From positions 124,001 through 188,000 of the forward strand of contig NZ_CP005286.1 in assembly GCF_000819445.1 (NCBI RefSeq): DNA of 64,000 nt. Direction: 5' to 3'. The notes under the pieces were generated by a model that did no database searches, was not told where the DNA came from, and saw only the letters and a program-made list of their open reading frames with translations. This document shows, piece after piece, positions 1 to 64,000 of the stretch. Positions within the stretch are counted from its first letter, which is position 1. Each line of letters begins with the position of its first letter. Made by a program: the position numbers and the translations under genes. The DNA is from Corynebacterium humireducens NBRC 106098 = DSM 45392 (GTDB lineage: Bacteria; Actinomycetota; Actinomycetes; Mycobacteriales; Mycobacteriaceae).

Positions 1-588
1 CGACGCTGCGGCTTCGACCCCGACCATGTCCGGGCATTTTTCACCTCCATGCGCCGCGATCTTGACCAGGCCACCCACGACCCAGGTTCCTTCAACACCT
101 ACGTCTACGGCTCGGCCGAGGTCATCGGCCTGATGTGCCTGTCGGCCTTCCTCGTCGACCACCCGGTCACCGAGACCGAACGAGCCCGGCTGGACGGCGG
201 TGCCCGGTCACTGGGCGCGGCATTCCAGAAGATCAACTTCCTCCGTGACCTGGCCGAAGACGCCGATGTCCTTGGCCGCAGCTACTTCCCCGGCGTGTCA
301 CCGGCCGCCCTTTCGGAGGAGAAGAAGGCCCGCCTTATCGCCGACATTCGCGTCGACCTCGCCGACGCTGACTCTGTCATCGGCGCCCTGCCCCTGTCCG
401 CCCGGGCCGGCGTCCTCGCCGCCTCCTACCTGTTCGCCGACCTCACCGATCGCCTGGAGGCCACGCCGGCCGCCGAGCTGAGTACCCGGCGGGTCAGTGT
501 CCCACGGCGCACCAAGGCCGCCATCCTCGCCCGCGCCGTGGCCACCGCCCCGCGCAAGACCTCGCCCACGAAAGCTGGATCCGCATGA
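1..588 (+). CDS. crtB: Phytoene synthase, 3' part (start lies before the window)
   Basis: Only the last 195 residues are visible; the frame is open from the first base, so the true start is upstream of the window. The enzyme condenses two geranylgeranyl diphosphates to phytoene, the first committed carotenoid step. The second Asp-rich motif of squalene/phytoene synthases is visible (NFLRDLAEDADVLGR, DxxxD type) around visible residues 79-93. The stop overlaps the crtI start as ATGA, so the two are probably translationally coupled. Identification rests on this motif and on the carotenoid operon that follows. Confidence 0.9.
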   Translation, partial: RRCGFDPDHVRAFFTSMRRDLDQATHDPGSFNTYVYGSAEVIGLMCLSAFLVDHPVTETERARLDGGARSLGAAFQKINFLRDLAEDADVLGRSYFPGVSPAALSEEKKARLIADIRVDLADADSVIGALPLSARAGVLAASYLFADLTDRLEATPAAELSTRRVSVPRRTKAAILARAVATAPRKTSPTKAGSA

Positions 589-2183
589 GCCGCACCTCCG
601 ACCCCCAGGACACTCCCCGGAAAGCCGTCGTCATCGGCGCCGGCGTCGCCGGCCTGGCCACCTCCGCGCTGCTGGCGAGGGAGGGGTACCGGGTGACGGT
701 CGTCGAACGCATCGACACCGTCGGTGGCCGCGCCGGTGATCTCACCGTCGAGGATGCCCCCGGCTTCCGCTGGGACACCGGCCCCTCGTGGTACCTCATG
801 CCCGAGGCCTTCGACCACTTCTTCCGCCTGCTGGGCACCTCCGCTGCGGAACAGCTCGACCTCGTCGACCTCACCCCGGCCTACCGGGTCTTCCCCGAAC
901 AGCATGAGCCCGTCGACGTCCCCAGCGGCAGGGTGGAGGCCGTCGCCTTCTTCGAGTCGATCGAACCGGGCGCCGGCCGGGCACTCGAGGACTACCTCGA
1001 CAGCGCCGCCGACGCCTACGACATCGCCCTCGACCGCTTCCTCTACACCACCTTCTCGGATCTCAGGCCCCTGGTCCACCGCGACGTACGCACCCGCGCC
1101 CGCCGCCTGGCCGGCCTACTGACAGGGTCGCTGGAAGACTTCGTCAACAGCCGCTTCCGCGACACCCGCCTGCGCCAGATCCTCACCTACCCGGCCGTCT
1201 TCCTCTCCTCCCGCCCGGAATCCACCCCCGCGCTCTACCACCTCATGAGCCACACCGACCTGGTCCAGGGCGTGAAGTACCCGGTCGGCGGCTTCACCTC
1301 CGTCGTCCGGGCCTTCCACCGCCTGGCCCTCGAACAGGGGGTGGAGTTCCGACTGAACACCGAGGTCACCGCCATCACCACCGCCGGGGGCCGGGCCACC
1401 GGTGTCCGCGTGCGCACCCCGGACGGTCAGGTCGAAGACATCCCGGCCGACATCGTCGTCTCCGGCGCGGACCTCCACCACACCGAGAACCGCCTGCTGC
1501 CCGCCAGCATGCGGACCTACCCCGAGAAGTACTTCGCTGGCCGCGACCCCGGCATCGGCACCGTCCTGGTCATGCTCGGAGTCAGGGGAAGGCTCCCGCA
1601 GTTGGCCCACCACAACCTGCTGTTCAGCCAGGACTGGTCCACCGACTTCGCCGCCGTCTTCGACGGCCCGCACGAAGAGCGCCCGCTCGGCGCCTCCCGC
1701 TCCATCTACGTCTCCATGCCGTCGGCCACCGAGGACGGTGTCGCCCCGCCGGAGCACGAGAACCTCTTCGTCCTCGTTCCCGTCCCGGCGACCGAGTCTC
1801 TCGGCCACGGTTCCCTGTTCCGCGAGGAGGGTTCGGCCACCGTCGAGGCCATCGCCGACGCCGCCATCGACCAGATCACCGCCTGGGCCGACGTCCCGGA
1901 CCTGCGCGAACGCATCGTCGCGCGCCACACCGTCGGCCCGGCCGACTTCGCCGAGCGCTACCACGCCTGGCGCGGCGGCTCCATTGGCCCCGCCCACACC
2001 CTCCGGCAGTCCGCCTTCCTCCGCGGGAAGAACGTTTCGGGGAAGGTGGACAACCTCTACTACGCAGGAGCCACCACCGTCCCCGGCGTCGGAGTGCCCA
2101 TGTGCCTGATCTCCGCGGAGAACGTCATCAAACGCCTGCGCGGTGACACCTCCCCGGGCGCCCTGCCGGAGGTGGGCGCATGA
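585..2183 (+). CDS. crtI: Phytoene desaturase
   Basis: This 532-residue FAD-dependent desaturase converts phytoene to lycopene. A Rossmann dinucleotide motif (VVIGAGVAGLA) lies near residues 10-20, and the C-terminal flavin motif of the CrtI family (GATTVPGVGVPM) near residue 500. Length is normal for bacterial CrtI. The ATG overlaps the crtB stop by 4 bases, and the stop overlaps the crtYe start in the same way. The gene is part of one co-directional crt operon whose promoter is not in the window. Confidence 0.95.
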   Translation: MSRTSDPQDTPRKAVVIGAGVAGLATSALLAREGYRVTVVERIDTVGGRAGDLTVEDAPGFRWDTGPSWYLMPEAFDHFFRLLGTSAAEQLDLVDLTPAYRVFPEQHEPVDVPSGRVEAVAFFESIEPGAGRALEDYLDSAADAYDIALDRFLYTTFSDLRPLVHRDVRTRARRLAGLLTGSLEDFVNSRFRDTRLRQILTYPAVFLSSRPESTPALYHLMSHTDLVQGVKYPVGGFTSVVRAFHRLALEQGVEFRLNTEVTAITTAGGRATGVRVRTPDGQVEDIPADIVVSGADLHHTENRLLPASMRTYPEKYFAGRDPGIGTVLVMLGVRGRLPQLAHHNLLFSQDWSTDFAAVFDGPHEERPLGASRSIYVSMPSATEDGVAPPEHENLFVLVPVPATESLGHGSLFREEGSATVEAIADAAIDQITAWADVPDLRERIVARHTVGPADFAERYHAWRGGSIGPAHTLRQSAFLRGKNVSGKVDNLYYAGATTVPGVGVPMCLISAENVIKRLRGDTSPGALPEVGA

Positions 2184-2518
2184 GCTTCGCGTACCTGACC
2201 ATCCTGCTGGTCACCATCGGCTGCATGGTGCTGTGCGACTGGCGCTGGCGGCTGACCTTCTTCCACGACGCCCGCCGCGCCGCCCTCATCAGCGTGTGCA
2301 TGGTCGCCCTCTTCCTCGCCTGGGACGCCCTCGGCATCATCACCGGCTCCTTCTACCGCGGCGACACCGACTACATGGTCGGCGTCGAACTAGCCCCCGA
2401 GATGCCCCTGGAGGAGCCGATCTTCCTTTTCTTCCTCACCTACCTCACCCTCAACCTCACCTCGGCGGCGCGCATGATGCTTATCGACGCCCCCTCCTCC
2501 AGCACGGTGCGCCCATGA
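2180..2518 (+). CDS. crtYe: C50 carotenoid epsilon-cyclase subunit CrtYe
   Basis: A 112-residue integral membrane protein with three predicted hydrophobic segments, matching the lycopene-cyclase-domain half-proteins of actinobacteria. In C. glutamicum the CrtYe/CrtYf heterodimer cyclises the C50 precursor flavuxanthin to decaprenoxanthin. The PEMPLEEPIFLF stretch near residue 74 is the acidic motif of this cyclase family. Coupled by 4-base overlaps to crtI and crtYf. The subunit assignment is by gene order and size; whether the ring is epsilon or gamma cannot be read from sequence alone. Confidence 0.88.
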   Translation: MSFAYLTILLVTIGCMVLCDWRWRLTFFHDARRAALISVCMVALFLAWDALGIITGSFYRGDTDYMVGVELAPEMPLEEPIFLFFLTYLTLNLTSAARMMLIDAPSSSTVRP

Positions 2519-2808
2519 CCTACGCCCTCATCAGCCTCCCGTTCCTGATCTTCGCCGCCGTCCTGGCGTTCCGGCACCGCCATGCGGTGCCGCGCCAGCT
2601 CGCCGTCACCGCGATCGTCGCGGTGATCCTGCTCGTGCTCACCGTCATCTTCGACAACGTCATGATCTGGGCCGGTCTCGTCGGCTACGGCGAGGACCAG
2701 CGCCTCGGGCTCGACCTCGGACTGGTCCCCGTCGAGGACCTCTTCTACCCGCTGGTCGCGGCCCTGATCATTCCCGCGGTGTGGCGCGGTCGAGGGGTGA
2801 GACGATGA
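2515..2808 (+). CDS. crtYf: C50 carotenoid epsilon-cyclase subunit CrtYf
   Basis: A 97-residue membrane protein, the second half of the heterodimeric C50 cyclase. It carries the matching acidic motif (LVPVEDLFYPLV) near residue 78. The ATG at 2515 overlaps the crtYe stop and fits the family length; a longer in-frame reading from 2143 would run antisense-like through crtI and crtYe and is rejected. The stop overlaps the crtEb start. Confidence 0.88.
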   Translation: MTYALISLPFLIFAAVLAFRHRHAVPRQLAVTAIVAVILLVLTVIFDNVMIWAGLVGYGEDQRLGLDLGLVPVEDLFYPLVAALIIPAVWRGRGVRR

Positions 2809-3662
2809 TTATGGTCCGCGGCATCCTCGCCGCCTCCCGGCCGATCAGCTGGGTCAACACCGCCTTCCCCTTCGGCCTGGCCTACCTGCTGGCCGGCGGG
2901 GGACTGGACTGGCTGTTCTGGGTCGGCGTGATCTTCTTCCTCATCCCGTACAACATCGCCATGTACGGCATCAACGACGTCTTCGACTACGAGTCGGACA
3001 TCCGCAACCCCCGCAAGGGCGGTGTCGAGGGCGCGGTCCTGCCGAAGACCATGCACAAGCCCCTCCTGTGGGCCTCCGTGCTCACCACCGTGCCGTTCCT
3101 CGTGGCCATGTACGCCGTCGGCACCTGGCAGTCCGCGATCTGGCTGACCGTCGCGATGGTGGCGGTGGTCGCCTACTCCGCCCCGCCCATGCGCTTCAAG
3201 GAGCGCCCCGTCCTCGACTCCGTCACCTCCTCGGCGCACTTTGTCACCCCCGCAATCGTCGGCGCGACCATCCAGGCGGGGGAGACCCCGGGTTACTTCT
3301 GGCTCGCGGCCGGCGCCTTCTTCCTCTGGGGCATGGCCAGCCACGCCCTGGGCGCGGTCCAGGATGTCACCGCGGACCGCGAGGGTGGCCTGAGCTCGAT
3401 CGCCACGGCACTGGGGGCCCGCACCGTCACCCGTCTCGCGGCCGGCGCCTATCTTGTCGCCGCGCTGCTCATGTTCGCCATGCCCTCCCCGGCGTGGATC
3501 GTGGGCGTCGTCGGCCTGGGATATGTGGCCAACACCCTGCGCTTCTGGAACATCACCGAGGCCACCTGCGAGGACGTCAACCGTGCTTGGCGGGTGTTCC
3601 TGTGGCTGAACTACCTGGTGGGGGCAGTCGTGACCATCAGCATCGCTTACGCCCATTTCTAG
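2805..3662 (+). CDS. crtEb: Lycopene elongase (prenyltransferase)
   Basis: A 285-residue UbiA-superfamily membrane prenyltransferase that adds two dimethylallyl units to lycopene, giving the C50 skeleton. The first Asp-rich motif is visible as NDVFDYESD (near residue 58) and the second as QDVTADREGG (near residue 186). The ATG at 2805 overlaps the crtYf stop; a GTG at 2781 would give 8 more residues but lacks the coupling seen throughout this operon. It is the last gene of the operon, and the set CrtB-I-Ye-Yf-Eb predicts a decaprenoxanthin-like yellow pigment. Confidence 0.92.
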   Translation: MIMVRGILAASRPISWVNTAFPFGLAYLLAGGGLDWLFWVGVIFFLIPYNIAMYGINDVFDYESDIRNPRKGGVEGAVLPKTMHKPLLWASVLTTVPFLVAMYAVGTWQSAIWLTVAMVAVVAYSAPPMRFKERPVLDSVTSSAHFVTPAIVGATIQAGETPGYFWLAAGAFFLWGMASHALGAVQDVTADREGGLSSIATALGARTVTRLAAGAYLVAALLMFAMPSPAWIVGVVGLGYVANTLRFWNITEATCEDVNRAWRVFLWLNYLVGAVVTISIAYAHF

Positions 3663-3800
3663 AGGTGGTGAGCCTGCCTGCAGTTCTGAACCTCTACAAG
3701 ACTGGGTCCGCGGAGGCACCTGTCATAGTGCCGGCAACGCCCCGGGCATGGATGCCGACCACGTGTGCACCCGTGCTAAGGAACTGAGGGTTTCCGCGTC

Positions 3801-5264
3801 GTGGCCGCCACCGGCCGCGACCTCCACTGTGTCGTGCAGAACGTGCAGGGGGGATTCGCCGTGGCGAAGGCCCTGCACGGCGACGAGCCGAAGGCGACGA
3901 TCGCCTTTGACGGTACCTTCACCGCGACCTATGACATCACCGTGATCAACTCCATCGGCAGGGCATCCGAACTGAAGTTCCCGGTCGTGGACACCGTCGT
4001 CTACCCGGAGGGATTCACCGTCGAGGAGGTGACCTTCATCCACCAGGGACAGCCCATCAGCGACGTGGAACGCGACGGGAACTTCTTCCGCATTCCCGCT
4101 GACGCCCTCAACCCCTTCAGCGCCGGCGAAGTGAAGACGATCACGGTGGAGGTCCAGGGCCGGGCCACCGCAGAGGCCCAGAAGAACGTCGTCGACGGCC
4201 TCCTCGAGCGCTGTGAGTCGGCGAACCCGGAGAACGCGCAGAACCCGCGCGGTCTGTTCAACGGGGTCTCCCTCGAAGGGGAGGACGACCCGGAAGGGGA
4301 GCGCAACAACTACGCCTGCATCGACCCTGAGCAGCCGGGCATTGAGGTGTCCAAGGACGTCGCCGAGGTCGACGTGCACCACGGTGAGGAGGCCACCCGC
4401 TCCGTCACCTACACCGTGACCGTGACCAACCCGGAGAAGGGCATCACACGCACCTACGAACTGGTCGACACCCCGGCGTTCTCGGACACCGTCACCATCG
4501 ACCACGCCTACATCGCGAGCGGAGACACTTTGGCGAAGACCGGGCTCTTCCCGGGCGGTGGCCCCTATGATGTGACGAGCGTGCTCAACGGCGGGGAACC
4601 GGTGGAGATCGGCCCCGGCGAGACCCACACCTACACGGTGACGGTCCGTTTCACCGGCCCGCGTGCCTCGTCAGACCAGAACAGCTGGCAGTGCTCCGCG
4701 GACGGGGAGGGCCGGGGACTCTTCAACTCCGTGGAGCTGACCTCCGGGGCGGTGACGGCCACCGACGACGACTGCGCGCCGGTGCCGCCGCCCGGGAAGG
4801 TAATGCTGAGGCTGGAGAAGGTCGGCGCAGATGACCTGACCATCCCGTTGTCCGGCGCTGCCTTCGCGGTGCACGAGGTGGCCGAGGACGGCAGCCCGGG
4901 CCAGTTCGTGGCCGCACTCGAGACTGACGTCGCCGGCTACCACACCGGGGAACTGGAGGCCGGTGTGCCGTACTTCCTCATCGAGACGAAGTCCCCGCAG
5001 GACTACCAGCTGCTGCCCACTCCGGTGAAGGTCATGGTCCGGAGCACCGCGGAGGGGAACGTGCTGGAGATCCTCAACAGTGTCGACGTCATCGGGGCGT
5101 CGGTACGGGAATCCGACGACCCTGACGTGGTGGTGGTCCAGGTCGCTGACGTCCGGATCGGCACGCTGCCCAAGACCGGTGGCAGCGGAGTCGGTGAGCT
5201 CACCGTGCTCGGCGTTCTCATCCTCGTCGTGGGAGTCCTCACCGCCCGCAGGCGTAGCGCCTGA
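3801..5264 (+). CDS. LPXTG-anchored surface protein, apparently 5'-truncated
   Basis: The 487-residue frame holds two related beta-rich repeats (each ending in a GLFN(G/S)V element near residues 150 and 310), a SpaA/Cna-B-like domain (about 345-430), then a sorting signal: LPKTGG near residue 456, a hydrophobic helix and a final RRRSA. Sortase should attach it to the wall. There is no signal peptide: the GTG start falls inside a domain, and an in-frame TAA lies at 3777. Proteins of this kind are normally much longer and secreted, so this looks like the 3' remnant of a larger gene. The stop is 2 bases from the convergent hrpB stop. Confidence 0.6.
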   Translation: MAATGRDLHCVVQNVQGGFAVAKALHGDEPKATIAFDGTFTATYDITVINSIGRASELKFPVVDTVVYPEGFTVEEVTFIHQGQPISDVERDGNFFRIPADALNPFSAGEVKTITVEVQGRATAEAQKNVVDGLLERCESANPENAQNPRGLFNGVSLEGEDDPEGERNNYACIDPEQPGIEVSKDVAEVDVHHGEEATRSVTYTVTVTNPEKGITRTYELVDTPAFSDTVTIDHAYIASGDTLAKTGLFPGGGPYDVTSVLNGGEPVEIGPGETHTYTVTVRFTGPRASSDQNSWQCSADGEGRGLFNSVELTSGAVTATDDDCAPVPPPGKVMLRLEKVGADDLTIPLSGAAFAVHEVAEDGSPGQFVAALETDVAGYHTGELEAGVPYFLIETKSPQDYQLLPTPVKVMVRSTAEGNVLEILNSVDVIGASVRESDDPDVVVVQVADVRIGTLPKTGGSGVGELTVLGVLILVVGVLTARRRSA

Positions 5265-5266
5265 CG

Positions 5267-7588
5267 CTACATCCGCTTCTTCGTCCGGGCTGTCGCCGGG
5301 GCGGTCCACGGGTCCTCGGGCCAGGGGTGCTTCGGGTAGCGGCCGCGCATCTCGGCGCGGACCTGCGCGTAGGGCCCGGACCAGAAGCTGGCCAGGTCGT
5401 CGGTGACGGCGAGCGGCCGCCCGGCGGGGGAGAGCAGGTGGAAGAGCACCGGCTTCCCCGCCAGTTCCGGGGAGGCGTCCAGGCCGAAGCACTCCTGCAG
5501 TTTGACGCTCACCACGGGGCGGCCCGTCGCGTAGTCCACGCGGTGCCGGCTTCCGCTGGGCACCAGGAGACGCTCCGGCGCCAGCTCCTCCAGGCGCGTG
5601 GCCTCCGGCCACGGCAGGAGGCGCTGCAGTGCGGGGTACATGTCCACCCTGCTTATCGACGCCCCCCGCGCCACCTCCGCCAGTTCCGGCCCGAGCCAGG
5701 TCTCCGGGTCGGCGGCATCGACGTCGGGCCACGGTTCCCCGAGCTGCTGGTGCAGGTAGGCGAGCCTGTCACGGAGTCCCTGGGCGGCGGCGGAGAAGTG
5801 GAACATGTCCGGTCCCTCCCGGGCCACGGTGGCGGCCAGCGCCGCGGCGGCCTCCTCCGGCGGCACCTGCACGGGGGTGGAGCTCAGCTCGATGGCGCCG
5901 AGGCTGCGCACCTGCCGGCCCCGTACGCGGCCGCCCTCGACGGTGGCCACCACCTGGGAGGTCACCCCGACGACCTCCCGTGCCTGCTCCTCCGTCAGGC
6001 GGGCGGCCGCGCGGATGGTCGCCCCGGCCCGGCCCTCGCGGGAGGTGCCGCCGCTGCGGGTTACCTCGGCGACGGCCAGCCACTCGGCGCCGGTGAGTCC
6101 CAGGTCGCCGGGCAGGACGGCCCGGGTGCCGCTGACCAGCAGGTACTCCTCGCCGACGCGCCGGGCCACGCGCCCCGGGAACGCCAGCGCCGTGATCACG
6201 CCCGGGTCGGACTCCCCGGTGCCGCCGCGCACCAGCCGCTCCAGGCGGCGCACCTCCCGCGCCGGGGCCGGTGCCCGGGCGACGTCACCGCGGGGTGAAT
6301 CGGCCAGCACCGCCACGGTCCGGGCGGCGGCTGGTCCGCACTCCACCAGGGCGCGCCCCAGCCGCGGGTCCACCGGCAGAGCGGCCAGCTGCCGGCCCAG
6401 GTCCGTCGCCTCGCCCGTGGCCGTCACCGCCCCGATGCCGCGCAGCACCGTCTCGGCGGAGTCGAGGGCGGGGGAGGGTGGGGCGTCGGGAAGCGGGAGG
6501 CCGGTGCCGCGGGGCGTGCCCCACACCGCCATCGTCAGCGCCGCCTGCGTGAGGTCGCTGGTGGCGATCTCCGGGGTGATGTGCGGGCGAAACTGCTGGT
6601 AGTCGGCCTGCGAGTAGGCGCGCAGCACCCGTCCCGGGCCCTCACGCCCGGCGCGGCCGGCACGCTGGTCCACGGTGGACTGCGCCGCAGAGACGGTGAT
6701 CAGGCCGGTCATGTCGCGGGTGGCGTCGCGGCGTGGCACGCGCGAGAGGCCGGAGTCCACCACGACGCGCACGCCGGGCACGGTGAGCGAGGACTCGGCG
6801 ATCGACGTCGCGACGATCACCCGCGCCCCGCCACCGAGCGCCGCGTCCTGCTCACGGGCGTCCAGGGAGCCGTGCAGCGGGACGGCGCCGGGGATCCGCG
6901 AGCACACGTACTCGACCTCGCGCACGCCCGGGACGAAGACCAGCACGGCGTCGTCGTGACCCTGCGCCAGGTCGGCCAGGTGGTCGAGGAACTCGTGGGT
7001 GTTGCCCGCGCGCCCCGGATGCGGCGCGTACTCGACGGTCAGCGGGTGCGTGACGGCCGGGGTGTCCAGGACGGGGGCGTCCATGAGGGTGGCGAACCTG
7101 TCCACGTCCAGGGTCGCGGACATCGCCACCACGCTGAGGTCATCGCGCAGCTCGGTGAGCTCCAGCAGCATGCCCAGCACCAGGTCGGTGTCCAGCTGCC
7201 GCTCGTGCACCTCATCGACCGCCACCGCCGCCACCCCCGCGAGCTCCGGCTCGGACATGAGGCGACGCAGCAGCACGCCCGGCGTCATGAACTCCACGTG
7301 GCTGCCCGGGTGGTGCTCACCACGCACCGTGAACCCCACGCGCTCGCCGATACGGGAGCCGTCGAGGTGGGCCAGCCTGCGCGCGGCCGCCCGCACCGCC
7401 ACCCTCCGCGGGGCCGTGACCAGCACCTTTCCGCCGGTGTGGTTGGCCAGCGCCGGGGGCACGAGGGTGGTCTTGCCCGTGCCGGGCGGCGCTTGCACCA
7501 CCAGCGTCCGCTCCAGAAGCTCCGGCAGCCGCCCGATCGTGCCGGCGACGGGCAGGCCCTCCCCAATGCGTTCCAGGTCAAATAGCAT
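5267..7588 (-). CDS. hrpB: ATP-dependent helicase HrpB
   Basis: A 773-residue DExH-box helicase of the HrpB family. Visible motifs in order are Walker A (APPGTGKTT, near residue 32), DEVH (AVDEVHERQ, near 118), SAT (AMSATLD, near 150), motif VI (RAGRAGREGPGR, near 305), then the HA2 and HrpB C-terminal regions. The start at 7588 gives MLFDLERI; an ATG at 7597 adds three residues. A much longer frame running back to 7828 is antisense to alkB and is rejected. The substrate of HrpB is not firmly known. Transcribed divergently from alkB, whose start is only 16 bases away. Confidence 0.92.
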   Translation of the reverse strand: MLFDLERIGEGLPVAGTIGRLPELLERTLVVQAPPGTGKTTLVPPALANHTGGKVLVTAPRRVAVRAAARRLAHLDGSRIGERVGFTVRGEHHPGSHVEFMTPGVLLRRLMSEPELAGVAAVAVDEVHERQLDTDLVLGMLLELTELRDDLSVVAMSATLDVDRFATLMDAPVLDTPAVTHPLTVEYAPHPGRAGNTHEFLDHLADLAQGHDDAVLVFVPGVREVEYVCSRIPGAVPLHGSLDAREQDAALGGGARVIVATSIAESSLTVPGVRVVVDSGLSRVPRRDATRDMTGLITVSAAQSTVDQRAGRAGREGPGRVLRAYSQADYQQFRPHITPEIATSDLTQAALTMAVWGTPRGTGLPLPDAPPSPALDSAETVLRGIGAVTATGEATDLGRQLAALPVDPRLGRALVECGPAAARTVAVLADSPRGDVARAPAPAREVRRLERLVRGGTGESDPGVITALAFPGRVARRVGEEYLLVSGTRAVLPGDLGLTGAEWLAVAEVTRSGGTSREGRAGATIRAAARLTEEQAREVVGVTSQVVATVEGGRVRGRQVRSLGAIELSSTPVQVPPEEAAAALAATVAREGPDMFHFSAAAQGLRDRLAYLHQQLGEPWPDVDAADPETWLGPELAEVARGASISRVDMYPALQRLLPWPEATRLEELAPERLLVPSGSRHRVDYATGRPVVSVKLQECFGLDASPELAGKPVLFHLLSPAGRPLAVTDDLASFWSGPYAQVRAEMRGRYPKHPWPEDPWTAPATARTKKRM

Positions 7589-7604
7589 GGTTCCCATTGT
7601 GCCC

Positions 7605-8285
7605 ATGCTTTTCGACGCCCCCTTCCACCGGCCCGCCACCCGCCTCCGCGCCGGCGTGGCGCACGTGCCCGGCTTCCTCACCCTGCAGGAGCAGGCGGCC
7701 CTCGTCGCGCAGGCCCGGGACATCGCCCGCTCGGTGGCCGGCACGCCCGTGGCCATGGCCCGGCCGGTGGTCGGAGCAGGGCGGATGAGCGTGTACACGT
7801 TGTCCCTGGGGCGCTTCTGGGCGGCCAACCCGTACCGCTACGTCACCTCGGTCGGTGGCGTCGACGCCGCCCCGGTCCCTCCGGAGTGGACGGACCTGGC
7901 GCACCGTGCGCTGCAGGCCGCCGCGGAGGTGGCGGGGGAGCTCGCCCCCTGGGCCGACGGGGGTTTCCGCCCCGAGGCGGTCCTGGTCAACTACTACCGC
8001 CCCGACGCGACCATGGGCCTGCACGTCGACGCCAACGAGGTCTCCGGGGCGCCGGTCGTGTCGTTGTCGATCGGTGACGAGGCCCTGTTCCGCATCGGCC
8101 ATACCGAGTCCCGCACCCGCCCCTGGAACGACGTCACCCTCATGTCCGGCGACCTCCTGGTCTTCGGCGGAGAGGCGCGCCGGGCGTACCACGGGGTGCC
8201 GGCGGTGCGTCCGGCGACGGCCCCGTCCGGGTGCGGACTGCGGGAGGGCAGGCTCAACATCACTCTCCGGCAGGTCGACGCCTGA
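7605..8285 (+). CDS. alkB: AlkB-type Fe(II)/2-oxoglutarate dioxygenase
   Basis: A 226-residue protein of the AlkB family, which removes 1-methyladenine and 3-methylcytosine from DNA or RNA by oxidative demethylation. The facial triad is present: HVD in LHVDANE near residue 142, a distal His in YHGVPAV near 198, followed by the family RLNITLR arginine motif near the C terminus. The ATG at 7605 is chosen because MLFDAPF aligns with the usual AlkB N terminus; an in-frame ATG at 7587 overlaps the hrpB start. It begins directly in a copy of the over-represented 13-mer (7607-7619). Confidence 0.9.
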   Translation: MLFDAPFHRPATRLRAGVAHVPGFLTLQEQAALVAQARDIARSVAGTPVAMARPVVGAGRMSVYTLSLGRFWAANPYRYVTSVGGVDAAPVPPEWTDLAHRALQAAAEVAGELAPWADGGFRPEAVLVNYYRPDATMGLHVDANEVSGAPVVSLSIGDEALFRIGHTESRTRPWNDVTLMSGDLLVFGGEARRAYHGVPAVRPATAPSGCGLREGRLNITLRQVDA

Positions 8286-8330
8286 GGCGCACACGCGTGT
8301 CGACGCCCCACCACCGCGCCCGCCCGGGCC

Positions 8331-8336
8331 TACACT
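8331..8336 (+). promoter_or_regulatory. -10 box TACACT of a leaderless gene
   Basis: TACACT ends 7 bases before the SDR start at 8344. No ribosome binding site precedes that ATG, so translation probably begins at or near the RNA 5' end. Confidence 0.6.
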
Positions 8337-8343
8337 GACCGTC

Positions 8344-9060
8344 ATGACCGAGAAGAAGATTGCCGTTGTCACGGGCGGTTCCTCCGGAATCGGTGCCGCC
8401 GCCGCCGTCGCCCTCGCCGGGGAGGGCTACCACGTCGTCGTGGCCGCCCGCCGGGCGGAGCGGATCGCGGAGGTCGCCGAGCGGATCGGGGGCACCGCCA
8501 TCCAGCTCGACGTCACCGACGAGGAGTCCGTCGCCGCCTTCGCCGCCCGGCTGCAGGAGTTCGGCCGCGTGGACGTCCTGGTAAACAACGCCGGCGGCGC
8601 GCACGGGCTCGACACCGTCCGCAACGCCAACTTCGAGGACTGGCAGACCATGTACGACGTCAACGTCCTCGGCGTCGTGCGGGTGACCAAGGCCCTGCTG
8701 CCGCTGGTGGACGCCGCGGAGGGGCTCATCATCAACATCGGTTCGATGGCCAGCTTCACCCCGTATCCCGGGGGCGCGGGCTACAACGCCGCGAAGTTCG
8801 GTCTGCGCGCCCTGACCAGGGCCTTCCGCATGGAGGAGGTGGACAACCCCATCCGCATCACCCAGATCGACCCGGGCCGGACGGAGACGGAGTTCTCGGT
8901 CGTGCGCTTCAAGGGCGACGAGGAGAAGGCCGGGGCCGTCTACGCCGACAAGCTCAACCTCTCCCCGGAGGACGTGGCCGAGGCGATCCGCTGGGTGGCG
9001 TCGCTGCCGAAGCACATCAACATCGACACCCTCAACATGATGACGAGGGATCACGTCTGA
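8344..9060 (+). CDS. Short-chain dehydrogenase/reductase (YdfG-like)
   Basis: A 238-residue classical SDR. The cofactor motif TGGSSGIG lies near residues 11-18 with an AARRAER segment at the end of beta-2 that suggests NADP(H). NNAGG is near residue 83, the catalytic Ser is in NIGSMAS, and Y-x-x-x-K is GYNAAKFG near residue 145. The closest well-known enzyme is YdfG, an NADP-dependent 3-hydroxy acid / malonic semialdehyde reductase, but the substrate cannot be read here. The ATG sits 7 bases after a -10 box. Confidence 0.88.
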
Positions 9061-9080
9061 GTCCCCCGAGGGCACGGGGC

Positions 9081-9086
9081 TAATAT
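9081..9086 (+). promoter_or_regulatory. -10 box TAATAT of a leaderless gene
   Basis: TAATAT ends 6 bases before the GTG of the LysE-type exporter gene, with no ribosome binding site between. Confidence 0.6.
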
Positions 9087-9092
9087 TCAGGG

Positions 9093-9737
9093 GTGACTGT
9101 CTCCTCCTTCCTCTCCCTGCTGGTCGTCTGGCTCACGGCGAACGTGTCGCCGGGGCCGGACATCGCCCAGGTCATCCGCCTGGGCGTGCACTCGCGGAAG
9201 GCGGGCATCTTCGGCGGCCTGGGCATCAACACGGGCGCCGCGATCTGGATCACGGGCTCGCTGCTGGGTTTGTCGGCCCTGGTGAACACCCATCCGGGCG
9301 TGCTGACGTTCCTCCAGCTCATCGGTGGTTCCTACCTGATGTGGATGGGCTTCGGGGCGCTGCGCGCCGGGCTGTCCCCGCAGCGGGAGCAGGCGGCGGA
9401 GCAGGAGGAGCTCAGCGGGGAGATCTCCGCGCTGCGCGCCTGGCTGACGGGCACGGCCACGAACCTGTCCAACCCGAAGGCGCTGCTCTTCTTCGGCGCG
9501 GTGTTCGCGCAGTTCATCACGCCGGGGATGGGGTGGGAGTGGCACGCGATCATCCTGGTGGTGCTGCTGTCGACGGGCATCGCGTGGTTCACCGTCCTCG
9601 CCATCGCGGTGGACACCATCTCGGAGAAGCTGGTACGCAACGCCCGGATCATCGACGCCGTCACCGGTGTCGTCTTCATGGGGCTGGCGGCGTGGATGCT
9701 CATCGACGCCGCTTCCGCTCTACTATCGGGTGCATGA
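9093..9737 (+). CDS. LysE/RhtB family amino acid exporter
   Basis: A 214-residue membrane protein with the family signature near the N terminus ([15 protein letters not shown], residues 17-31) and about six hydrophobic segments, the normal LysE/RhtB length and layout. Such proteins export amino acids or homoserine lactone-like compounds; the substrate here is unknown. The GTG start follows a -10 box by 6 bases. The stop overlaps the start of the YbjQ-family gene (ATGA), suggesting coupled expression. Confidence 0.9.
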
Positions 9738-10066
9738 TCGTCACCACGACCCCAGGCATCGACGGCTACCGCATCACCGACTACCTACGGGTGGTGGCGG
9801 GGGAGACCATCGTCGGCATCAACTTCGTCAAGGACTTCACGGCGGGGATCCGCAACATCGTCGGCGGCCGTTCCGGCTCCTACGAGCAGGAGGCCCACCA
9901 GGCCCGGGAGAGCGCCCTGGCCGAGATGGTCGAGCGCGCGCAGCAGCTCGGGGCGCACGCGGTGGTCGGGGTGGACATCGACTACGAGACGCTGGGCAGC
10001 GGCAACAACATGATGATGGTGTCCGCCAGCGGGACCGCCGTCCTCATCGCCCCGCTCGAGGGCTAG
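9734..10066 (+). CDS. YbjQ/UPF0145 family protein
   Basis: A 110-residue protein matching the YbjQ (UPF0145) family: a beta strand start (TTPGIDGY), a glycine-rich middle ([17 protein letters not shown], near residues 37-53), and the family end [15 protein letters not shown]. Such proteins probably form pentameric rings; no function is established. Overlaps the exporter stop by 4 bases. Confidence 0.85.
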
Positions 10067-10069
10067 ACT
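10064..10069 (+). promoter_or_regulatory. -10 box TAGACT of a leaderless gene
   Basis: TAGACT overlaps the YbjQ stop codon and ends 8 bases before the S4-domain gene start at 10078. Confidence 0.55.
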
Positions 10070-10077
10070 CAGGCACC

Positions 10078-10371
10078 ATGCACGCCCATGATGTCGCGAT
10101 CCGCGACGAGACGATCAAGCTCGGCCAGTTCATCAAGCTCGCCAGCCTGGTGGCCACCGGCGGTGAGGCCAAGGACGTCATCGCCAACGGCGAGGTCACG
10201 GTCAACGGCGAGGTGGACACCCGCCGCGGCAAGACCCTCCGCCACGGCGACGTCGTGTGCCTCGCCGGCACCTGCGCGCGCGTGACCGCGGCGGACCCGG
10301 ACGAGGACGACTACTTCGACGAGGCCACCGCCAATGATGATTTCGACCCGGAGAAGTGGAGAAACCTCTAG
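10078..10371 (+). CDS. S4-domain RNA-binding protein (YbcJ-like)
   Basis: A 97-residue protein made almost entirely of an S4 RNA-binding domain (IKLGQFIKLASLV near residues 12-24, then GEAKDVIANGEVTVNGEV and an R-G-K loop), followed by an acidic tail (DPDEDDYFDE). This is the layout of the YbcJ/RqcP-like small S4 proteins, which bind ribosomal or tRNA structures. Its stop is immediately followed by the start of the VOC gene, so the two are probably co-expressed. Confidence 0.85.
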   Translation: MHAHDVAIRDETIKLGQFIKLASLVATGGEAKDVIANGEVTVNGEVDTRRGKTLRHGDVVCLAGTCARVTAADPDEDDYFDEATANDDFDPEKWRNL

Positions 10372-11190
10372 ATGCCTGCTTTCGAGGCCACCGGCGGTAT
10401 GCCGTACTGGATTGACCTGACGACCTCGGACGTGCGGAAGTCCACGCACTTCTACGCGCAGCTGCTCGACTGGGAGATCGACAGCCGCGACGACTCCGAC
10501 TACCGCATCGCCCGTGTGCAGGGCCTGCCGGTCGCCGGCTTCATCCCGCAGCCGGAGGAGGGGGGCGCTTTCCCGGACACCTGGATCACCTACTTCCTCG
10601 CCGACGACATCGACGCGCAGGTCAAGCAGATCGAGCGCCTCGGCGGACGGGTGCTCGCGGCCCCGACGGAGGTCGGCATCGGCCGTATGACCCTGCTCAT
10701 CGACGCCGCCGGCGCCCTGTTCGGCCTCATCGAGCCCGCCGGCGAGGACTACTTCATCGCCGCCGGCGAGCCCGGCACCCCGGTGTGGCACGAGCTCACC
10801 GCCACCGCCGGCTTCGAGGACGCCGTGGACTTCTACCACGGCCTGCTCGACTGGGAGCTCGTGGCCCAGGCGACGGGCGAGGACTTCACCTACACCACCG
10901 CCGTGGCGGAGGGCGCGCCCTTCGCCGGCATCTGGAAGGCCGAGGGCCAGTTCCCGCCGCAGGTCCCCAGCTTCTGGCAGTCCTACCTGGGCATCGTCGA
11001 CCTCGACGACGCCGTCACCCGCGTCCCCGAGCTCGGCGGCGAGATCATCCGCGAGCCCTGGGACTCCGAGTTCGGCCGCATGTGCATCATCGCGGACCCG
11101 ACCGGCGCGACCGTCACCCTCGCCGAGGTGGAGGCGTACGTCGAGGAGGACATCCGCGAGTCGGATCCGCTGCAGGACGTTGAGTTCTAG
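10372..11190 (+). CDS. Two-domain VOC (glyoxalase-like) protein
   Basis: A 272-residue protein with two tandem glyoxalase/bleomycin-resistance (VOC) modules, about 1-130 and 135-265. Each has the paired beta-alpha-beta pattern, with DLTTSDVRKSTHFYAQLLDWE in the first and the corresponding VDFYHGLLDWEL in the second. Tandem VOC proteins of this kind are common in actinobacteria and are often annotated as putative hydroxylases or glyoxalases; the real substrate is unknown. It starts directly after the S4 gene stop. Confidence 0.85.
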   Translation: MPAFEATGGMPYWIDLTTSDVRKSTHFYAQLLDWEIDSRDDSDYRIARVQGLPVAGFIPQPEEGGAFPDTWITYFLADDIDAQVKQIERLGGRVLAAPTEVGIGRMTLLIDAAGALFGLIEPAGEDYFIAAGEPGTPVWHELTATAGFEDAVDFYHGLLDWELVAQATGEDFTYTTAVAEGAPFAGIWKAEGQFPPQVPSFWQSYLGIVDLDDAVTRVPELGGEIIREPWDSEFGRMCIIADPTGATVTLAEVEAYVEEDIRESDPLQDVEF

Positions 11191-11470
11191 CGGGCTCTCC
11201 GATCTGCAGGAGAGGGTGCTCGCGGCCGTCGACACGCTCGCTCCGGGGGAGGTGAGCACCTACGGGGAGATCGGCGCGCGCGTCGGCGCCGGCCCGCGGC
11301 AGGTGGGCCGGGTGCTCGCCGAGGTCGGGCACCTCACCGCCTGGTGGCGCGTCGTGCGTGCCGACGGCTCCTCGCACGACCCCGCCGCCTCCGTCCCGCA
11401 CTGGGACGCCGAGGGCATCCCGCACAACGGGCGGGCCGTGCGCTGGTCCGACTACCCTCGGGAGTCATGA
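11180..11470 (+). CDS. Alkyltransferase-like (MGMT family) protein
   Basis: A 96-residue protein of the DNA-binding domain of O6-alkylguanine transferases. The helix-turn-helix core (VSTYGEIGARVGAGPRQVG) is near residues 25-43. The segment that normally holds the active-site PCHR is replaced by AWWRVVRADG, so it should bind alkylated bases without repairing them, as alkyltransferase-like proteins do to recruit nucleotide excision repair. The start is a TTG overlapping the VOC gene by 11 bases; it is chosen because the domain begins at residue 5. Confidence 0.82.
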   Translation: MSSSGLSDLQERVLAAVDTLAPGEVSTYGEIGARVGAGPRQVGRVLAEVGHLTAWWRVVRADGSSHDPAASVPHWDAEGIPHNGRAVRWSDYPRES

Positions 11471-12507
11471 GGACTGTTCGTGCCTGGGGTGTCCCGGGGT
11501 TCGCTGAGCCGCTGGAGCCGGTGACCATCACGCGCCGCGACCTGCGGGAGGACGACGTGTCCATCCGCATCGAGTTCGTCGGCATCTGCCACTCGGACAT
11601 CCACACCGCGCGCGGTGACTGGGGGGAGCGGGCCTACCCGCTGGTCCCCGGGCACGAGATCGTCGGGATCGTGGAGGATGTCGGCGCCGACGTCACCACC
11701 CACCGCCCGGGCGACCGCGTCGGCGTCGGCTGCTACGTCGACTCGTGCGGCAGCTGCCACCCCTGCTCGCTGGGCGAGATCTCCTACTGCGAGGAGGGGG
11801 CGACGCTGACGTACGGGGGCGTCGAGCGTCGTGACGCGAGCGTCACCCAGGGCGGGTACTCGCAGCTCATCGTCGTGCGGGAGGACTTCGTGGTCCGCAT
11901 CCCGGAGGGGCTGGACCCGGCGGCGGCCGCCCCGCTGCTGTGCGCCGGCATCACCACCTACGCGCCGCTGCGGCACTGGGGCGCGGGCCCGGGCAGGCGC
12001 GTGGGCGTCATCGGCCTCGGCGGGCTCGGGCACGTCGGCGTGCGGATCGCCGCCGCGATGGGCGCCGAGGTCACCGTCCTCTCCCACTCGGACGCCAAAC
12101 GGGAGGACGCCCTGCGATTCGGCGCCACCCGGCACGTCTCCACCGCCGACGGCCTGCCGGAGGACCTGCACAACCACTTCGACCTCCTCCTCAACACCGT
12201 CTCCGTCGACCTCCACACCGACGCCCTCCTCCAGCTGCTGCGTCTCGACGGCGCCCTCGTCCAGCTCGGCCTCCCGCCCGGCGCGCTGGAGGTCCCGGTG
12301 CGTTCGCTGACGCAGAGACGCCGCTCGGTGAGCGGTTCCCTGGTCGGCGGGATCCGGGAGACGCAGGAGATGCTCGACTTCTGCGCCGCCCACGGCGTCA
12401 CCGCCGAGATCGAGCTCATCGACGCCGCCGCCCTCAACGAGGCCTACGACCGAACGATCAACTCCGACGTCCGCTACCGCTTCGTCATCGACGCCACCAC
12501 CTTCTGA
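11467..12507 (+). CDS. Zinc-dependent alcohol dehydrogenase (CAD/YahK-like)
   Basis: A 346-residue medium-chain dehydrogenase. The catalytic zinc motif includes C-H-S (GICHSDIHTARGDWG, near residues 39-53) and GHEIVG near 62. The four-Cys structural zinc site is near 93-107 (DSCGSCHPCSLGEISYC). The Rossmann motif is GLGGLGHVGV near 184. Overall it resembles YahK/cinnamyl-alcohol-type NADP-dependent aldehyde reductases. Overlaps the preceding stop by 4 bases and ends one base before the YihY gene starts, so it is part of one tight operon from about 10078. Confidence 0.9.
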   Translation: MRTVRAWGVPGFAEPLEPVTITRRDLREDDVSIRIEFVGICHSDIHTARGDWGERAYPLVPGHEIVGIVEDVGADVTTHRPGDRVGVGCYVDSCGSCHPCSLGEISYCEEGATLTYGGVERRDASVTQGGYSQLIVVREDFVVRIPEGLDPAAAAPLLCAGITTYAPLRHWGAGPGRRVGVIGLGGLGHVGVRIAAAMGAEVTVLSHSDAKREDALRFGATRHVSTADGLPEDLHNHFDLLLNTVSVDLHTDALLQLLRLDGALVQLGLPPGALEVPVRSLTQRRRSVSGSLVGGIRETQEMLDFCAAHGVTAEIELIDAAALNEAYDRTINSDVRYRFVIDATTF

Positions 12508-12508
12508 C

Positions 12509-13549
12509 ATGAGTACCGCCTCCGCACGTCGCCCACGCCTGAGCAGCCACGGCTGGCGCTACGTCACCGGCCGCGTCGCCCACGAGTTCTGGCTGGGCGG
12601 GGGCCCCGACCTGGCGGCCAAGCTCACCTTCTTCACCGTGATGTCCTTCGCCCCGACGATCCTGGCGATCTACTCGCTGGCCACGCTCGTGCTGGCCAAC
12701 AACGCGGAGCTGGTGGAGTCGCTCATCGCGGACTTCATCGCCGGGTACGTGCCGGGGGAGTACCAGGAGTCGGTGCGTGGCGTGCTGGAGATGGTCATCG
12801 GCTCGCAGCGGGGCGGCGTCGTCGGCGTCATCGTCGGTGTGGCGGTCGCCCTGTGGTCGGCGTCGGCGTACGTGCGGGCGTTCTCCCGGACGGCGAACAC
12901 CGTGTACGGGCAACCGGAGGGTCGTTCCATCCCGCGGTTGTGGGCGACCATGTTCCTGCTGACGTTCGCGCTGCTGGTCGGCATGGTGGGCATCCTCGTG
13001 TCGGTGATGCTCAACGAGACCGTCGTCAACGCCACCCTCGGCCTCATCGCAGAGCCGCTGGGCCTGGGCGGCACCCTGGACTTCCTGCTGGGGGCGTTCC
13101 TGCCGGTGTGGCGCTGGGTGAAGTGGCCGGTGATCCTCGCCCTGGCCACCGTGCTCATCGCGGTGCTGTACTACTTCACACCCAACGTCCGGCAGGCCCG
13201 CTTCCGGTGGCTCAGCGTCGGCGCGTTCGTGGCGCTGCTCGGCCTGGCCCTGGTCAGCGGGGGCTTCTGGTTGTACCTGTCCTACTTCTCCTCGCTGAGC
13301 TCCTACGGGGCGATCGGCACGATCCTGGCCTTCATGTTCGTCCTCTGGGGTTTCAACATGATGCTGGTGCTCGGCATGAAGGTCGACGTCGAAGTGGAAC
13401 GCGCCCGCCAGCTCAAGGAGGGGCGGAAGGCGGAGCGGGAGATCCACCTCCCGCCGCGCTCCACCCGCCAGGTCGAACGCACCGAGGCGATGCAGGAACG
13501 CCTCGAGGAACGCGGCCGCGACCTGCGGAAACGCTACCTGGCGGACTGA
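12509..13549 (+). CDS. YihY/BrkB family membrane protein
   Basis: A 346-residue membrane protein with about six hydrophobic segments in the YihY/BrkB pattern: LAAKLTFFTVMSFAPTILA near residues 32-50 and later SAYVRAF and YYFTPN motifs. The C terminus is a long charged tail. The family was once called ribonuclease BN by mistake; its function is unknown. The last 16 bases overlap the end of the convergent esterase gene. Confidence 0.87.
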   Translation: MSTASARRPRLSSHGWRYVTGRVAHEFWLGGGPDLAAKLTFFTVMSFAPTILAIYSLATLVLANNAELVESLIADFIAGYVPGEYQESVRGVLEMVIGSQRGGVVGVIVGVAVALWSASAYVRAFSRTANTVYGQPEGRSIPRLWATMFLLTFALLVGMVGILVSVMLNETVVNATLGLIAEPLGLGGTLDFLLGAFLPVWRWVKWPVILALATVLIAVLYYFTPNVRQARFRWLSVGAFVALLGLALVSGGFWLYLSYFSSLSSYGAIGTILAFMFVLWGFNMMLVLGMKVDVEVERARQLKEGRKAEREIHLPPRSTRQVERTEAMQERLEERGRDLRKRYLAD

Positions 13550-14436
13550 GCGCGCAGGAACTCCGCCACGTCGGCGATCCTCTGACGCGCCACCTCCGGG
13601 GTGGACACCCGGTGCCGGGAGACGTACTCCCTCACCTCATGGTCCCCGGTCCCCGGACGCCCCGCGATCTCGTCCTGCAGGGCGATCTGCACCAGGCTCG
13701 GCGGCCAGGCGGCCGGCTCCGGCACGACCGCCGCACCGCGGATGTCCTCCGGCAGGCCGGCGACGGAGTCGAGGTCTGGGAAGGTGAGCACGAGGGCGTC
13801 GAAAAGCGAGGCGTTGAGCGCGGCCAACGCCGCACCCGAGGAGTAGCCCCAGCCCGTGATCGACGTGGCGTTGTGGTGCTTCGCGATGCCTACCGCCTTC
13901 CGCACCGTGTCATTCATGTCCGCGAGCGTGCTCTGCGGGGCGAGCGGGTAGTCCAGGTCGAGGATGACCGTGCCGGAGCGCTGCGCCGCGGCCGCGACCT
14001 CCGGGCGCCACGCGATCTCCAGGGCGTTGCCGGAGCCGCGCCACCAGCCGCCGGAGTGGAAGGAGATCGCCCACGCGCCCGTCGGCTCGGAGGGCGTGAA
14101 GAGGCGGCCGCCGACCTCCGGGACCTCGGACACCTCGATGCCCTCCGCCCAGACGACGCCCGGCATGGAGTGGTCGAGCCCGGAACCGAGCATGAGCATC
14201 GCCGCGTGCGTGATGCGGTCCGGCAGGCGGGCGATGTAGTTGTCCGCCGGATCAGGGTCACCGCTGCCGCCCCTCCACGGGGGCGTGAAGTCGGGGAGGT
14301 CGTAGTGGGCGTCGATGTAGGAGTACAGCTGCTCGAGCTGTTCCTCCGCGGGCATCTCCCGCTCGACGCCGCCGACCCGGAACTCGGCGCGGTGCTTCTC
14401 TTCCTGCAACTGCTCAGCTGTCTTCTCATCGCTCAT
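13534..14436 (-). CDS. Alpha/beta-hydrolase fold esterase
   Basis: A 300-residue protein with the oxyanion motif of hormone-sensitive-lipase-like esterases (SFHSGGWWRGSG, near residues 127-138) and a nucleophile elbow GYSSG near residue 197. The DLDYPLAPQ segment after the oxyanion loop is also typical. The usual HGGG is altered to HSGGWW. The start at 14436 is preceded by a -10 box by 7 bases and no ribosome binding site; an upstream ATG would only add ten residues that overlap the promoter. The substrate is unknown. Confidence 0.8.
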   Translation of the reverse strand: MSDEKTAEQLQEEKHRAEFRVGGVEREMPAEEQLEQLYSYIDAHYDLPDFTPPWRGGSGDPDPADNYIARLPDRITHAAMLMLGSGLDHSMPGVVWAEGIEVSEVPEVGGRLFTPSEPTGAWAISFHSGGWWRGSGNALEIAWRPEVAAAAQRSGTVILDLDYPLAPQSTLADMNDTVRKAVGIAKHHNATSITGWGYSSGAALAALNASLFDALVLTFPDLDSVAGLPEDIRGAAVVPEPAAWPPSLVQIALQDEIAGRPGTGDHEVREYVSRHRVSTPEVARQRIADVAEFLRAQSAR

Positions 14437-14443
14437 GACGGAC

Positions 14444-14449
14444 AGCCTA
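14444..14449 (-). promoter_or_regulatory. -10 box TAGGCT of the esterase gene
   Basis: Reads TAGGCT on the minus strand and ends 7 bases before the ATG at 14436; a leaderless arrangement. Confidence 0.55.
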
Positions 14450-14553
14450 GTTGCGTCAGAGCCCATACGTGGGGGGTTATATCGGACTACGCTGGGGGCA
14501 AGAACCCGGAATCACCCTGACAAACGCATACGAATCCAAGGAGCACACAGATC

Positions 14554-15174
14554 ATGAGCGGTGAAGTCCTCATCTACGATGCAGTTCTGGACCCCGACAA
14601 GGATGATCTCGCCGCCCGTTACGCCGGCATCGTCACCCTGCTGGGCAGCTACCGCCTGGTCGATCCGGAAGGGGAGGTCGGCATCGAGGTGCTCATCGGC
14701 TCCGATCTGGACGGCCGCGGAGTGCAGCTGCCCCTCACCTACCGTTCCGCCGAGCTGGACCCGGCGCACACCCTCACCGAGATGGACCACAGCGTGCTCG
14801 GTCGCCGCTGGGTGTCCAACGCCCTCGGTGACCCGGTGGCCGTCACCCAGCTGATCCGCACCATCCTCGAGGGCGACGACGGCGCCACCCGTTCCGACGG
14901 TGTGCCCGCCGCCCTGGACATCCGCGGCTCCGGCAAGCAGGAGAAGGTCGAGATCACCAACCTCAAGCTCACCGAGGTCACCCGCCAGCGTGCCGTCGGC
15001 CACGCGAAGTTCGACGGCCAGACCCGCAACTTCCAGCTGCTGATCCCGCATCTGCTGCGCCGCCTCAACCGCGCCGGCGTCGACGCGGACACCGCCCGCC
15101 TGCACCTGGTCGGGTGGCTGCCCTCCATGCCGGAGAAGCAGCGCGTGTGCGCGGAGCTGAGCATCCGCGATTAG
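14554..15174 (+). CDS. Maltokinase N-terminal-cap-like protein
   Basis: A 206-residue protein resembling the stand-alone cap domain found at the N terminus of actinobacterial maltokinases: DPEGEVGIEVLIG near residues 37-49, LPLTYRSAEL near 60 and MDHSVLGRRWVSNALGDPV near 77-95. The kinase domain itself is absent, so no catalytic role should be assumed. A good ribosome binding site (AAGGAG, 14538-14543) precedes the ATG. A strong bidirectional hairpin follows at 15189-15224. Confidence 0.72.
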   Translation: MSGEVLIYDAVLDPDKDDLAARYAGIVTLLGSYRLVDPEGEVGIEVLIGSDLDGRGVQLPLTYRSAELDPAHTLTEMDHSVLGRRWVSNALGDPVAVTQLIRTILEGDDGATRSDGVPAALDIRGSGKQEKVEITNLKLTEVTRQRAVGHAKFDGQTRNFQLLIPHLLRRLNRAGVDADTARLHLVGWLPSMPEKQRVCAELSIRD

Positions 15175-15188
15175 TCCCCCCGACCTGA

Positions 15189-15224
15189 CTGTGGCCCGTC
15201 CCTCCTCAGGGTGGCGGGCCACAG
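15189..15224. terminator. Bidirectional hairpin between convergent genes
   Basis: A perfect 10-bp stem (CTGTGGCCCG, 15189-15198, with 15215-15224) and 16-base loop lies between the convergent cap-like gene and the M13 peptidase gene. The T-tract is weak on both sides, so it may only slow transcription. Confidence 0.6.
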
Positions 15225-15230
15225 TTGCGT

Positions 15231-17171
15231 CTACCAGATGGTCACGCGCTCGTCAGGACGGATCCACATGCCGGATTCCTCGGTGACCTCGGGGAAGGCC
15301 TCGTAGAACTCCGCGATGTTCGCGGCGATGACGTTGCAGCGGAACTCGGCGGGGGAGTGGGGGTCGATGGCCAGGTACTGCTGCGCCATCTCCGGGCGGA
15401 TGGCGGTGCGCCACACGCGGGCCCAGGACAGGAACAGCCGCTGCAGGCCGTTGAACTCACGTCCGGCCAGCTCCGGGGAGGCGTTCTCGACCTCGAAGGG
15501 CAGGACCGGGGAGGTCTCGAACGTCAGGTCCCGGTCCGCCAGGTAGCGGCGGTACGCGACGACCGCGATGCCCAGACCACCCAGGTCGCCGATGTTCTCG
15601 CCGAGGGTGAACTCGCCGTTGACGCCCTCGGACTCGATGCCCGCCTGCCGCAGCACCGACGGGATCAGGCCGGTGAACTGGCCGACCAGCTTGTCGGTGA
15701 GCTCGGTGAACGCCGCGCGGTCCTCGTCGGTCCACCAGGACTGCAGGTTGCCGTGGCCGTCGTACTGGGAACCCTGGTCGTCGAAGCCGTGGCCGATCTC
15801 GTGGCCGATGACGGCGCCGATCGCGCCGAAGTTCTCGGCGGCGTCCATGTCGGGGGAGTAGAACGGCGGGCGCAGGATGGCGGCGGGGAAGGTGATGTCG
15901 TTGACCACCGGGTTGTAGAACGCGTTGACGGTCTGCGGGGTGGAGAACCACTCGTCGCGGTCCGCCGGCTTACCGATCTTGTTGAGCTCGTAGTCCTGCA
16001 GGAACGCCGACGCCGCCCGCACGTTGTCGAGCAGGTCCGCGCCCTCCGCGGAGAAGTCCAGGCCCTCGTAGGAGCGCCACACGTCCGGGTAGCCGATCTT
16101 CGCCTTGAACTGGTCGAGCTTCTCCAGCGCCCGGCCCCGCGTCTCGGCGGTCATCCACGGCAGGTCCGTGATGCGCTCGCGGTACGCCTCCACGAGGTAC
16201 CCGACGAGCTCGAGCATCTCGTCCTTGGAGGACGCGGGGAAGTGCTTCTCGACGAAGATCCGCCCCACCTCCTGCCCCACGAGGGACTCCACCAGGCTGA
16301 CGCCCCGCTTCCAGCGGTCACGCTGCTGCGTCGCCCCGGAGAGCAGGGTGCCGTAGAACTCGAAGTTCTTCTCCCCGACCTCCTCCGGGAGAACACCCGC
16401 ACGGGAACGCAGGATGTGCCACGTCGCCCACAGCTGCCAGTCGGCGAGACGGTCGTCGGTGAGCAGGGAGGCCAGGTGCTCGACGTAGGAGGGCATCATC
16501 GACACGAGACGCTGCTCCGGCAGGCCGGTGCCGACGAGCAGACCCCGGATGACACCCGGCAGGGAGTCGAAGGACACCGGGTTGTAGGTCTTCACCGCGT
16601 CCCGCGTGGACACGACGTCCCAGTGGCCGGCGGCGATCTCCGTCTCCAGCGCGACGATGCGCTCGGTGGCGACCTCCGGGGACAGGCCGAACAGACGGAC
16701 CGGGTCGAGGAAGCCCAGCATGTCGACCACGTGGCGTCGATAAGCGGCGACGACGGTGGCGTGCTGCGGCTCGCGGTAGTACGCCTCGTCGGGCAGACCG
16801 AGACCGGACTGGATGAGGTAGGCGACGGCGTCCTCGGAGTCGGAGTCCTTCTCCACCCAGAAGGTGAGAGGCGCAGCGACACCGAGACGCTCCAGCTCAC
16901 CCAGACGGACCGCGAAGGCGGCGGCGTCGGGGGCGCTGAGGAGGTCGAGGTCGGCGTCGAGGGGCGCCATGCCCGCGGCATTGACCCCCTCGACGTCCAT
17001 GAAGGAACGGAACAGGGTGCCGGCGCGGCCGGTGTCGGTCTCGATGATGTCGCGGACGTCGGCTTCGGCGTCGTCGCGCAGCTTGTGGAAGGTGCCGTCG
17101 ACTCCGCGGTCCTCCGGAATCACATGGGCGGCGAGCCAGGGGCCGTTGACGTAGGCGTAGAGGTCGTTCAT
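15231..17171 (-). CDS. M13 family zinc metallopeptidase (PepO/neprilysin type)
   Basis: A 646-residue gluzincin. The zinc motif GHEIGHGFDDQGSQYD (HExxH) lies near residue 466 and the third ligand in ENIGDLGG near 528; the substrate-binding motif NAFYNP is near 425. The length is normal. No signal peptide is visible, so it is probably cytoplasmic, as for other bacterial PepO proteins, and cleaves oligopeptides. The ATG at 17171 is 10 residues inside the longest frame and gives MNDLYAYVNG, matching the usual start; a TAGAGT box lies just upstream. Confidence 0.92.
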   Translation of the reverse strand: MNDLYAYVNGPWLAAHVIPEDRGVDGTFHKLRDDAEADVRDIIETDTGRAGTLFRSFMDVEGVNAAGMAPLDADLDLLSAPDAAAFAVRLGELERLGVAAPLTFWVEKDSDSEDAVAYLIQSGLGLPDEAYYREPQHATVVAAYRRHVVDMLGFLDPVRLFGLSPEVATERIVALETEIAAGHWDVVSTRDAVKTYNPVSFDSLPGVIRGLLVGTGLPEQRLVSMMPSYVEHLASLLTDDRLADWQLWATWHILRSRAGVLPEEVGEKNFEFYGTLLSGATQQRDRWKRGVSLVESLVGQEVGRIFVEKHFPASSKDEMLELVGYLVEAYRERITDLPWMTAETRGRALEKLDQFKAKIGYPDVWRSYEGLDFSAEGADLLDNVRAASAFLQDYELNKIGKPADRDEWFSTPQTVNAFYNPVVNDITFPAAILRPPFYSPDMDAAENFGAIGAVIGHEIGHGFDDQGSQYDGHGNLQSWWTDEDRAAFTELTDKLVGQFTGLIPSVLRQAGIESEGVNGEFTLGENIGDLGGLGIAVVAYRRYLADRDLTFETSPVLPFEVENASPELAGREFNGLQRLFLSWARVWRTAIRPEMAQQYLAIDPHSPAEFRCNVIAANIAEFYEAFPEVTEESGMWIRPDERVTIW

Positions 17172-17215
17172 GCCCACAACTCTAGGTGAGCGGCGGCGCA
17201 TTAGTCTTGGGTCTC

Positions 17216-17827
17216 ATGAGACAGTATCGCCTTCAGCCGACGACGGACCGGACGTGGTGGTCGACCATGTTCGGGGTGACCGCCGTCATCCTCCTCCTCC
17301 CGGCGGCGCTCCTGCTGGTGGTCCCCACCCGTGACGTGTCTGAGAGGGTGGAGCTCGGCCTGTCCCAGTACGACTGGACGATCCCCCTCGAGATGGAGTG
17401 CCGCCCCTCCACGGACGTCCTGGTCAAGGGCTGGACCTGCGGCCCGGTGCTCATGCAGACCCTCATCACCGAGGGCGGCACCGACCCGGACCGCACCCTC
17501 CGCCGCATGATGCGGGCGCTGGTCTTCGGCCCCGTCTCCGAGGACGCGGAGATGCTCCGCGAGGGCGACGCCCGTATCATCATCGACCAGACCAACCGCG
17601 CCGTCGGGATCTCCCTCGAGGGCACCGGCGAGAACAGGGGCCTGACGATGGTCGCGCTGCTCTCCGGACCCGGCGAGCACCTTGCGCCGCTGTCGGACAC
17701 CATCTGGCGGGAGTTCACCGGCAACGCCCTGTCCGCGGGCGCGCAGGAGGCCATCGCGTCGACCTCCGGGGACCGCGACGGTGGTCTCCGCCTCCCCATC
17801 GAGCTGACCCAGGTGATGGCGGAATGA
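17216..17827 (+). CDS. Membrane-anchored protein of unknown function
   Basis: A 203-residue protein not recognised. One transmembrane helix is visible near residues 25-43 (VTAVILLLPAALLLVV), followed by an extracytoplasmic domain with two cysteines (MECRPSTD and GWTCGPV, near residues 61 and 75). The short spacing of the cysteines suggests a disulfide. The ATG follows a TAGTCT box (leaderless pattern), and the stop overlaps the start of the PrsW-like protease, so the pair may act together. Confidence 0.75.
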   Translation: MRQYRLQPTTDRTWWSTMFGVTAVILLLPAALLLVVPTRDVSERVELGLSQYDWTIPLEMECRPSTDVLVKGWTCGPVLMQTLITEGGTDPDRTLRRMMRALVFGPVSEDAEMLREGDARIIIDQTNRAVGISLEGTGENRGLTMVALLSGPGEHLAPLSDTIWREFTGNALSAGAQEAIASTSGDRDGGLRLPIELTQVMAE

Positions 17828-18792
17828 GCCGGCTGTTCCGCATCACCCTGATCCTGCTGACGGTCCTGGGGACGCCGGTGTTCCTCTACTTCTTCATCGG
17901 CATGAACCTCTTCTTCTCCCCGGTCGGTGCCGTGCTGGGCATCGTGTTCGGCGTGGTCTACGTCCTGCTCGTCGTGTGGCTGCTCAGCCGTTCCCCCATG
18001 TGGCCGGAGGCCTCCGGCGCCGGGCGGAAGTGGGTGCTCGCCTCCCTCCTGTGGGGAGGTGGCGTCAGCTTCACGCTGGTCATGCTCGGCGGCATGCCCA
18101 TTCTCACGCTCATGGAGCGGCTCAGTCTGGTCATGGTCTCCGCGTCCTTCGGCGGCGCCTACCCTGAGGAGATCGCCAAGCTGCTCGGCGTGGGCGTCCT
18201 GCTGTTCACGTTCCGGGCGCTCAACCGGCCGTGGCACGGATTCGTCACCGGCGCGCTCATCGGCCTCGGCTTCGAGGTGACGGAGAACGACATGTACGGC
18301 GGCTTCGGCGCCATGCTCGACCCCAACAATGACCTGGACGGCACCCTCAGCATGTGGGGGCTGCGCGTCATCGCCGGCCCCGGCCTGCACATCATCTTCT
18401 CCGCCCTGGCGGGCTGGGGACTGGGCCTGGCGGTGTTCACCGCCGGGAAGTCGCGGGCCTGGCGCATCCGGCAGGCGGGCGGCTGGCTGTTCGTGGCCTT
18501 CGCCCTCCACTTCGCGTGGAACCTGCTGTGGCCCACCGAGCGGGCACAGATCATCAGCTACCTGGTGGTGGCGCTCGTGATGTACCCGCTGTTCATCTGG
18601 GTGTGGCTCCGGGCGCACCGGGCGGCCCGGGAGGACGTGTCCTACGCCTTCACCCCGGGACCGGTGACGTCGTTGGAGGGCCTGCGGGCCCTGGAGACCC
18701 TCCCTGCGGCCCGGTCGGCCCCGTCGACGACTCCGCCGGCACTGCCCGCCCCTGAGCAGCCCGCCCCTTCTGCCACGGCCACCGACCCGTGA
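17824..18792 (+). CDS. PrsW-like intramembrane protease
   Basis: A 322-residue polytopic membrane protein with the PrsW-family motifs: PEEIAKLLG (EExxK) near residue 117, GFEVTENDMYG near 150, HIIFSALAGWGLG near 190 and FALHFAWN near 228. PrsW-type proteases cut membrane proteins such as anti-sigma factors. The Pro-rich C-terminal tail (after about residue 275) is encoded by DNA that also encodes the end of the convergent DUF1622 gene (143-base overlap). Translationally coupled to the membrane-anchored protein upstream, which is a candidate partner or substrate. Confidence 0.85.
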   Translation: MSRLFRITLILLTVLGTPVFLYFFIGMNLFFSPVGAVLGIVFGVVYVLLVVWLLSRSPMWPEASGAGRKWVLASLLWGGGVSFTLVMLGGMPILTLMERLSLVMVSASFGGAYPEEIAKLLGVGVLLFTFRALNRPWHGFVTGALIGLGFEVTENDMYGGFGAMLDPNNDLDGTLSMWGLRVIAGPGLHIIFSALAGWGLGLAVFTAGKSRAWRIRQAGGWLFVAFALHFAWNLLWPTERAQIISYLVVALVMYPLFIWVWLRAHRAAREDVSYAFTPGPVTSLEGLRALETLPAARSAPSTTPPALPAPEQPAPSATATDP

Positions 18793-19123
18793 TCTCCAGC
18801 TCCAGGGAGAAGCTGAGGAAGGTCCGGATCACCACGATGAGGCCGAGCACACCCACCGAACGGAACGTCGGGGTGACCGCCACTGTGCGGATGATGTCGG
18901 CGGCGACGAGCAGTTCCAGCCCGAGGAGGATCGAGCGTCCCAGGCGCTGCCGGTACTGGTGGTAGACGTCCTCGCCGCCGCCGTGCCGCCGGTTGCGCAG
19001 CAGCGCCGCGCCGGCGAGGACGGTGGCCAGGGCGATGCCGGTGACGATCGCACCGACGCCGGCGACGTCGACGACCTTGCCGGTCACCTCCATCGCCTCC
19101 TGGAAGCTCCAACCCGGGCTCAT
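18650..19123 (-). CDS. DUF1622 family membrane protein
   Basis: A 157-residue protein with three hydrophobic helices (near residues 14-36, 62-78 and 85-103) and the DUF1622 pattern: a YRQRLGRSILLGLELLVAADI segment and an RTFLSFSLELEI end. A Gly/Pro-rich tail of about 40 residues follows and lies entirely antisense to the end of the PrsW-like gene. The start at 19123 follows a TATCCT box by 6 bases (leaderless). Function unknown. Confidence 0.8.
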   Translation of the reverse strand: MSPGWSFQEAMEVTGKVVDVAGVGAIVTGIALATVLAGAALLRNRRHGGGEDVYHQYRQRLGRSILLGLELLVAADIIRTVAVTPTFRSVGVLGLIVVIRTFLSFSLELEITGRWPWQKGRAAQGRAVPAESSTGPTGPQGGSPGPAGPPTTSPVPG

Positions 19124-19129
19124 GGCCCC

Positions 19130-19135
19130 AGGATA
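19130..19135 (-). promoter_or_regulatory. -10 box TATCCT of the DUF1622 gene
   Basis: Reads TATCCT on the minus strand, 6 bases before the ATG at 19123; no ribosome binding site. Confidence 0.55.
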
Positions 19136-19185
19136 GTCCGGACCGGGGGAGCCCGGTCCGGACCCGGACCTGCCGGCGGCCGGTC

Positions 19186-22100
19186 CTAGCTGCCGGTCGT
19201 GATGTTCATCTCCGAGGGCTTCCACCAGCCGGAACGCTGGATGACCTCATGGTCGATCTCCGCCTCGACCGGGGCCTCGCCGACGGAGTTGGTGCGCAGA
19301 CGGTAGATCTCGATGGAGCCCCAGTCGCGGTGCCAGTCGCGGGCGGTGTAGCTGGGCAGCTCGTAGGAGGAGTTGACCGCCTCGGCGGTGCCCATGACGC
19401 CGCCGCCGTCGTAGTCCTGGAACGGGGTGAGGGTCGTCTTGCCCGGGTGGTCCGGGGAGATGCGGTACTCGGGGATCTCGGCGACGCCCGCGTAGTGGTC
19501 GAAGGTGCGCTGGCAGGGGAACTGCAGGGCGACGGACCAGTCGAGCAGGCCGGGCTTCTCGGAGCCGATGACGTTGTTGAGCGAGTCGAGGGTGGGCACG
19601 CGCGGCGGGGTGAAGGCCAGCCACTGTTCCGGGTCGAGGCTCAGGTCGGTGGCGACGATGCGGATGACGTTCGCCTCCTCCGGCAGCGCGTTGATCGGCA
19701 GGCGCAGGTTGCGCCACGAGGGCTGCGGGCCGATGTCGAGGAGCTCGATCTCGTCGACGTCGGTGACGCGGCCGTCGGCGCCGCGGGTGCCGTACTCGAG
19801 GAGCAGTTCCTGGCCCTCGTGGAGCACGCCGTTGATGTCGTGGTGCTCGATGCGGCCGGCGGCGGAGACGACGATGAGCGGGGCCTCGTCGGTGTGCTCG
19901 GGCAGTTCGTACCAGGAGGTGGTGATGCTGGCGGGGAACTGCTGCCCGTCGGTCCAGGAACCGACGACGGGCACGCGGGTGTAGTCGAGGTCGAAGGGCA
20001 GGCGGGCGCGCGAGCCGTTGACGCCGACGTCGGCGCGGGTGCCGCCGGTGTTGCCGGTCTCCTGGCCCGTGGCCTCGTCGGAGCCGCCGGAGTTGTCGCT
20101 GTCGGCGATGGCGCCGACGGAGGAGGTGTCGACGGCGTCCTGGTTGATTGTCGGCGGGACGTTGTTGGCCTCGAAGCCGCGGTTGTCCTCGGACTCGAGG
20201 GACTCACCGAGTTCCACGCCGCCGACGGGGGTGAGGAAGGAGTCGTTGGAGTTCGTCTCCACGAGGGCGTCGTTGGCGAGGCTGCAGGTGTCGCCCGTCA
20301 GGGAGCGGAGGTTGCCCAGTCCGATGGAGTAGGCCGGGGTCTGGGAGACGAAGCCCTTGGCGAACGACGCCATGGAGAAGAGCGTGATGAGCGCGCAGGC
20401 CACGGCGATGGGGGCGGCCGCGACGCCCGCCCAGTGGCTGCGCTTGCGGGCCGCGGCGGCCTCGGTGGCGGCGAGTTCGTCGACGGTGCCGTGGGTCTCG
20501 GCCCGGGCGGTGCGGATGCTGCCGAGGAAGGACTGCAGCACGCCGACGACCAGGACTGCCAGGGCGATGAAGAGCATGATCGTGGAGGCCTCGACGGCCC
20601 GGTACTGGATCGTCTTGTCGAACCACGGGATGCCGAAGCTCGAGACGTACCACCAGCCGTTGATGCCGGCCAGGGAGATGGCGAGGATGAACAGCACCGC
20701 GCCGATCATGAGCGTCCGGGCGCGGGGCGACCGTACCGCCAGGGCACTGAGCGCCACCGCCGCCAGGGCCGCGAGGGCTCCGGCGATGCCGGCGTACACG
20801 CCGAAGTGGTGGGTCCACTTCGTCGGCGTGAACATCATGAAGAACATGGTGCCGAAGATGATGAGCACCAGACGCAGCGAGGGGTCCTTCGCGGCGCCCG
20901 GCACCCGGCCGTTGCGCAGGATCGCCGCGATGACGATCGCCAGCGCCAGGAACATCATCAGCACCGCGAAACGGCGGGTGAAGGAACCGTCGACGGTCTG
21001 CTCCATGAGCGTCTGGTAGCGCACCCACTCCTCGTACCAGTGGAGCGCGGGACCCTTCGCGGAGCGCACGCGGATCGACTCGAGCACGGACGCCAGCGTC
21101 TGGTCGCCGAACACGGCGAGGAGGATGGCGGTTCCGGAGGCCAGGAAGGGGGCGAGCATCGCGGCGAGTGCCGTCGCGATGCTGCTTCTCGACGCCCGTC
21201 CCGTCGCACCCCCCGCCCCCAGCAGGGGCAGGCGGCGGTAGATGATGCGGATGAAGCTGGACAGGGACGCCAGGAGAGCGGCCACGGCCATGAGGCCGGT
21301 CGGGCCGGCGCCGAGGGCGATGGTCGCGAGGATGACGCCGACCGCGGCGGGCAGCAGGCGGGAGGTGGCGATGGAGCGCTCGAAGGAGGCCCAGGTGAGC
21401 AGGGCGACCATCGCGATGATCGGCTCCGGGCGGGTGCCGTTGTTGTACGGCAGCCAGAAGGCCAGGAACATCATGGCGGCGGTCCAGTGGGCGACGCGGC
21501 GGCCGTCGATACGCGCGCCGAGACGCGGCAGGATCTCCCGCGAGAGGACGAACCAGATGATCAGGCCCGAGAGCAGCGCGGGGACGCGCATCCACACCGA
21601 GGCCGTGGAGACCTGGCTGAACAGGGCGAGCATGTCGTAGAACGGGGAGCCGAAGGGCGACTCCGGGACGCCGAACCAGCGGTAGTAGTTCGCCATGTAC
21701 CCGGCGTTGCCGGACACCCGCGCCATCGTGAGGATGAAGCCGTCGTCCGAGGTGTTGGCGCCGAAGATGTGCCAGTACGTGAGGACCGCGCCGACGATGC
21801 CGTCGAGGGGGCGGGGACGCCACCAGCCGGCGGGGAGGAAGCGGCGGGCGGAACGGCCGTCGAGGCTGTCCATCCGGTGCAGCGCCCACAGGGAGACCAG
21901 CAGGGCGAGGAGCCCGCCGAACATGGACACGTACTTCAGCGCGGAGGGGGAGGAGGTGAAGCGGGAGTTGATCTCGACGTCGGCGGTGAGGCCGGCGTCG
22001 ACAAGCGTGGCCGCGTCCCCGTCGATCTCCGTGTAGATGCCGGTGACCTGCGGGCGGACGTCCTCCTCCTCGATGATCCCGCGGTGTTTCGTGCCGGGGA

Positions 22101-22575
22101 TGGTGACGCTCGTCTCCTCCTCGGTGGAGGAGATGGTGAGCACGGCGTCGTCGGGAAGCGCCGCGACCTCCTCGGAGGTCAGCTCGAAGGGCACCTGGTT
22201 GCGGACCACCACGTCGAGCCCGCCCTCCCATGAGCGGATGAACATGCCGCGGGAGGTGGCGTCGGTGGAGTCGGCGGGCAGTGTCGACAACAGCAGCGTC
22301 TGCCCGTCACGGAGGCCGCCGAGGGCCTCGTCGACGGGCAGACGGATGTCTATCTGCTCCGGTGCGAAGGACACCAGGGGGGCGTTGACCGAGGTCAGGC
22401 TGTCACCCTGGGGCCACGAGAGCGAGGACTGGGTCTGGTTGACCGGGAGGAATGGCGTCAGCAGGAACAGCACGAAGCCGAGCAGGCCCGAGATGATCGC
22501 GACGTTCTTCAGCCACCCCGGTGCCACTGGAGTGGCAGGAGGTGACCCTCGGTGAGACACGGCAGTAACAGACAC
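19186..22575 (-). CDS. emb: Arabinosyltransferase Emb
   Basis: An 1129-residue GT-C glycosyltransferase of the EmbA/B/C family, which transfers arabinofuranose from decaprenylphosphoryl arabinose onto arabinogalactan at the outer face of the membrane. The first helix is near residues 25-45, and the loop acidic motif ANTSDDGFILTMARV near 273-287. About a dozen further helices and a large C-terminal carbohydrate-binding region (from about 720) follow. Corynebacteria usually have one Emb, the target of ethambutol. The start is a leaderless GTG, 8 bases behind a TAGACT box. Confidence 0.95.
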   Translation of the reverse strand: MSVTAVSHRGSPPATPVAPGWLKNVAIISGLLGFVLFLLTPFLPVNQTQSSLSWPQGDSLTSVNAPLVSFAPEQIDIRLPVDEALGGLRDGQTLLLSTLPADSTDATSRGMFIRSWEGGLDVVVRNQVPFELTSEEVAALPDDAVLTISSTEEETSVTIPGTKHRGIIEEEDVRPQVTGIYTEIDGDAATLVDAGLTADVEINSRFTSSPSALKYVSMFGGLLALLVSLWALHRMDSLDGRSARRFLPAGWWRPRPLDGIVGAVLTYWHIFGANTSDDGFILTMARVSGNAGYMANYYRWFGVPESPFGSPFYDMLALFSQVSTASVWMRVPALLSGLIIWFVLSREILPRLGARIDGRRVAHWTAAMMFLAFWLPYNNGTRPEPIIAMVALLTWASFERSIATSRLLPAAVGVILATIALGAGPTGLMAVAALLASLSSFIRIIYRRLPLLGAGGATGRASRSSIATALAAMLAPFLASGTAILLAVFGDQTLASVLESIRVRSAKGPALHWYEEWVRYQTLMEQTVDGSFTRRFAVLMMFLALAIVIAAILRNGRVPGAAKDPSLRLVLIIFGTMFFMMFTPTKWTHHFGVYAGIAGALAALAAVALSALAVRSPRARTLMIGAVLFILAISLAGINGWWYVSSFGIPWFDKTIQYRAVEASTIMLFIALAVLVVGVLQSFLGSIRTARAETHGTVDELAATEAAAARKRSHWAGVAAAPIAVACALITLFSMASFAKGFVSQTPAYSIGLGNLRSLTGDTCSLANDALVETNSNDSFLTPVGGVELGESLESEDNRGFEANNVPPTINQDAVDTSSVGAIADSDNSGGSDEATGQETGNTGGTRADVGVNGSRARLPFDLDYTRVPVVGSWTDGQQFPASITTSWYELPEHTDEAPLIVVSAAGRIEHHDINGVLHEGQELLLEYGTRGADGRVTDVDEIELLDIGPQPSWRNLRLPINALPEEANVIRIVATDLSLDPEQWLAFTPPRVPTLDSLNNVIGSEKPGLLDWSVALQFPCQRTFDHYAGVAEIPEYRISPDHPGKTTLTPFQDYDGGGVMGTAEAVNSSYELPSYTARDWHRDWGSIEIYRLRTNSVGEAPVEAEIDHEVIQRSGWWKPSEMNITTGS

Positions 22576-22583
22576 AGATGTGG

Positions 22584-22589
22584 AGTCTA
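22584..22589 (-). promoter_or_regulatory. -10 box TAGACT of emb
   Basis: Reads TAGACT on the minus strand and ends 8 bases before the GTG of emb, so emb has its own promoter in the 16-base gap after aftA. Confidence 0.6.
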
Positions 22590-22591
22590 CG

Positions 22592-24637
22592 TCAGGACGC
22601 GCCCTTCACCCGGGTTGCCACCACAAACGGGCCTATCTGGGTGGTCTCCCAGTCCTCCCCGGTGAACACGTCCGGGTCGAAGTAGATGCTGCGGTAACGC
22701 ACGTTCGGGTTGTTCGGGTAGATGTCCTCGGCGATGTGGGACTTCCACCCGGCGTTGGGCGCGGCATCCTCGGAGACGTCCAGCGTGCCGCGCAGGAGGA
22801 ACACGTCCGGGCTGCGCCACGGGGCGTCGTCGAGGGTGGCGGTGAACTCCTCCGCGGAGCTCGCCCACGAGCTCTCCGCCCAGCGCAGGATCGTGTCGTT
22901 GCGGGCCCGGAACTCGCCGAGCGGGTTCGCGTAGTGGCTGGTGAAGGCCTGGAACCCGAAGTAGGGGTTGTAGGCGAGGAAGTTGATCTCGTCGGTGAGC
23001 ACGACGGTGTCCAGCGGTTCGTGTCCGTGGGAGCGGATCTCCTCGTCGATCTGCGCGTAGTAGCGGCCGGCGTCCGCGGCGTACCGGTCGGCACGTTCGC
23101 CGTAGCCGTCGGTGTCGGAGTGCGCGCGGTCGATGGCGCGCTGGTTCTGCACCGGGATCTGCTGCGCGTAGTGCAGTCCCGCGGCGGTGAGGATGAGGAC
23201 CATGATGATGGTCACGTACCGACGCCCGCGTGCCCGCAACCGGTCCGGGTAGAGGACGTCGAGCCCGGAGAGGCGCAGTTCGGCCAGAGCGAGGACACCG
23301 GCGGTGGACAGCTGCAGCACGATGAGGGTGTCCACGCGGAAGCCGAGGAGGGTGGTGCCCGCCAGGGTGGCGATCATCGACGCCAGCGACCACAGGTAGA
23401 AACCGATGAGGCCGATGGTCATGCTGCGGGCGTCGTTCGTGGAGAAGCGGAGCACGAGCCAGACCAGGCCGATGAGGCAGAGGACACCCACCAGGGACAG
23501 GGAGAGGAACGGGGCGGGGATCTGGGCGCCCTCGACCGGCAGGTAGTGCGGGGCGGTGGAGCCGTCCGTCGGGTGCCCGGTGACGGTGAGCCACAGGTAC
23601 GGCGTCCAGACGAGCGCCGCGATGCTCAGGGAGATCGACCCGAGCACGACGAGCCGGATGATCGGCGCCCAGGAACGCAGCACCAGGATCGCGAAGACGG
23701 TGCCCAGGGCGACCACGGAGAGGGCCACGACCGCGGTGTACAGCGTGTAGAACGACGCCGAGACACCGAGGAAGAGCGCGGTGCCCACGAGGGCGAACCA
23801 GGAACCCCGCAGCGCCCGGCCGGCGAGGACGGTGGCGGCGGGCACGCCCAGGGCGGCGACCGCCCCGTAGGGCTCCTCCGAGGCCATGACCAGCATGACC
23901 GCGGTGGACACCAGCGCGATGCCCACCGCGACAGGCAGGGAGCCGGTGATCCGCTGCCACACCGGCACCAGCAGGCAGGCGGCGACGCCGAGGGAGACCA
24001 GCGCCCACGGCTGGTAGACCTCCCAGCCCGGCATGCCGAGGAGGTTCGCCATCCGGCCGCCCAGCCAGAACCAGCCCAGCGGGTAGTAGGTGGGCAGGTC
24101 GATGTAGTTCATGTCCTGGTTGGCCAGCGTCGTGGCCATCCGGGTGAGGAACTGGGTGCGGAATCCCTGGTCGATGTGGATGCCGTCGAGGTAGAGACGT
24201 GTCGAGGACAGCGGGATCGCCGTCGTGGAGACGATCAGCGCCGCCGGCGACAGGTACGACACCAGGTAGGTCAGCCAGACCCGCCACCGCGGCCGGTGGA
24301 GCACCAGGTCCGGCACGGTCCGGCCGACGTTCCCGTCGGGGCCGGGTTCCGGTTCATGGGACTCCAGCTCCGCTTCCCGACGCCGCGCCGCCCGCTGCTC
24401 GTCCAGCGCCCACAGGACGACGAGCGTTCCGACGACCGCCAGCAGCAGGAGGGTCGCCGCCGTGGACAGCGCGTACGTCATGTTCGACGTGTTGAACGCC
24501 GGCCAGCTGGTCATCCGCAGGATGAACCAGGCGGCGAACGTGAACACGCCACCACCGACCCCGGCAGCCAGGAGGCCCGTCAGGACGCCCCGTCTGCTCA
24601 GTCGGTCGGTGGTGTACTCCTCGGTGGCAGTCGACAT
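22592..24637 (-). CDS. aftA: Galactan 5-O-arabinofuranosyltransferase AftA
   Basis: A 681-residue polytopic GT-C enzyme that primes the galactan with the first arabinofuranose residues. After about four N-terminal helices the first periplasmic loop carries the GIHIDQGFRTQFLTRM motif near residue 133-148, with the catalytic-type Asp. Around eleven hydrophobic segments are followed by a soluble C-terminal domain (about 470-681). Its place between dprE2 and emb is the same as in mycobacteria. The start follows a TACCCT box by 7 bases. Confidence 0.93.
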   Translation of the reverse strand: MSTATEEYTTDRLSRRGVLTGLLAAGVGGGVFTFAAWFILRMTSWPAFNTSNMTYALSTAATLLLLAVVGTLVVLWALDEQRAARRREAELESHEPEPGPDGNVGRTVPDLVLHRPRWRVWLTYLVSYLSPAALIVSTTAIPLSSTRLYLDGIHIDQGFRTQFLTRMATTLANQDMNYIDLPTYYPLGWFWLGGRMANLLGMPGWEVYQPWALVSLGVAACLLVPVWQRITGSLPVAVGIALVSTAVMLVMASEEPYGAVAALGVPAATVLAGRALRGSWFALVGTALFLGVSASFYTLYTAVVALSVVALGTVFAILVLRSWAPIIRLVVLGSISLSIAALVWTPYLWLTVTGHPTDGSTAPHYLPVEGAQIPAPFLSLSLVGVLCLIGLVWLVLRFSTNDARSMTIGLIGFYLWSLASMIATLAGTTLLGFRVDTLIVLQLSTAGVLALAELRLSGLDVLYPDRLRARGRRYVTIIMVLILTAAGLHYAQQIPVQNQRAIDRAHSDTDGYGERADRYAADAGRYYAQIDEEIRSHGHEPLDTVVLTDEINFLAYNPYFGFQAFTSHYANPLGEFRARNDTILRWAESSWASSAEEFTATLDDAPWRSPDVFLLRGTLDVSEDAAPNAGWKSHIAEDIYPNNPNVRYRSIYFDPDVFTGEDWETTQIGPFVVATRVKGAS

Positions 24638-24639
24638 GC

Positions 24640-25401
24640 CTAGAAGGGTAGCCTGCGGAAAATCTGACGCGGGATCACGTTGAACACCGCGGAGACGGCC
24701 TCGAAGGCGGGGTGCACGAAGATGATGTCGCGGCCCTTGATGACGCCCTCGACCGTGGCCTTCGCCACCTCGTCGACGTCCACGGTGAGCGGGGCCTCCT
24801 TGACGCCGGCCGACATCTTCGTCCGGACCTGGCCCGGGCGGACGACGAGCACGTTCGCGCCGGAGCCGCGCAGAGCCTCACCCAGCTGGGTGTAGAAGCC
24901 GTCGAGGCCCGCCTTGGAGGCGCCGTAGACGAAGTTGGAGCGGCGCACGCGGACACCCGCGACCGAGGACAGGGCGACGATGGTGCCGTGGCCCTGCTCC
25001 CGGAAACGCTGGCCGAGCAGCACGCCCACCGACACGGGGCCGGTGTAGTTGATCTGGGCGGACTCGACGGCGGCGGCCTGGTCCTGCCACAGCGCCTCCT
25101 GGTCGCCCAGGGTGCCGAACGCCACGATGGCGACGTCGACGTCGCCGTTGGAGAACGCCAGGTCGACGACGTCGGGGTGCGACTCGAAGTCGGTGGCGTC
25201 GAAGTCGATGACCTCGACGTCGGTGGCGCCGGCGGCGCGGACCTGTTCCACGGCGGCGTCGATACGCGGGGAATCCTCACGGGCGGCGAGGATGACGCGG
25301 GCGGGACCGCGTCGGAGGAACTCGGAGACGATGCCGAGACCGATCTCGGACGTGCCGCCGAACAGCAGAATGTTCTGGGCCTGGCCCACTGCGTTGAGCA
25401 T
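24640..25401 (-). CDS. dprE2: Decaprenylphosphoryl-2-keto-erythropentose reductase DprE2
   Basis: A 253-residue short-chain dehydrogenase that reduces the keto intermediate made by DprE1, completing epimerisation of decaprenylphosphoryl ribose to arabinose. The cofactor loop is LFGGTSEIGLG near residues 13-23, the catalytic Ser lies in ALSSVAGVR and Tyr/Lys in YGASKAGLD near residue 158. It ends 2 bases before the aftA start and begins 33 bases after dprE1. Confidence 0.94.
   Translation of the reverse strand: MLNAVGQAQNILLFGGTSEIGLGIVSEFLRRGPARVILAAREDSPRIDAAVEQVRAAGATDVEVIDFDATDFESHPDVVDLAFSNGDVDVAIVAFGTLGDQEALWQDQAAAVESAQINYTGPVSVGVLLGQRFREQGHGTIVALSSVAGVRVRRSNFVYGASKAGLDGFYTQLGEALRGSGANVLVVRPGQVRTKMSAGVKEAPLTVDVDEVAKATVEGVIKGRDIIFVHPAFEAVSAVFNVIPRQIFRRLPF
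24645..24650 (-). promoter_or_regulatory. -10 box TACCCT of aftA
   Basis: Reads TACCCT on the minus strand inside the end of dprE2, 7 bases before the aftA ATG. It suggests aftA has a leaderless transcript in addition to read-through from dprE. Confidence 0.5.
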
Positions 25402-25434
25402 GGTGTGTGTGACTCCTGTGTTGATTCTCGTGGG

Positions 25435-26844
25435 CTAGTGCAGTTCGAGGCGACGGGACATGTCGGACGCGAAGACGCCGGTCGGGTCGATCTCGTTGCG
25501 GGTCTTCAGCCAGCCCTCCATACCCGGGTACATCTGGTGGAAGTTCTCCGCGGAGGTGCGGGACTCCTTGGCCAGGTAGAGGCGGCCGCCGAACTCCATG
25601 ACGCGACGGTCCAGGTCGTCGAGGAACTCGTTGAGCCCCTTCTTGATCGGGAAGTCGACGCACACGTTCCAGCCCGGCATCGGGTAGGAGAGCGGCGCGC
25701 GGTTGCCCGGGCCGAAGAGCTTGAACACGTTGAGCGCGGAGTAGTGCCCGGAGCGCTGGATGTCGCGGATGATCTCCTTGAAGGGCTCGACGGCGTCGGT
25801 CGGCACGACGAACTGGTACTGCAGGAAACCGTTCTTGCCGTAGCCGCGGTTCCACTCACCGATGAGATCGAGCGGCTGGTAGAACTGCGTGAGGTTCTGC
25901 ACCTGGTTCTGGTACGTGCCGGACTTCAGCCACCACAGCTCACCGATGGCGATCATCGACAGCTTGTTCATCGTCCACGAGGGGAAGATGTCCGGCACGG
26001 TGACCAGCTGCGGGGCGTTGAACTTCAGCGGGTCCTTCGCCAGCTTCGGAGCCAGCTCCTTGAGCTGGTCGAGCGTGGCCAGGGAGCCGCGGGAGATGGC
26101 GGCACGGCCCAGCTTCGGTTCCGGGGAGATCGCGTCGAACCAGGCGGAGGAGTAGGTGTAGTTGTGCTCGGAGCCGTCCGAGTGGAACTCCACCGTCTCG
26201 TCGAGGGTCTGGGTGAGGTCGCCGTCGGCGATGAAGTAGGCGGTCTCGGTCCGGGTCATGCGGATCTGCGCACGCAGGATGATGCCGGTCAGGCCCATGC
26301 CGCCGACCGTCGCCCAGAACAGGGTGCCGTCCGGGTCGTCCGGGGAGCCCTCCGGCTCGAGGTGCAGCACGCGGCCGTCCGCGACGAGCAGCTCCATCGA
26401 GGCGACGTGGTCGCCGAAGGAGCCGGCCGAGTGGTGGTTCTTGCCGTGGATGTCCGGGCCGATCGCACCACCGATGGTCACCTGGCGGGTACCCGGCAGG
26501 ACCGGCACCCACAGGCCGTAGGGGAGCGCGGCCTTCATGAGCTGGTCGAGGGTGACGCCGCCGTCGACGTCCACGAGGGCCGTGTCCGGGTCGATGGAGT
26601 GGATCTTGTTGAGCGCCGGCATGTCGATGACGAGTCCGCCGCCGTTCTGCGCCGGGTCGCCGTAGGAGCGGCCCAGGCCGCGGGCGATGACGCCGCGACG
26701 CAGGTGGGCGGGCTTGTCGGCGTTCTCGTCGGCCACCTGGGCCACCGCCGCGATGATCTTCTCGACGTCCGGGGTCGACAGCACGTGGGCCGTCGAGGGG
26801 GCCGTGCGGCCCCAGCCGGTGAGGGACTTGGTCTGGAGTTCCAT
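25435..26844 (-). CDS. dprE1: Decaprenylphosphoryl-beta-D-ribose oxidase DprE1
   Basis: A 469-residue FAD-dependent oxidase (VAO-type fold) that oxidises decaprenylphosphoryl ribose at C2, the only route to the arabinan donor. [11 protein letters not shown] opens the protein as in mycobacteria; [12 protein letters not shown] and the [25 protein letters not shown] flavin region follow. The cysteine attacked by benzothiazinones (Cys387 in M. tuberculosis) is conserved in GWNVCVDFP near residue 395. The ATG at 26844 gives the family N terminus; an upstream TTG/ATG frame to 26901 only adds 19 unlikely residues. Confidence 0.95.
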
Positions 26845-27428
26845 CTTCGCGAATTCTTCTTTCGACAGATCTGGGTATCGCGTTCCAGAGTAGCCCTGCA
26901 CCCCTCCGCCAGCGGGGAGGCGGCGGTGTTAAAGAGGTCTCTGTCGCCGCGCGTCCAGTTCGGGGGCAGCTCCGTCGGACACTTGACAGGTGGGTGACAG
27001 CTTGGTGGGGGCCGCGTGGGAGGCGTTTCCCCCAGTCCAGGGGCGTTTCGGGGGTGAACGGGGGTAGGAAAACTATGTCAGTTTCGCCCACAATGAAACA
27101 TCCGGTTGTGGACTGACGATAGGGGTGTTATTTTTGCGTTAACTCTCCTGGGAACGCGCACAGCGCCCTCGGAGCCCTCTGCCGGGTGTTTCCACCCCGG
27201 ATGGGGGTAGGTGGACGCGGGTCCGAGAAGTTTTTTCGCCCGCGCGGTTGGTGTGATTTTAGCGCCGTGACCACTGCATTGTTGACTCAGGCCCTCAACA
27301 AGGGTCCACTTTGTGCTGCCTGAAAACACGTGCGCCTCTTGAAATGTATCGGGGCCCTGTGTGATTGTGGAGGCACAGGCACGGACCAACCGGAACGTGT
27401 GAATCAACAAGAAGCAAAGGAGACCATC
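26845..27428. other. Intergenic region between dprE1 and a 39-aa peptide gene
   Basis: This is 584 bases without a convincing gene; open frames here have no family resemblance and atypical codon use. Base composition drops below the surroundings from about 27060 (runs such as TTATTTTTGCG near 27130). It must hold the dprE1 promoter (minus strand) and the promoter and a long 5' leader for the peptide gene. A TTGTGG / TATTTT pair around 27105-27133 is a possible promoter, not a firm one. Confidence 0.5.
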
Positions 27429-27548
27429 ATGGTCGAGAACATCTTCGAAATTTCTTCCGCAGCCCTCACCGGTGCAGGTGCCGTCCTCAACACCATCTTC
27501 GCTGGCGTTGTGGCTGTCTTCGACGCCATCGTGGACGTCTTCAAGTAA
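27429..27548 (+). CDS. 39-residue amphipathic peptide, possible corynebacterial porin
   Basis: A 39-residue peptide that starts MVENIFEISS and ends AIVDVFK: a hydrophobic, possibly amphipathic helix with four acidic residues and only one Lys. An excellent ribosome binding site (AAAGGAG, 27415-27421) sits 7 bases before the ATG, and a strong terminator follows at 27618, so the gene looks real and well expressed. Size, lack of signal peptide and the acidic-aromatic start recall PorA-type cell-wall channel peptides of corynebacteria (about 40-45 residues). That link is my inference; no clear family motif exists in such short peptides. Confidence 0.65.
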   Translation: MVENIFEISSAALTGAGAVLNTIFAGVVAVFDAIVDVFK

Positions 27549-27617
27549 GACGCCCGGATACTTCCCCCTCGTAGTGGCCCTGTCCATGAGCGGGGCCCCG
27601 TAAGGGGTGAAAGCAGG

Positions 27618-27651
27618 AAACTCCCGTGTGGATCATCCACAGCGGGAGTTT
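27618..27651 (+). terminator. Long hairpin after the 39-aa peptide gene
   Basis: Stem arms AAACTCCCG (27618-27626) and CGGGAGTTT (27643-27651), continued by TGTGGA/TCCACA around a 3-base loop with one unpaired G. It ends in TTTCTGC. It can stop transcription of the peptide gene and, from the other side, the convergent 90-aa gene that ends at 27670. Confidence 0.8.
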
Positions 27652-27669
27652 CTGCGATTCCGGGGAGAC

Positions 27670-27942
27670 TCAGAGGTCGAGGATCTCGCGGATCCCGGCC
27701 GGGAGCTCCTCCTGCGAGGTGATCTCCGGGCCCCCGGTGGCGGCGTACTCGCGCAGCAGGCGGTACACCTCCGTGCGGTCGTGGCTGTCGAGGATCGGCA
27801 GCTCCTGGGCGAGCATCCTGGTCATGAAGTCGTTGAGGGGGAGGTTGGTCTGCTCGGCGGCGACGAAGCGGCCTTCCCGCAGGTCGCGCTCCTCGTCGTA
27901 CTCGTCCGCACCGGCACTGGTCTTCTTCTTTCCGAACAACAT
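27670..27942 (-). CDS. Conserved small protein of unknown function (90 aa)
   Basis: A 90-residue soluble, acidic protein without a recognised domain. It opens with MLFGKKKT and has a predicted helical body (NDFMTRMLAQELPIL, DRTEVYRLLREYAA). The start at 27942 is 6 bases behind a TACGCT box, a leaderless arrangement divergent from the gene at 27973. The function is unknown. Confidence 0.7.
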   Translation of the reverse strand: MLFGKKKTSAGADEYDEERDLREGRFVAAEQTNLPLNDFMTRMLAQELPILDSHDRTEVYRLLREYAATGGPEITSQEELPAGIREILDL

Positions 27943-27948
27943 GCCACC

Positions 27949-27954
27949 AGCGTA
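27949..27954 (-). promoter_or_regulatory. -10 box TACGCT of the 90-aa protein gene
   Basis: Reads TACGCT on the minus strand, 6 bases before the ATG at 27942, back-to-back with the plus-strand box at 27960. Confidence 0.5.
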
Positions 27955-27959
27955 GACAC

Positions 27960-27965
27960 TAGGGT
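27960..27965 (+). promoter_or_regulatory. -10 box TAGGGT of the 167-aa membrane protein gene
   Basis: TAGGGT ends 7 bases before the ATG at 27973. With the box at 27949 it forms a pair of divergent leaderless promoters within 30 bases. Confidence 0.5.
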
Positions 27966-27972
27966 TTAGGGC

Positions 27973-28476
27973 ATGACCGATTACTACAGCCTCGATGACA
28001 CCCTGGCCGGCCGTGTCGCCCAGGCGGGCCTGGTGGGAACCGCCGTCGCACTGCCGGATTACGTCCGTTCCGGGCCGGCGCGTGCCCTCGCCACCGGAGC
28101 GGTCGTGGTGGGTGGTGCGGCCCTCGTGGCGGTGCTCAACTCCTTCGACGAGGACCCCGCGAATGACCCGGCCGTCATGGTTGACCAGCTGCGACGGTCG
28201 ATCGGTGACATCGGGGCGGTGCCCGGCCCGGAGTCGGACACCCCGCCCGGGGACTTCTCCACGGCCTCCCCGGCCACCACGTGGACCGTCATCTTCGTCG
28301 CGCTGCTGGTGCTCCTCGTCCTGGCGCGTCTCGACGCCGCCGTCCAGCGCCGCGTCGTCGCCTGGCTCCACCGGCGGGGCGTCGCCCGCCCGAACACGTG
28401 GATCGGCGGGCTCGCCGCCACCGTCGTCTTCGCCGTCTCCGAGGTGGCGCACCGCAGGCGGGTGGCGCAGGCATGA
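27973..28476 (+). CDS. Membrane protein of unknown function (167 aa)
   Basis: A 167-residue protein with a hydrophobic segment near residues 38-58 and a clear helix near 100-118 (TWTVIFVALLVLLVLARL), then a basic region and a last hydrophobic stretch (IGGLAATVVFAVSEVA) near 142-158. No family recognised. It overlaps the next gene by 4 bases (ATGA), and the pair is probably an operon. Confidence 0.7.
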   Translation: MTDYYSLDDTLAGRVAQAGLVGTAVALPDYVRSGPARALATGAVVVGGAALVAVLNSFDEDPANDPAVMVDQLRRSIGDIGAVPGPESDTPPGDFSTASPATTWTVIFVALLVLLVLARLDAAVQRRVVAWLHRRGVARPNTWIGGLAATVVFAVSEVAHRRRVAQA

Positions 28477-28973
28477 GGCATCCGGTGATCGCGGTCGTCG
28501 ACAGGCAGGACACGGTGACCGCCGTGTGGCACGTGCAGACCTCGTCGGACGCCCCCTCCGCGTCGGGCATCCTCTCCGGCGCGTGGCTGCTGGGTCCGGG
28601 GGACGTGGACCCGGCGCGCCTGGCGGACCTCACCGCCGACGCCCACGTCCTGGAGACCGGTGGGGAGGGGCTGGAGGCGATCCGGAGGGGCGTCGAGAAG
28701 CAGCTGGCGGGGTACCGCGCCGCGGCGAAGGCCGCGAAGGAGGCCAACCCCCAGCTGACGCTGCCGCGTTTCGAGGCACCCCCGACCCCGGACGTCGGGC
28801 AGCTGGCGGAGGCCTACCACGGCGCGCCGGAGGGGCGTGTGGCCTGGGCACATGCGATGGCCGCGGCCGAACTCGTCGAGTCATGGCACACCATCGAGTC
28901 GCAGCGTCGCTCGCGGAAGTACCTGCAGGAACAGTTCGGGGTGGAGACGCGGCCCCTGCCGCTGGAGACCTGA
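28473..28973 (+). CDS. Soluble protein of unknown function (166 aa)
   Basis: A 166-residue protein with a beta-strand start (HPVIAVVDRQDTVTAVWHV) and an Ala/Lys-rich helix near residues 72-93 (GVEKQLAGYRAAAKAAKEA). No signal peptide, membrane segment or known motif is visible. It is coupled to the upstream membrane protein by a 4-base overlap, so it may be its cytoplasmic partner. Confidence 0.7.
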   Translation: MRHPVIAVVDRQDTVTAVWHVQTSSDAPSASGILSGAWLLGPGDVDPARLADLTADAHVLETGGEGLEAIRRGVEKQLAGYRAAAKAAKEANPQLTLPRFEAPPTPDVGQLAEAYHGAPEGRVAWAHAMAAAELVESWHTIESQRRSRKYLQEQFGVETRPLPLET

Positions 28974-28980
28974 AAATCGC

Positions 28981-28986
28981 TACCCT
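28981..28986 (+). promoter_or_regulatory. -10 box TACCCT before the 312-aa gene
   Basis: TACCCT ends 6 bases before the ATG at 28993, a leaderless arrangement. Confidence 0.5.
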
Positions 28987-28992
28987 GGTGGC

Positions 28993-29931
28993 ATGTCCAA
29001 CAACGGTGCACGCTCCGCGGGTCGGGTCGTCGACCTGGGTGCGGAGCGTGCCCGGCGGCAGCAGGGCGAGCGGCAGCCACGCACCGTCATCCTCCAGGCG
29101 TCCCACGTGCGTGCCGACGCCGAGGTGCACCGGCACATCGGCCTCAACGACGCCCTGCACCTCGCGGACCTGCACGACATCCTCGGCACCACCTTCGGTT
29201 TCTGTGAGGCCCCGGGCCCCACACCGTGGCACTTCTCGCGTGCCGACGACCGCGACGCCCGCCTCGACGCCGCCGACCCCATCCACCGGCACCTCGCCGT
29301 CGAGGGGGACCGCATCAGCTACCACTTCGGGCTGTGGGACGTCACCCTCAGCGCCGTCGAGTCCTACCCGCGTGACGACGGCACCCCCCGCGCCCTCTGC
29401 GTCGGCGGTTCCGGGGCCTTCGGCGGCCGCGAGTTCGACCTCGCCGGCATCAACGCCGCGCTGACCGGCACGACCACGATCCGCTCCGTCCTGGAGGTCA
29501 CGGAACCGGCGGTACGCGACATCATCACCCGCTCCGGGATCTTCGACTTCGTGCCCCTCCTGCAGGCCCTCGACCTCCTGCGCGGGGGAGGGCTGCCACG
29601 CGGCACGGTGGAACTGCTGCGCCGCCTGCCCGTGGAGGAGGACCCGGCGGGGCGCGACGCCTTCTGGACGGTCGTCCTCGCGCTGGCCTGCATGGGGCAC
29701 GAGGCCCTCGGCAACCAGATCCTCGAGACCACCATGTCCGCCCTGGGCTGGGAGGACGACGACGGCACCCCCCTGACCGGCGCTCGCGTCCGCGAGCTGT
29801 GCGTCGAGTCGCTCACCCTGCTCGCCGACGTCGGCGGCTACGGCTCCCACGCCCGCTCACCCGTCGACCGCCTGGAGATCTACCGGGAGCTGCTCCGCGA
29901 CGCCCCACCACGGGAGCACGCCGCAGAGTAG
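28993..29931 (+). CDS. Protein of unknown function with a pRiA4b ORF3-like segment
   Basis: A 312-residue protein. The segment EVHRHIGLNDALHLADLHDI followed by LGTTFGF and WHFSR (about residues 46-80) resembles the start of the plasmid pRiA4b ORF-3-like domain, whose role is unknown; I regard this as a weak match. The rest is mixed alpha/beta with no catalytic motif I can name. The start is leaderless. It precedes gtrA by 11 bases but gtrA has its own -10 box. Confidence 0.65.
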   Translation: MSNNGARSAGRVVDLGAERARRQQGERQPRTVILQASHVRADAEVHRHIGLNDALHLADLHDILGTTFGFCEAPGPTPWHFSRADDRDARLDAADPIHRHLAVEGDRISYHFGLWDVTLSAVESYPRDDGTPRALCVGGSGAFGGREFDLAGINAALTGTTTIRSVLEVTEPAVRDIITRSGIFDFVPLLQALDLLRGGGLPRGTVELLRRLPVEEDPAGRDAFWTVVLALACMGHEALGNQILETTMSALGWEDDDGTPLTGARVRELCVESLTLLADVGGYGSHARSPVDRLEIYRELLRDAPPREHAAE

Positions 29932-29934
29932 GGT
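29929..29934 (+). promoter_or_regulatory. -10 box TAGGGT of the GtrA-family gene
   Basis: TAGGGT overlaps the preceding stop codon and ends 8 bases before the GTG at 29943. Confidence 0.5.
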
Positions 29935-29942
29935 GTTAGCTC

Positions 29943-30389
29943 GTGTCCACTCTCTCCTCCGACCGCCCCGGGGACTCCGACGTGGAGGTCACCGGCATGA
30001 GCCTGCAGACCCAGGCCGGTCGCTTCATTATCTCCGGCGCCATCTCCGCCGTCGTCGACCTCGGCCTCACCTGGGCTCTGCAGGTCCTCCTCGGCGCCGG
30101 CCCCGTCCTGGCGCGTTCCGTCGGCTTCATCTTCGGCACCATCACCGCGTACCTGATCAACCGCCGCTGGACCTTCCAGGCGCAGCCGTCGATGCGCCGC
30201 TTCCTCATGGTCGCCGGCCTGTACACGCTGACGTACTTCGTCAACGTCGGCCTCCACGCCCTGCTCTACGGTCTGTTCACCGGCTGGGAGTGGAACAACT
30301 CGCTGGCGATCGTCGTCGCGTTCGTCATCGCCCAGGGCACCGCCACGGTGATCAACTTCATCGTGCAGCGCGCGTTCATCTTCCGGTAG
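29943..30389 (+). CDS. GtrA family membrane protein
   Basis: A 148-residue GtrA-family protein with four transmembrane helices (near 24-44, 51-70, 82-103 and 115-138) and the family features FIISGAISAVVDLG and YLINRRWTF. In mycobacteria the Rv3789 GtrA protein is encoded next to dprE1 and is linked to arabinogalactan assembly, so this gene fits the neighbourhood. The start is a leaderless GTG. The stop touches the stop of the convergent glfT1. Confidence 0.9.
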   Translation: MSTLSSDRPGDSDVEVTGMSLQTQAGRFIISGAISAVVDLGLTWALQVLLGAGPVLARSVGFIFGTITAYLINRRWTFQAQPSMRRFLMVAGLYTLTYFVNVGLHALLYGLFTGWEWNNSLAIVVAFVIAQGTATVINFIVQRAFIFR

Positions 30390-31319
30390 CTACGCCGGGC
30401 GGGTGAAACGCTCGTTGCGCCCCTGGCGGTGCAGCCGCAGCCACTCGAGGAAGCCCCGCGGATCCCTCTCCTGCACCAGGAAGAACCAGCCGAAGCGCGC
30501 GTACTCCTGCGGCAGCAGCCTCCGCATGCCCGGCTGGCTCATGATGTAGCCGCGGTTGCGGTAGGTGAAGTAGCGCTTGGACTCGTTGTCCGGGTACTGC
30601 GTGTGCATCCGCCCGCCGAGGATCGGCTTGAACTCGTCGGACCCGTCCGGGTGCAGGTACGCCGTGGTCAGCGCGGTGCCGAAACGCAGCCCCGAACGCA
30701 CCAGACGGCGGTGGTACTCGACCTCGTCACCACGGATGAACAGGCGGTAGTCGGGCACGCCGATGATCTCCATCGCCCGCGCCTTGATGAGCGCCCCGTT
30801 GAACAGGCTCGCGATCCCCTCCAGGAAATCACCCTCCAGCTCCTCCCGGCGCCGTCGCCACACGAGCCCCTGCCGCAGCGGGAACGCCAGCTTCGAGGGG
30901 TCGTCGATGTTGCACACGGTGGGGGAGACCTCGTGGAGCTGGTGCTGCTCGGCGACGTCGACAAGCGTGCGCAGCACCCCGGCGTCGGCGGGACGCCCGT
31001 CATCGTCGGCGCACCAGATGGCGTCCGCCCCCAACGCCAGCGCGGTGAGGAAACCGTACGCGAAACCACCCGCACCGCCCAGGTTGGTGCGGCTCGGCAG
31101 GTAGACGGCACGCTCGCCCGCGAGCTCCGTCACGAGCTTCTCGACGCTCGCCTCGCACCCGTTGTCCACCACGATCACCCAGCGCACCGGATGCGACTGA
31201 CTGACCACCTGCTCCAACGAGGCACGCAGCAGCTCCACGCGCCGGTGGGTGACGATCACCGCCGCCACGGAATCGTCGCGGGTGAGGTGGGGGATCACGG
31301 GGTTGACCATGGTGGTCAT
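30390..31319 (-). CDS. glfT1: Galactofuranosyltransferase GlfT1
   Basis: A 309-residue GT-A (GT2) enzyme that adds the first galactofuranose units to the rhamnosyl-GlcNAc-lipid primer of arabinogalactan. VAAVIVTHRRVELL starts the nucleotide-binding fold near residue 18, and the metal motif CADDDGRPAD is near residue 103. It ends FTRPA. The start ATG overlaps the upstream DUF559 gene stop (ATGA), so its translation appears to depend on that gene. A second ATG lies three codons in. Confidence 0.9.
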   Translation of the reverse strand: MTTMVNPVIPHLTRDDSVAAVIVTHRRVELLRASLEQVVSQSHPVRWVIVVDNGCEASVEKLVTELAGERAVYLPSRTNLGGAGGFAYGFLTALALGADAIWCADDDGRPADAGVLRTLVDVAEQHQLHEVSPTVCNIDDPSKLAFPLRQGLVWRRRREELEGDFLEGIASLFNGALIKARAMEIIGVPDYRLFIRGDEVEYHRRLVRSGLRFGTALTTAYLHPDGSDEFKPILGGRMHTQYPDNESKRYFTYRNRGYIMSQPGMRRLLPQEYARFGWFFLVQERDPRGFLEWLRLHRQGRNERFTRPA

Positions 31320-32236
31320 TGTGCCATCTCAGCGTTCACCGGAGGCTGTCCGGTGAGGATGTCGTGCCACTCCCACACCGGTGTGCTCTCCGTGTCCAGC
31401 TCCTCCGCCAGCCCCTCGACGGCGGCGACCACCTGCGCGACGATCTCCTCCGGGTGGTGCCGCACGCAGCTTCCCGAGTAACGCAGGACGCGGTAGCCGT
31501 GACGGGTCGCGTAGTTGGCCTTCCACCGGTCCCGGACGAAGGTCTCCCGGCGTTCCGCGGAGTGGTACCGGAAGCCGTCGATCTCCACGATCACCCGCGC
31601 CGTCGGCAGGAGAATGTCGAAGTAGTAGCCGCCCAGCAGGACATTCTGCTCCACCCTGAGACCCCGGGCGCTGAGCGCCCGCGCCACCTGCCGCTCGGCC
31701 TCACTGTCGGCCCCGATGGACGCCCGCGAGACCAGCGCCCGGAACCTCCCCGGCACCCGGGGCATGCACGCGACCTCGGCCTCCAGCTGCCGTTTCCCCT
31801 GGTGTCCCGCGAACTCGGACTCGAGGTAGGCGATGAGCTCCCCGTCGGGCAGATCGTCCGCATCCGCCACGGACACCGCCGGGAGCGCGAGCCGGAGACC
31901 CCGGACCTGCCGGAAACGGGGCTCCTTGCGCCGCCGCAACTGCAGGAGCGGAGTGCTGTTGCTCGACCTGCCCCGCGGCACCAGCGCCTGCACCGGCAGG
32001 GTGAGCGGCTGGTCCCGCCGCAGCTCCAGGGCGGTGCGCCCCGTGAACACCAGGTTCGGCCGCCGGTGGCACAGGGCCTGCAGGAGCAGCAGACCCTCCG
32101 GCTTCCTGGTGGTGAACAGACCCTGCTCCACCCGGTGCAGGTGCCCGTTGGCCACGAGCCGTTCGATCTGTCTCTGTGTCAGTCCCCGTCCCCGCAGCAG
32201 CGCGGAATCGACGACGGTGTGGTCCCCGAAATCCAT
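31316..32236 (-). CDS. DUF559 endonuclease-like protein with an AbiEi-like N-terminal region
   Basis: A 306-residue protein. The N terminus (RGLTQRQIERLVANGHLHRV, near residues 16-35) is a winged-helix of the AbiEi antitoxin type. The C-terminal third is a DUF559 domain with a Vsr-like PD-(D/E)xK core: YYFDILLP, VIVEIDGFRYHS and YRVLRYSG. Such two-part proteins are frequent in actinobacteria but their role is unknown. It has its own -10 (TAGAGT, 32256-32261) and a G-rich ribosome binding site, and it lies inside the wzm-wzt-glfT1 operon, which is unusual. Confidence 0.82.
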   Translation of the reverse strand: MDFGDHTVVDSALLRGRGLTQRQIERLVANGHLHRVEQGLFTTRKPEGLLLLQALCHRRPNLVFTGRTALELRRDQPLTLPVQALVPRGRSSNSTPLLQLRRRKEPRFRQVRGLRLALPAVSVADADDLPDGELIAYLESEFAGHQGKRQLEAEVACMPRVPGRFRALVSRASIGADSEAERQVARALSARGLRVEQNVLLGGYYFDILLPTARVIVEIDGFRYHSAERRETFVRDRWKANYATRHGYRVLRYSGSCVRHHPEEIVAQVVAAVEGLAEELDTESTPVWEWHDILTGQPPVNAEMAQ

Positions 32237-32255
32237 GTGTGATCCCCCCGGCGAC

Positions 32256-32261
32256 ACTCTA
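32256..32261 (-). promoter_or_regulatory. -10 box TAGAGT of the DUF559 gene
   Basis: Reads TAGAGT on the minus strand, 19 bases before the ATG at 32236, leaving room for the GGGGGG ribosome binding site. It would also drive glfT1. Confidence 0.5.
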
Positions 32262-32366
32262 GGTGGCCGGGGCGGGGGCTGCAGGGTGGGGCGGGGTCGA
32301 TCGGCGGTGAGCACCGCGCTTCCCCGGAGCCGGGACGGGGCATCCTCACCGCGGATCGACCGCGGG

Positions 32367-33161
32367 CTACTCGCCCTCGGCGTCGAAACGCCGTAGCAGT
32401 GAGCGGACGTAGTCCCCCGCGCCCTTGCCCTCGTAGGCCTCCACGACCTCGTCGACGAGCCCCACCTTGCGGATCTGCCCCTGGTCGATCCACAGCGCCG
32501 TGTTGCACAGCTGCGCGAGGAAGTCGTTGGAGTGGGACGCGAAGACGAGGATGCCGGAACGCTTGACCAGTTCCTGCAGACGGACCCGCGCCTTGGCCAT
32601 GAAGGCGGCGTCGACGGCGCCGATGCCTTCGTCGAGAAGCAGGATCTCCGGCTCGATGGAGGTGACCACACCCAGGGCCAGGCGGACGCGCATGCCGGTG
32701 GAGTAGGTGCGCAGCGGCATGTTCAGGTACTCGCCGAGCTCGGAGAACTCGGCGATCTCGTCGATCTTGGCCTTCATCTGCTTACGGGTCTGCCCGAGGA
32801 AGAGCCCGCGGATGATGATGTTCTCGTAGCCGGAGATCTCCGGGTCCATGCCCACGCCGAGGTCGAAGACGGGGGCGACGCGACCCCGGATGTCGGCGGA
32901 GCCGCGGGTGGGCTCGTAGATGCCGGACAGCAGCCGCAGCAGGGTGGTCTTGCCGGCGCCGTTGTGTCCGACGAGGCCGACGCGGTCGCCCTCCTTGAGG
33001 TGGAGGTTGATGTCACGCAGCGCCTCGACGACGACGGTGTTGTCCGCGTTGCGGCCGATGGCGCCGCCGGCGGTGGACAGCAGGGCCTTCTTCATGGACC
33101 GCGACTTGGCGTCGAAGATGGGGAAGTCGACGCAGGCGTTGTAGGTGTCGATGGATACCAA
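32367..33161 (-). CDS. wzt: Galactan ABC exporter, ATP-binding protein (Wzt)
   Basis: A 264-residue ATPase of the polysaccharide exporter group. Walker A is GHNGAGKTT near residue 64, the signature YSTGMRVRLALG near 153, Walker B EILLLDEG near 171 and the switch His in FASHSND near 207. With Wzm it flips the lipid-linked galactan to the outer side. The start is TTG: an AGGAGG box lies 6 bases before it, which decides the start. No C-terminal carbohydrate-binding extension is present. Confidence 0.92.
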   Translation of the reverse strand: MVSIDTYNACVDFPIFDAKSRSMKKALLSTAGGAIGRNADNTVVVEALRDINLHLKEGDRVGLVGHNGAGKTTLLRLLSGIYEPTRGSADIRGRVAPVFDLGVGMDPEISGYENIIIRGLFLGQTRKQMKAKIDEIAEFSELGEYLNMPLRTYSTGMRVRLALGVVTSIEPEILLLDEGIGAVDAAFMAKARVRLQELVKRSGILVFASHSNDFLAQLCNTALWIDQGQIRKVGLVDEVVEAYEGKGAGDYVRSLLRRFDAEGE

Positions 33162-33171
33162 GGGAGTCCTC

Positions 33172-34110
33172 CTAGACCCAGTAGCTCACGCGGAAACGCC
33201 ACTGCTTCATGGCGAGCAGGGCCAGCAGCAGACCGACGACGGTGCAGCTCAGCACGATCCACCAGTGGTAGGCGGCGATGGGCTGGCCGATCAGGGGGGC
33301 GCGGATGATCTCCATGTAGTGGAACAGGGGGTTGATCTCGGCGAGGAGGGCGCGCTGGGCGATGTCGCCGCCCTGCTCCTTGAGGGTCTGCGTGGTCCAG
33401 ACGATCGGGGTGACGTAGAACAGCAGCTGGACCATCGCCTCGAGCAGCGGGGCGACGTCCCGGTAGCGGGTGGCGATGATGCCGAAGAGCATGGTCACCC
33501 ACACGCCGTTGACGATGAGCAGCGCCATCGCGGGGATCGCCAGGAACACCTCCCAGCCGAGGGCGCGGGGGAAGATCATCATGAGGATCACCCAGATGAC
33601 CAGGTTGTGCGCGAGGAACAGGGCCTGGCGCCACACGAGGCGGTAGACGTGCACCGACAGGGCGGAGGGGAGCTGTTTGATCAGACCCTCGTTGTCGATG
33701 AAGATGTCCGCGCCGTCCTTGATGCAGCCGGAGATGAATCCCCACATGATGAGGCCGACGGTGACGTGGGGGAGGAACTCCGCCACGGGGATCTGGAAGA
33801 GCATGGAGTACAGCAGGCCGAGGGCGAGCGCCATGACGCCGGTGGCGATGGTGATCCACAGGGGGCCGAGCGTGGAGCGTCGGTAACGCTGTTTGATGTC
33901 CTGCCAGCCGAGCTGGAGCCACAGTTCGTGCTGCCGGAAGCCGCGGACGAGGTCGTGCCAGGCGGCACCGAAGGTCGTCGACTGGGAGGCCGGCGGGTCG
34001 GTGACGGCGCTGGTGGTCATGCGGGCGACGTCGGCACGCAACTGTTCTCGGGTCCGGGGTTGTTCCTGCACACAGACCACCCTATCGCTGTGGGGCGCGG
34101 AATCGGACAC
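33172..34110 (-). CDS. wzm: Galactan ABC exporter, permease (Wzm)
   Basis: A 312-residue ABC-2 type permease with six hydrophobic segments after a cytoplasmic N terminus; GWQDIKQRYRRSTLGPLWIT (near residue 68) is the conserved amphipathic entry of O-antigen/galactan permeases. The GTG at 34110 is preferred because a GGAGG sits 6 bases before it; the ATG at 34020 has no ribosome binding site. The stop is 10 bases before the wzt start. Confidence 0.9.
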   Translation of the reverse strand: MSDSAPHSDRVVCVQEQPRTREQLRADVARMTTSAVTDPPASQSTTFGAAWHDLVRGFRQHELWLQLGWQDIKQRYRRSTLGPLWITIATGVMALALGLLYSMLFQIPVAEFLPHVTVGLIMWGFISGCIKDGADIFIDNEGLIKQLPSALSVHVYRLVWRQALFLAHNLVIWVILMMIFPRALGWEVFLAIPAMALLIVNGVWVTMLFGIIATRYRDVAPLLEAMVQLLFYVTPIVWTTQTLKEQGGDIAQRALLAEINPLFHYMEIIRAPLIGQPIAAYHWWIVLSCTVVGLLLALLAMKQWRFRVSYWV

Positions 34111-34285
34111 CCGCCTCCGGCTGGGGCGCGTTCTGTGAATTCTGTGTGAAAATGACGCGTGTAGAGTCGGGTTTAATGCCCGTTCACCAGCGGTTTCGGT
34201 GGCAATCTTCGGCTCCGGGGGCGATGGTGCATGGAGAGGGTGAAAGGGGCATACTGGACGGACGTGTCGGAAGGAGTTGCAGAAG

Positions 34286-35485
34286 ATGGTCTTTGACGTC
34301 GCCAGGGTGCGGGGGCAGTATCTGTCCCTCGGCGATGGGTGGACCTACCTCAATGCGCACCAGTGTCCGCAGATCCCGGAGCGGGTCTCGGCGGCGGTGT
34401 CGCGTTCCTTCCGTCTGGCGTCCGCCCCCGCGGAGGTGGAGCAGTCCTCGGGTTCGCACTCCCGCGCGATGGAGCCGGGCAGGCTGCAGGGGGATGCGCT
34501 TCTCGACGACGCCCGCCTCGCCATCGCCGACCTCGTCTGCGCGACCCCCGAGCGGGTGCTCCTCGGCCCGAGCCTGGAGATGCTCTACCTGGTGCTGGCG
34601 CGTGCGATGCGCCCGCTGCTGCGCCGCGCGTCGGTGGTGCTCTCGGGCCCGGATTCCCCGGGCTTGCAGGACCCCTTCGCGGAGGTGGCGCCGACGGTCC
34701 GCTGGGCCCGCCCCGACCTGGGCACCGGCGCCCTGCCGGCCTCGCAGTACCGCGATCTGGTGGACGGTTCGACCCGCCTCGTCGCGGTGTCTGCGGCGCA
34801 CGGTCACCTGGGCACGGTCGCCCCGGTAGCGGACATCGTCGAGTTCACCCGGGAGCGTTCCCGCGCCTGGGTGCTTGCCGACGCCACCGCGTACCTGCCC
34901 TACCGCCCCCTCGACGTCACCGAGTGGGACGCCGACATCGTCGCCGTCGACCTCGCCGCCCTGGGTGGGCCGCAGGTCGCGGCGCTGGTGTTCCGCGATC
35001 CGGCGATGTTCCGGCGTCTGGACCCGGTGTTCGACGTGCCGGTCGCGCCGGGCCTGGCCGGTGGCGTGTCGTCGCTCATCGACCATCTCGCGGAGCTCAC
35101 CGACGCGGTGGGCACCCGCCGGACCCGCCTGCACGCCTCGAAGCGGGAGCTGGCGGGCTACCTCGCGGGGCTGACCCACGATCTCACCGGTCTGCTGGGG
35201 GCCCTGCCGACGGTCCACATCCTCGGGGTGTCCGGGGAGGCCGGGGACGGCGGCCGGGGTGACCGCGTGGGTCGGGTGTCCTTCGCGGTGCGGGGCGTCC
35301 CCGCGGAGACGGTCCACCAGCGTCTGCTGGACAACGGCCTGGTCACGACGATCCTGCCGCCCTGCCCCCTGACCGCCGACATGGGCGTCGACGAGGTCGG
35401 CGGCGCCGTGACCGTCTCCCTCAGCCCGTTCAGCACCCGCCACGACCTCGAGCACCTCACCCGGGTCGTGGCCTCCCTGGCGTAG
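34286..35485 (+). CDS. Class V aminotransferase-fold protein without the PLP lysine
   Basis: A 399-residue protein with the fold of cysteine desulfurases and other class V aminotransferases: TYLNAHQCPQIPERV at the N terminus, VLLGPSLEMLYLVLARAM near 91, and VLADATAYLPYRPLD near 196, where the cofactor-ring Asp is retained. At the place of the S-x-H-K motif the sequence reads AVDLAALGGPQ (residues 221-231): His and Lys are both Ala (224, 225), so no internal aldimine can form. It is probably a pseudoenzyme. The ATG at 34286 is 9 bases after AAGGAG; a TTG at 34277 directly abuts that box. Confidence 0.75.
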   Translation: MVFDVARVRGQYLSLGDGWTYLNAHQCPQIPERVSAAVSRSFRLASAPAEVEQSSGSHSRAMEPGRLQGDALLDDARLAIADLVCATPERVLLGPSLEMLYLVLARAMRPLLRRASVVLSGPDSPGLQDPFAEVAPTVRWARPDLGTGALPASQYRDLVDGSTRLVAVSAAHGHLGTVAPVADIVEFTRERSRAWVLADATAYLPYRPLDVTEWDADIVAVDLAALGGPQVAALVFRDPAMFRRLDPVFDVPVAPGLAGGVSSLIDHLAELTDAVGTRRTRLHASKRELAGYLAGLTHDLTGLLGALPTVHILGVSGEAGDGGRGDRVGRVSFAVRGVPAETVHQRLLDNGLVTTILPPCPLTADMGVDEVGGAVTVSLSPFSTRHDLEHLTRVVASLA

Positions 35486-35492
35486 GGTCCGG

Positions 35493-36449
35493 TCAGACCT
35501 CCAGGACGATCTTGCCGGTCACCGCGCCGGAGTCCAGCAGCTCATGGGCCGCCGCCGCCTCGGCGAGGGGGAAGGTGGCGTGGATGTGGTGGGAGATGCG
35601 GCCGTCGGCAAGCATGGGCCACACGTTCTCGACGGCCGAACGGACGATCTCCGCCTTGCCCTCCAGCGAGCGGGCGCGCAGCGTCGTGCCGCGGACCGTG
35701 AGGCGGCGCGGCAGCAGCGCCCCGAGGTTGATCTCCGCCTTCACGCCACCCTGCAGGCCGATGATGATGAGCTGGCCGTCCTCGTTGAGTGCACGCAGGT
35801 TCTGCTGCAGGTACTTCGCGCCCATGATGTCGAGGATCACGTCGCACTTCCCCTTGAGCTCCTCGGAGAAGTCCTGCTCGCGGTAGTTGATGAGGATGTC
35901 CGCGCCCAGCTCACGGCAGGTCTCCAGCTTCTCCGCGCTGCCGGCGGTGACCGCGACGGTCGCCCCGAGCTCCCTGCACAGCTGGATGGCGAAGGTGCCG
36001 ATACCGCCCGCCCCTCCGTGGATGAGCACGGTCTGGCCGGGGCGGACGTCGGCAAGCATGCCCAGGTTCGACCACACGGTGCAGGCGACCTCGACGATCG
36101 CGGCCGTCTCGGTGGGGGAGTAGCCCTCCGGGATCGGCATGAGCTGCCCCTCCGGGACCGCCACGTACTCGGCGTAACCGCCGCCGGCCATGAGGCAGCC
36201 GACCGCCTCGCCCTTCCGGCGCCCGGTGGTGCCCGGGTCCTCGATGACGCCGGCACACTCCAGGCCGATGATCTCGGACTCGCCGGGCGGCGGCGGGTAG
36301 TAGCCGCGGGCCTGCAGGAGGTCACCGCGGTTCACGCCCGCGGCCTGCACCTTCACCAGCACCTCCCCGTCCCTGAGCTGGGGGAGCTCGGTCTCGACGA
36401 GCTCGAGCGAACGCGGATCATCCGGATTGGTCAACTGAATAGCCTTCAT
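35493..36449 (-). CDS. NAD(P)H quinone oxidoreductase, zinc-free MDR type
   Basis: A 318-residue medium-chain reductase of the quinone oxidoreductase/PIG3 group. AAGVNRGDLLQARGYYPPP near residue 36 is the conserved substrate side, and the cofactor motif is HGGAGGIGTFAIQL near 145. No zinc ligands are present. It reduces quinones or other enones with NADPH; the real substrate is not evident. The start follows a TACCCT box by 8 bases. Confidence 0.88.
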   Translation of the reverse strand: MKAIQLTNPDDPRSLELVETELPQLRDGEVLVKVQAAGVNRGDLLQARGYYPPPPGESEIIGLECAGVIEDPGTTGRRKGEAVGCLMAGGGYAEYVAVPEGQLMPIPEGYSPTETAAIVEVACTVWSNLGMLADVRPGQTVLIHGGAGGIGTFAIQLCRELGATVAVTAGSAEKLETCRELGADILINYREQDFSEELKGKCDVILDIMGAKYLQQNLRALNEDGQLIIIGLQGGVKAEINLGALLPRRLTVRGTTLRARSLEGKAEIVRSAVENVWPMLADGRISHHIHATFPLAEAAAAHELLDSGAVTGKIVLEV

Positions 36450-36457
36450 GCGTTACC

Positions 36458-36463
36458 AGGGTA
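36458..36463 (-). promoter_or_regulatory. -10 box TACCCT of the quinone oxidoreductase gene
   Basis: Reads TACCCT on the minus strand and ends 8 bases before the ATG at 36449. Confidence 0.5.
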
Positions 36464-36509
36464 GGGAAGTTCCGGGCACGGGGGTGGCTCGGGTAGAGTT
36501 CTCCGCTGA

Positions 36510-36594
36510 GGAGACGTGGCAGAGCGGCCGAATGCACTGGTCTTGAAAACCAGCGAGGGTCACACCTCCAGGGGTTCAAATCCCCTCGTCTCCG
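36510..36594 (+). tRNA. tRNA-Ser (TGA)
   Basis: Acceptor stem GGAGACG / CGTCTCC, anticodon loop CTTGAAA with anticodon TGA, a long class II variable arm and a GGTTCAAATCC T-loop. The discriminator is G, as in serine tRNAs. CCA is not encoded. Confidence 0.96.
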
Positions 36595-36600
36595 CAGTGT

Positions 36601-36616
36601 GATGTCGCGGGACATC
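36601..36616. repeat. Short copy of the tRNA-linked GATGTCGCGGGAC palindrome
   Basis: GATGTC-GCGG-GACATC directly after the tRNA; related longer copies follow other tRNA genes at 38357, 46129 and 54844. Confidence 0.6.
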
Positions 36617-36622
36617 GTTCCT

Positions 36623-36658
36623 TCAGGGTCGTCCACCGGTAGCGGTGGACGACCCTGA
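36623..36658 (+). terminator. Terminator after tRNA-Ser (TGA)
   Basis: A perfect 16-bp stem (TCAGGGTCGTCCACCG, 36623-36638, with 36643-36658) with loop GTAG and a GGTTCTTT tail. The stem sequence is related to those at 38403 and 43559. Confidence 0.85.
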
Positions 36659-36703
36659 GGTTCTTTGTGGGTGTGACACGGAACAGCCTGGGGGCAGGCC
36701 CGG

Positions 36704-37081
36704 CTACCTCCGCGGCGTGACCGCCCCGGTGAGCAGGCCCAGCGCCCACGTGGCCACCCCCATGACCACCGCGCCCAGCAGCCCCGCCACGAACCCGTCC
36801 ACCGACAGGCCGAGCCCCAGCACGCCGGAGAGCCAGCCGGTGAACATGAACAGCAGCGCGTTGATGACCAGCGAGAACAGCCCCAGCGTGAGGATCTTCA
36901 GCGGCGTGCCCAGCGCGTGGGCGAGCGGGCTGACCACGGCGTTGACCACCATGAACAGCAGGGCCACCCAGATGAACGCCCACGGGTCGTCGGGCGGGGT
37001 GACGTCCACGCCCGGCACGACGCGGGTGACCAGGAACAGTGCGATCGCCGTCGTGACGATGCTCAGCAGCAGCCGGATCAT
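36704..37081 (-). CDS. Phage-holin-family-IV-like membrane protein (YvlD type)
   Basis: A 125-residue membrane protein with four hydrophobic segments (near 3-22, 34-54, 60-82 and 90-115), typical of the phage holin family 4 / YvlD proteins found on most actinobacterial chromosomes. PLKILTLGLFSLVINALLF is the conserved middle. Despite the name there is no sign of a prophage here. The start lies 3 bases after the convergently placed upstream pat stop, so the two are co-directional and tightly linked. Confidence 0.85.
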   Translation of the reverse strand: MIRLLLSIVTTAIALFLVTRVVPGVDVTPPDDPWAFIWVALLFMVVNAVVSPLAHALGTPLKILTLGLFSLVINALLFMFTGWLSGVLGLGLSVDGFVAGLLGAVVMGVATWALGLLTGAVTPRR

Positions 37082-37084
37082 GGC

Positions 37085-38107
<1,023 letters not shown>

Positions 38108-38114
38108 GGGCCTG

Positions 38115-38120
38115 ATTCTA
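38115..38120 (-). promoter_or_regulatory. -10 box TAGAAT of pat
   Basis: Reads TAGAAT on the minus strand, 7 bases before the ATG at 38107; a leaderless start. Confidence 0.55.
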
Positions 38121-38187
38121 GGCGGTTTGGTCTCCGGGCTTCCGGGCGGGTAGGATTCCTGCAGTTGCACCATTAACTGGTGGAGCT

Positions 38188-38276
38188 GGAGACGTGCCAG
38201 AGTGGCCGAATGGGGCTCCCTGCTAAGGAGTTGCCTGCTTTGCGGCGGGCCGGAGGTTCGAATCCTCTCGTCTCCG
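38188..38276 (+). tRNA. tRNA-Ser (GCT)
   Basis: Acceptor GGAGACG / CGTCTCC, anticodon stem CTCC(C)T / AAGGAG with anticodon GCT, long variable arm, GGTTCGAATCC T-loop and G discriminator. One base separates it from the tRNA-Arg that follows. Confidence 0.96.
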
Positions 38277-38277
38277 C

Positions 38278-38350
38278 GCGCCCGTAGCTCAACGGATAGA
38301 GCATCTGACTACGGATCAGAAGGTTGGGGGTTCGAATCCCTCCGGGCGCA
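38278..38350 (+). tRNA. tRNA-Arg (ACG), copy 1
   Basis: A 73-base tRNA with acceptor GCGCCCG / CGGGCGC, anticodon loop CTACGGA (ACG, read as ICG) and GGTTCGAATCC T-loop. Identical in all 73 bases to the copy at 43477. Confidence 0.97.
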
Positions 38351-38356
38351 CGATGT

Positions 38357-38395
38357 GATGTCGTGGGACATACTTCCGGTATGTCCCGCGACATC
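38357..38395. repeat. GATGTCG..CGACATC palindrome after tRNA-Arg
   Basis: Arms of 17 bases (38357-38373 and 38379-38395) pair with one mismatch around loop TTCCG. The core GGGAC..GTCCC and the outer GATGTC recur after other tRNA genes in the window. Confidence 0.7.
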
Positions 38396-38402
38396 GTTCC
38401 TC

Positions 38403-38446
38403 TCAGGGCCTTCCACCGTTGTCGGTGGGAGGCCCTGAAATTTTTT
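38403..38446 (+). terminator. Terminator of the tRNA-Ser/tRNA-Arg pair
   Basis: Stem 38403-38418 with 38423-38438 (TCAGGGCC..GGCCCTGA, one T-G position), loop TTGT and a six-T run at 38441-38446. A strong intrinsic terminator. Confidence 0.9.
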
Positions 38447-38573
38447 GCTGGTACCTCTTTGTCGGGTCGATGAGGAACTCCGCGAGGATGATGCTGGTGC
38501 TTGTGTCCACGGTGGTGACGTCCGGGCCGAGGAACACGGCCAGGACGGGATGGTCGTTGTAGCGGCTCCGACT
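38403..38573 (-). pseudogene. Possible decayed C-terminal gene fragment
   Basis: On the minus strand a 56-codon open stretch reads in protein-like fashion over about 40 codons (YNDHPVLAVFLGPD, then TTVDTSTSIILAEFLIDP), but it has no start, begins right after a TGA, and runs through the tRNA terminator. I do not recognise the family. It may be the remnant of a gene whose 5' part was lost. Confidence 0.3.
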
Positions 38574-38658
38574 TCATGGCTCGTCTACGTCAACTGGAAG
38601 CATGTGTGGCCACCTACCGGAACTACACCCTCGAGCAGAGAAATCCGGACTTACAGGG

Positions 38659-38692
38659 AAAACAGCCGACCACCCTCACGGGAGGTCGGCTG
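38659..38692 (-). terminator. Terminator of the small-protein operon
   Basis: On the minus strand CAGCCGACC and GGTCGGCTG form a 9-bp stem that continues with partial pairing to a short loop and is followed by TTTTCCC. It lies 37 bases after the stop of the 62-aa gene. Confidence 0.75.
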
Positions 38693-38728
38693 TTCGATTG
38701 TGGGGTCAAGCCCCGGCTTCCGTGTAGG

Positions 38729-38917
38729 TCAGGAGCTGAAGATCTCGGAAGAGGTCAATGCCGAGAGAAGACCACCTCCGACTGACATCTGAGCGAAGCT
38801 CTCAGAGAATCCGGGAAGGCTGGACAGAATCGCGGCACCCATGACGGCGAACCAGCTGTCGCCGGGGAGGCCAGTCATTGCGGCCCACTGCTCGGTAGCC
38901 TGAGCGAGAAATTCCAT
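38729..38917 (-). CDS. 62-residue small protein, possible porin-like peptide
   Basis: The protein begins MEFLAQATEQW and ends TSSEIFSS; the middle is a hydrophobic stretch (SWFAVMGAAILSSLPGF, near residues 21-37). No signal peptide or known domain. A good AAAGGA ribosome binding site precedes the ATG, and the gene follows a secreted-protein gene by 21 bases, with a terminator after it. Size and the F-S-S end recall mycoloylated PorH peptides, but this is a guess. Local GC is lower than the chromosome average. Confidence 0.55.
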   Translation of the reverse strand: MEFLAQATEQWAAMTGLPGDSWFAVMGAAILSSLPGFSESFAQMSVGGGLLSALTSSEIFSS

Positions 38918-38938
38918 TTTAGTTCCTTTCGATGGTGA

Positions 38939-39382
38939 CTATCGCGTATAGACGAGAGTCGCAGTGATGAGGTACTGGTTGAGCTGGACATAGGCTCCGT
39001 ACTGCTTGCCGACGTTGGGCTCCGGAGAGACGTCGACGAGCTTTCGGTAGCGGGACTCGTATGAATTGGTGGGAAAAACCACCGTCTCGATTTCGATTCC
39101 GCGCGCAGCTGCATCCTTCTTGATCTGTTCGCGTACGACAGGTGTCGCCTCGGAGTAGAGCCGGGCGATATTGTCTGCACTTGCACTGTGGTTGTATCCC
39201 CGTGTGCGGAAGTGGCGGACGTATCCGTCGAGCACAGTGTCCAGAACCTTTTGTGCGTCACCGTAGTTGGTAACTGCGGGAGCGCTGCTGAGGCTGCTAG
39301 ATGCCGCAGCGTGCGGGATCCCGGTAATTCCAGTCGTGGCGAGAGCCACGGCTAACGTCGCTGCAAAGAGCTTTCGCATCAT
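38939..39382 (-). CDS. Secreted protein of unknown function (147 aa)
   Basis: A clear Sec signal peptide (MMRKLFAATLAVALATTGITG, cut near A-A-A-S around residues 25-28) is followed by a soluble domain of about 120 residues rich in Tyr and charged residues, with no cysteine. The sequence VLDTVLDGYVRHFRTRGYNH near residue 50 looks helical. No family recognised. It is the first gene of a two-gene operon with the 62-aa protein. Codon use includes many A/T-ending codons, unlike its neighbours, which suggests recent acquisition. Confidence 0.65.
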   Translation of the reverse strand: MMRKLFAATLAVALATTGITGIPHAAASSSLSSAPAVTNYGDAQKVLDTVLDGYVRHFRTRGYNHSASADNIARLYSEATPVVREQIKKDAAARGIEIETVVFPTNSYESRYRKLVDVSPEPNVGKQYGAYVQLNQYLITATLVYTR

Positions 39383-40204
39383 GTATTCCTGTCTTCCAGT
39401 ACTGGCTGTTAACCAGTGGAAATGGTGTTGACGACCGAAAGGCTATCGACGTCACGCGCTGATGCTACCGACCACTCAGCTGTATCAACGATAGGTGCTA
39501 TCTGTTTACCCCCCGAAAGTATGCTGTGGATAATCTGCATGTTCGCTGATTGCGGTCCGGTCGCTGATCAAATCCCCGGCAGGGCTGCTCTGCCGCTGTG
39601 AGTGGCCGTCAACCAGTGAGTGTCGGTGTTGCTGACGCAGATTTGTACGAAGCTGAGGTCTCGGGGTGGCCGGCTGTAGTGAGTTCTGCTCGCGTGTGTA
39701 GGTGTACGTCTCCCCGGACTGCGGAGGCTGGCCACAGGTTGTCCCCGTGGAATTCCGCACATGGGCAAAAGAGAACCCGTCCCTTCTGGCGGCCCCTAGA
39801 GTCGTGATCGCGGGCTAACTGGCGCTGTGTCCCTCGTCGCTGGGAGTCCACCCGATGATCATGCGCAAGGGCGTCTGGTGGGCGGGAGGGCCGGGTGTGC
39901 CCATGGGTTCCGGTAGGTGACCAGTAATTGGACCTTGGGGCCGGACCAAATGTGAGGGTTTCGTTTGCGATATCGGGCTGACGTGGAGCATTCATCTCGG
40001 ATTCACGCCGGCGGACAGTCTGTGCGTGTGGAGACGTGGTGTTGGGCGAGACTCGTGACATCCACTTTCGCACGGACTGTCATGACAACGGACTCGCCCT
40101 GCCCCGCCCCTCCCGCAGGGGCCGTTTCCGGTGGTCGATGGGGTAGCGTGGGCCTGCGGATGGGTCCGCGGGGAGCGGACCCCGAAATGCCGGGAGGTGT
40201 CATC
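39383..40204. other. Long region without a convincing gene, upstream of mgtE
   Basis: It is 822 bases. The first half is AT-rich for this chromosome and must contain the promoter of the secreted-protein gene. A 38-codon GTG frame at 39702-39818 reads MYVSPDCGGWPQ and ends APRVVIAG; it looks protein-like but is probably a gene remnant. The second half returns to high GC and leads into mgtE. A GGGTCC/GGACCC hairpin near 40164-40185 lies just before the mgtE ribosome binding site. I could not identify a known Mg riboswitch. Confidence 0.5.
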
Positions 40205-41563
40205 ATGACCGACGTCAACGTTCTCGAGCGCCTGGAGCGCATCATCCGTTCCGATGAGGGGGTTCCGCCGGAACGCGCGGCCGAACTGTCGGTGCTGCTG
40301 GATGAACCTCCGATCCAGGATGTCGTCGCCCTCGTGGAGCGTTCCTCCGCGACGCGGGCCGCGGTGGTCCTGCGGCTGCTGTCGCGGCGCCGCGCGATCG
40401 AGGTCTTCGACGCCCTCGACGCGGCCCATCAGGCCGATCTCATCGACGCGCTGGGCGACAACTCCGTCTACGAGTTCTTCGCGGAGCTGGACCCGGATGA
40501 CCGTGTCTCGCTTCTCGACGAACTCCCGGCCGAGATCGCCGAACGCCTCATGCGCACCCTGGACGACACCGAACGTGACATCACGGGCGTGGTCCTGGGG
40601 TACCCGAAAGGGTCGGTCGGTCGTCGCATGTCACCGGAGGTGCCGCACATCTACGAGGACCTCACTGTCGACGAGGCGCTGGAGAAGCTGCGCCGGGTGG
40701 CCAATGAGGCGGAGACGATCTACACCCTGCCGATCATCTCGCGGGACCGGCTGCTCGTCGGCGTGGTCTCGCTGCGTGACCTGTTCACGGCGGAAGGGTC
40801 GACGGGGCTCGTCGAGCTGATGTCCAAGCCGGTGTTCGCCAACGCGCATGACGACGAGGAGGAGACGGCCCGTTGGTTCCTGCCGCTGGACATGCTGGCC
40901 ATGCCGGTGGTGGACGACTCAGAGCGTCTCGTGGGCATGCTGACCTTCGACGACGCCGTCGACATCGTCGAGGAGGCGGACTCCGAGGATACGGCGCGTT
41001 CCGGTGCCCACGAGCCGCTGCAGCAGCCCTACCTGTCGACTCCGCTGGTGAAGATCGTGAAGTCGCGTATCGTCTGGCTGCTCGTGCTGGCGGTCTCGGC
41101 GCTGCTGACCGTCCAGGTCCTGGACACCTTCGAGGACACCCTGGCGGCGGCGGTGGTGCTCAGCCTGTTCATCCCGCTGCTGACCGGTACCGGCGGTAAC
41201 ACCGGCAACCAGGCGGCGACGACCGTCACCCGCGCCCTGGCGCTCGGTGACGTGCGACCGCGGGACGTCGTGTCCGTGGCGTGGCGTGAGATCCGCGTGG
41301 GCATGCTGCTCGGCGCGGTGCTCGGCAGCATCGGTTTCCTGCTGGCCACCGTGGTCTACGGCCTGAACATCGGCATCGTCATCGGTTCGACCCTGCTCAT
41401 GGTGTGTACCTTCTCTGCGACGGTGGGTGGCGTCATGCCGATCATCGCGAAGAAGGTCGGTGCGGACCCGGCGGTGTTCTCCAACCCGTTCATCTCGACG
41501 CTCTCGGATGCGACGGGTCTGATCATCTACTTCCTCATCGCGAAGTCGGTCATGGGGCTGTAG
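40205..41563 (+). CDS. mgtE: Magnesium transporter MgtE
   Basis: A 452-residue MgtE channel. The N domain is about 1-130 and two CBS domains are about 135-265 (LPIISRDRLLVGVVSLRDL and MPVVDDSERLVGMLTFDDAVD). Five transmembrane helices follow a plug helix (from about 285). The pore signature TGTGGNTGNQAATTVTRAL is near residue 321. CBS domains close the channel when cytoplasmic Mg is high. The ATG at 40205 follows GGGAGG; 80 upstream in-frame residues of the longer frame do not resemble MgtE. Confidence 0.94.
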   Translation: MTDVNVLERLERIIRSDEGVPPERAAELSVLLDEPPIQDVVALVERSSATRAAVVLRLLSRRRAIEVFDALDAAHQADLIDALGDNSVYEFFAELDPDDRVSLLDELPAEIAERLMRTLDDTERDITGVVLGYPKGSVGRRMSPEVPHIYEDLTVDEALEKLRRVANEAETIYTLPIISRDRLLVGVVSLRDLFTAEGSTGLVELMSKPVFANAHDDEEETARWFLPLDMLAMPVVDDSERLVGMLTFDDAVDIVEEADSEDTARSGAHEPLQQPYLSTPLVKIVKSRIVWLLVLAVSALLTVQVLDTFEDTLAAAVVLSLFIPLLTGTGGNTGNQAATTVTRALALGDVRPRDVVSVAWREIRVGMLLGAVLGSIGFLLATVVYGLNIGIVIGSTLLMVCTFSATVGGVMPIIAKKVGADPAVFSNPFISTLSDATGLIIYFLIAKSVMGL

Positions 41564-41785
41564 ATTCCCCACTCCCCCGAACTGGGGGTGCCTGGCCCCG
41601 GGGGTGAGGCTGTTCCCGCTGGTCACGCCGCGAATATAAAGTGGAGTGACCAGTGGTGCGCGATTGGCGAAAAGCGTCGTCCTGCACTTATGTATGGCTT
41701 AGGAAGTGCTGTCATTTCTGCACTGTCACTTCGTATCTACTGTCCATTGACCAAGAACACCGAACAGAAGGATCGTGCACCCACC

Positions 41786-43390
41786 ATGAGCACTCCTCAC
41801 TCCGACGTGGAGAACCGGGAGGCAGCGGTCGCGGTAGAACCCGCACCGGGCGACCTGTCTGACCCTCGTGATCCCCGCGAATGGCACCGCCAGGCCTTCG
41901 GACTCATCCTCGGCCTGGCCCTCGCGGCTCTCGTCTACTTCATCTTCCCGTCCGACGCCCCCGAGACGGTCCTGCAGTCCACCGGCGCCGACCCGGAGGT
42001 CGACTACTCCCACCAGGCGATGCGCATCGTGGCGGCCACCACCGTCCTCATGGGCGCCTGGTGGATGACCGAGGCCATCCCGCTGGCCGCCACCGCGCTG
42101 CTGCCGATCGCGATCTTCCCGCTCGCGGGTGTCGCCGGTTTCTCCGCCGTCGGCTCCCCGTACGCCAGTGCCACCATCTTCCTGTTCATGGGTGGCTTCC
42201 TGCTGGCCCTGGGCTTGCAGCGCTGGAACGTGCACCGCCGCATGGCGCTGGCCGTGGTCCTGGCTGTGGGCACCAGCCCGAAGCGCCTGATCCTGGGCTT
42301 CATGATCGCCACCGGCTTCCTCTCCATGTGGGTGTCGAACACCGCGACGGCCGTCGTCATGCTGCCGATCGGCCTGTCCGTGCTGTCACTGACCGCCGGC
42401 CTCGTCGGCGGCATGCGCAAGCAGAAGAAGTTCGCCACGGCCCTCATGCTGTCCATCGCGTACTCCGCGTCGATCGGCTCCCTGGGCACCCTCATCGGTA
42501 CCCCGCCGAACGCCCTGCTGGCCGGCTACATGTCCGAGGCCCACGGCATCGTCATCGGCTTCGGCCAGTGGATGCTGGTCGGCGTGCCGCTGGCCGCCGT
42601 GTTCACCGTCATCGCGTGGCTCGTGCTCATCACCGTGTTCAAGCCGGAGATGGACGAGATCCCGGGTGGCCGTGAGCTCATCCGTGAGGAGATCCGCAAG
42701 ATGGGCAAGTGGACCCAGCCGCAGATCTCGGTGGCCATCATCTTCGTCATCGCCGCCCTGTCCTGGGTCTTCGTCCCGCTCATCATGGACTGGACCGGCT
42801 CGGCCCTGGGCTACAACGACGCCATCGTCGGCATCATCGCCGGCCTGCTCATGTTCGCCATCCCGGCCGACGCCAAGTCCGGCGTCCGCCTCCTGGACTG
42901 GAAGACCGCCAACGAGCTGCCCTGGGACGTCCTGCTGCTCTTCGGTGGTGGCCTGTCCCTGTCGGGCATGTTCACCGCCACCGGCCTGTCCCTGTGGATC
43001 GGTGAGAAGGCCAAGGCGCTCGAGGTGCTGCCGGTCTTCCTGCTCATGGCCGCCGTCGCCCTGCTGGTCCTGGTGCTCACGGAGTTCACCTCGAACACCG
43101 CCACCGCCGCGACCTTCCTGCCGATCATGGGTGGTGTCGCCGTCGGTATCGGTCTGACCGCCGCCACCGAGATGAACATCCTCCTGCTGACCATCCCGGT
43201 CGCCCTGTCCGCCACCTGTGCCTTCATGCTGCCCGTCGCGACCCCGCCGAACGCCATCGCCTTCGGTTCCGGTTACGTCAAGATCGGCGACATGATCAAG
43301 GGCGGCGTCTGGCTCAACGCCATCGCTGTGGTGCTCATCGCCCTGGTGTCGTACTTCGTCGCCATCCCGGTGTTCGGCCTCATCGTCTGA
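41786..43390 (+). CDS. DASS/SLC13 family dicarboxylate:sodium symporter
   Basis: A 534-residue membrane transporter of the divalent anion:sodium family. Both SNT motifs are visible: MWVSNTATAVVMLP near residue 183 and TEFTSNTATAATFLP near 435. After each comes a G-T-P-P-N or A-T-P-P-N motif (TLIGTPPNALLAG and VATPPNAIAFGSG), characteristic of SLC13. It should import C4-dicarboxylates such as succinate, fumarate and malate, or possibly citrate. A 220-base leader separates it from mgtE, with an AAGGA ribosome binding site. Confidence 0.93.
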   Translation: MSTPHSDVENREAAVAVEPAPGDLSDPRDPREWHRQAFGLILGLALAALVYFIFPSDAPETVLQSTGADPEVDYSHQAMRIVAATTVLMGAWWMTEAIPLAATALLPIAIFPLAGVAGFSAVGSPYASATIFLFMGGFLLALGLQRWNVHRRMALAVVLAVGTSPKRLILGFMIATGFLSMWVSNTATAVVMLPIGLSVLSLTAGLVGGMRKQKKFATALMLSIAYSASIGSLGTLIGTPPNALLAGYMSEAHGIVIGFGQWMLVGVPLAAVFTVIAWLVLITVFKPEMDEIPGGRELIREEIRKMGKWTQPQISVAIIFVIAALSWVFVPLIMDWTGSALGYNDAIVGIIAGLLMFAIPADAKSGVRLLDWKTANELPWDVLLLFGGGLSLSGMFTATGLSLWIGEKAKALEVLPVFLLMAAVALLVLVLTEFTSNTATAATFLPIMGGVAVGIGLTAATEMNILLLTIPVALSATCAFMLPVATPPNAIAFGSGYVKIGDMIKGGVWLNAIAVVLIALVSYFVAIPVFGLIV

Positions 43391-43417
43391 TAGGGGCTCT
43401 GACCAGGCGATTTGTTA

Positions 43418-43471
43418 GTTTCGACTACTGCCATGTAATGTTACTTCTCGTTGCAAGGCAGTAGCCGAAAC
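43418..43471. repeat. 15-bp inverted repeat between the DASS gene and tRNA-Arg
   Basis: GTTTCGACTACTGCC (43418-43432) pairs with 43457-43471 at 14 of 15 positions around a 24-base loop. It may end the DASS transcript, or it may mark the tRNA upstream region; no T-tract follows. Confidence 0.6.
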
Positions 43472-43476
43472 AACAG

Positions 43477-43549
43477 GCGCCCGTAGCTCAACGGATAGAG
43501 CATCTGACTACGGATCAGAAGGTTGGGGGTTCGAATCCCTCCGGGCGCA
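43477..43549 (+). tRNA. tRNA-Arg (ACG), copy 2
   Basis: All 73 bases are identical to the copy at 38278, with anticodon ACG. Only the flanks differ, so the two copies are direct repeats bracketing about 5.1 kb. Confidence 0.97.
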
Positions 43550-43558
43550 CAATTTCTT

Positions 43559-43594
43559 TCAGGGCCTCCCACCGGCAACGGTGGGAGGCCCTGA
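43559..43594 (+). terminator. Terminator after tRNA-Arg copy 2
   Basis: Perfect 16-bp stem (TCAGGGCCTCCCACCG, 43559-43574, with 43579-43594) and loop GCAA. Nearly the same stem as the terminator at 38403. Confidence 0.8.
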
Positions 43595-43601
43595 CCGTTT
43601 G

Positions 43602-43650
43602 GTGTGACACCGGGGCCCGGACCGACGTGGTCCAGCCCCCGGTGTCACAC
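43602..43650. repeat. GTGTGACACCGGGG palindrome, copy 1
   Basis: Outer arms GTGTGACACCGGGG / CCCCGGTGTCACAC pair perfectly; the inner part is less regular than in the copies at 46184 and 54762. It lies before the end of tyrA, flanked by ACCGTTT and GGAACGGT. Confidence 0.8.
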
Positions 43651-43672
43651 GGAACGGTCAGGGACGCCAGAA

Positions 43673-44680
43673 TCAGAAGATGTCGATGCGCCCGCCCAGG
43701 GACTCCGCCTGCACGAGCTGGTTCACCCAGCCGGGGGCGCCGGGGTTGAGGCGCAGCAGCGGGCGGGAGGAGATCTTCACGGGGGAGACGGACTCGCCGC
43801 GGGCGCCGTGGCGGGCCTCGAAGCGGATGCGGGCGGCGTAGCCGGCGTCGGCGAGCTGGGAGATGTCGGGGCGGGGCTTGGCCAGGGACGCGCGGGCGTC
43901 GTTGAGCAGGTCCAGCGCCTCGTCGAGGGCGACGACGACGGCGTCGGCGTTGGTCTCGCACATGGCGCGCACGAGGGATGGCTGGGTGCCGGCGACGCGG
44001 GTGGAGTCGCGGAAGCTGCCGGCCGCCAGGGACTGCGCGAGGGCGCCGCCGTTGTCGCCGACGATGGCCAGCACCTCGGCGAAGACGTGCACGACGTGGG
44101 AGATACGGGCGACGGCGGCGTCGTGGTGGTCGACGCGGGCGGGGATGGCGTCGGCGCCGACGGCGAGGATCATGCGGACCACGTCGGTCCACAGGGCGAT
44201 CCACTCGTCGGAGGCCTCGGGGGCGTGGTCGTACGTGATCACCCAGGCGGCGCGGGTGAACAGGCCCTCCTGGGAGGCGCTCCAGCCGGAGTCCGCGGTG
44301 CCGGCCATGGGGTGCCCGCCGACGTAGCGGTCCTCGAGGCCACGTTCCTTGACGAGGGAGTACACCTCGGCCTTCACCGAGACGACGTCGGTGAAGCCGC
44401 AGCTGGGGGCGTGCTCCATGATGGCGTCGAGCATGCCGGGGATGGCGGGCATCGGTGCGGCCATGACGATGAGGGCCTTGTCCTCCTCGGCGCGGCGGAG
44501 GGTGGCGATGAAGTCGTCGGAGGCGTCGAAACCGGCCTCCGCGGCGGCGCGGGCCCCGGCCCCGGAGCGGTTGTAGCCGTAGACGTGGGCGCCCTGCGCG
44601 GCGAGGTCGCGCAGGAGGGAGCCTCCGATGAGGCCCAGGCCGAGAATGCAGATGGTGCGGGAAAGGTTCGTCGAGGTCAC
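43673..44680 (-). CDS. tyrA: Prephenate dehydrogenase
   Basis: A 335-residue enzyme that converts prephenate to 4-hydroxyphenylpyruvate for tyrosine. The NAD motif is ILGLGLIGGSLLRDL near residue 11; AAPMPAIPGML near 71, GGHPMAGTADSGW near 122 and the long helical dimer domain follow. No ACT domain is present. The start is the GTG at 44680; the longer frame adds 27 residues that overlap the divergent promoter region. With Pat 6 kb away it completes tyrosine formation. Confidence 0.92.
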   Translation of the reverse strand: MTSTNLSRTICILGLGLIGGSLLRDLAAQGAHVYGYNRSGAGARAAAEAGFDASDDFIATLRRAEEDKALIVMAAPMPAIPGMLDAIMEHAPSCGFTDVVSVKAEVYSLVKERGLEDRYVGGHPMAGTADSGWSASQEGLFTRAAWVITYDHAPEASDEWIALWTDVVRMILAVGADAIPARVDHHDAAVARISHVVHVFAEVLAIVGDNGGALAQSLAAGSFRDSTRVAGTQPSLVRAMCETNADAVVVALDEALDLLNDARASLAKPRPDISQLADAGYAARIRFEARHGARGESVSPVKISSRPLLRLNPGAPGWVNQLVQAESLGGRIDIF

Positions 44681-44704
44681 CTGACAAGTGTCGCACAACC
44701 GGAC

Positions 44705-44710
44705 TAGTCT
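44705..44710 (+). promoter_or_regulatory. -10 box TAGTCT before the tadA operon
   Basis: TAGTCT ends 7 bases before the ATG at 44718, a leaderless arrangement. Confidence 0.55.
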
Positions 44711-44717
44711 CACCGGT

Positions 44718-45215
44718 ATGGAACACGAGGAGTATGGCCAGAGCTTCGCCGTCACGGTCACGCGCGTCGACGGGGAGTGGGTGGTGCGCGCCTTCGACGA
44801 TGACTTCTCCTCGTTGCAGACGTCGGTCCGGGCGGTCCGGGCGCTGCGCAGCGAGGGTCCGGCCTTCGCGCTGCTGTGCGTCGACGACGACTACTTCGTC
44901 ATCGTCCGTCCCACCCCGAACGGCGTCCAGGCGCTGCTGTCCGACGCGACGATGGCGGTCGACGACGATTTCGCCGCGGAGGTGCTCACGGAGCTGGACG
45001 CGGAGATTCCGGATCTGGACCCGGATGAGCTCGATGACGTCGACGGCTGGCCGGACGGGGACTTCGAGCTGCTGGCCGACATCGGCCTGAGCGAGGAGGT
45101 GCTCGGCGTCATCGCCGACGACGAGGACCTGTGGCCCTCCCAGCAGCTGCTGCGGATAGCGGAGGAGCTGGGCTTCGACGAGGAGCTTCTCGACGTCACC
45201 GGGATCGACGATTGA
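44718..45215 (+). CDS. tRNA adenosine deaminase-associated protein
   Basis: A 165-residue, very acidic protein conserved directly before tadA in actinobacteria and annotated on that basis. FAVTVTRVDGEWVVRAF opens the domain near residue 10; the C terminus has several Asp/Glu-rich helices. No enzyme motif is visible. The stop overlaps the tadA TTG start by 3 bases, and the pairing suggests it helps the deaminase. Confidence 0.85.
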   Translation: MEHEEYGQSFAVTVTRVDGEWVVRAFDDDFSSLQTSVRAVRALRSEGPAFALLCVDDDYFVIVRPTPNGVQALLSDATMAVDDDFAAEVLTELDAEIPDLDPDELDDVDGWPDGDFELLADIGLSEEVLGVIADDEDLWPSQQLLRIAEELGFDEELLDVTGIDD

Positions 45216-45688
45216 TCCTGCCCCGGGAGGAGGGTCTCGTCCGGGCGGAGCGCCTCATGCGGAGGGCCCTCGAGGTCGCGCGCACGACCCCGCCGGGTGA
45301 CGTCCCGGTCGGGGCGGTGGTCTACGGTCCTGACGGCAGGGAGCTGGCGGCGGCCACGAATCGTCGGGAAGCGGACGCCGACCCCACCGCGCACGCGGAG
45401 GTGCTGGCGATCCGGGAGGCCGTGCGGCGGCACGGGGACGCGTGGCGCCTGGAGGGCTGCACGCTGGTGGTCACCCTGGAGCCCTGCACGATGTGTTCGG
45501 GGGCGCTGCTGGGGGCGCGGGTGGGGGAGCTCGTCTTCGGGGCGTGGGAGCCCAAGACGGGCGCCTGCGGTTCGCTTCTCGACGCCGTCCGCGCCCCCGG
45601 CCAGCTCCACCGCCCGCAGGTGCGCGCCGGGGTCCTCGAGGGGGAGTGTGCGGAGCTGCTGAGCGGCTTCTTCGAATCGTTACGTTGA
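45212..45688 (+). CDS. tadA: tRNA-specific adenosine deaminase TadA
   Basis: A 158-residue zinc deaminase that makes inosine at position 34 of tRNA-Arg (ACG), two copies of which lie in this window. The zinc/catalytic motif TAHAEVLAIREA is near residue 60 (H-A-E) and PCTMCSGALLGA near 92 (P-C-x-x-C). The start is TTG overlapping the upstream stop; the longer frame from 45131 is rejected because it overlaps the previous gene fully. A copy of the over-represented 13-mer lies at 45574-45586. Confidence 0.93.
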   Translation: MILPREEGLVRAERLMRRALEVARTTPPGDVPVGAVVYGPDGRELAAATNRREADADPTAHAEVLAIREAVRRHGDAWRLEGCTLVVTLEPCTMCSGALLGARVGELVFGAWEPKTGACGSLLDAVRAPGQLHRPQVRAGVLEGECAELLSGFFESLR

Positions 45689-45755
45689 TGTTATGCATGG
45701 ATCGCCATATGACCGGTACGGTGGGATCTACATCACATCAACGAAAGGATATGTC

Positions 45756-45968
45756 ATGAGCATCGGAGACAAGGCGGAGAAGCTCGGCGGCAAGATCAAG
45801 GAGGGTGTCGGCAAGCTCACGGACAATGAGCGCCTCGAGCACGAGGGCAAGGCCGACCAGACCAAGGCCGACATGAGGGAGGCCGCCGAGGAGGCCGGCA
45901 AGAGCGTCAAGGAGGCCGGGGACCGCGTGCTCGGCTCCGTCCAGGACGCGAAGCGCGACCGCCACTGA
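45756..45968 (+). CDS. CsbD family stress protein
   Basis: A 70-residue hydrophilic CsbD-like protein (GDKAEKLGGKIKEGVGKLT, then NERLEHEGKADQTKAD). The family is induced by general stress in many bacteria; its molecular role is unknown. A GAAAGGA ribosome binding site precedes the ATG. The gene stands alone between tadA and tRNA-Ser (CGA). Confidence 0.9.
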   Translation: MSIGDKAEKLGGKIKEGVGKLTDNERLEHEGKADQTKADMREAAEEAGKSVKEAGDRVLGSVQDAKRDRH

Positions 45969-46034
45969 GTGAGATTTGGCGCGCCACGACAAGCTGGTTT
46001 AGTCTTGACCGAGGTCGGCTTTCCGGCCAGTCAA

Positions 46035-46122
46035 GGTGGCGTGTCCGAGCGGCCGAAGGTGATCGCCTCGAAAGCGATTGTTGGGTAACCCCCAACCGAG
46101 GGTTCAAATCCCTCCGCCACCG
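46035..46122 (+). tRNA. tRNA-Ser (CGA)
   Basis: Acceptor GGTGGCG / CGCCACC, anticodon loop CTCGAAA with anticodon CGA, class II variable arm, GGTTCAAATCC T-loop and G discriminator. A TAGTCT box at 46000-46005 could be its -10. Confidence 0.96.
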
Positions 46123-46128
46123 CCATGT

Positions 46129-46161
46129 GATGTCGCGGGACGTACTACGTCCCGCGACATC
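46129..46161 (+). terminator. GATGTCGCGGGACGTA palindrome and terminator after tRNA-Ser (CGA)
   Basis: Perfect 16-base arms (46129-46144 and 46146-46161) around a single central C, followed by GTTTCTTTT. It acts as a likely intrinsic terminator and is one member of the tRNA-linked palindrome family. Confidence 0.8.
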
Positions 46162-46183
46162 GTTTCTTTTCAGCGGCCATTTC

Positions 46184-46232
46184 GTGTGACACCGGGGCCC
46201 GGACCGACTCGTTCCGGGCCCCGGTGTCACAC
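46184..46232. repeat. GTGTGACACCGGGG palindrome, copy 2
   Basis: Perfect 20-bp arms (46184-46203 and 46213-46232) around loop CCGACTCGT, flanked by ACGGTC-like ends. Same family as 43602 and 54762. Confidence 0.85.
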
Positions 46233-46319
46233 GGAACGGTCGAGGCCTTCGGTGATTCCGGGCCGTCTCGGTAGACTGGCCGTGTTTGGTTGTCTGTCAT
46301 CTGAGGAAGCCCATCCACC

Positions 46320-48812
46320 GTGGCTAAATTACTGTTCAAGCTGGGACGCTGGTCCTTTCACCGCAAGTGGGTCGTCATCGTCCTGTGGCTGGCGGCGCTG
46401 GCCGGTGTCGCCGGCGCCGCGGTGACGTTCCAGAAGCCCTTCTCCAACGAATTCTCCATCGGCGGCACCCCGTCGATTGACGCGACCTACACCCTCGTCG
46501 AGAAGTTCCCCGAGGGCGGCAACCCCGTCAACGCCGCCGGAGTGAACGTCGTCTTCGCCGCGCCCGCGGGGGAGAGGCTGGAGGACCCGCACAACTCGGC
46601 GGCCATCGACAAGGTGGTCACCCACATCCGGGACAACCTGCCGGACCTGACCGGCACGGAACGCTTCGGCAACCCCGTGGAAGTCTCGCCCGCGCTGCAG
46701 CAGGGCGTCATCGAGATGATGACCGAGCAGGGCCTCCCCGAGGAGTCCGCGCGTGACGACGCCGAGAACCTCGCCATGCTCTCCGACGACGGCCGCATCG
46801 GCTACACCACCTTCACCATCGACGTCCCCTCGTCGATGGACGTCACCGACGAGCACCGGCGCATCGTCAACGCCGCCATGGACCTCGGCCGCGCGGAGGG
46901 TATCGAGGTGGAGGCCGGCGGCGCCGGCTTCGGTGACCCCATCGAGGTGAAGACCACCAGTGAGATCGTCGGCCTGGCCATCGCCTTCGTGGTGCTCATC
47001 GTGACGTTCGGCTCCCTCGTGGCCGCCGGTCTGCCGGTGCTCACCGCGGTCATCGGCGTGGGCATCGGCGCGCTGGTCATCATCATCGCCACCGCGTTCG
47101 TCGAGCTCAACAACATCACCCCGGTCCTGGCGGTGATGATCGGCCTGGCCGTGGGCATCGACTACGCCCTGTTCATCCTGTCGCGCTACCGCGCGGAACG
47201 GCAGCGGATGCCCGCCGACGAGGCGGCGGGCATGGCCGTGGGCACCGCCGGCTCCGCGGTCGTCTTCGCCGGCGCGACCGTCATCATCGCGCTGGCCGCC
47301 CTGACGATCGTCAACATCGAGTTCCTCACCGCCATGGGCCTGTCCGCGGCGTTCACCGTGTTCGTGGCCGTGCTCGTGGCGCTGACGTTCATCCCGGCGC
47401 TGCTCGGCGTGCTCGGCGACCGGACCTTCAAGGGGCGCGTGCCCGGCGTCGCCGGCAACCCCGTCCGCCGGGGACGGGGCGTGAGCCGCACCAGCGAGCG
47501 CCGCCGTCGCCCCACCATGGGCAACCGCTGGGTCCGCTTCGTGCGCCGCGTCCCGGGCCTCGTCATGGCGGTCGTGGTGCTCACCCTCGGCGCGCTGTCG
47601 TACCCGGCGCTCAACATGGAGCTCTCGCTCCCCTCGGACTCGACGTCCAACCTCGACACCACCCAGCGCAAGTCCGCCAACCTCCTCGCCGAGGGCTTCG
47701 GCGCGGGCATCAACGCACCGTTCCTCGTCATCGTCGACGCCGACGACGTCAACCCCGACGCCCCGGCGCTGCAGCCGCTCGTCCGGGCGCAGGAGGCGAT
47801 GGCTCCGGAGGGGGAGACGGTGGACCGTCGGGAAGCAGCGGTGACCGCCTCCTACATGTACACCGTCGGACAGCTCAAGAACGTCGGCGGCGTGAAGCAC
47901 GCCCAGCTCGTGGGCATGAACCCGGACACCAACGGCGCCCAGATCCTGGTCACCCCGTTCACCGGCCCCGACGAGCAGTACACCACCCAGGTCTCCCACG
48001 CCCTGCGCGAACAGGGCGCGCAGATCGCCGACGCCACCGGCGCCGCCATCGGCCTGACGGGCCTCACGGCCGTGCAGATGGACATCACCGAACGCCTCTC
48101 CGAGGCCATGCCGGTCTACCTCGGCATCGTCGTCGGCCTGGCGGTCTTCCTGCTGCTCGGCGTGTTCCGCTCGGTGCTGGTGCCGCTCGTCGCCGGCCTC
48201 GGCTTCCTGCTCTCGGTCGGAGCGGCCTTCGGCGTCACCGTCCTCGTGTGGCAGGAGGGCCTGTGGGACCTGGTGAACACCCCGGCGCCGCTGATCTCCT
48301 TCATGCCGATCTTCCTCATCGGCGTGACCTTCGGCCTGGCCATGGACTACCAGGTCTTCCTGGTCACCCGCATGCGCGAGCACTACATCAACCTGCGGGT
48401 GAAGTCCCACGAGAACCCCGACCCGGACGTCCCCCGCGCGGTGTCCAAGCTCGACGCCCTCGAGGAGTCCACCATCGTCGGCTTCACCCGGGGAGCCCGC
48501 GTGGTCACGGCGGCCGCGCTCATCATGATCGCCGTGTTCATCGCGTTCATCGACCAGCCGCTGCCGTTCATCCAGATCTTCGGCTTCGCCCTCGGCGTCG
48601 GCGTCTTCTTCGACGCCTTCTTCGTCCGCATGGCACTCGTGCCCGCCACGATGTTCCTCCTGGGCAACGCCACCTGGTGGATCCCCCGCTGGCTCAACCG
48701 GCTCATCCCCCGCATGGACATCGAGGGCACCGCCCTCGAGAAGGAGTGGGAGGCCCGACACGCGGCCGAACAGCTGCACCGCAAGGAAATGGAGAAGCAT
48801 GAGCAGGTCTGA
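46320..48812 (+). CDS. MMPL family RND-type transporter
   Basis: An 830-residue membrane protein with the MMPL layout: one helix, a periplasmic domain (about 35-215), five helices, a middle cytoplasmic linker (about 365-405), then a second helix/domain/helix half. The proton-relay region GLAVGIDYALFILSRYR is near residue 280 and its partner FGLAMDYQVFLVTRMREH near 675. It exports lipids or hydrophobic compounds; it is smaller than the trehalose-mycolate exporters. The GTG start is within 4 bases of the annotated overlap-free upstream region, and the stop overlaps tgt by 14 bases. Confidence 0.9.
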   Translation: MAKLLFKLGRWSFHRKWVVIVLWLAALAGVAGAAVTFQKPFSNEFSIGGTPSIDATYTLVEKFPEGGNPVNAAGVNVVFAAPAGERLEDPHNSAAIDKVVTHIRDNLPDLTGTERFGNPVEVSPALQQGVIEMMTEQGLPEESARDDAENLAMLSDDGRIGYTTFTIDVPSSMDVTDEHRRIVNAAMDLGRAEGIEVEAGGAGFGDPIEVKTTSEIVGLAIAFVVLIVTFGSLVAAGLPVLTAVIGVGIGALVIIIATAFVELNNITPVLAVMIGLAVGIDYALFILSRYRAERQRMPADEAAGMAVGTAGSAVVFAGATVIIALAALTIVNIEFLTAMGLSAAFTVFVAVLVALTFIPALLGVLGDRTFKGRVPGVAGNPVRRGRGVSRTSERRRRPTMGNRWVRFVRRVPGLVMAVVVLTLGALSYPALNMELSLPSDSTSNLDTTQRKSANLLAEGFGAGINAPFLVIVDADDVNPDAPALQPLVRAQEAMAPEGETVDRREAAVTASYMYTVGQLKNVGGVKHAQLVGMNPDTNGAQILVTPFTGPDEQYTTQVSHALREQGAQIADATGAAIGLTGLTAVQMDITERLSEAMPVYLGIVVGLAVFLLLGVFRSVLVPLVAGLGFLLSVGAAFGVTVLVWQEGLWDLVNTPAPLISFMPIFLIGVTFGLAMDYQVFLVTRMREHYINLRVKSHENPDPDVPRAVSKLDALEESTIVGFTRGARVVTAAALIMIAVFIAFIDQPLPFIQIFGFALGVGVFFDAFFVRMALVPATMFLLGNATWWIPRWLNRLIPRMDIEGTALEKEWEARHAAEQLHRKEMEKHEQV

Positions 48813-50049
48813 CCTGTCGTTCACCCTCGGCACCGAACTGGAGTCCGCGCCCGGCCGCCACGGCCGCACCGGCACGATCCACACCCCGCACGGTGACATC
48901 CGGACCCCCGCGTTCATCCCCGTCGCCACCAAGGCGACCGTGAAGACCCTCACCCCCGAGCAGATCGAGCAGACCGGCGCGCAGGCGATCCTCTCCAACG
49001 CGTACCACCTGTACCTGCAGCCCGGCGCCGACATCGTCGACGAGGCCGGCGGCGTCGGCCGTTTCGAGAACTGGTCCGGCCCGACCTACACCGACTCCGG
49101 CGGCTTCCAGGTGATGAGCCAGGGTTCCGGCTACCAGAAGGTCATCTCCATGGACTCCTCCGACGCCGCGAACGGGCACCTCCCGGCGAAGAAGAACATG
49201 GCGAAGGTCGACGAGGACGGGGTGAACTTCACCAGCTTCATCGACGGCTCCCGGCACCGCTTCACCCCTGAGGTGAGCATGCAGATCCAGCACCAGCTGG
49301 GCGCGGACATCATCTTCGCCTTCGACGAGCTGACCACCCTCATGGACACCCGCGCCTACCAGGAGGCCTCCGTCGACCGCACCCACCGCTGGGCGCAGCG
49401 CTGCCTCGACGAGCACGACCGCCTCACCCGGGAACGCGCCGACAAGCCCCTCCAGTCCCTCTGGGGCGTCGTGCAGGGCGCACAGTACGAGGATCTGCGC
49501 CGCCAGGCCACCCGCGGCCTCGTGCAGCTTTCCGACGCCGCCGTGGACGCCGGCCGCCGCGGATTCGGCGGCTACGGCATCGGTGGGGCCCTGGAGAAGG
49601 AGAACCTCGGCACGATCGTCGGCTGGGTCTGCGACGAACTGCCCCGCGACAAGCCCCGCCACCTGCTGGGCATCTCCGAGCCGGACGACATGTTCACCGC
49701 CATCGAGGCGGGCGCCGACACCTTCGACTGCGTCGCCCCCACGCGCCTGGCCCGCCGCGGCGGCGTCTACACCCTCGACGGCCGGATGAACCTGGAGGGG
49801 GCGCGCTTCAAGCGGGACTTCCGCGGCATCGACGAGGAGTTCGGCGGCTACGTCTCCGAGAACTACTCGCGCGCCTACATCCGTCACCTGTTCAAGGCGA
49901 ACGAGTTCCTCGGCATGACGTTGTGCACGATCCACAACCTGCAGTTCATGATCCGCCTGGTGGACAACATCCGCGACTCCATCGAGGGTGGCTACTTCGA
50001 GGAGTACCGCGCCGAGTTCATGGGCCGGTACTACGCTAACCGGCGCTGA
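48799..50049 (+). CDS. tgt: tRNA-guanine/queuine transglycosylase, atypical (zinc ligands lost)
   Basis: A 416-residue Tgt. The general catalytic Asp is in YTDSGGFQVMS near residue 95, the nucleophile Asp in FDCVAPTRLARRGG near 312. In the normal enzyme a C-x-C-x-x-C motif before NYSRAY and a later His bind zinc. Here the segment reads DEEFGGYVSENYSRAY: Phe348, Gly350 and Ser353 replace the three cysteines, and only His379 (CTIHN) remains. An extra segment near residues 115-135 (ANGHLPAKKNMAKVDEDG) is also unusual. The nearby transporter and GluQ genes argue that it works in queuosine salvage. Confidence 0.88.
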   Translation: MSRSDLSFTLGTELESAPGRHGRTGTIHTPHGDIRTPAFIPVATKATVKTLTPEQIEQTGAQAILSNAYHLYLQPGADIVDEAGGVGRFENWSGPTYTDSGGFQVMSQGSGYQKVISMDSSDAANGHLPAKKNMAKVDEDGVNFTSFIDGSRHRFTPEVSMQIQHQLGADIIFAFDELTTLMDTRAYQEASVDRTHRWAQRCLDEHDRLTRERADKPLQSLWGVVQGAQYEDLRRQATRGLVQLSDAAVDAGRRGFGGYGIGGALEKENLGTIVGWVCDELPRDKPRHLLGISEPDDMFTAIEAGADTFDCVAPTRLARRGGVYTLDGRMNLEGARFKRDFRGIDEEFGGYVSENYSRAYIRHLFKANEFLGMTLCTIHNLQFMIRLVDNIRDSIEGGYFEEYRAEFMGRYYANRR

Positions 50050-50050
50050 A

Positions 50051-50125
50051 CTGCATGTTTGATATTTGCAAACAGAATGCATCGCAGAACGCGCTGTTTG
50101 ATTCTGTTTGCAATGTTGTTTGATT
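50051..50125. repeat. 75-bp direct repeat, left copy
   Basis: It begins 1 base after the tgt stop and matches 51808-51882 at 73 of 75 positions in the same orientation. It contains TGTTTG and its complement several times (for example ATGTTTGATATTTGCAAACA) and is much more AT-rich than the flanks. Its last bases include the stop codon of the gene it helps to bracket. Confidence 0.92.
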
Positions 50126-51794
50126 AGGACGGTCGGACGTAGCGCGTGCCTCGGCCACGCCCCTCCATCACGAGCTCGCCGGTGTCGACGAGCTCCCGTA
50201 GAAAACGGTAGGCCTGCTGGCCACTGATTCCGCAGGTGTCCGCTGCCTGCGTGCGGTTGATCGAGCCGAAATCATCAACGTATGCCAGGAGGAGCTGGGC
50301 GGCCCGTGTCTCGTCGACCTTGGTGGAGCGGACGAAGTCTCCTCGGCGGCCGACGATGTCATGGAATACAGGGCCGAGGCGGTACTGGTTGCCGCGGGCA
50401 CCGGGGATGATCGCCACCAGGCCGAAGTCGGCGAGTTCCGTCAGTTCACGGCTGATACGCTGTGGCGATTCGGACAGTCGTTCGGCCAGGCCGCTGGCGT
50501 GTGACGGGCCGTCGTTTCGAAGGGAGCGGATCAGGCGCAGGGAACGAACTGACAGCTCGGGGTGGGACTGCGTCCAGCGGGCGGTGAAGGCGGCGAATTC
50601 GCGGTCAGCGACGGTCACAGGTAGTCCGACGGACACGATTTCATCGGTGGTGCCGTGGAAGTCCGGCTCCATGTGGCCGCTGGTCAACATGGACTCGAAC
50701 ATGATCTTCACGCCACGTCCGCTGCGCTCGACCAGTCCAGCGCGTTTGAAGGCATCAGCTAGTGCGGGACTGCGGGGTGTCGATGCGTCGAAAATTGTGT
50801 CCAGGGTGACCGGCCGGGGAAGACCGCCGGGACTGGTCACACGGAACTCATCGTCGTCGAGCCTGATCTGGATGGGTCCAAGCATCGTGTAGTCGCGGTG
50901 AACGAGTGCATTGGCGACAGCTTCACGGCTGGCACGTTCGGGCAGGTTGACCAGTCCGATGCGCAGGATTCCCACAGTGATCTCGTCCTCATGGCGATAG
51001 GGCTCGATCCGGTCGGCAATCTCCTCCATGACCTGGAACAGGGGCCCGCGGGTGCGGAAGTTCACCTTCACGGCAGTACCCGCGAAGATTTGCAGAAGCA
51101 CCTCGTGATTGGGAATCCACCGGGCCAACGCCGGGAGGGTGCCGAAGAGCAGGACGGCACCCAGTTTCACCGGGTCAGCTGAATCATCATAGAGTCCCAT
51201 TCCCCGGAGTATTTCCTCGTCGTCGAGCTGAGACAGTGTCTTGTCTCCCGGGCCGGCAGCGATGAGTTTGCGAAGACGGTTGAACTCGGACGGGTCAAGG
51301 TCATCGAGGGTCGCGCCGATCGCGGGGAGTGTGGCCCAGTCCCTGGCATGGGCGGTGTGGTACTGGCTGAAGAGGTAGGCGGGGTCCATCGCAAGGCACT
51401 GGGGGTCACCCGTCGCGCGTAGTACGCGTCGCTGGTAGACGCCGTGTTGGGTGGCGATCGGCGTGGTGGAACGGGGCACCTCGATCACCAGTATCTCAAC
51501 ACCGTCAGTGTTGATCAGGTGGGCGACGGTGGCGAGTGAGGGTCGGGTGTTGTGCTGGATAAGCGACTCTATCGCCCGTGGATCGGTGCCTGTCTTGTGC
51601 CACGGGTATGAGCCGGATACGGTCCCGTCGTTTTCGACCCCGATGAAAATATGGCCACCCTGGCCGTTGGCCATGCAGGCCACCGCTTCGACCAGCTTGC
51701 GGTCGTTGAGGTCCTGGGAAGAGCGGCGTCGTTTGAATTCAACTGTGAGGGTTTCGCCGCCGGAAATGATTCTCAACGCCGTGTCAGCATCCAT
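50124..51794 (-). CDS. AlbA_2/Schlafen-type ATP-binding regulator
   Basis: A 556-residue protein. The AlbA_2 (Schlafen-like) domain is residues 1-140 (ETLTVEFKRRRSS, then VEAVACMANGQGGHIFIGV). A GHKL-like HATPase_c_4 region follows at about 290-400 (ASREAVANALVHRDY, then GRGVKIMFES). Two winged-helix segments are near 435-475 and 500-550 (INRTQAADTCGISGQQAYRFLRELV). Similar proteins are called divergent AAA or ATP-dependent helicase-like regulators, and some lie in defence islands. The whole gene sits exactly between 75-bp direct repeats. Its codon use is less GC-rich than that of its neighbours. Confidence 0.85.
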   Translation of the reverse strand: MDADTALRIISGGETLTVEFKRRRSSQDLNDRKLVEAVACMANGQGGHIFIGVENDGTVSGSYPWHKTGTDPRAIESLIQHNTRPSLATVAHLINTDGVEILVIEVPRSTTPIATQHGVYQRRVLRATGDPQCLAMDPAYLFSQYHTAHARDWATLPAIGATLDDLDPSEFNRLRKLIAAGPGDKTLSQLDDEEILRGMGLYDDSADPVKLGAVLLFGTLPALARWIPNHEVLLQIFAGTAVKVNFRTRGPLFQVMEEIADRIEPYRHEDEITVGILRIGLVNLPERASREAVANALVHRDYTMLGPIQIRLDDDEFRVTSPGGLPRPVTLDTIFDASTPRSPALADAFKRAGLVERSGRGVKIMFESMLTSGHMEPDFHGTTDEIVSVGLPVTVADREFAAFTARWTQSHPELSVRSLRLIRSLRNDGPSHASGLAERLSESPQRISRELTELADFGLVAIIPGARGNQYRLGPVFHDIVGRRGDFVRSTKVDETRAAQLLLAYVDDFGSINRTQAADTCGISGQQAYRFLRELVDTGELVMEGRGRGTRYVRPS

Positions 51795-51807
51795 GGGCCC
51801 ATTCTAC

Positions 51808-51882
51808 CTGCATGTTTGATATTTGCAAACAGGATGCATCGCAGAACGCGTTGTTTGATTCTGTTTGCAATGTTGTTTGATT
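51808..51882. repeat. 75-bp direct repeat, right copy
   Basis: The second copy, 13 bases upstream of the ATPase gene start and 11 bases after the end of the transporter gene. It holds the promoter side of the ATPase gene, so its TGTTTG motifs could be operator sites. Differs from the left copy at two positions. Confidence 0.92.
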
Positions 51883-51893
51883 GGGGCGCGTCG

Positions 51894-52580
51894 CTAAGAC
51901 GCGTAGCCCTCGCGACGCTTCACCCACCCGATGACTGCGTACGTGACCGGCAGCAGGAGCACCTCGATGAGGGTCTTCCACAGGAAGCCGACGATGACGT
52001 AGTTGACCAGGTCCCCGCCCGTCGTGATGCCGATGACCGGCGCCGCGATGACGCAGAACAGCAGGGTGTCGCCGAACTCGCCGACGACGGTCGAGCCGAT
52101 GAGGCGCGCCCACAGGGACTTCTCGCCGGTGCGCTGCTTGATCTTCACCAGCACCCAGGAGTTGAGGAGCTGGCCGACGACGTAGCCGGCCAGTGACGCC
52201 ACGACGATCTGCGGTACCAGGCCGAGGACGTGGGCGAATTCGGGCTGGGATTCGTAGAAGTCGGCGGCGGGCAGCCAGATCGCCACGTAGAAGGAGACGA
52301 CGGCCAGCAGGGTCACCGCGAAGCCGGTGAAGATGGCGCGGCGGGCGGCCTTGAATCCGTAGCACTCGGCGAGGACGTCGCCCAGGACGTAGGCCAGCGG
52401 GAAGAGGAAGAAGGCGCCGTCGGTGATGAGGGGGCCGATGGTTACGCCCTTCGTCGCCAGAATGTTGGAGATGAGGAACACCGCGACGAAGAACGCCACG
52501 ATGACGGGGTACAGGGTGGGCTGGAGGGGGATGAACCGGGCAGTCATCCCCTGCCCAGGTGCGGGATCAGGAGTGTTCAC
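51894..52580 (-). CDS. yhhQ: Queuosine precursor transporter (YhhQ/VUT family)
   Basis: A 228-residue protein with six hydrophobic segments and the family motifs FLISNILATKG near residue 34, FPLAYVLGDVLAECYG near 60 and STVVGEFGDTLLF near 164. In E. coli this family imports preQ0/preQ1 or queuine. The ATG at 52580 gives a short cytoplasmic N terminus; an internal ATG at residue 12 is also possible. It is divergent from gluQ with only 34 bases between starts. Confidence 0.9.
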   Translation of the reverse strand: MNTPDPAPGQGMTARFIPLQPTLYPVIVAFFVAVFLISNILATKGVTIGPLITDGAFFLFPLAYVLGDVLAECYGFKAARRAIFTGFAVTLLAVVSFYVAIWLPAADFYESQPEFAHVLGLVPQIVVASLAGYVVGQLLNSWVLVKIKQRTGEKSLWARLIGSTVVGEFGDTLLFCVIAAPVIGITTGGDLVNYVIVGFLWKTLIEVLLLPVTYAVIGWVKRREGYAS

Positions 52581-52602
52581 GGAGGAAATGATCTCACAGC
52601 AC

Positions 52603-52608
52603 TAATCT
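52603..52608 (+). promoter_or_regulatory. -10 box TAATCT of gluQ
   Basis: TAATCT ends 6 bases before the gluQ ATG; leaderless pattern in the short divergent region with yhhQ. Confidence 0.55.
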
Positions 52609-52614
52609 GGAGTC

Positions 52615-53520
52615 ATGACTGAGCACGCTGGACGCTACGCCCCTTCGCCGAGTGGGGACCTGCACTTCGGTAACCTCCGCACCGGCCTCATCGCCTGGCT
52701 CTTCGCGCGGACGACGGACCGGAGGTTCCTGCTGCGGGTGGAGGACATCGACACCCAGCGTTCCACGATCGACTCCGCCCACCGGCAGATCGATGACCTG
52801 CTCACCCTCGGTCTGACCTTCGACGGGGACATCCTCTACCAGTCGGACCGTTTCCCGGCCTATCAGCGGGCCCTGGACATGCTCACGGCCCGGGGGCTGG
52901 TGTACGAGTGCTACTGCTCGCGCAAGGACATCCAGGATTCGCCGCGGGCTCCGCACGCCCCGGCGGGTGCCTACCCGGGCACCTGCCGGGACCTGACGGA
53001 GGGGGAGCGGGAGGCGCGTCGTGAAGCACTCGCCGCGGAGGGGCGCACGCCGGCGCTGCGCCTGCGTGCCGACGTCGCCGAGTTCACCATCCACGACCGC
53101 TACCACGGCGCGTACACCACGGAGGTCGACGACTTCGTGCTGCGCCGCGGCGGCCAGGACCCCGACTGGGCGTACAACCTGGCGGTGGTCGTCGACGACG
53201 GTTTCCAGGGCATCGACCAGGTCGTCCGTGGCGAGGACCTGCTGCCGAGCACGCCGCGGCAGGCGTACCTCGCGACGCTGCTGGGTATCGAGCTGCCCGA
53301 GTACGTCCACGTGCCGCTGGTGGTCAATGAGCAGGGGCAGCGGCTGGCGAAGCGCGACGGCGCGGTGACTCTCCGGGAGATGCTTCTCGACGACCCGGTG
53401 TTCAAGGTCGTCGAGAAGCTCGCCGCCTCCCTGGGGTATCCGGGGGTGAACACGCTGCACAAACTGCTGGAGGTGTTCGATCCGGAGGATCTGCCGCGGG
53501 AGCCGCTCGTCTGGCGGTAG
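52615..53520 (+). CDS. gluQ: Glutamyl-queuosine tRNA(Asp) synthetase
   Basis: A 301-residue GluRS-like catalytic fragment without the anticodon-binding domain. [19 protein letters not shown] carries the HIGH-type motif (HFGN, residues 17-20); the zinc-site cysteines are in YECYCSRKD near 99 and YPGTCRDL near 121; the KMSKS counterpart is LAKRDGAVT near 243. GluQ attaches glutamate to queuosine at position 34 of tRNA-Asp, so it implies that queuosine is made or salvaged here. Confidence 0.93.
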
Positions 53521-53530
53521 ATTTGTCCGT

Positions 53531-53959
53531 ATGAACCTGGACAAAATCGCCACCCGCATCGTCGCCGACACCCTCGATGCCGTCATCTACTGCGACCGCT
53601 CCGGCACCATCCGTCTCTGGAACGCCGGCGCGGAACGCATCTTCGGCTGGACCGCCGAGGAGGCCGTCGGCCAGAACCTCGACATCATCATCCCGGAGAA
53701 GCACCGCAAGGTGCACTGGGCCGGCTGGGAACGCGTCATGGAGACCGGCGAGACCAAGTACGGCGCCGACCCGCTGGCCGTGCCCGGCCTCCACAAGGAC
53801 GGCTCCACCATGTCGCTGGAGTTCTCCATCCTGCTGCTTGCCGACGACACCGGCTACATCGAGGGCATCGCCGCCATCCTCCGCGACGTGTCCCGCCGCT
53901 GGAAGAGGGAGAAGGAGCTCCGCGCGCGGGTCCGCGAACTCGAGGCGCAGAAACCTTAG
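53531..53959 (+). CDS. Stand-alone PAS domain protein
   Basis: A 142-residue protein with one PAS domain (about 12-118: AVIYCDRSGTIRLWNAGAER, GWTAEEAVGQNLDIIIPEKH) and a charged C-terminal helix that may be coiled coil (RRWKREKELRARVRELE). There is no output domain. It is probably a sensor subunit binding a cofactor or ligand, or a dimeric partner of another regulator. A TAGATT box lies just before the ATG. Confidence 0.85.
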   Translation: MNLDKIATRIVADTLDAVIYCDRSGTIRLWNAGAERIFGWTAEEAVGQNLDIIIPEKHRKVHWAGWERVMETGETKYGADPLAVPGLHKDGSTMSLEFSILLLADDTGYIEGIAAILRDVSRRWKREKELRARVRELEAQKP

Positions 53960-54004
53960 GGACGACTAAAATCTGAGGTACCCCTACCCAGCATTGGAGT
54001 CACC

Positions 54005-54754
54005 GTGCACACCAGCATGACCTCCCGCCTCGCAGCGGAATTCCTCGGTACCTTTGTCCTCGTATTCGGCGGCGCCGGCAGCGCCATCTTCGCCGCCTCC
54101 GTCCTGGCAGGCGACACCATCAACATGGGCATCGGCTTCGTCGGTGTCGCCCTCGCCTTCGGTCTCACCGTCCTGACCATGGCCTACGCCGTCGGCCACA
54201 TCTCCGGCGGCCACTTCAACCCCGCCGTCACCCTCGGCGCGGTGCTGGCTGGCCGCGTCGAGCCCGGCGCCGTCATCCCGTACTGGATCGCCCAGCTCAT
54301 CGGCGGTATCGCCGCCGGTGGCGTGCTCTACCTCATCGCCTCCGGCAAGGAGGGCTTCTCCGCCGTCGAGTCCGGCTTCGCGACGAACGGTTACGGCGCC
54401 CTCTCCCCGGACGGCTACTCACTGGTCGCCGTCCTCATCGCCGAGACCGTCCTCACCGCGATCTTCCTGTACGTCATCCTCGGTGCCACCGACAGGCGCG
54501 CCCCGCAGGGCTTCGCCCCGATCGCCATCGGCCTCGCGCTGACCCTGATCCACCTCGTGTCGATCCCCATCTCCAACACCTCGGTCAACCCGGCCCGCTC
54601 CCTCGGCGTCGCCGTCTACGCGGGTTCCGAGCCTCTCATGCAGGTCTGGGCCTTCTTCCTCGCCCCGCTGCTGGGTGCGGCGATCGCCGGCGTCACCTAC
54701 AAGTTCGTGTTCCCCGACGAATCCGACCACGTCATGGAGGAGATCGGCCGCTGA
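54005..54754 (+). CDS. Aquaporin (AqpZ-like)
   Basis: A 249-residue MIP channel with six transmembrane segments and two NPA boxes: [12 protein letters not shown] near residue 73 and [11 protein letters not shown] near 198. The last pore Arg (NPAR) is conserved, and the pattern fits a water-selective AqpZ rather than a glycerol facilitator. The GTG at 54005 is used; the ATG four codons later is an equal candidate. Confidence 0.9.
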
Positions 54755-54761
54755 CCGTTTC

Positions 54762-54810
54762 GTGTGACGCCGGGGCCCCGAACCAACTGTTCGGGGCCCC
54801 GGCGTCACAC
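54762..54810. repeat. GTGTGACRCCGGGG palindrome, copy 3
   Basis: Perfect 20-bp arms (54762-54781 and 54791-54810) around loop ACCAACTGT, starting 7 bases after the aquaporin stop. Third member of the family seen at 43602 and 46184; here the arms carry compensatory changes that keep pairing. Confidence 0.85.
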
Positions 54811-54843
54811 CACATGGTCAGGGTCTCGGTCCGGAAAAGCAAT

Positions 54844-54876
54844 GATGCCGCGGGACGTGGTACGTCCCGCGGCATC
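54844..54876. repeat. GATGCCGCGGGACGT palindrome
   Basis: 15-base perfect arms (54844-54858 and 54862-54876) around a 3-base loop. On the minus strand it follows tRNA-Ser (GGA), as the related palindromes follow other tRNA genes; it probably ends that transcript. Confidence 0.75.
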
Positions 54877-54882
54877 AGACTG

Positions 54883-54968
54883 CGGAGGATGTGGGATTTG
54901 AACCCACGAGGGTATTGCTACCCGCACGCGTTCCAGGCGTGTGACATAGGCCGCTAGTCGAATCCTCC
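54883..54968 (-). tRNA. tRNA-Ser (GGA)
   Basis: On the minus strand: acceptor GGAGGAT / ATCCTCC, anticodon GGA in the loop CTGGAAC, long variable arm, GGTTCAAATCC T-loop. Discriminator G. Confidence 0.95.
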
Positions 54969-55059
54969 TGAGCACCTGCAACCGTGGTTGCTGTGTTCTC
55001 GTGAAACAGTACACAACATGACGGGGAAAACACAAATCGCAGGTCATGGTGGGGAAAGG

Positions 55060-55072
55060 GGCGTCGATAAGC
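55060..55072 (-). repeat. Intergenic copy of the over-represented 13-mer GCTTNTCGACGCC
   Basis: Here it lies outside any gene, between tRNA-Ser and the SRP RNA, reading GCTTATCGACGCC on the minus strand. The other twelve copies in the window are inside genes in several frames. Confidence 0.6.
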
Positions 55073-55115
55073 AGGGGAGTTGGCGGCCCGGTGCCGGGAT
55101 GGGTTACAGTTGTGC

Positions 55116-55206
55116 GCAGGATCCCGTGCGGCGTTTATCTTGTGAACTCCCCCAGGGCAGGAATGCAGCAAGGGTCAGCGAGCTCTGACGGGTGCGCGGG
55201 ATCCCC
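55116..55206 (+). ncRNA. ffs: Signal recognition particle RNA (4.5S type)
   Basis: The conserved apical hairpin is visible (CCCAGGGCAGGAATGCAGCA with AGGGTCAGC), closed by GGATCCCGTGCG / GTGCGCGGGATCC arms. A six-T run at 55207-55212 ends the transcript. The ends are approximate. It pairs with Ffh in targeting membrane proteins. Confidence 0.88.
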
Positions 55207-55299
55207 TTTTTTGATTCGGGGGCCGGGGGAAAAGTCACCGCGGGGAGAACGCGTCTATCATTGTGGCCGAAGACACCCGATGGAAGGCAGGCCCCTCAA

Positions 55300-56571
55300 G
55301 TGACGCTCCTCGATTTCGATTCCGACCGTCTCGCAGACTTCGCGGCGCAGGTCCGCAAGGAATACGACGACCTCAAGGCCAGGAACCTCAAGCTCGATCT
55401 GACCCGCGGCAAGCCGTCGTCGGAGCAGCTCGACTTCGGCGAGGCCCTCCTCGCGCTGCCGGGCGAGGGCGACCACGTCGACGCGGACGGCCAGGATGTC
55501 CGCAACTACGGCAACCTCAAGGGCATCCGCGAGATCCGCGAACTCTGGGCCGAGGTCCTCGGCATCGACGCCGCCGACATCATCGCCGGTGACGCCTCCT
55601 CGCTGAACATCATGTTCGACCTGGTGACCTGGTCCTACCTCTTCGGCAACAACGACTCCCCGCAGCCGTGGCGCAATGAGGAGAAGGTCCGCTGGATCTG
55701 CCCGGTACCCGGCTACGACCGTCACTTCACCATCACCGAGACCCTCGGCTTCGAGATGGTCACCGTCCCGATGCTCGAGGACGGCCCCGACCTCGACGCC
55801 ATCCGCGAGCTGGTGCAGGACCCGCAGGTCAAGGGCATGTGGGCGGTGCCGATGTTCGGCAACCCGACCGGCATCACCTTCTCGGAGGAGGCCTGCCGCG
55901 AGCTGGCCGCCATGGAGACCGCCGCCCCGGACTTCCGCATCGTGTGGGACAACGCCTACGCCGTGCACACCCTGACCGAGGAGTTCCCGCCGATCGTCGA
56001 CATCGTCGGCCTGGCCGCGGAGGCAGGCAACCCGAACCGCTTCTGGGCGCTGTCCTCCACCTCCAAGATCACCCACGCGGGCTCCGGCGTCAGCTTCCTC
56101 AACTCCTCCCAGGAGAACCTCGACTGGTACCTCGGGATCGCCGGCGTCCGCGGCATCGGCCCGAACAAGGTCAACCAGCTGGCGCACGTCCGCTACTTCG
56201 GCAACGCCGAGGGCGTCCGCGCCGTCATGCGTAAGCACGCCGGCTCCCTGGCCCCGAAGTTCGACCGTGTCCTCGAGATCCTGGAGGAGCGCCTCGGCGA
56301 GTACGAGGTCGCGCGCTGGACGCGACCGGAGGGCGGCTACTTCATCTCCCTCGACGTCATCGACGGCACCGCCTCCCGCGTCGTCGAGCTGGCCAAGGAG
56401 GCCGGCATCGCGCTGACGGGCGCCGGCTCCTCCTTCCCGCACAAGGACGACCCGAACAACCGCAACATCCGCCTCGCGCCGTCGCTGCCGCCGGTCGAGG
56501 AACTGGAGGTCGCGATGGACGGCGTGGCGACGTGCGTGCTGCTGGCGGCCGTCGAGAAGCTGGGCGCCTAG
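55300..56571 (+). CDS. aspT: Aspartate aminotransferase (corynebacterial AspT type)
   Basis: A 423-residue PLP enzyme very close to the C. glutamicum aspartate aminotransferase: LKLDLTRGKPSSEQLDF near residue 26, GDASSLNIMFD near 96, CPVPGYDRHF near 125, VWDNAYAVHTL near 206, and the PLP lysine in STSKITHAGSG near 243. It links oxaloacetate and glutamate to aspartate, the precursor of lysine and threonine. The GTG at 55300 gives the normal N terminus; 36 upstream residues of the longer frame overlap the SRP RNA and are rejected. Confidence 0.95.
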   Translation: MTLLDFDSDRLADFAAQVRKEYDDLKARNLKLDLTRGKPSSEQLDFGEALLALPGEGDHVDADGQDVRNYGNLKGIREIRELWAEVLGIDAADIIAGDASSLNIMFDLVTWSYLFGNNDSPQPWRNEEKVRWICPVPGYDRHFTITETLGFEMVTVPMLEDGPDLDAIRELVQDPQVKGMWAVPMFGNPTGITFSEEACRELAAMETAAPDFRIVWDNAYAVHTLTEEFPPIVDIVGLAAEAGNPNRFWALSSTSKITHAGSGVSFLNSSQENLDWYLGIAGVRGIGPNKVNQLAHVRYFGNAEGVRAVMRKHAGSLAPKFDRVLEILEERLGEYEVARWTRPEGGYFISLDVIDGTASRVVELAKEAGIALTGAGSSFPHKDDPNNRNIRLAPSLPPVEELEVAMDGVATCVLLAAVEKLGA

Positions 56572-56580
56572 GAGCCTCCG

Positions 56581-57102
56581 ATGAAGCGCGACGACACCAT
56601 CTACTGGATCGACCAGCTCCTCCCCGCTGAGCTGCAGACCAGTGACAGGGTCGTCACCGCCGACCTCGGCGACGGCCAACGCGTCGCCGTGACGGTCGGC
56701 TTCGCGGACGTCGACACCGGGCTCGTGACGGTGGAGGACGGCACCGACGTGCGCTCCGAACTCATCATCGTCGGTCGGGCGACGGAGCAGCAGCTCACGT
56801 CCGTGCTGCACGCCGCCTGGGCCGCCTTCGAGGGCGGGGACCTCCCCGCCCAGCCCGGCACCCTCCTCCCGCAGCTGGACGCCGACCTCGAGGGCGTCAG
56901 CGTCGCCCACGGGATCTGCGTCCCGCCCTACCTGTGGGGTGGCGAGGTCCCGCGCGTCACGGAGGACGAGCGGCTCACCGTGCTCCTGCAGCTGGTCATG
57001 CTCACCGACGCCGAGTACGCCTACGCCGCCGAGGAGGGCGCGGCCGCCCTGCAGCAGGCGCTGGGGGAGGCCGGGATCGACCTTCTCGACTGGCAGCGCT
57101 GA
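56581..57102 (+). CDS. SUFU-like domain protein
   Basis: A 173-residue protein with a pattern resembling bacterial suppressor-of-fused domains: CVPPYLWGGEVPRVTEDER near residue 112, then LVMLTDAEYAYAAEEGAAAL and AGIDLLDWQR at the end. Its role in bacteria is unknown. Located 9 bases after aspT and 26 bases before dnaX, the position where corynebacteria conserve a hypothetical gene. Confidence 0.75.
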   Translation: MKRDDTIYWIDQLLPAELQTSDRVVTADLGDGQRVAVTVGFADVDTGLVTVEDGTDVRSELIIVGRATEQQLTSVLHAAWAAFEGGDLPAQPGTLLPQLDADLEGVSVAHGICVPPYLWGGEVPRVTEDERLTVLLQLVMLTDAEYAYAAEEGAAALQQALGEAGIDLLDWQR

Positions 57103-57128
57103 CCCGCCCGCCGGGTAAGGTTGGCGAC

Positions 57129-59429
57129 GTGGCTCTCTACAGGAAATACCGTCCCGCCTCCTTCGCCGAGGTCGTCGGCCAGGAGCAGGTGACCCGACCC
57201 CTGTCGGTGGCCCTCGACTCCGGCCGCATCAACCACGCCTACCTGTTCTCGGGTCCGCGGGGATGCGGCAAGACGTCGTCGGCACGCATTCTCGCGCGGT
57301 CCCTCAACTGCATCGAGGGGCCGACGTCGAACCCCTGCGGCGTGTGCCCCTCCTGCGTGTCCCTGGCCCCCGGCGGCCCCGGCAACCTCGACGTCACCGA
57401 GCTCGACGCCGCCTCGCACCGCGGCGTCGACGACATGCGTGAACTCCGCGACTCCGCCATCTTCGCGCCCGCGGAGTCCCGCTACCGCGTCTTCATCATC
57501 GATGAGGCGCACATGATCACCCGCGAGGGCTCCAACGCGCTGCTCAAGATCGTGGAGGAGCCGCCGGAGCACCTCATCTTCATCTTCGCCACCACGGAGC
57601 CGGAGAAGGTCATCGGCACCATCCGTTCGCGCACCCACCACTACCCCTTCCGTCTGCTCACCCCGCAGGCGATGCGTGGACTGCTGCAACGCACCGTCGA
57701 GTCCGAGGGCGTGCCGGTCGACGACTCCGTCTACCCCCTGGTCATCCGCGCCGGCGGCGGCTCCCCGCGTGACTCGCTGTCGATCCTCGACCAGCTCATC
57801 GCCGGTTCCGGCCCCGACGGCCTGACCTACGACATCGCGTTGCCGCTGCTGGGGGTCACCGACCTCTCGCTTATCGACGCCACCGTCGACGCCCTCGCCG
57901 CCGGCGACCGCGCCGCCCTGTTCACCACCGTCGACGACGTCATCGAGGCCGGCCACGACCCCCGCCGCTTCGTCGAGGACCTCCTCGAGCGGCTCCGCGA
58001 CCTCATGATCCTGCAGGCCGTCCCCGAGGCCTTCAACCTCGGGCTTGTCGACGCCCCCACCGACCGCGCCCCCATCCTCGCCGAGCAGGCCGGCTCCTTC
58101 ACCGCCGGGCAGCTCGCCCACCTCGCGGCGACCGTCAACGACCGCATCGCCGACATGCGCGGCGCCACCTCCCCGCGCCTGCTGCTGGAGATCCTCTGCG
58201 CCCACCTGCTGCTGCCGGTCGCCCCGGTGCAGGGAGCCGGGGGAGTGGCGGCCGCTGCTGCACCCGCCGCCCAGGTCGCCCCTCCGCAGCCGACGCCGGC
58301 CCCCTCGGGCAAGGTCTTCGAGCGTCCCTCCGTGCGCAGGGCCCGCGAGGCGGCTGAGGCAGCGAAGGCGGCTGAGGCCGCCCCGGCCGCCCCGGCAGCG
58401 GAGCCCACGAAGGCCTCGGAGCCTGTGAAGCCGACGGGGCCGGTGACTCCGGTGGCACCCGTGGAGGAGAAGCCGGTCGTCGAGAAGCCGGTGGACCCCG
58501 TCGAGGTGGTCCGCGCCAGCTGGGCGACGGTCCGCGAAGAGGTGTCCCGCCGGAACAAGGTCGCGGGCATCATGCTCGCCGAGGCCCGCGTACTCGGCCT
58601 GCGGGAGGACACCCTTGTCCTCGGACACAACACCGGTGCACTGGCCGAGAGGCTGAATGCGGAGTCGAACAACACGGTGGTCGCGAAGGTGGTGTCCGAA
58701 CATGCCCGCCGGGAGCTGAAGGTGCAGTGCGTGATCGGCACAGACCCCACCGCCGCCGGTTTCAGCCCGACCCCTGCGAAGCAGGAGACCTGGAAGCCGC
58801 ACCCCCCGGTTGCGCAGCCCGAACCCGCCGAGGCCCCCGAGGAGCCTGAGAGTCCGGCCCCCACCTGGGGTAGACCGCGTGATGTCGGCGATGCCACCCC
58901 GCCGCCCCCTGCGGCTCCGGCCTCCACCTGGGGGAAGCCCCGTGATCTCGGGGGTGACTCCACCTCGCAGACCCCGGCCCCGCAGCCGGCACCCGCGGCC
59001 CCGGCCCCTACCTGGGGTAGGCCCCGCGATCTCGGAGGCGACTCCACCCCGCAGCCCCCGACCCCGACTCCGACACCTGCACCGGAACCCGAGCCCGAGA
59101 AGCCGTCGTGGCAGCAGATCGCCGAGCGCGGACGTGCCAACGCCGCCCGTCAGGCCGCGGAACGGGCCGCCCGTCCCGCCTTCGACGATGGGGTGCCCCT
59201 GCCGCCGGAACCGATGGACGACCCGGAGATGGTCCCCCCGGAGGACCACACACCGGTACCGCAGTCGCCCCAGCCGCCCCAGCCGCCCCGGCAGGACGCA
59301 CCCTCCCGCCGCGAGGAGGAGGACGAGATGGTCGAGGCCGCGCAGGAGCCCGGCACCTACGACCGTCGGGACGCGACCACCATCGCCGTGGAACTGCTGG
59401 AACAGGAACTCGGCGCACGTCGACTGTGA
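57129..59429 (+). CDS. dnaX: DNA polymerase III gamma/tau subunit
   Basis: A 766-residue clamp-loader ATPase. VALYRKYRPASFAEVVGQ starts the protein (GTG at 57129, behind TAAGGT); Walker A is GPRGCGKTS near 40, the zinc cysteines CGVCPSC near 75, Walker B IIDEAHMI near 121, and sensor SRTHHYPF near 170. After domain III (to about 370) comes an Ala/Pro-rich tau tail with three copies of a TWG(R/K)PRD(L/V)GG(D) element near residues 578, 598 and 630. No slippery frameshift site for a separate gamma was identified. Confidence 0.95.
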   Translation: MALYRKYRPASFAEVVGQEQVTRPLSVALDSGRINHAYLFSGPRGCGKTSSARILARSLNCIEGPTSNPCGVCPSCVSLAPGGPGNLDVTELDAASHRGVDDMRELRDSAIFAPAESRYRVFIIDEAHMITREGSNALLKIVEEPPEHLIFIFATTEPEKVIGTIRSRTHHYPFRLLTPQAMRGLLQRTVESEGVPVDDSVYPLVIRAGGGSPRDSLSILDQLIAGSGPDGLTYDIALPLLGVTDLSLIDATVDALAAGDRAALFTTVDDVIEAGHDPRRFVEDLLERLRDLMILQAVPEAFNLGLVDAPTDRAPILAEQAGSFTAGQLAHLAATVNDRIADMRGATSPRLLLEILCAHLLLPVAPVQGAGGVAAAAAPAAQVAPPQPTPAPSGKVFERPSVRRAREAAEAAKAAEAAPAAPAAEPTKASEPVKPTGPVTPVAPVEEKPVVEKPVDPVEVVRASWATVREEVSRRNKVAGIMLAEARVLGLREDTLVLGHNTGALAERLNAESNNTVVAKVVSEHARRELKVQCVIGTDPTAAGFSPTPAKQETWKPHPPVAQPEPAEAPEEPESPAPTWGRPRDVGDATPPPPAAPASTWGKPRDLGGDSTSQTPAPQPAPAAPAPTWGRPRDLGGDSTPQPPTPTPTPAPEPEPEKPSWQQIAERGRANAARQAAERAARPAFDDGVPLPPEPMDDPEMVPPEDHTPVPQSPQPPQPPRQDAPSRREEEDEMVEAAQEPGTYDRRDATTIAVELLEQELGARRL

Positions 59430-59476
59430 GTCGGTAGGATGGCCGTCGGAAAAAGCAACCGACGAAAGGTAGACCC

Positions 59477-59800
59477 ATGACCCAGCCGGACATGTCCCAG
59501 CTCCTCGCCCAGGCCCAGGAGATGCAGGCCAAGCTGCAGCAGGCGCAGCAGGAGATCCTCGCCTCCGAGGTCACCGGCACCGCCGGCAACAACCTGGTCA
59601 CCGTGACCATGACCGGCGGTGGCGAGGTCACCGACGTGACGATCGACCCGCAGGTCGTTGACCCGGAGGACGTCGAGACGCTGCAGGATCTCGTCCTCGG
59701 CGCGTTCCAGGACGCCCACCAGAAGGCCGGCAACCTCGCCGCCGAGAAGATGGGCCCCCTGTCCCAGGGCGGTGACCCCTTCGGCGGGATGCTCGGCTAG
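59477..59800 (+). CDS. YbaB/EbfC nucleoid-associated protein
   Basis: A 107-residue YbaB-family DNA-binding protein: an N-terminal helix (MSQLLAQAQEMQAKLQQAQQ), then the conserved VTVTMTGGGEVTDVTIDPQVVD strand pair near 50-70, and a Gly-rich C terminus. It lies between dnaX and recR as in most bacteria. A GAAAGG ribosome binding site precedes the ATG. The stop shares its CTAG with the stop of the convergent gene. Confidence 0.93.
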   Translation: MTQPDMSQLLAQAQEMQAKLQQAQQEILASEVTGTAGNNLVTVTMTGGGEVTDVTIDPQVVDPEDVETLQDLVLGAFQDAHQKAGNLAAEKMGPLSQGGDPFGGMLG

Positions 59801-60459
59801 AGCGTCGCGAAGTAGTCGACGTCGGTGAGCAGGATGCGGGCCCCCGGATTCTCGTCCCACTCGACGTCGATGCCGTGCCTGCGCAGGACGGGGATGACCT
59901 CGTCGCGCATGAGCCCGACGGTGAGGCGCTGGTAGGTGGCGTCCTTCTCCGCCTCGCTGAGCGCCTCCCACTCGCCCGCGCTGAGGTGGGAGTCGAGGAA
60001 GACGCCGTACCCGATGTAGGTCGCGCGGTCCTCGATGAGCCTCTCGGTGTCCTGCTCGTGGTAGTAGACGAAGCCGCGGGCGTCGGGCATGTCCTCGCGC
60101 TCGTCGACGATCTCCGCGTGGGCGCAGGTGCCGCAGCAGGTGAAGTCCTCGCGGGCGAGGACGCCGATGGTCTCCAGTTCGGCGAAGGCCTGCGTGAGGC
60201 GGGACGTCGGCTGTGCGCCCAGCTCGTCCTGCTGTCGACGGCGCAGCGCGAAGAGGTCGTCGACGAAGGCGCGGGTCTCGGTCTCGTCGACGTCCGGCAG
60301 CTCCTCGCCGAGTGCGTCGAGGTAGTAGCCGGGGTCGGATTCACCCCGCACGACGAGGGACCAGAGGTAGTCCGCGAGGTAGTCGCGGTCCTCCTCGTCC
60401 ATCGGCCAGTGCGCGGGAAGGGCGTAGTCGGCGGGACGGGTGTTCCACGGGTGCGTCAT
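59797..60459 (-). CDS. DUF6891-like protein
   Basis: A 220-residue soluble acidic protein with [10 protein letters not shown] near residue 108 (three cysteines that could bind metal) and [16 protein letters not shown] near 128, the pattern I associate with DUF6891. It ends in [15 protein letters not shown]. Function unknown. It interrupts the ybaB-recR pair on the opposite strand, which is unusual because these genes normally stay adjacent and co-directional. Confidence 0.7.
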
Positions 60460-60544
60460 GGCCGTGATTGTTCCACGCCCTGGTGGGTGGTGCAGGGTGG
60501 TCTGGCACTATCCTCGTATCGGATCATCGACGAAAGGCACGAGA

Positions 60545-61201
60545 GTGTTTGAAGGACCGCTGCAGGATCTCATCGACGAGTTGTCCCGTCTGCCGGGTGT
60601 CGGCCCGAAGAGTGCGCAGCGTATCGCGTTCCACCTGCTCGCCGTCGAACCGGACGACATCAACCGGCTCACCGCGGCCCTGGAGGCCGTGCGCGACGGC
60701 GTGACGTTCTGCCGCATCTGCTGCAACATCTCGCGTGAGGAGGTCTGCCGCATCTGCGCGGACTCCGGCCGCGACCGCGGCCTGATCTGCGTCGTCGAGG
60801 AGCCGAAGGACATCCAGGTCATCGAGCGGACCGGTGAGTACAACGGCCGCTACCACGTGCTCGGGGGAGCGCTGGATCCGCTGGCCAACGTCGGCCCGAA
60901 GGACCTGCACATCACGGAGCTCCTCCAGCGCATCGGCGGCGTGCTGCAGGACCGCGAGCTCGCGGACTCCACCCCGGACACCCCGCTTTTCGACGCCGCC
61001 CCCGACATCCACGAGGTCATCCTCGCCACCGACCCCAACACCGAGGGGGAGGCGACCGCCTCGTACCTGGCTCGTCTGCTCAAGGACTTCCCGGACCTGG
61101 TGGTCTCCCGCCTGGCGTCGGGCATGCCGCTGGGCGGCGACCTCGAGTTCGTCGACGAGCTGACGCTGTCCCGGGCGCTGAGCGGCCGACTGCAGATCTA
61201 G
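60545..61201 (+). CDS. recR: Recombination protein RecR
   Basis: A 218-residue RecR. The helix-hairpin-helix ([20 protein letters not shown]) is near residue 13; the four-Cys zinc finger [16 protein letters not shown] near 56-71; the Toprim domain starts with [14 protein letters not shown] near 80. It acts with RecF/RecO in gap repair. The GTG at 60545 follows GAAAGG; the longer frame overlaps the divergent neighbour. Confidence 0.95.
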
Positions 61202-62127
61202 GGCATGCCCGTCAGGGACGGGACCGGGACGATGACGACGTCGTGGAGTTTCCAGTCGATGGACTCCACGGAGCGGCGCAGGCGATCCAGCTCGGACACC
61301 GTCGGATCCTGCCCGCGGTGGGGGACCACGAACAGTTCCACGTGGAACACGTGGCCTTGGTCACGCACGCGGGCGCGGGCGTCGGCGACCCAGGGGAAGG
61401 TGTGGGCGCGGGCCTCGGCGGCATCGATGAGGAAGTGGGGCTCGGAGTCGTCGAAACGCATGGCGCGTTCGTCGACGAGGTCGCCGACGGCGGCCTTGAG
61501 GTTGGTGATGCCGTCCCAGATGATCGACAGGGAGACCACGATCGCCGCGGCGGCGTCCATCCACCACAGCCCGACGCCGATGCCGAGGACGCCGATGATG
61601 GTGGCCAGGGCGGTGGTCCAGTCGGCTTTGAGCATGTCGGCGTCGGCACGCAGCAGTTTGTCGTGGAGCTGCTCCGCGAGCTTCAGTTTCATCCGGCCCA
61701 GGATGACGGGGGCGACGCCGGAGACGGCCATGACGGCGACCATGAGCCAGCCCGCCCAGATGTCGTGGCCGAACAGGACGGTGATGCCGATCGGCGGCCG
61801 CTCCTGCGCGATGAGCCCCGACGTCGAGGTGAACAGCAGCAGCCCACCCATGAACAGCAGTGCCGTCGCCGCGACGAGGTGCCCGACGCCGATGGCCCGG
61901 TGGTAGCCGTAGGGGAACTGCCCGCTCGGCGGGCGGCGGATGATGCGCACGGCGATGAGGAACGCGATCGGCGGCAGGAACGCCAGCATGTCCTCCAACC
62001 AGGCGGCGCGCATCGCCTGGGACTGCCCCGCGACGAGCCCGACGAGCGTGACGTTGACGGCGGTGGTGGCCAGGGTGATCCACTCGAGGCGGACCGCCTT
62101 CTGCAGGACCTGCTCTTCGGTGCTCAC
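61198..62127 (-). CDS. Cation diffusion facilitator family transporter
   Basis: A 309-residue CDF protein with six hydrophobic segments (about 12-32, 43-60, 79-100, 122-143, 173-190, 192-205) and a cytoplasmic C-terminal ferredoxin-like domain containing [14 protein letters not shown] near 265. Metal-site residues in TM2 (WLEDMLAF) and TM5 ([11 protein letters not shown]) deviate from the usual HxxxD, so the metal is uncertain. It ends in the same CTAG as recR. Start overlaps the upstream lipoprotein stop by 4 bases, so they form an operon. Confidence 0.85.
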
Positions 62128-62576
62128 TGGATCTCACCGAACTCCCGCGCCAGGTGGCGCTCCAGATTGACCAGCAGCTCATTCTCGCCCAGGCGCACCC
62201 CCATGACCATCTTCTCCCCGGCGACCGTCTGGTACGGGCGGGTCAGGGCCATGGAGTCCATCCAGGGGGAGGAGGCGGTGAGCCCGCCGACGACGACGTC
62301 GACCTCACCCCGTCTCACCTTGTCGGCGAGGACGCTCTCGGGGCCTGCGGTCCACTCGATGTCCGCGTCGATGGAGTCGGCGAAGGAGGTGATGAGGTCC
62401 GCCTCGGAGCCGGTGACGCGGCCCTCGTCGTCGACGTGGGCCCAGGGCGGGTGCTCGGACACCCCGACGACGAGCGTGCCGCCCGACGCCCGGTCGAAGG
62501 TGCCCTCGACGTCGACCGGCAGGGCCGTGCAGCCGACGAGCAGGAGTGCGAGGGGGAGAGGGAGGAGGACACGCAC
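62124..62576 (-). CDS. Short solute-binding-like lipoprotein
   Basis: A 150-residue protein with a lipobox (LLLVGC, Cys16), then a half-size family 3 solute-binding fold (TLVVGVSEHPPWAHVDDEGR near 33, GSEADLITSFADSI near 56, GEVDVVVGGLTASSPW near 89). The normal family length is about 250, so the second lobe is missing or minimal. It may be a truncated copy or a specialised lipoprotein that works with the cation transporter encoded right after it. Confidence 0.72.
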   Translation of the reverse strand: MRVLLPLPLALLLVGCTALPVDVEGTFDRASGGTLVVGVSEHPPWAHVDDEGRVTGSEADLITSFADSIDADIEWTAGPESVLADKVRRGEVDVVVGGLTASSPWMDSMALTRPYQTVAGEKMVMGVRLGENELLVNLERHLAREFGEIQ

Positions 62577-62624
62577 CGGGACTCCTTTCCATAAGGGAAA
62601 GCGAAAGTGAGTCCCAGGCTACTC

Positions 62625-63380
62625 CTAGCGGAGGCGTTCCAGCCGGAGACGGTCGACGACGGCGATCTCCAGGGGCTCCAGCGCGTCCAGCTCCACGCCC
62701 ATCGCGCGGGCGAGCAGTAGATCCGCGAGCTGCGGGTTGCGGGCCAGGACGGGGCCGTGCATGTACGTGGCGATGACGCTGCCCTGCACCGCGCCCTCGG
62801 CGAAGCGCTGGCGGGTGCCGTCGTCGACGTCGTCGGCGGCCGCGGCGACGTCGCAGTTGCCGGTGCCGCGGGTGACGCGGCCGAGAGGCTCGGCACCCGG
62901 GCCCAGCAGGGTGGCGCCGAGGTGGTTCTCGAAGCCGGTGAGAGGCTCCGTCAGCTCCGCGGTGATGCCGGCGCGGGTGGGCGTCGACGCGACCTCGCCG
63001 ATCGCGCGGGACTGGAGCCCGATGGTGGTGGCGTCGATGAGCCCGAGGCCGTCGACGATGCGGCCACCGGCGCGGAAGGACTCGCCGAGCACCTGCAGGC
63101 CGGCGCAGACCCCGAGGACCGGGCGGCCGGCCCAGGCGGCGCGGGTGAGGCCGCCGTCGGCGATGAGGTGTTCCGCCGCGAGGATCTGGGCGGTGTCCTC
63201 GCCGCCGCCGAGGCAGTAGACGTCGAGGGACTCGGGGACGGCCTCGCCGAGGCGGACGGGCAGGATCTCGGCGGTGATGCCGCGCATGCGGGCGCGCTGG
63301 CGCAGGACCAGGGCGTTGCCGTCGTCGCCGTAGGTGCCCAGGACGTCGGGAAGCACGAGTCCGATGGTCAGCTCAGCCAC
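62625..63380 (-). CDS. gatD: Lipid II isoglutaminyl synthase, glutaminase subunit GatD
   Basis: A 251-residue class I-like glutamine amidotransferase of the CobB/CobQ type. The nucleophile Cys is in GVCAGLQVLGESF near residue 93 and the His in YMHGPVLARNP near 208. With MurT it amidates the alpha-carboxyl of D-Glu in lipid II, needed for cross-linking. It overlaps murT by 8 bases, so the two are coupled. Confidence 0.93.
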   Translation of the reverse strand: MAELTIGLVLPDVLGTYGDDGNALVLRQRARMRGITAEILPVRLGEAVPESLDVYCLGGGEDTAQILAAEHLIADGGLTRAAWAGRPVLGVCAGLQVLGESFRAGGRIVDGLGLIDATTIGLQSRAIGEVASTPTRAGITAELTEPLTGFENHLGATLLGPGAEPLGRVTRGTGNCDVAAAADDVDDGTRQRFAEGAVQGSVIATYMHGPVLARNPQLADLLLARAMGVELDALEPLEIAVVDRLRLERLR

Positions 63381-64000
63381 GGTGGGTCTCCTTCTGCAGG
63401 GCGGCCTTCAGGTCACGGAAGGCGGTGTAGTTGGCCAGCACCTCGATGCGCCCGGGCGGGCAGGCGAGGACGGCCGAGAGGGGGTCGGGGACGAGTTCGT
63501 GCCCGATGTCGGCGTAGGTGAGCCGTACGGCGAGGTCGGTGCCCCGCTCGCCGGCGGCCTTGACCACCAGTCCCTCGAAGTCCTCGAAGGCGACGTCCCA
63601 CAGCCAGGACAGGTCCTCACCGTCGGCGACCTGGCCGTTGACGGCGATGACCAGCCCGTCGGCGGAGCGGTCCACCATCGACAGCGCCTCCTGCCAGCCG
63701 GCGGGGTTCTTGGCCAGCAGCAGGTGGATGTCCCGCTCGCCGAGGCGGATGGTGGAGTAGCGGCCGGCGACGTTGTCGACGGACTCGGCGGCCGCGACGG
63801 CGTCGGTGAGCGGGACGCCGAAACCCTCGACGGCGGCGGCGATCGCCTGCGTCGCGTTGCCGCGGTTGGCGCGACCCGGCAGCTTGAGGGAGAGCGCGGA
63901 GGACCCGTGCGGGGACTCCAGACCGGAGTCGGTGATGGTCCAGGTGGGGGTGGGGCGGCGGAAGGGGCGGCCGTCGGGAAGCGGCTTGACGGCCCACCAG
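63373..64000 (-). CDS. murT: Lipid II isoglutaminyl synthase MurT, C-terminal part
   Basis: The frame is open to the end of the window and its start lies beyond it; about 208 residues are visible. Visible segments are the Mur-ligase middle/C-terminal part (LPGRANRGNATQAIAAAVEG, LLLAKNPAGWQEAL) and the DUF1727 domain (LSWLWDVAFEDFEG, then RIEVLANYTAFRDL). MurT activates D-Glu for amidation by GatD-derived ammonia. Partial because of the window edge only. Confidence 0.93.
   Translation of the reverse strand, partial: WWAVKPLPDGRPFRRPTPTWTITDSGLESPHGSSALSLKLPGRANRGNATQAIAAAVEGFGVPLTDAVAAAESVDNVAGRYSTIRLGERDIHLLLAKNPAGWQEALSMVDRSADGLVIAVNGQVADGEDLSWLWDVAFEDFEGLVVKAAGERGTDLAVRLTYADIGHELVPDPLSAVLACPPGRIEVLANYTAFRDLKAALQKETHRG

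Follow-up and report, generated by a model that had tools for sequence, protein, structure and literature searches.

What is a single gene doing between two nearly identical direct repeats in the gap between tgt and yhhQ of Corynebacterium humireducens, and can it leave? The question comes from an earlier note on the window, i.e., the whole 64,000-nucleotide stretch of this genome analysed here, in which the gene was proposed to be a mobile cassette bracketed by 75-bp direct repeats. The repeat pair is as described there: the two copies are identical at 73 of 75 positions with a spacing of 1757, and their ungapped match extends to 81 nt at 95% identity. The left copy indeed begins 1 base past the end of tgt and the right copy lies 11 bases from yhhQ, while the stop codon of the cassette gene overlaps the left copy at its edge (Table 1). 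The flanking-repeat score of the gene is 147, compared to a 99th percentile of 34.7 for 314 control ORFs, and a search of the same genome (2.68 Mb, one contig) returned these two full copies of the repeat and no third one.

Table 1. The cassette between tgt and yhhQ and its flanks (positions in the window)
Feature	Position	Strand	Basis
tgt (PF01702), left flank	48799..50049	+	ORF and Pfam
Left direct repeat, downstream of the gene	50051..50125	- (gene orientation)	repeat search
Inverted iteron pair TTGCAAACAGAAT / ATTCTGTTTGCAA, left copy, 13 nt, 100% complementary	50066..50113	.	
Single cassette gene, SLFN_AlbA_2 + HATPase_c_4 + winged-helix protein, 556 aa	50124..51794	-	ORF, Pfam, AlphaFold model, structural match
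Promoter-like site: TTTGCA 51829-51824, 17 nt, TAGAAT 51806-51801, 6 nt, ATG	51801..51829	-	consensus match only
Right direct repeat, upstream of the gene, includes -35-like hexamer	51808..51882	-	repeat search and consensus match
Inverted iteron pair, right copy, 13 nt, 92% complementary	51823..51870	.	
yhhQ-type transporter (PF02592), right flank	51894..52580	-	ORF and Pfam

The right copy had also been called the promoter region of the gene, and this stands in part. By consensus match only, a -35-like hexamer lies inside the repeat, but the -10-like TAGAAT lies just outside it, so that no such element adjoins the left copy. The promoter-like site is present in two overlapping forms, compared to a mean of 0.4 in shuffles; since GGGCCC-ATG directly follows the -10-like element, a start there would, on the same consensus match only, be leaderless. 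As a single DNA strand, the right copy folds with a z of -2.37.

That one Schlafen/AlbA_2-type ATPase gene occupies the space between the repeats is confirmed by its SLFN_AlbA_2 (64.6 bits, cut-off 25.3) and HATPase_c_4 (54.1 bits, cut-off 26) domains, both above the Pfam cut-offs; an AlkZ-like Pfam match is slightly above its cut-off and several winged-helix matches fall below theirs. The protein aligns to DIP2311 (3LMM) across residues 33-552 with an E of 5.9e-26. An AlphaFold model made with 42 sequences has a mean pLDDT of 89 and a pTM of 0.69, and a Foldseek search with this predicted structure places 3LMM at the top (E 4e-30, though the whole-chain TM is only 0.47), followed by Schlafen N-terminal domains (E about 1e-4). 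DIP2311, which the window protein resembles over nearly the whole of its length, is itself a structure of unknown function, and the portion of PMC8780604 that mentions 3LMM terms it a target of unknown function. The motif G-E14-x4-E19-F-K21 is conserved in at least 90% of the 42 homologues, with Schlafen-like spacing. Reading from this motif, we take E14, E19 and K21 to be the counterparts of the Schlafen active-site residues; across 22 diverse members from the genus, K21 never changes and E14 hardly does, while E19 varies (several members have aspartate, a few isoleucine or another residue). Among the structural matches are entries whose titles refer to the mutants E209A and E211A, of SLFN11 and SLFN14. 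With PADLOC, the window protein matched models of the Argonaute type and of CasR only in part (best E 5.9e-11). Proteins of the family are often annotated as RecG-related or as DNA/RNA-binding domain proteins. By analogy with the Schlafen-type fold and the GHKL-like ATPase domain, the use of the protein would most likely be a conflict or defence function that is costly and often lost. The cassette was said to be devoid of a recombinase gene, and its single gene has no recombinase-family match in Pfam and NCBIfam scans; no transposase was found in the same scans at E 0.001, and in the Pfam scan the gene is neither a reverse transcriptase nor an integrase.

The earlier note expected some relatives to have one repeat copy and no gene between tgt and yhhQ. 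We compared 30 tgt loci over 1.5 kb past tgt each (one, L083, stops at tgt, and yhhQ is out of reach in several), and a match to the window protein is encoded at two of them, the window's own and that of G025. In the nearest relative, G018, whose tgt and yhhQ are 93% and 88% identical, the gap is about 60 bp long and contains a hairpin (recognised by eye), with neither repeat nor gene. The same gap in G025 is occupied by another family member, 23% identical to the window protein, which lies on the opposite strand and is flanked by its own 97-bp repeats with an iteron type unlike that of the window. The cassette is indeed missing from this gap in relatives, but a relative with a bare repeat was not found at tgt-yhhQ among these loci.

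How common is this arrangement elsewhere? The window protein was searched across 242 Corynebacterium genomes, with up to five candidates scored per genome, and relatives were found in 156 of them. We took 100 stretches, roughly the better-scoring matches, with G025 included for its site; a family ORF is present in 99 of these, and 104 ORFs were scored, one at a stretch end being left out because of too little flank. A flanking direct repeat with a score of at least 50 is present at 50 of the 104 family genes vs. 3 of the 314 control ORFs from the same stretches. Because some of the genomes are close to each other (L115 and L116 come from near-identical ones), the 50 cassettes are not all independent; they represent 37 sites when two are joined only on the basis of both flanks, or 16 when any shared flank suffices. 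The three control ORFs with strong flanking repeats (L108:6666-7268, L133:7697-8887 and L157:744-1598) are possibly local gene duplications.

The remaining 54 of the 104 family genes lack a repeat pair at the threshold, and 14 repeat-less ones (L091-L104) are found at one common locus beside an N-acetylmuramoyl-L-alanine amidase gene (the neighbour was scanned in L091), possibly representing a settled, non-mobile branch. The repeats are thus not required for persistence of the protein. Around leuS, the leucyl-tRNA synthetase gene (Pfam-checked in L108 only), the species differ in which family gene or cassette they carry, and both orientations occur; this neighbourhood holds many such genes (L088-L090, L108, L109, L126, L131, L148, L154, L157, L165 and L419), and is an insertion hot spot. 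Two different repeat-bounded family genes, L115 and L170, lie a few kilobases apart in one genome, and in G141, G228, G210 and G258 two same-strand repeat copies are a few hundred bases apart, some of them upstream of a family gene, rather than one copy flanking each end.

Across the 50 pairs the repeats have a median length of 110 nt and a median identity of 89%, and the whole element measures about 1985 nt. The downstream copy, 48-171 nt long, starts with a median offset of 0 from the stop codon; its upstream counterpart stops a median of 13 nt 5' of the annotated start, although start codons were assigned mechanically and some upstream-copy ends are thus located within the ORF. Each repeat is built as an array of short iterons, first in one orientation and then inverted; examples are AAACAACTC, AAAGATAT, CTAATCT, ACTCGAAA and ATTCAATCA. 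In the two repeat alignments inspected by eye, the middle often carries a TGA.CTGC-like word and many ends are near CCTGGGG or CAGG. Six repeats folded as single DNA strands are each more stable than the shuffle mean (z from -1.9 to -5.8). Judging by the sequences, iteron type tracks the protein tree rather than the site: the 12 types, which we defined with a script and, for 15 loci, by eye, need 11 changes, the minimum, on a quick protein tree that has some long branches, with 6 of the 12 types being single-cassette. Because iteron type goes with the protein, because the same gap carries different repeats in G025, and because some empty sites lack a repeat, we conclude that the repeats are integral to the element.

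If the two copies recombined, a single repeat without a gene should be left behind, and such sites exist. Sequence-only models of two repeat types, R1 and R2, were run on the 242 genomes at E of at most 1e-4; R1 matched 19 and R2, under stricter filters, at least 62. Forty stretches were taken, mostly because their repeat match was unpaired or new, and by the family profile 26 of them contain no family ORF. A single repeat is present in 17 of these 26, 14 of them at E below 1e-8 and three (L418, L444 and L454) weaker. In five others the repeat lies close to a contig end, which makes them unjudgeable (L420, L423, L430, L442 and L453), three contain weak or partial repeat matches (L417, L446 and L452), and one, L419, contains a double repeat with the 3' end of the gene alone remaining between the copies. 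With G101 and G037 added, single bare repeats number 19. When profiles of the same two alignments were applied to 2.84 Mb of reversed sequence, the lowest E was 0.11. The one-repeat, gene-less state that the earlier note predicted is therefore found in relatives, genus-wide and for two repeat types other than the window's own, so that the prediction holds for the family. Decayed forms are present too: in the repeat-bounded L435:3493-5277 the family gene is split by a two-ORF IS3-type element (identified by eye) and part of it is recognisable, and gene remnants are found at L415 and L434.

Three sites show the presence and absence of the unit. At the L113 site, repeat-gene-repeat is found in G171 and G163, one repeat without a family ORF in G101 and G037, and neither in G173. 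The left flank of G101 and G037 is common to this site and their right flank is as in G163; an extra segment of about 1.9 kb further rightward in G171 and G173 indicates that the L113 region is variable in other ways too. No target duplication was seen by eye at the G171/G173 junction. At the L159 site, G173 and G149 lack both repeat and family ORF, and the difference between G150 and G173, about 2.36 kb, exceeds the cassette, roughly 270 and 150 bp of additional DNA lying beyond the repeats. The outer neighbours of the L105 cassette lie within 400 bp of each other, with no cassette, at 28 of 29 other loci, one neighbour being matched at the 29th; an adjoining 279-aa ORF is also missing in the cassette-less loci.

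A bare repeat may be a scar, but it could also be a pre-insertion site. We compared the flanks of 23 stretches with a bare or double repeat; among them are L417, whose repeat is partial, the contig-end L442, and L443, where a family fragment lies 2 kb off. Thirteen have both flanks, in the same orientation, in common with a gene-bearing site in another species. Twelve of the 23 (L341, L342, L416, L417, L419, L421, L422, L424, L426, L431, L433 and L436) match a repeat-bounded cassette site, as recombination between the repeats would give; L422 matches only weakly (76% over 854 and 158 nt), and the flanks of L438 match genes without a repeat pair. For the other 10 of the 23, no site compared matches both flanks. 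In the best pairs, flank identities are 96.7 and 91.2% over about 1.8 kb per side for G024 (bare) and G059 (full), 92.5 and 85.3% for G237 (bare) and G265 (full), and 85.6 and 92.2% for G182 and G224. Base-level alignments of four pairs read flank-repeat-flank vs. flank-repeat-gene-repeat-flank. In a local unrooted tree, the bare G237 adjoins the full G265, with the full G054 beyond, a position that speaks for loss provided that the tree is rooted on the far side. Loss and gain are both possible for the sites of L145 and L113, where the local trees are likewise unrooted.

Recombination between the copies might also homogenise them. At two shared sites, copies are more alike within a locus than between loci (0.96 and 0.94 within L166 and L173 vs. 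0.78 between them; 0.96 and 0.95 within L089 and L090 vs. 0.79-0.84 between them). Copies at L158, L159 and L162 are 0.82-0.85 alike within and 0.96-1.00 between species, and L106/L107 and L114/L115/L116 display no within-locus excess of likeness. Since the effect is seen at two shared sites and not at three others, homogenisation is episodic at best.

What, then, is the cassette? From the comparison of genomes, we think it probable that it belongs to a widespread family and is a self-contained one-gene element of about 2 kb with the structure repeat-gene-repeat, to which the repeat belongs and whose copies can recombine, leaving a bare repeat. With this layout recurring in relatives, some of which have one bare repeat, the family appears to be one of removable one-gene elements that has gone unrecognised. 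The encoded winged-helix protein would recognise the iteron array, which would also be an operator over the gene's own promoter; a role of the repeats as operators is plausible, given that iteron type tracks the protein and that a -35-like hexamer is within the repeat. The comparison supports recombination between the upstream and downstream copies over evolutionary time, with loss of the gene, a bare repeat as the remainder and, at some sites, two copies that stay alike. Excision through repeat recombination is well supported for the family and presumed for tgt-yhhQ, and ordinary homologous recombination would be enough for it, as in solo LTRs. The element occupies many sites, and a recent arrival was seen at none of them: no two repeat-bounded proteins more than 70% identical were found at clearly unrelated sites.

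An alternative is that the element is actively mobile. The encoded protein would bind the iteron repeats, repress its own synthesis, cut and join the terminal repeats to excise a circle with one repeat, and insert this circle at new sites or at bare repeats, which would be both scars and landing sites. The 16 to 37 distinct sites among the 50 cassettes and the absence of the cassette from gaps that are otherwise conserved agree with this, as does the Schlafen-like motif, with the presumed role of its residues; furthermore, since the stop codon abuts the repeat, the circle would form a complete transcription unit. On the other hand, the protein matches no recombinase family, E19 varies, the G171/G173 junction displays no duplication to the eye and no recent transposition is seen, while homologous recombination suffices for excision. 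We therefore regard such a minimal class of mobile element as unlikely, though worth keeping in mind.

It is comparably doubtful that the repeats are just a double operator, duplicated downstream of the gene perhaps for DNA looping, of an autoregulator that has never moved as a unit and whose deletions are incidental. The promoter-like -35 in the upstream copy, the winged-helix stretches of the protein and the tracking of the protein by iteron type all speak for this reading. However, what varies between genomes at many sites is the whole unit including its two copies, and from looping alone one would not expect the second copy to be 48-171 nt long and located at the stop codon.

An insertion with a long target duplication, in which the repeat would be duplicated target DNA, is very improbable, although long direct repeats around one conflict-type gene and single bare repeats at sites that bear the gene elsewhere are what it would produce. 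We rejected it because some empty sites lack the repeat (G018 at tgt-yhhQ; G173 and G149) and because the repeats go with the gene, iteron type tracking the protein across sites and the same gap in G025 holding another gene with other repeats. Chance or an assembly artefact has a negligible probability: nothing was found in its favour, and the score of the window gene, the control ORFs and the recurrence of this layout, built from different sequences, across many genomes contradict it.

The self-contained element that we favour resembles several known systems in part. Restriction-modification genes have been proposed to insert with long target duplications, and the likeness is in one conflict-type module between long direct repeats with no recombinase; the difference is that the repeat of the cassette belongs to the element and its empty sites can be repeat-less. 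In the formation of solo LTRs, terminal direct repeats recombine, the interior is deleted and one repeat remains, and single repeats of our family are similarly found at sites of relatives that elsewhere carry the full element. Unlike LTR retroelements, the cassette encodes no reverse transcriptase but one regulator-like gene, and its repeats are iteron arrays. Integron cassettes consist of a single gene with an attC site whose inverted halves are able to fold; the single gene, the similar length of the repeats and the foldable inverted halves are shared, whereas here there is no integrase in the cassette and no array, and the cassette has a promoter-like site of its own and a repeat on both sides. 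Plasmid iteron-Rep modules have multiple short iterons upstream of a gene for a winged-helix protein, as the cassette does, but the cassette protein has Schlafen and GHKL-type domains. Compared to insertion sequences and DDE transposons, the cassette lacks a transposase, and its terminal copies are direct, each with internal inverted iterons. Among the open-licence publications listed as matches, none links SLFN_AlbA_2/HATPase_c_4 genes to flanking repeats in its title or the start of its abstract.

Beyond the genus, the HATPase_c_4 family was found in 34 of 198 genomes of the phylum, the window's own included, and 6 of 40 family ORFs outside Corynebacterium exceed the repeat threshold, as do none of the 80 controls. 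Of these, L456, L471 and L473 are convincing examples of the same architecture; L459, with a short palindrome, and L480 and L494, whose repeats are far from the gene, were set aside. A genome of another class, G423, has twelve HATPase_c_4 genes, one of which is over the repeat threshold with a short palindromic repeat. A flanking repeat was not found for relatives from Actinotalea and Bacteroidales. Plasmid and phage records contain distant relatives only, all below 60% identity, and no close copy of L166 was found in viral contigs.

Proteins with these domains are common, are usually called RecG-like or DNA-binding, and have no known job. That about half of the examined members in the genus are located in repeat-bounded, removable elements with protein-specific iterons provides a testable handle on them: a binding site can be predicted for every protein, as can the products of excision, and full, bare-repeat and empty sites form natural sets for comparison. 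If it is true that the protein drives its own movement, these cassettes would be a new kind of mobile element.
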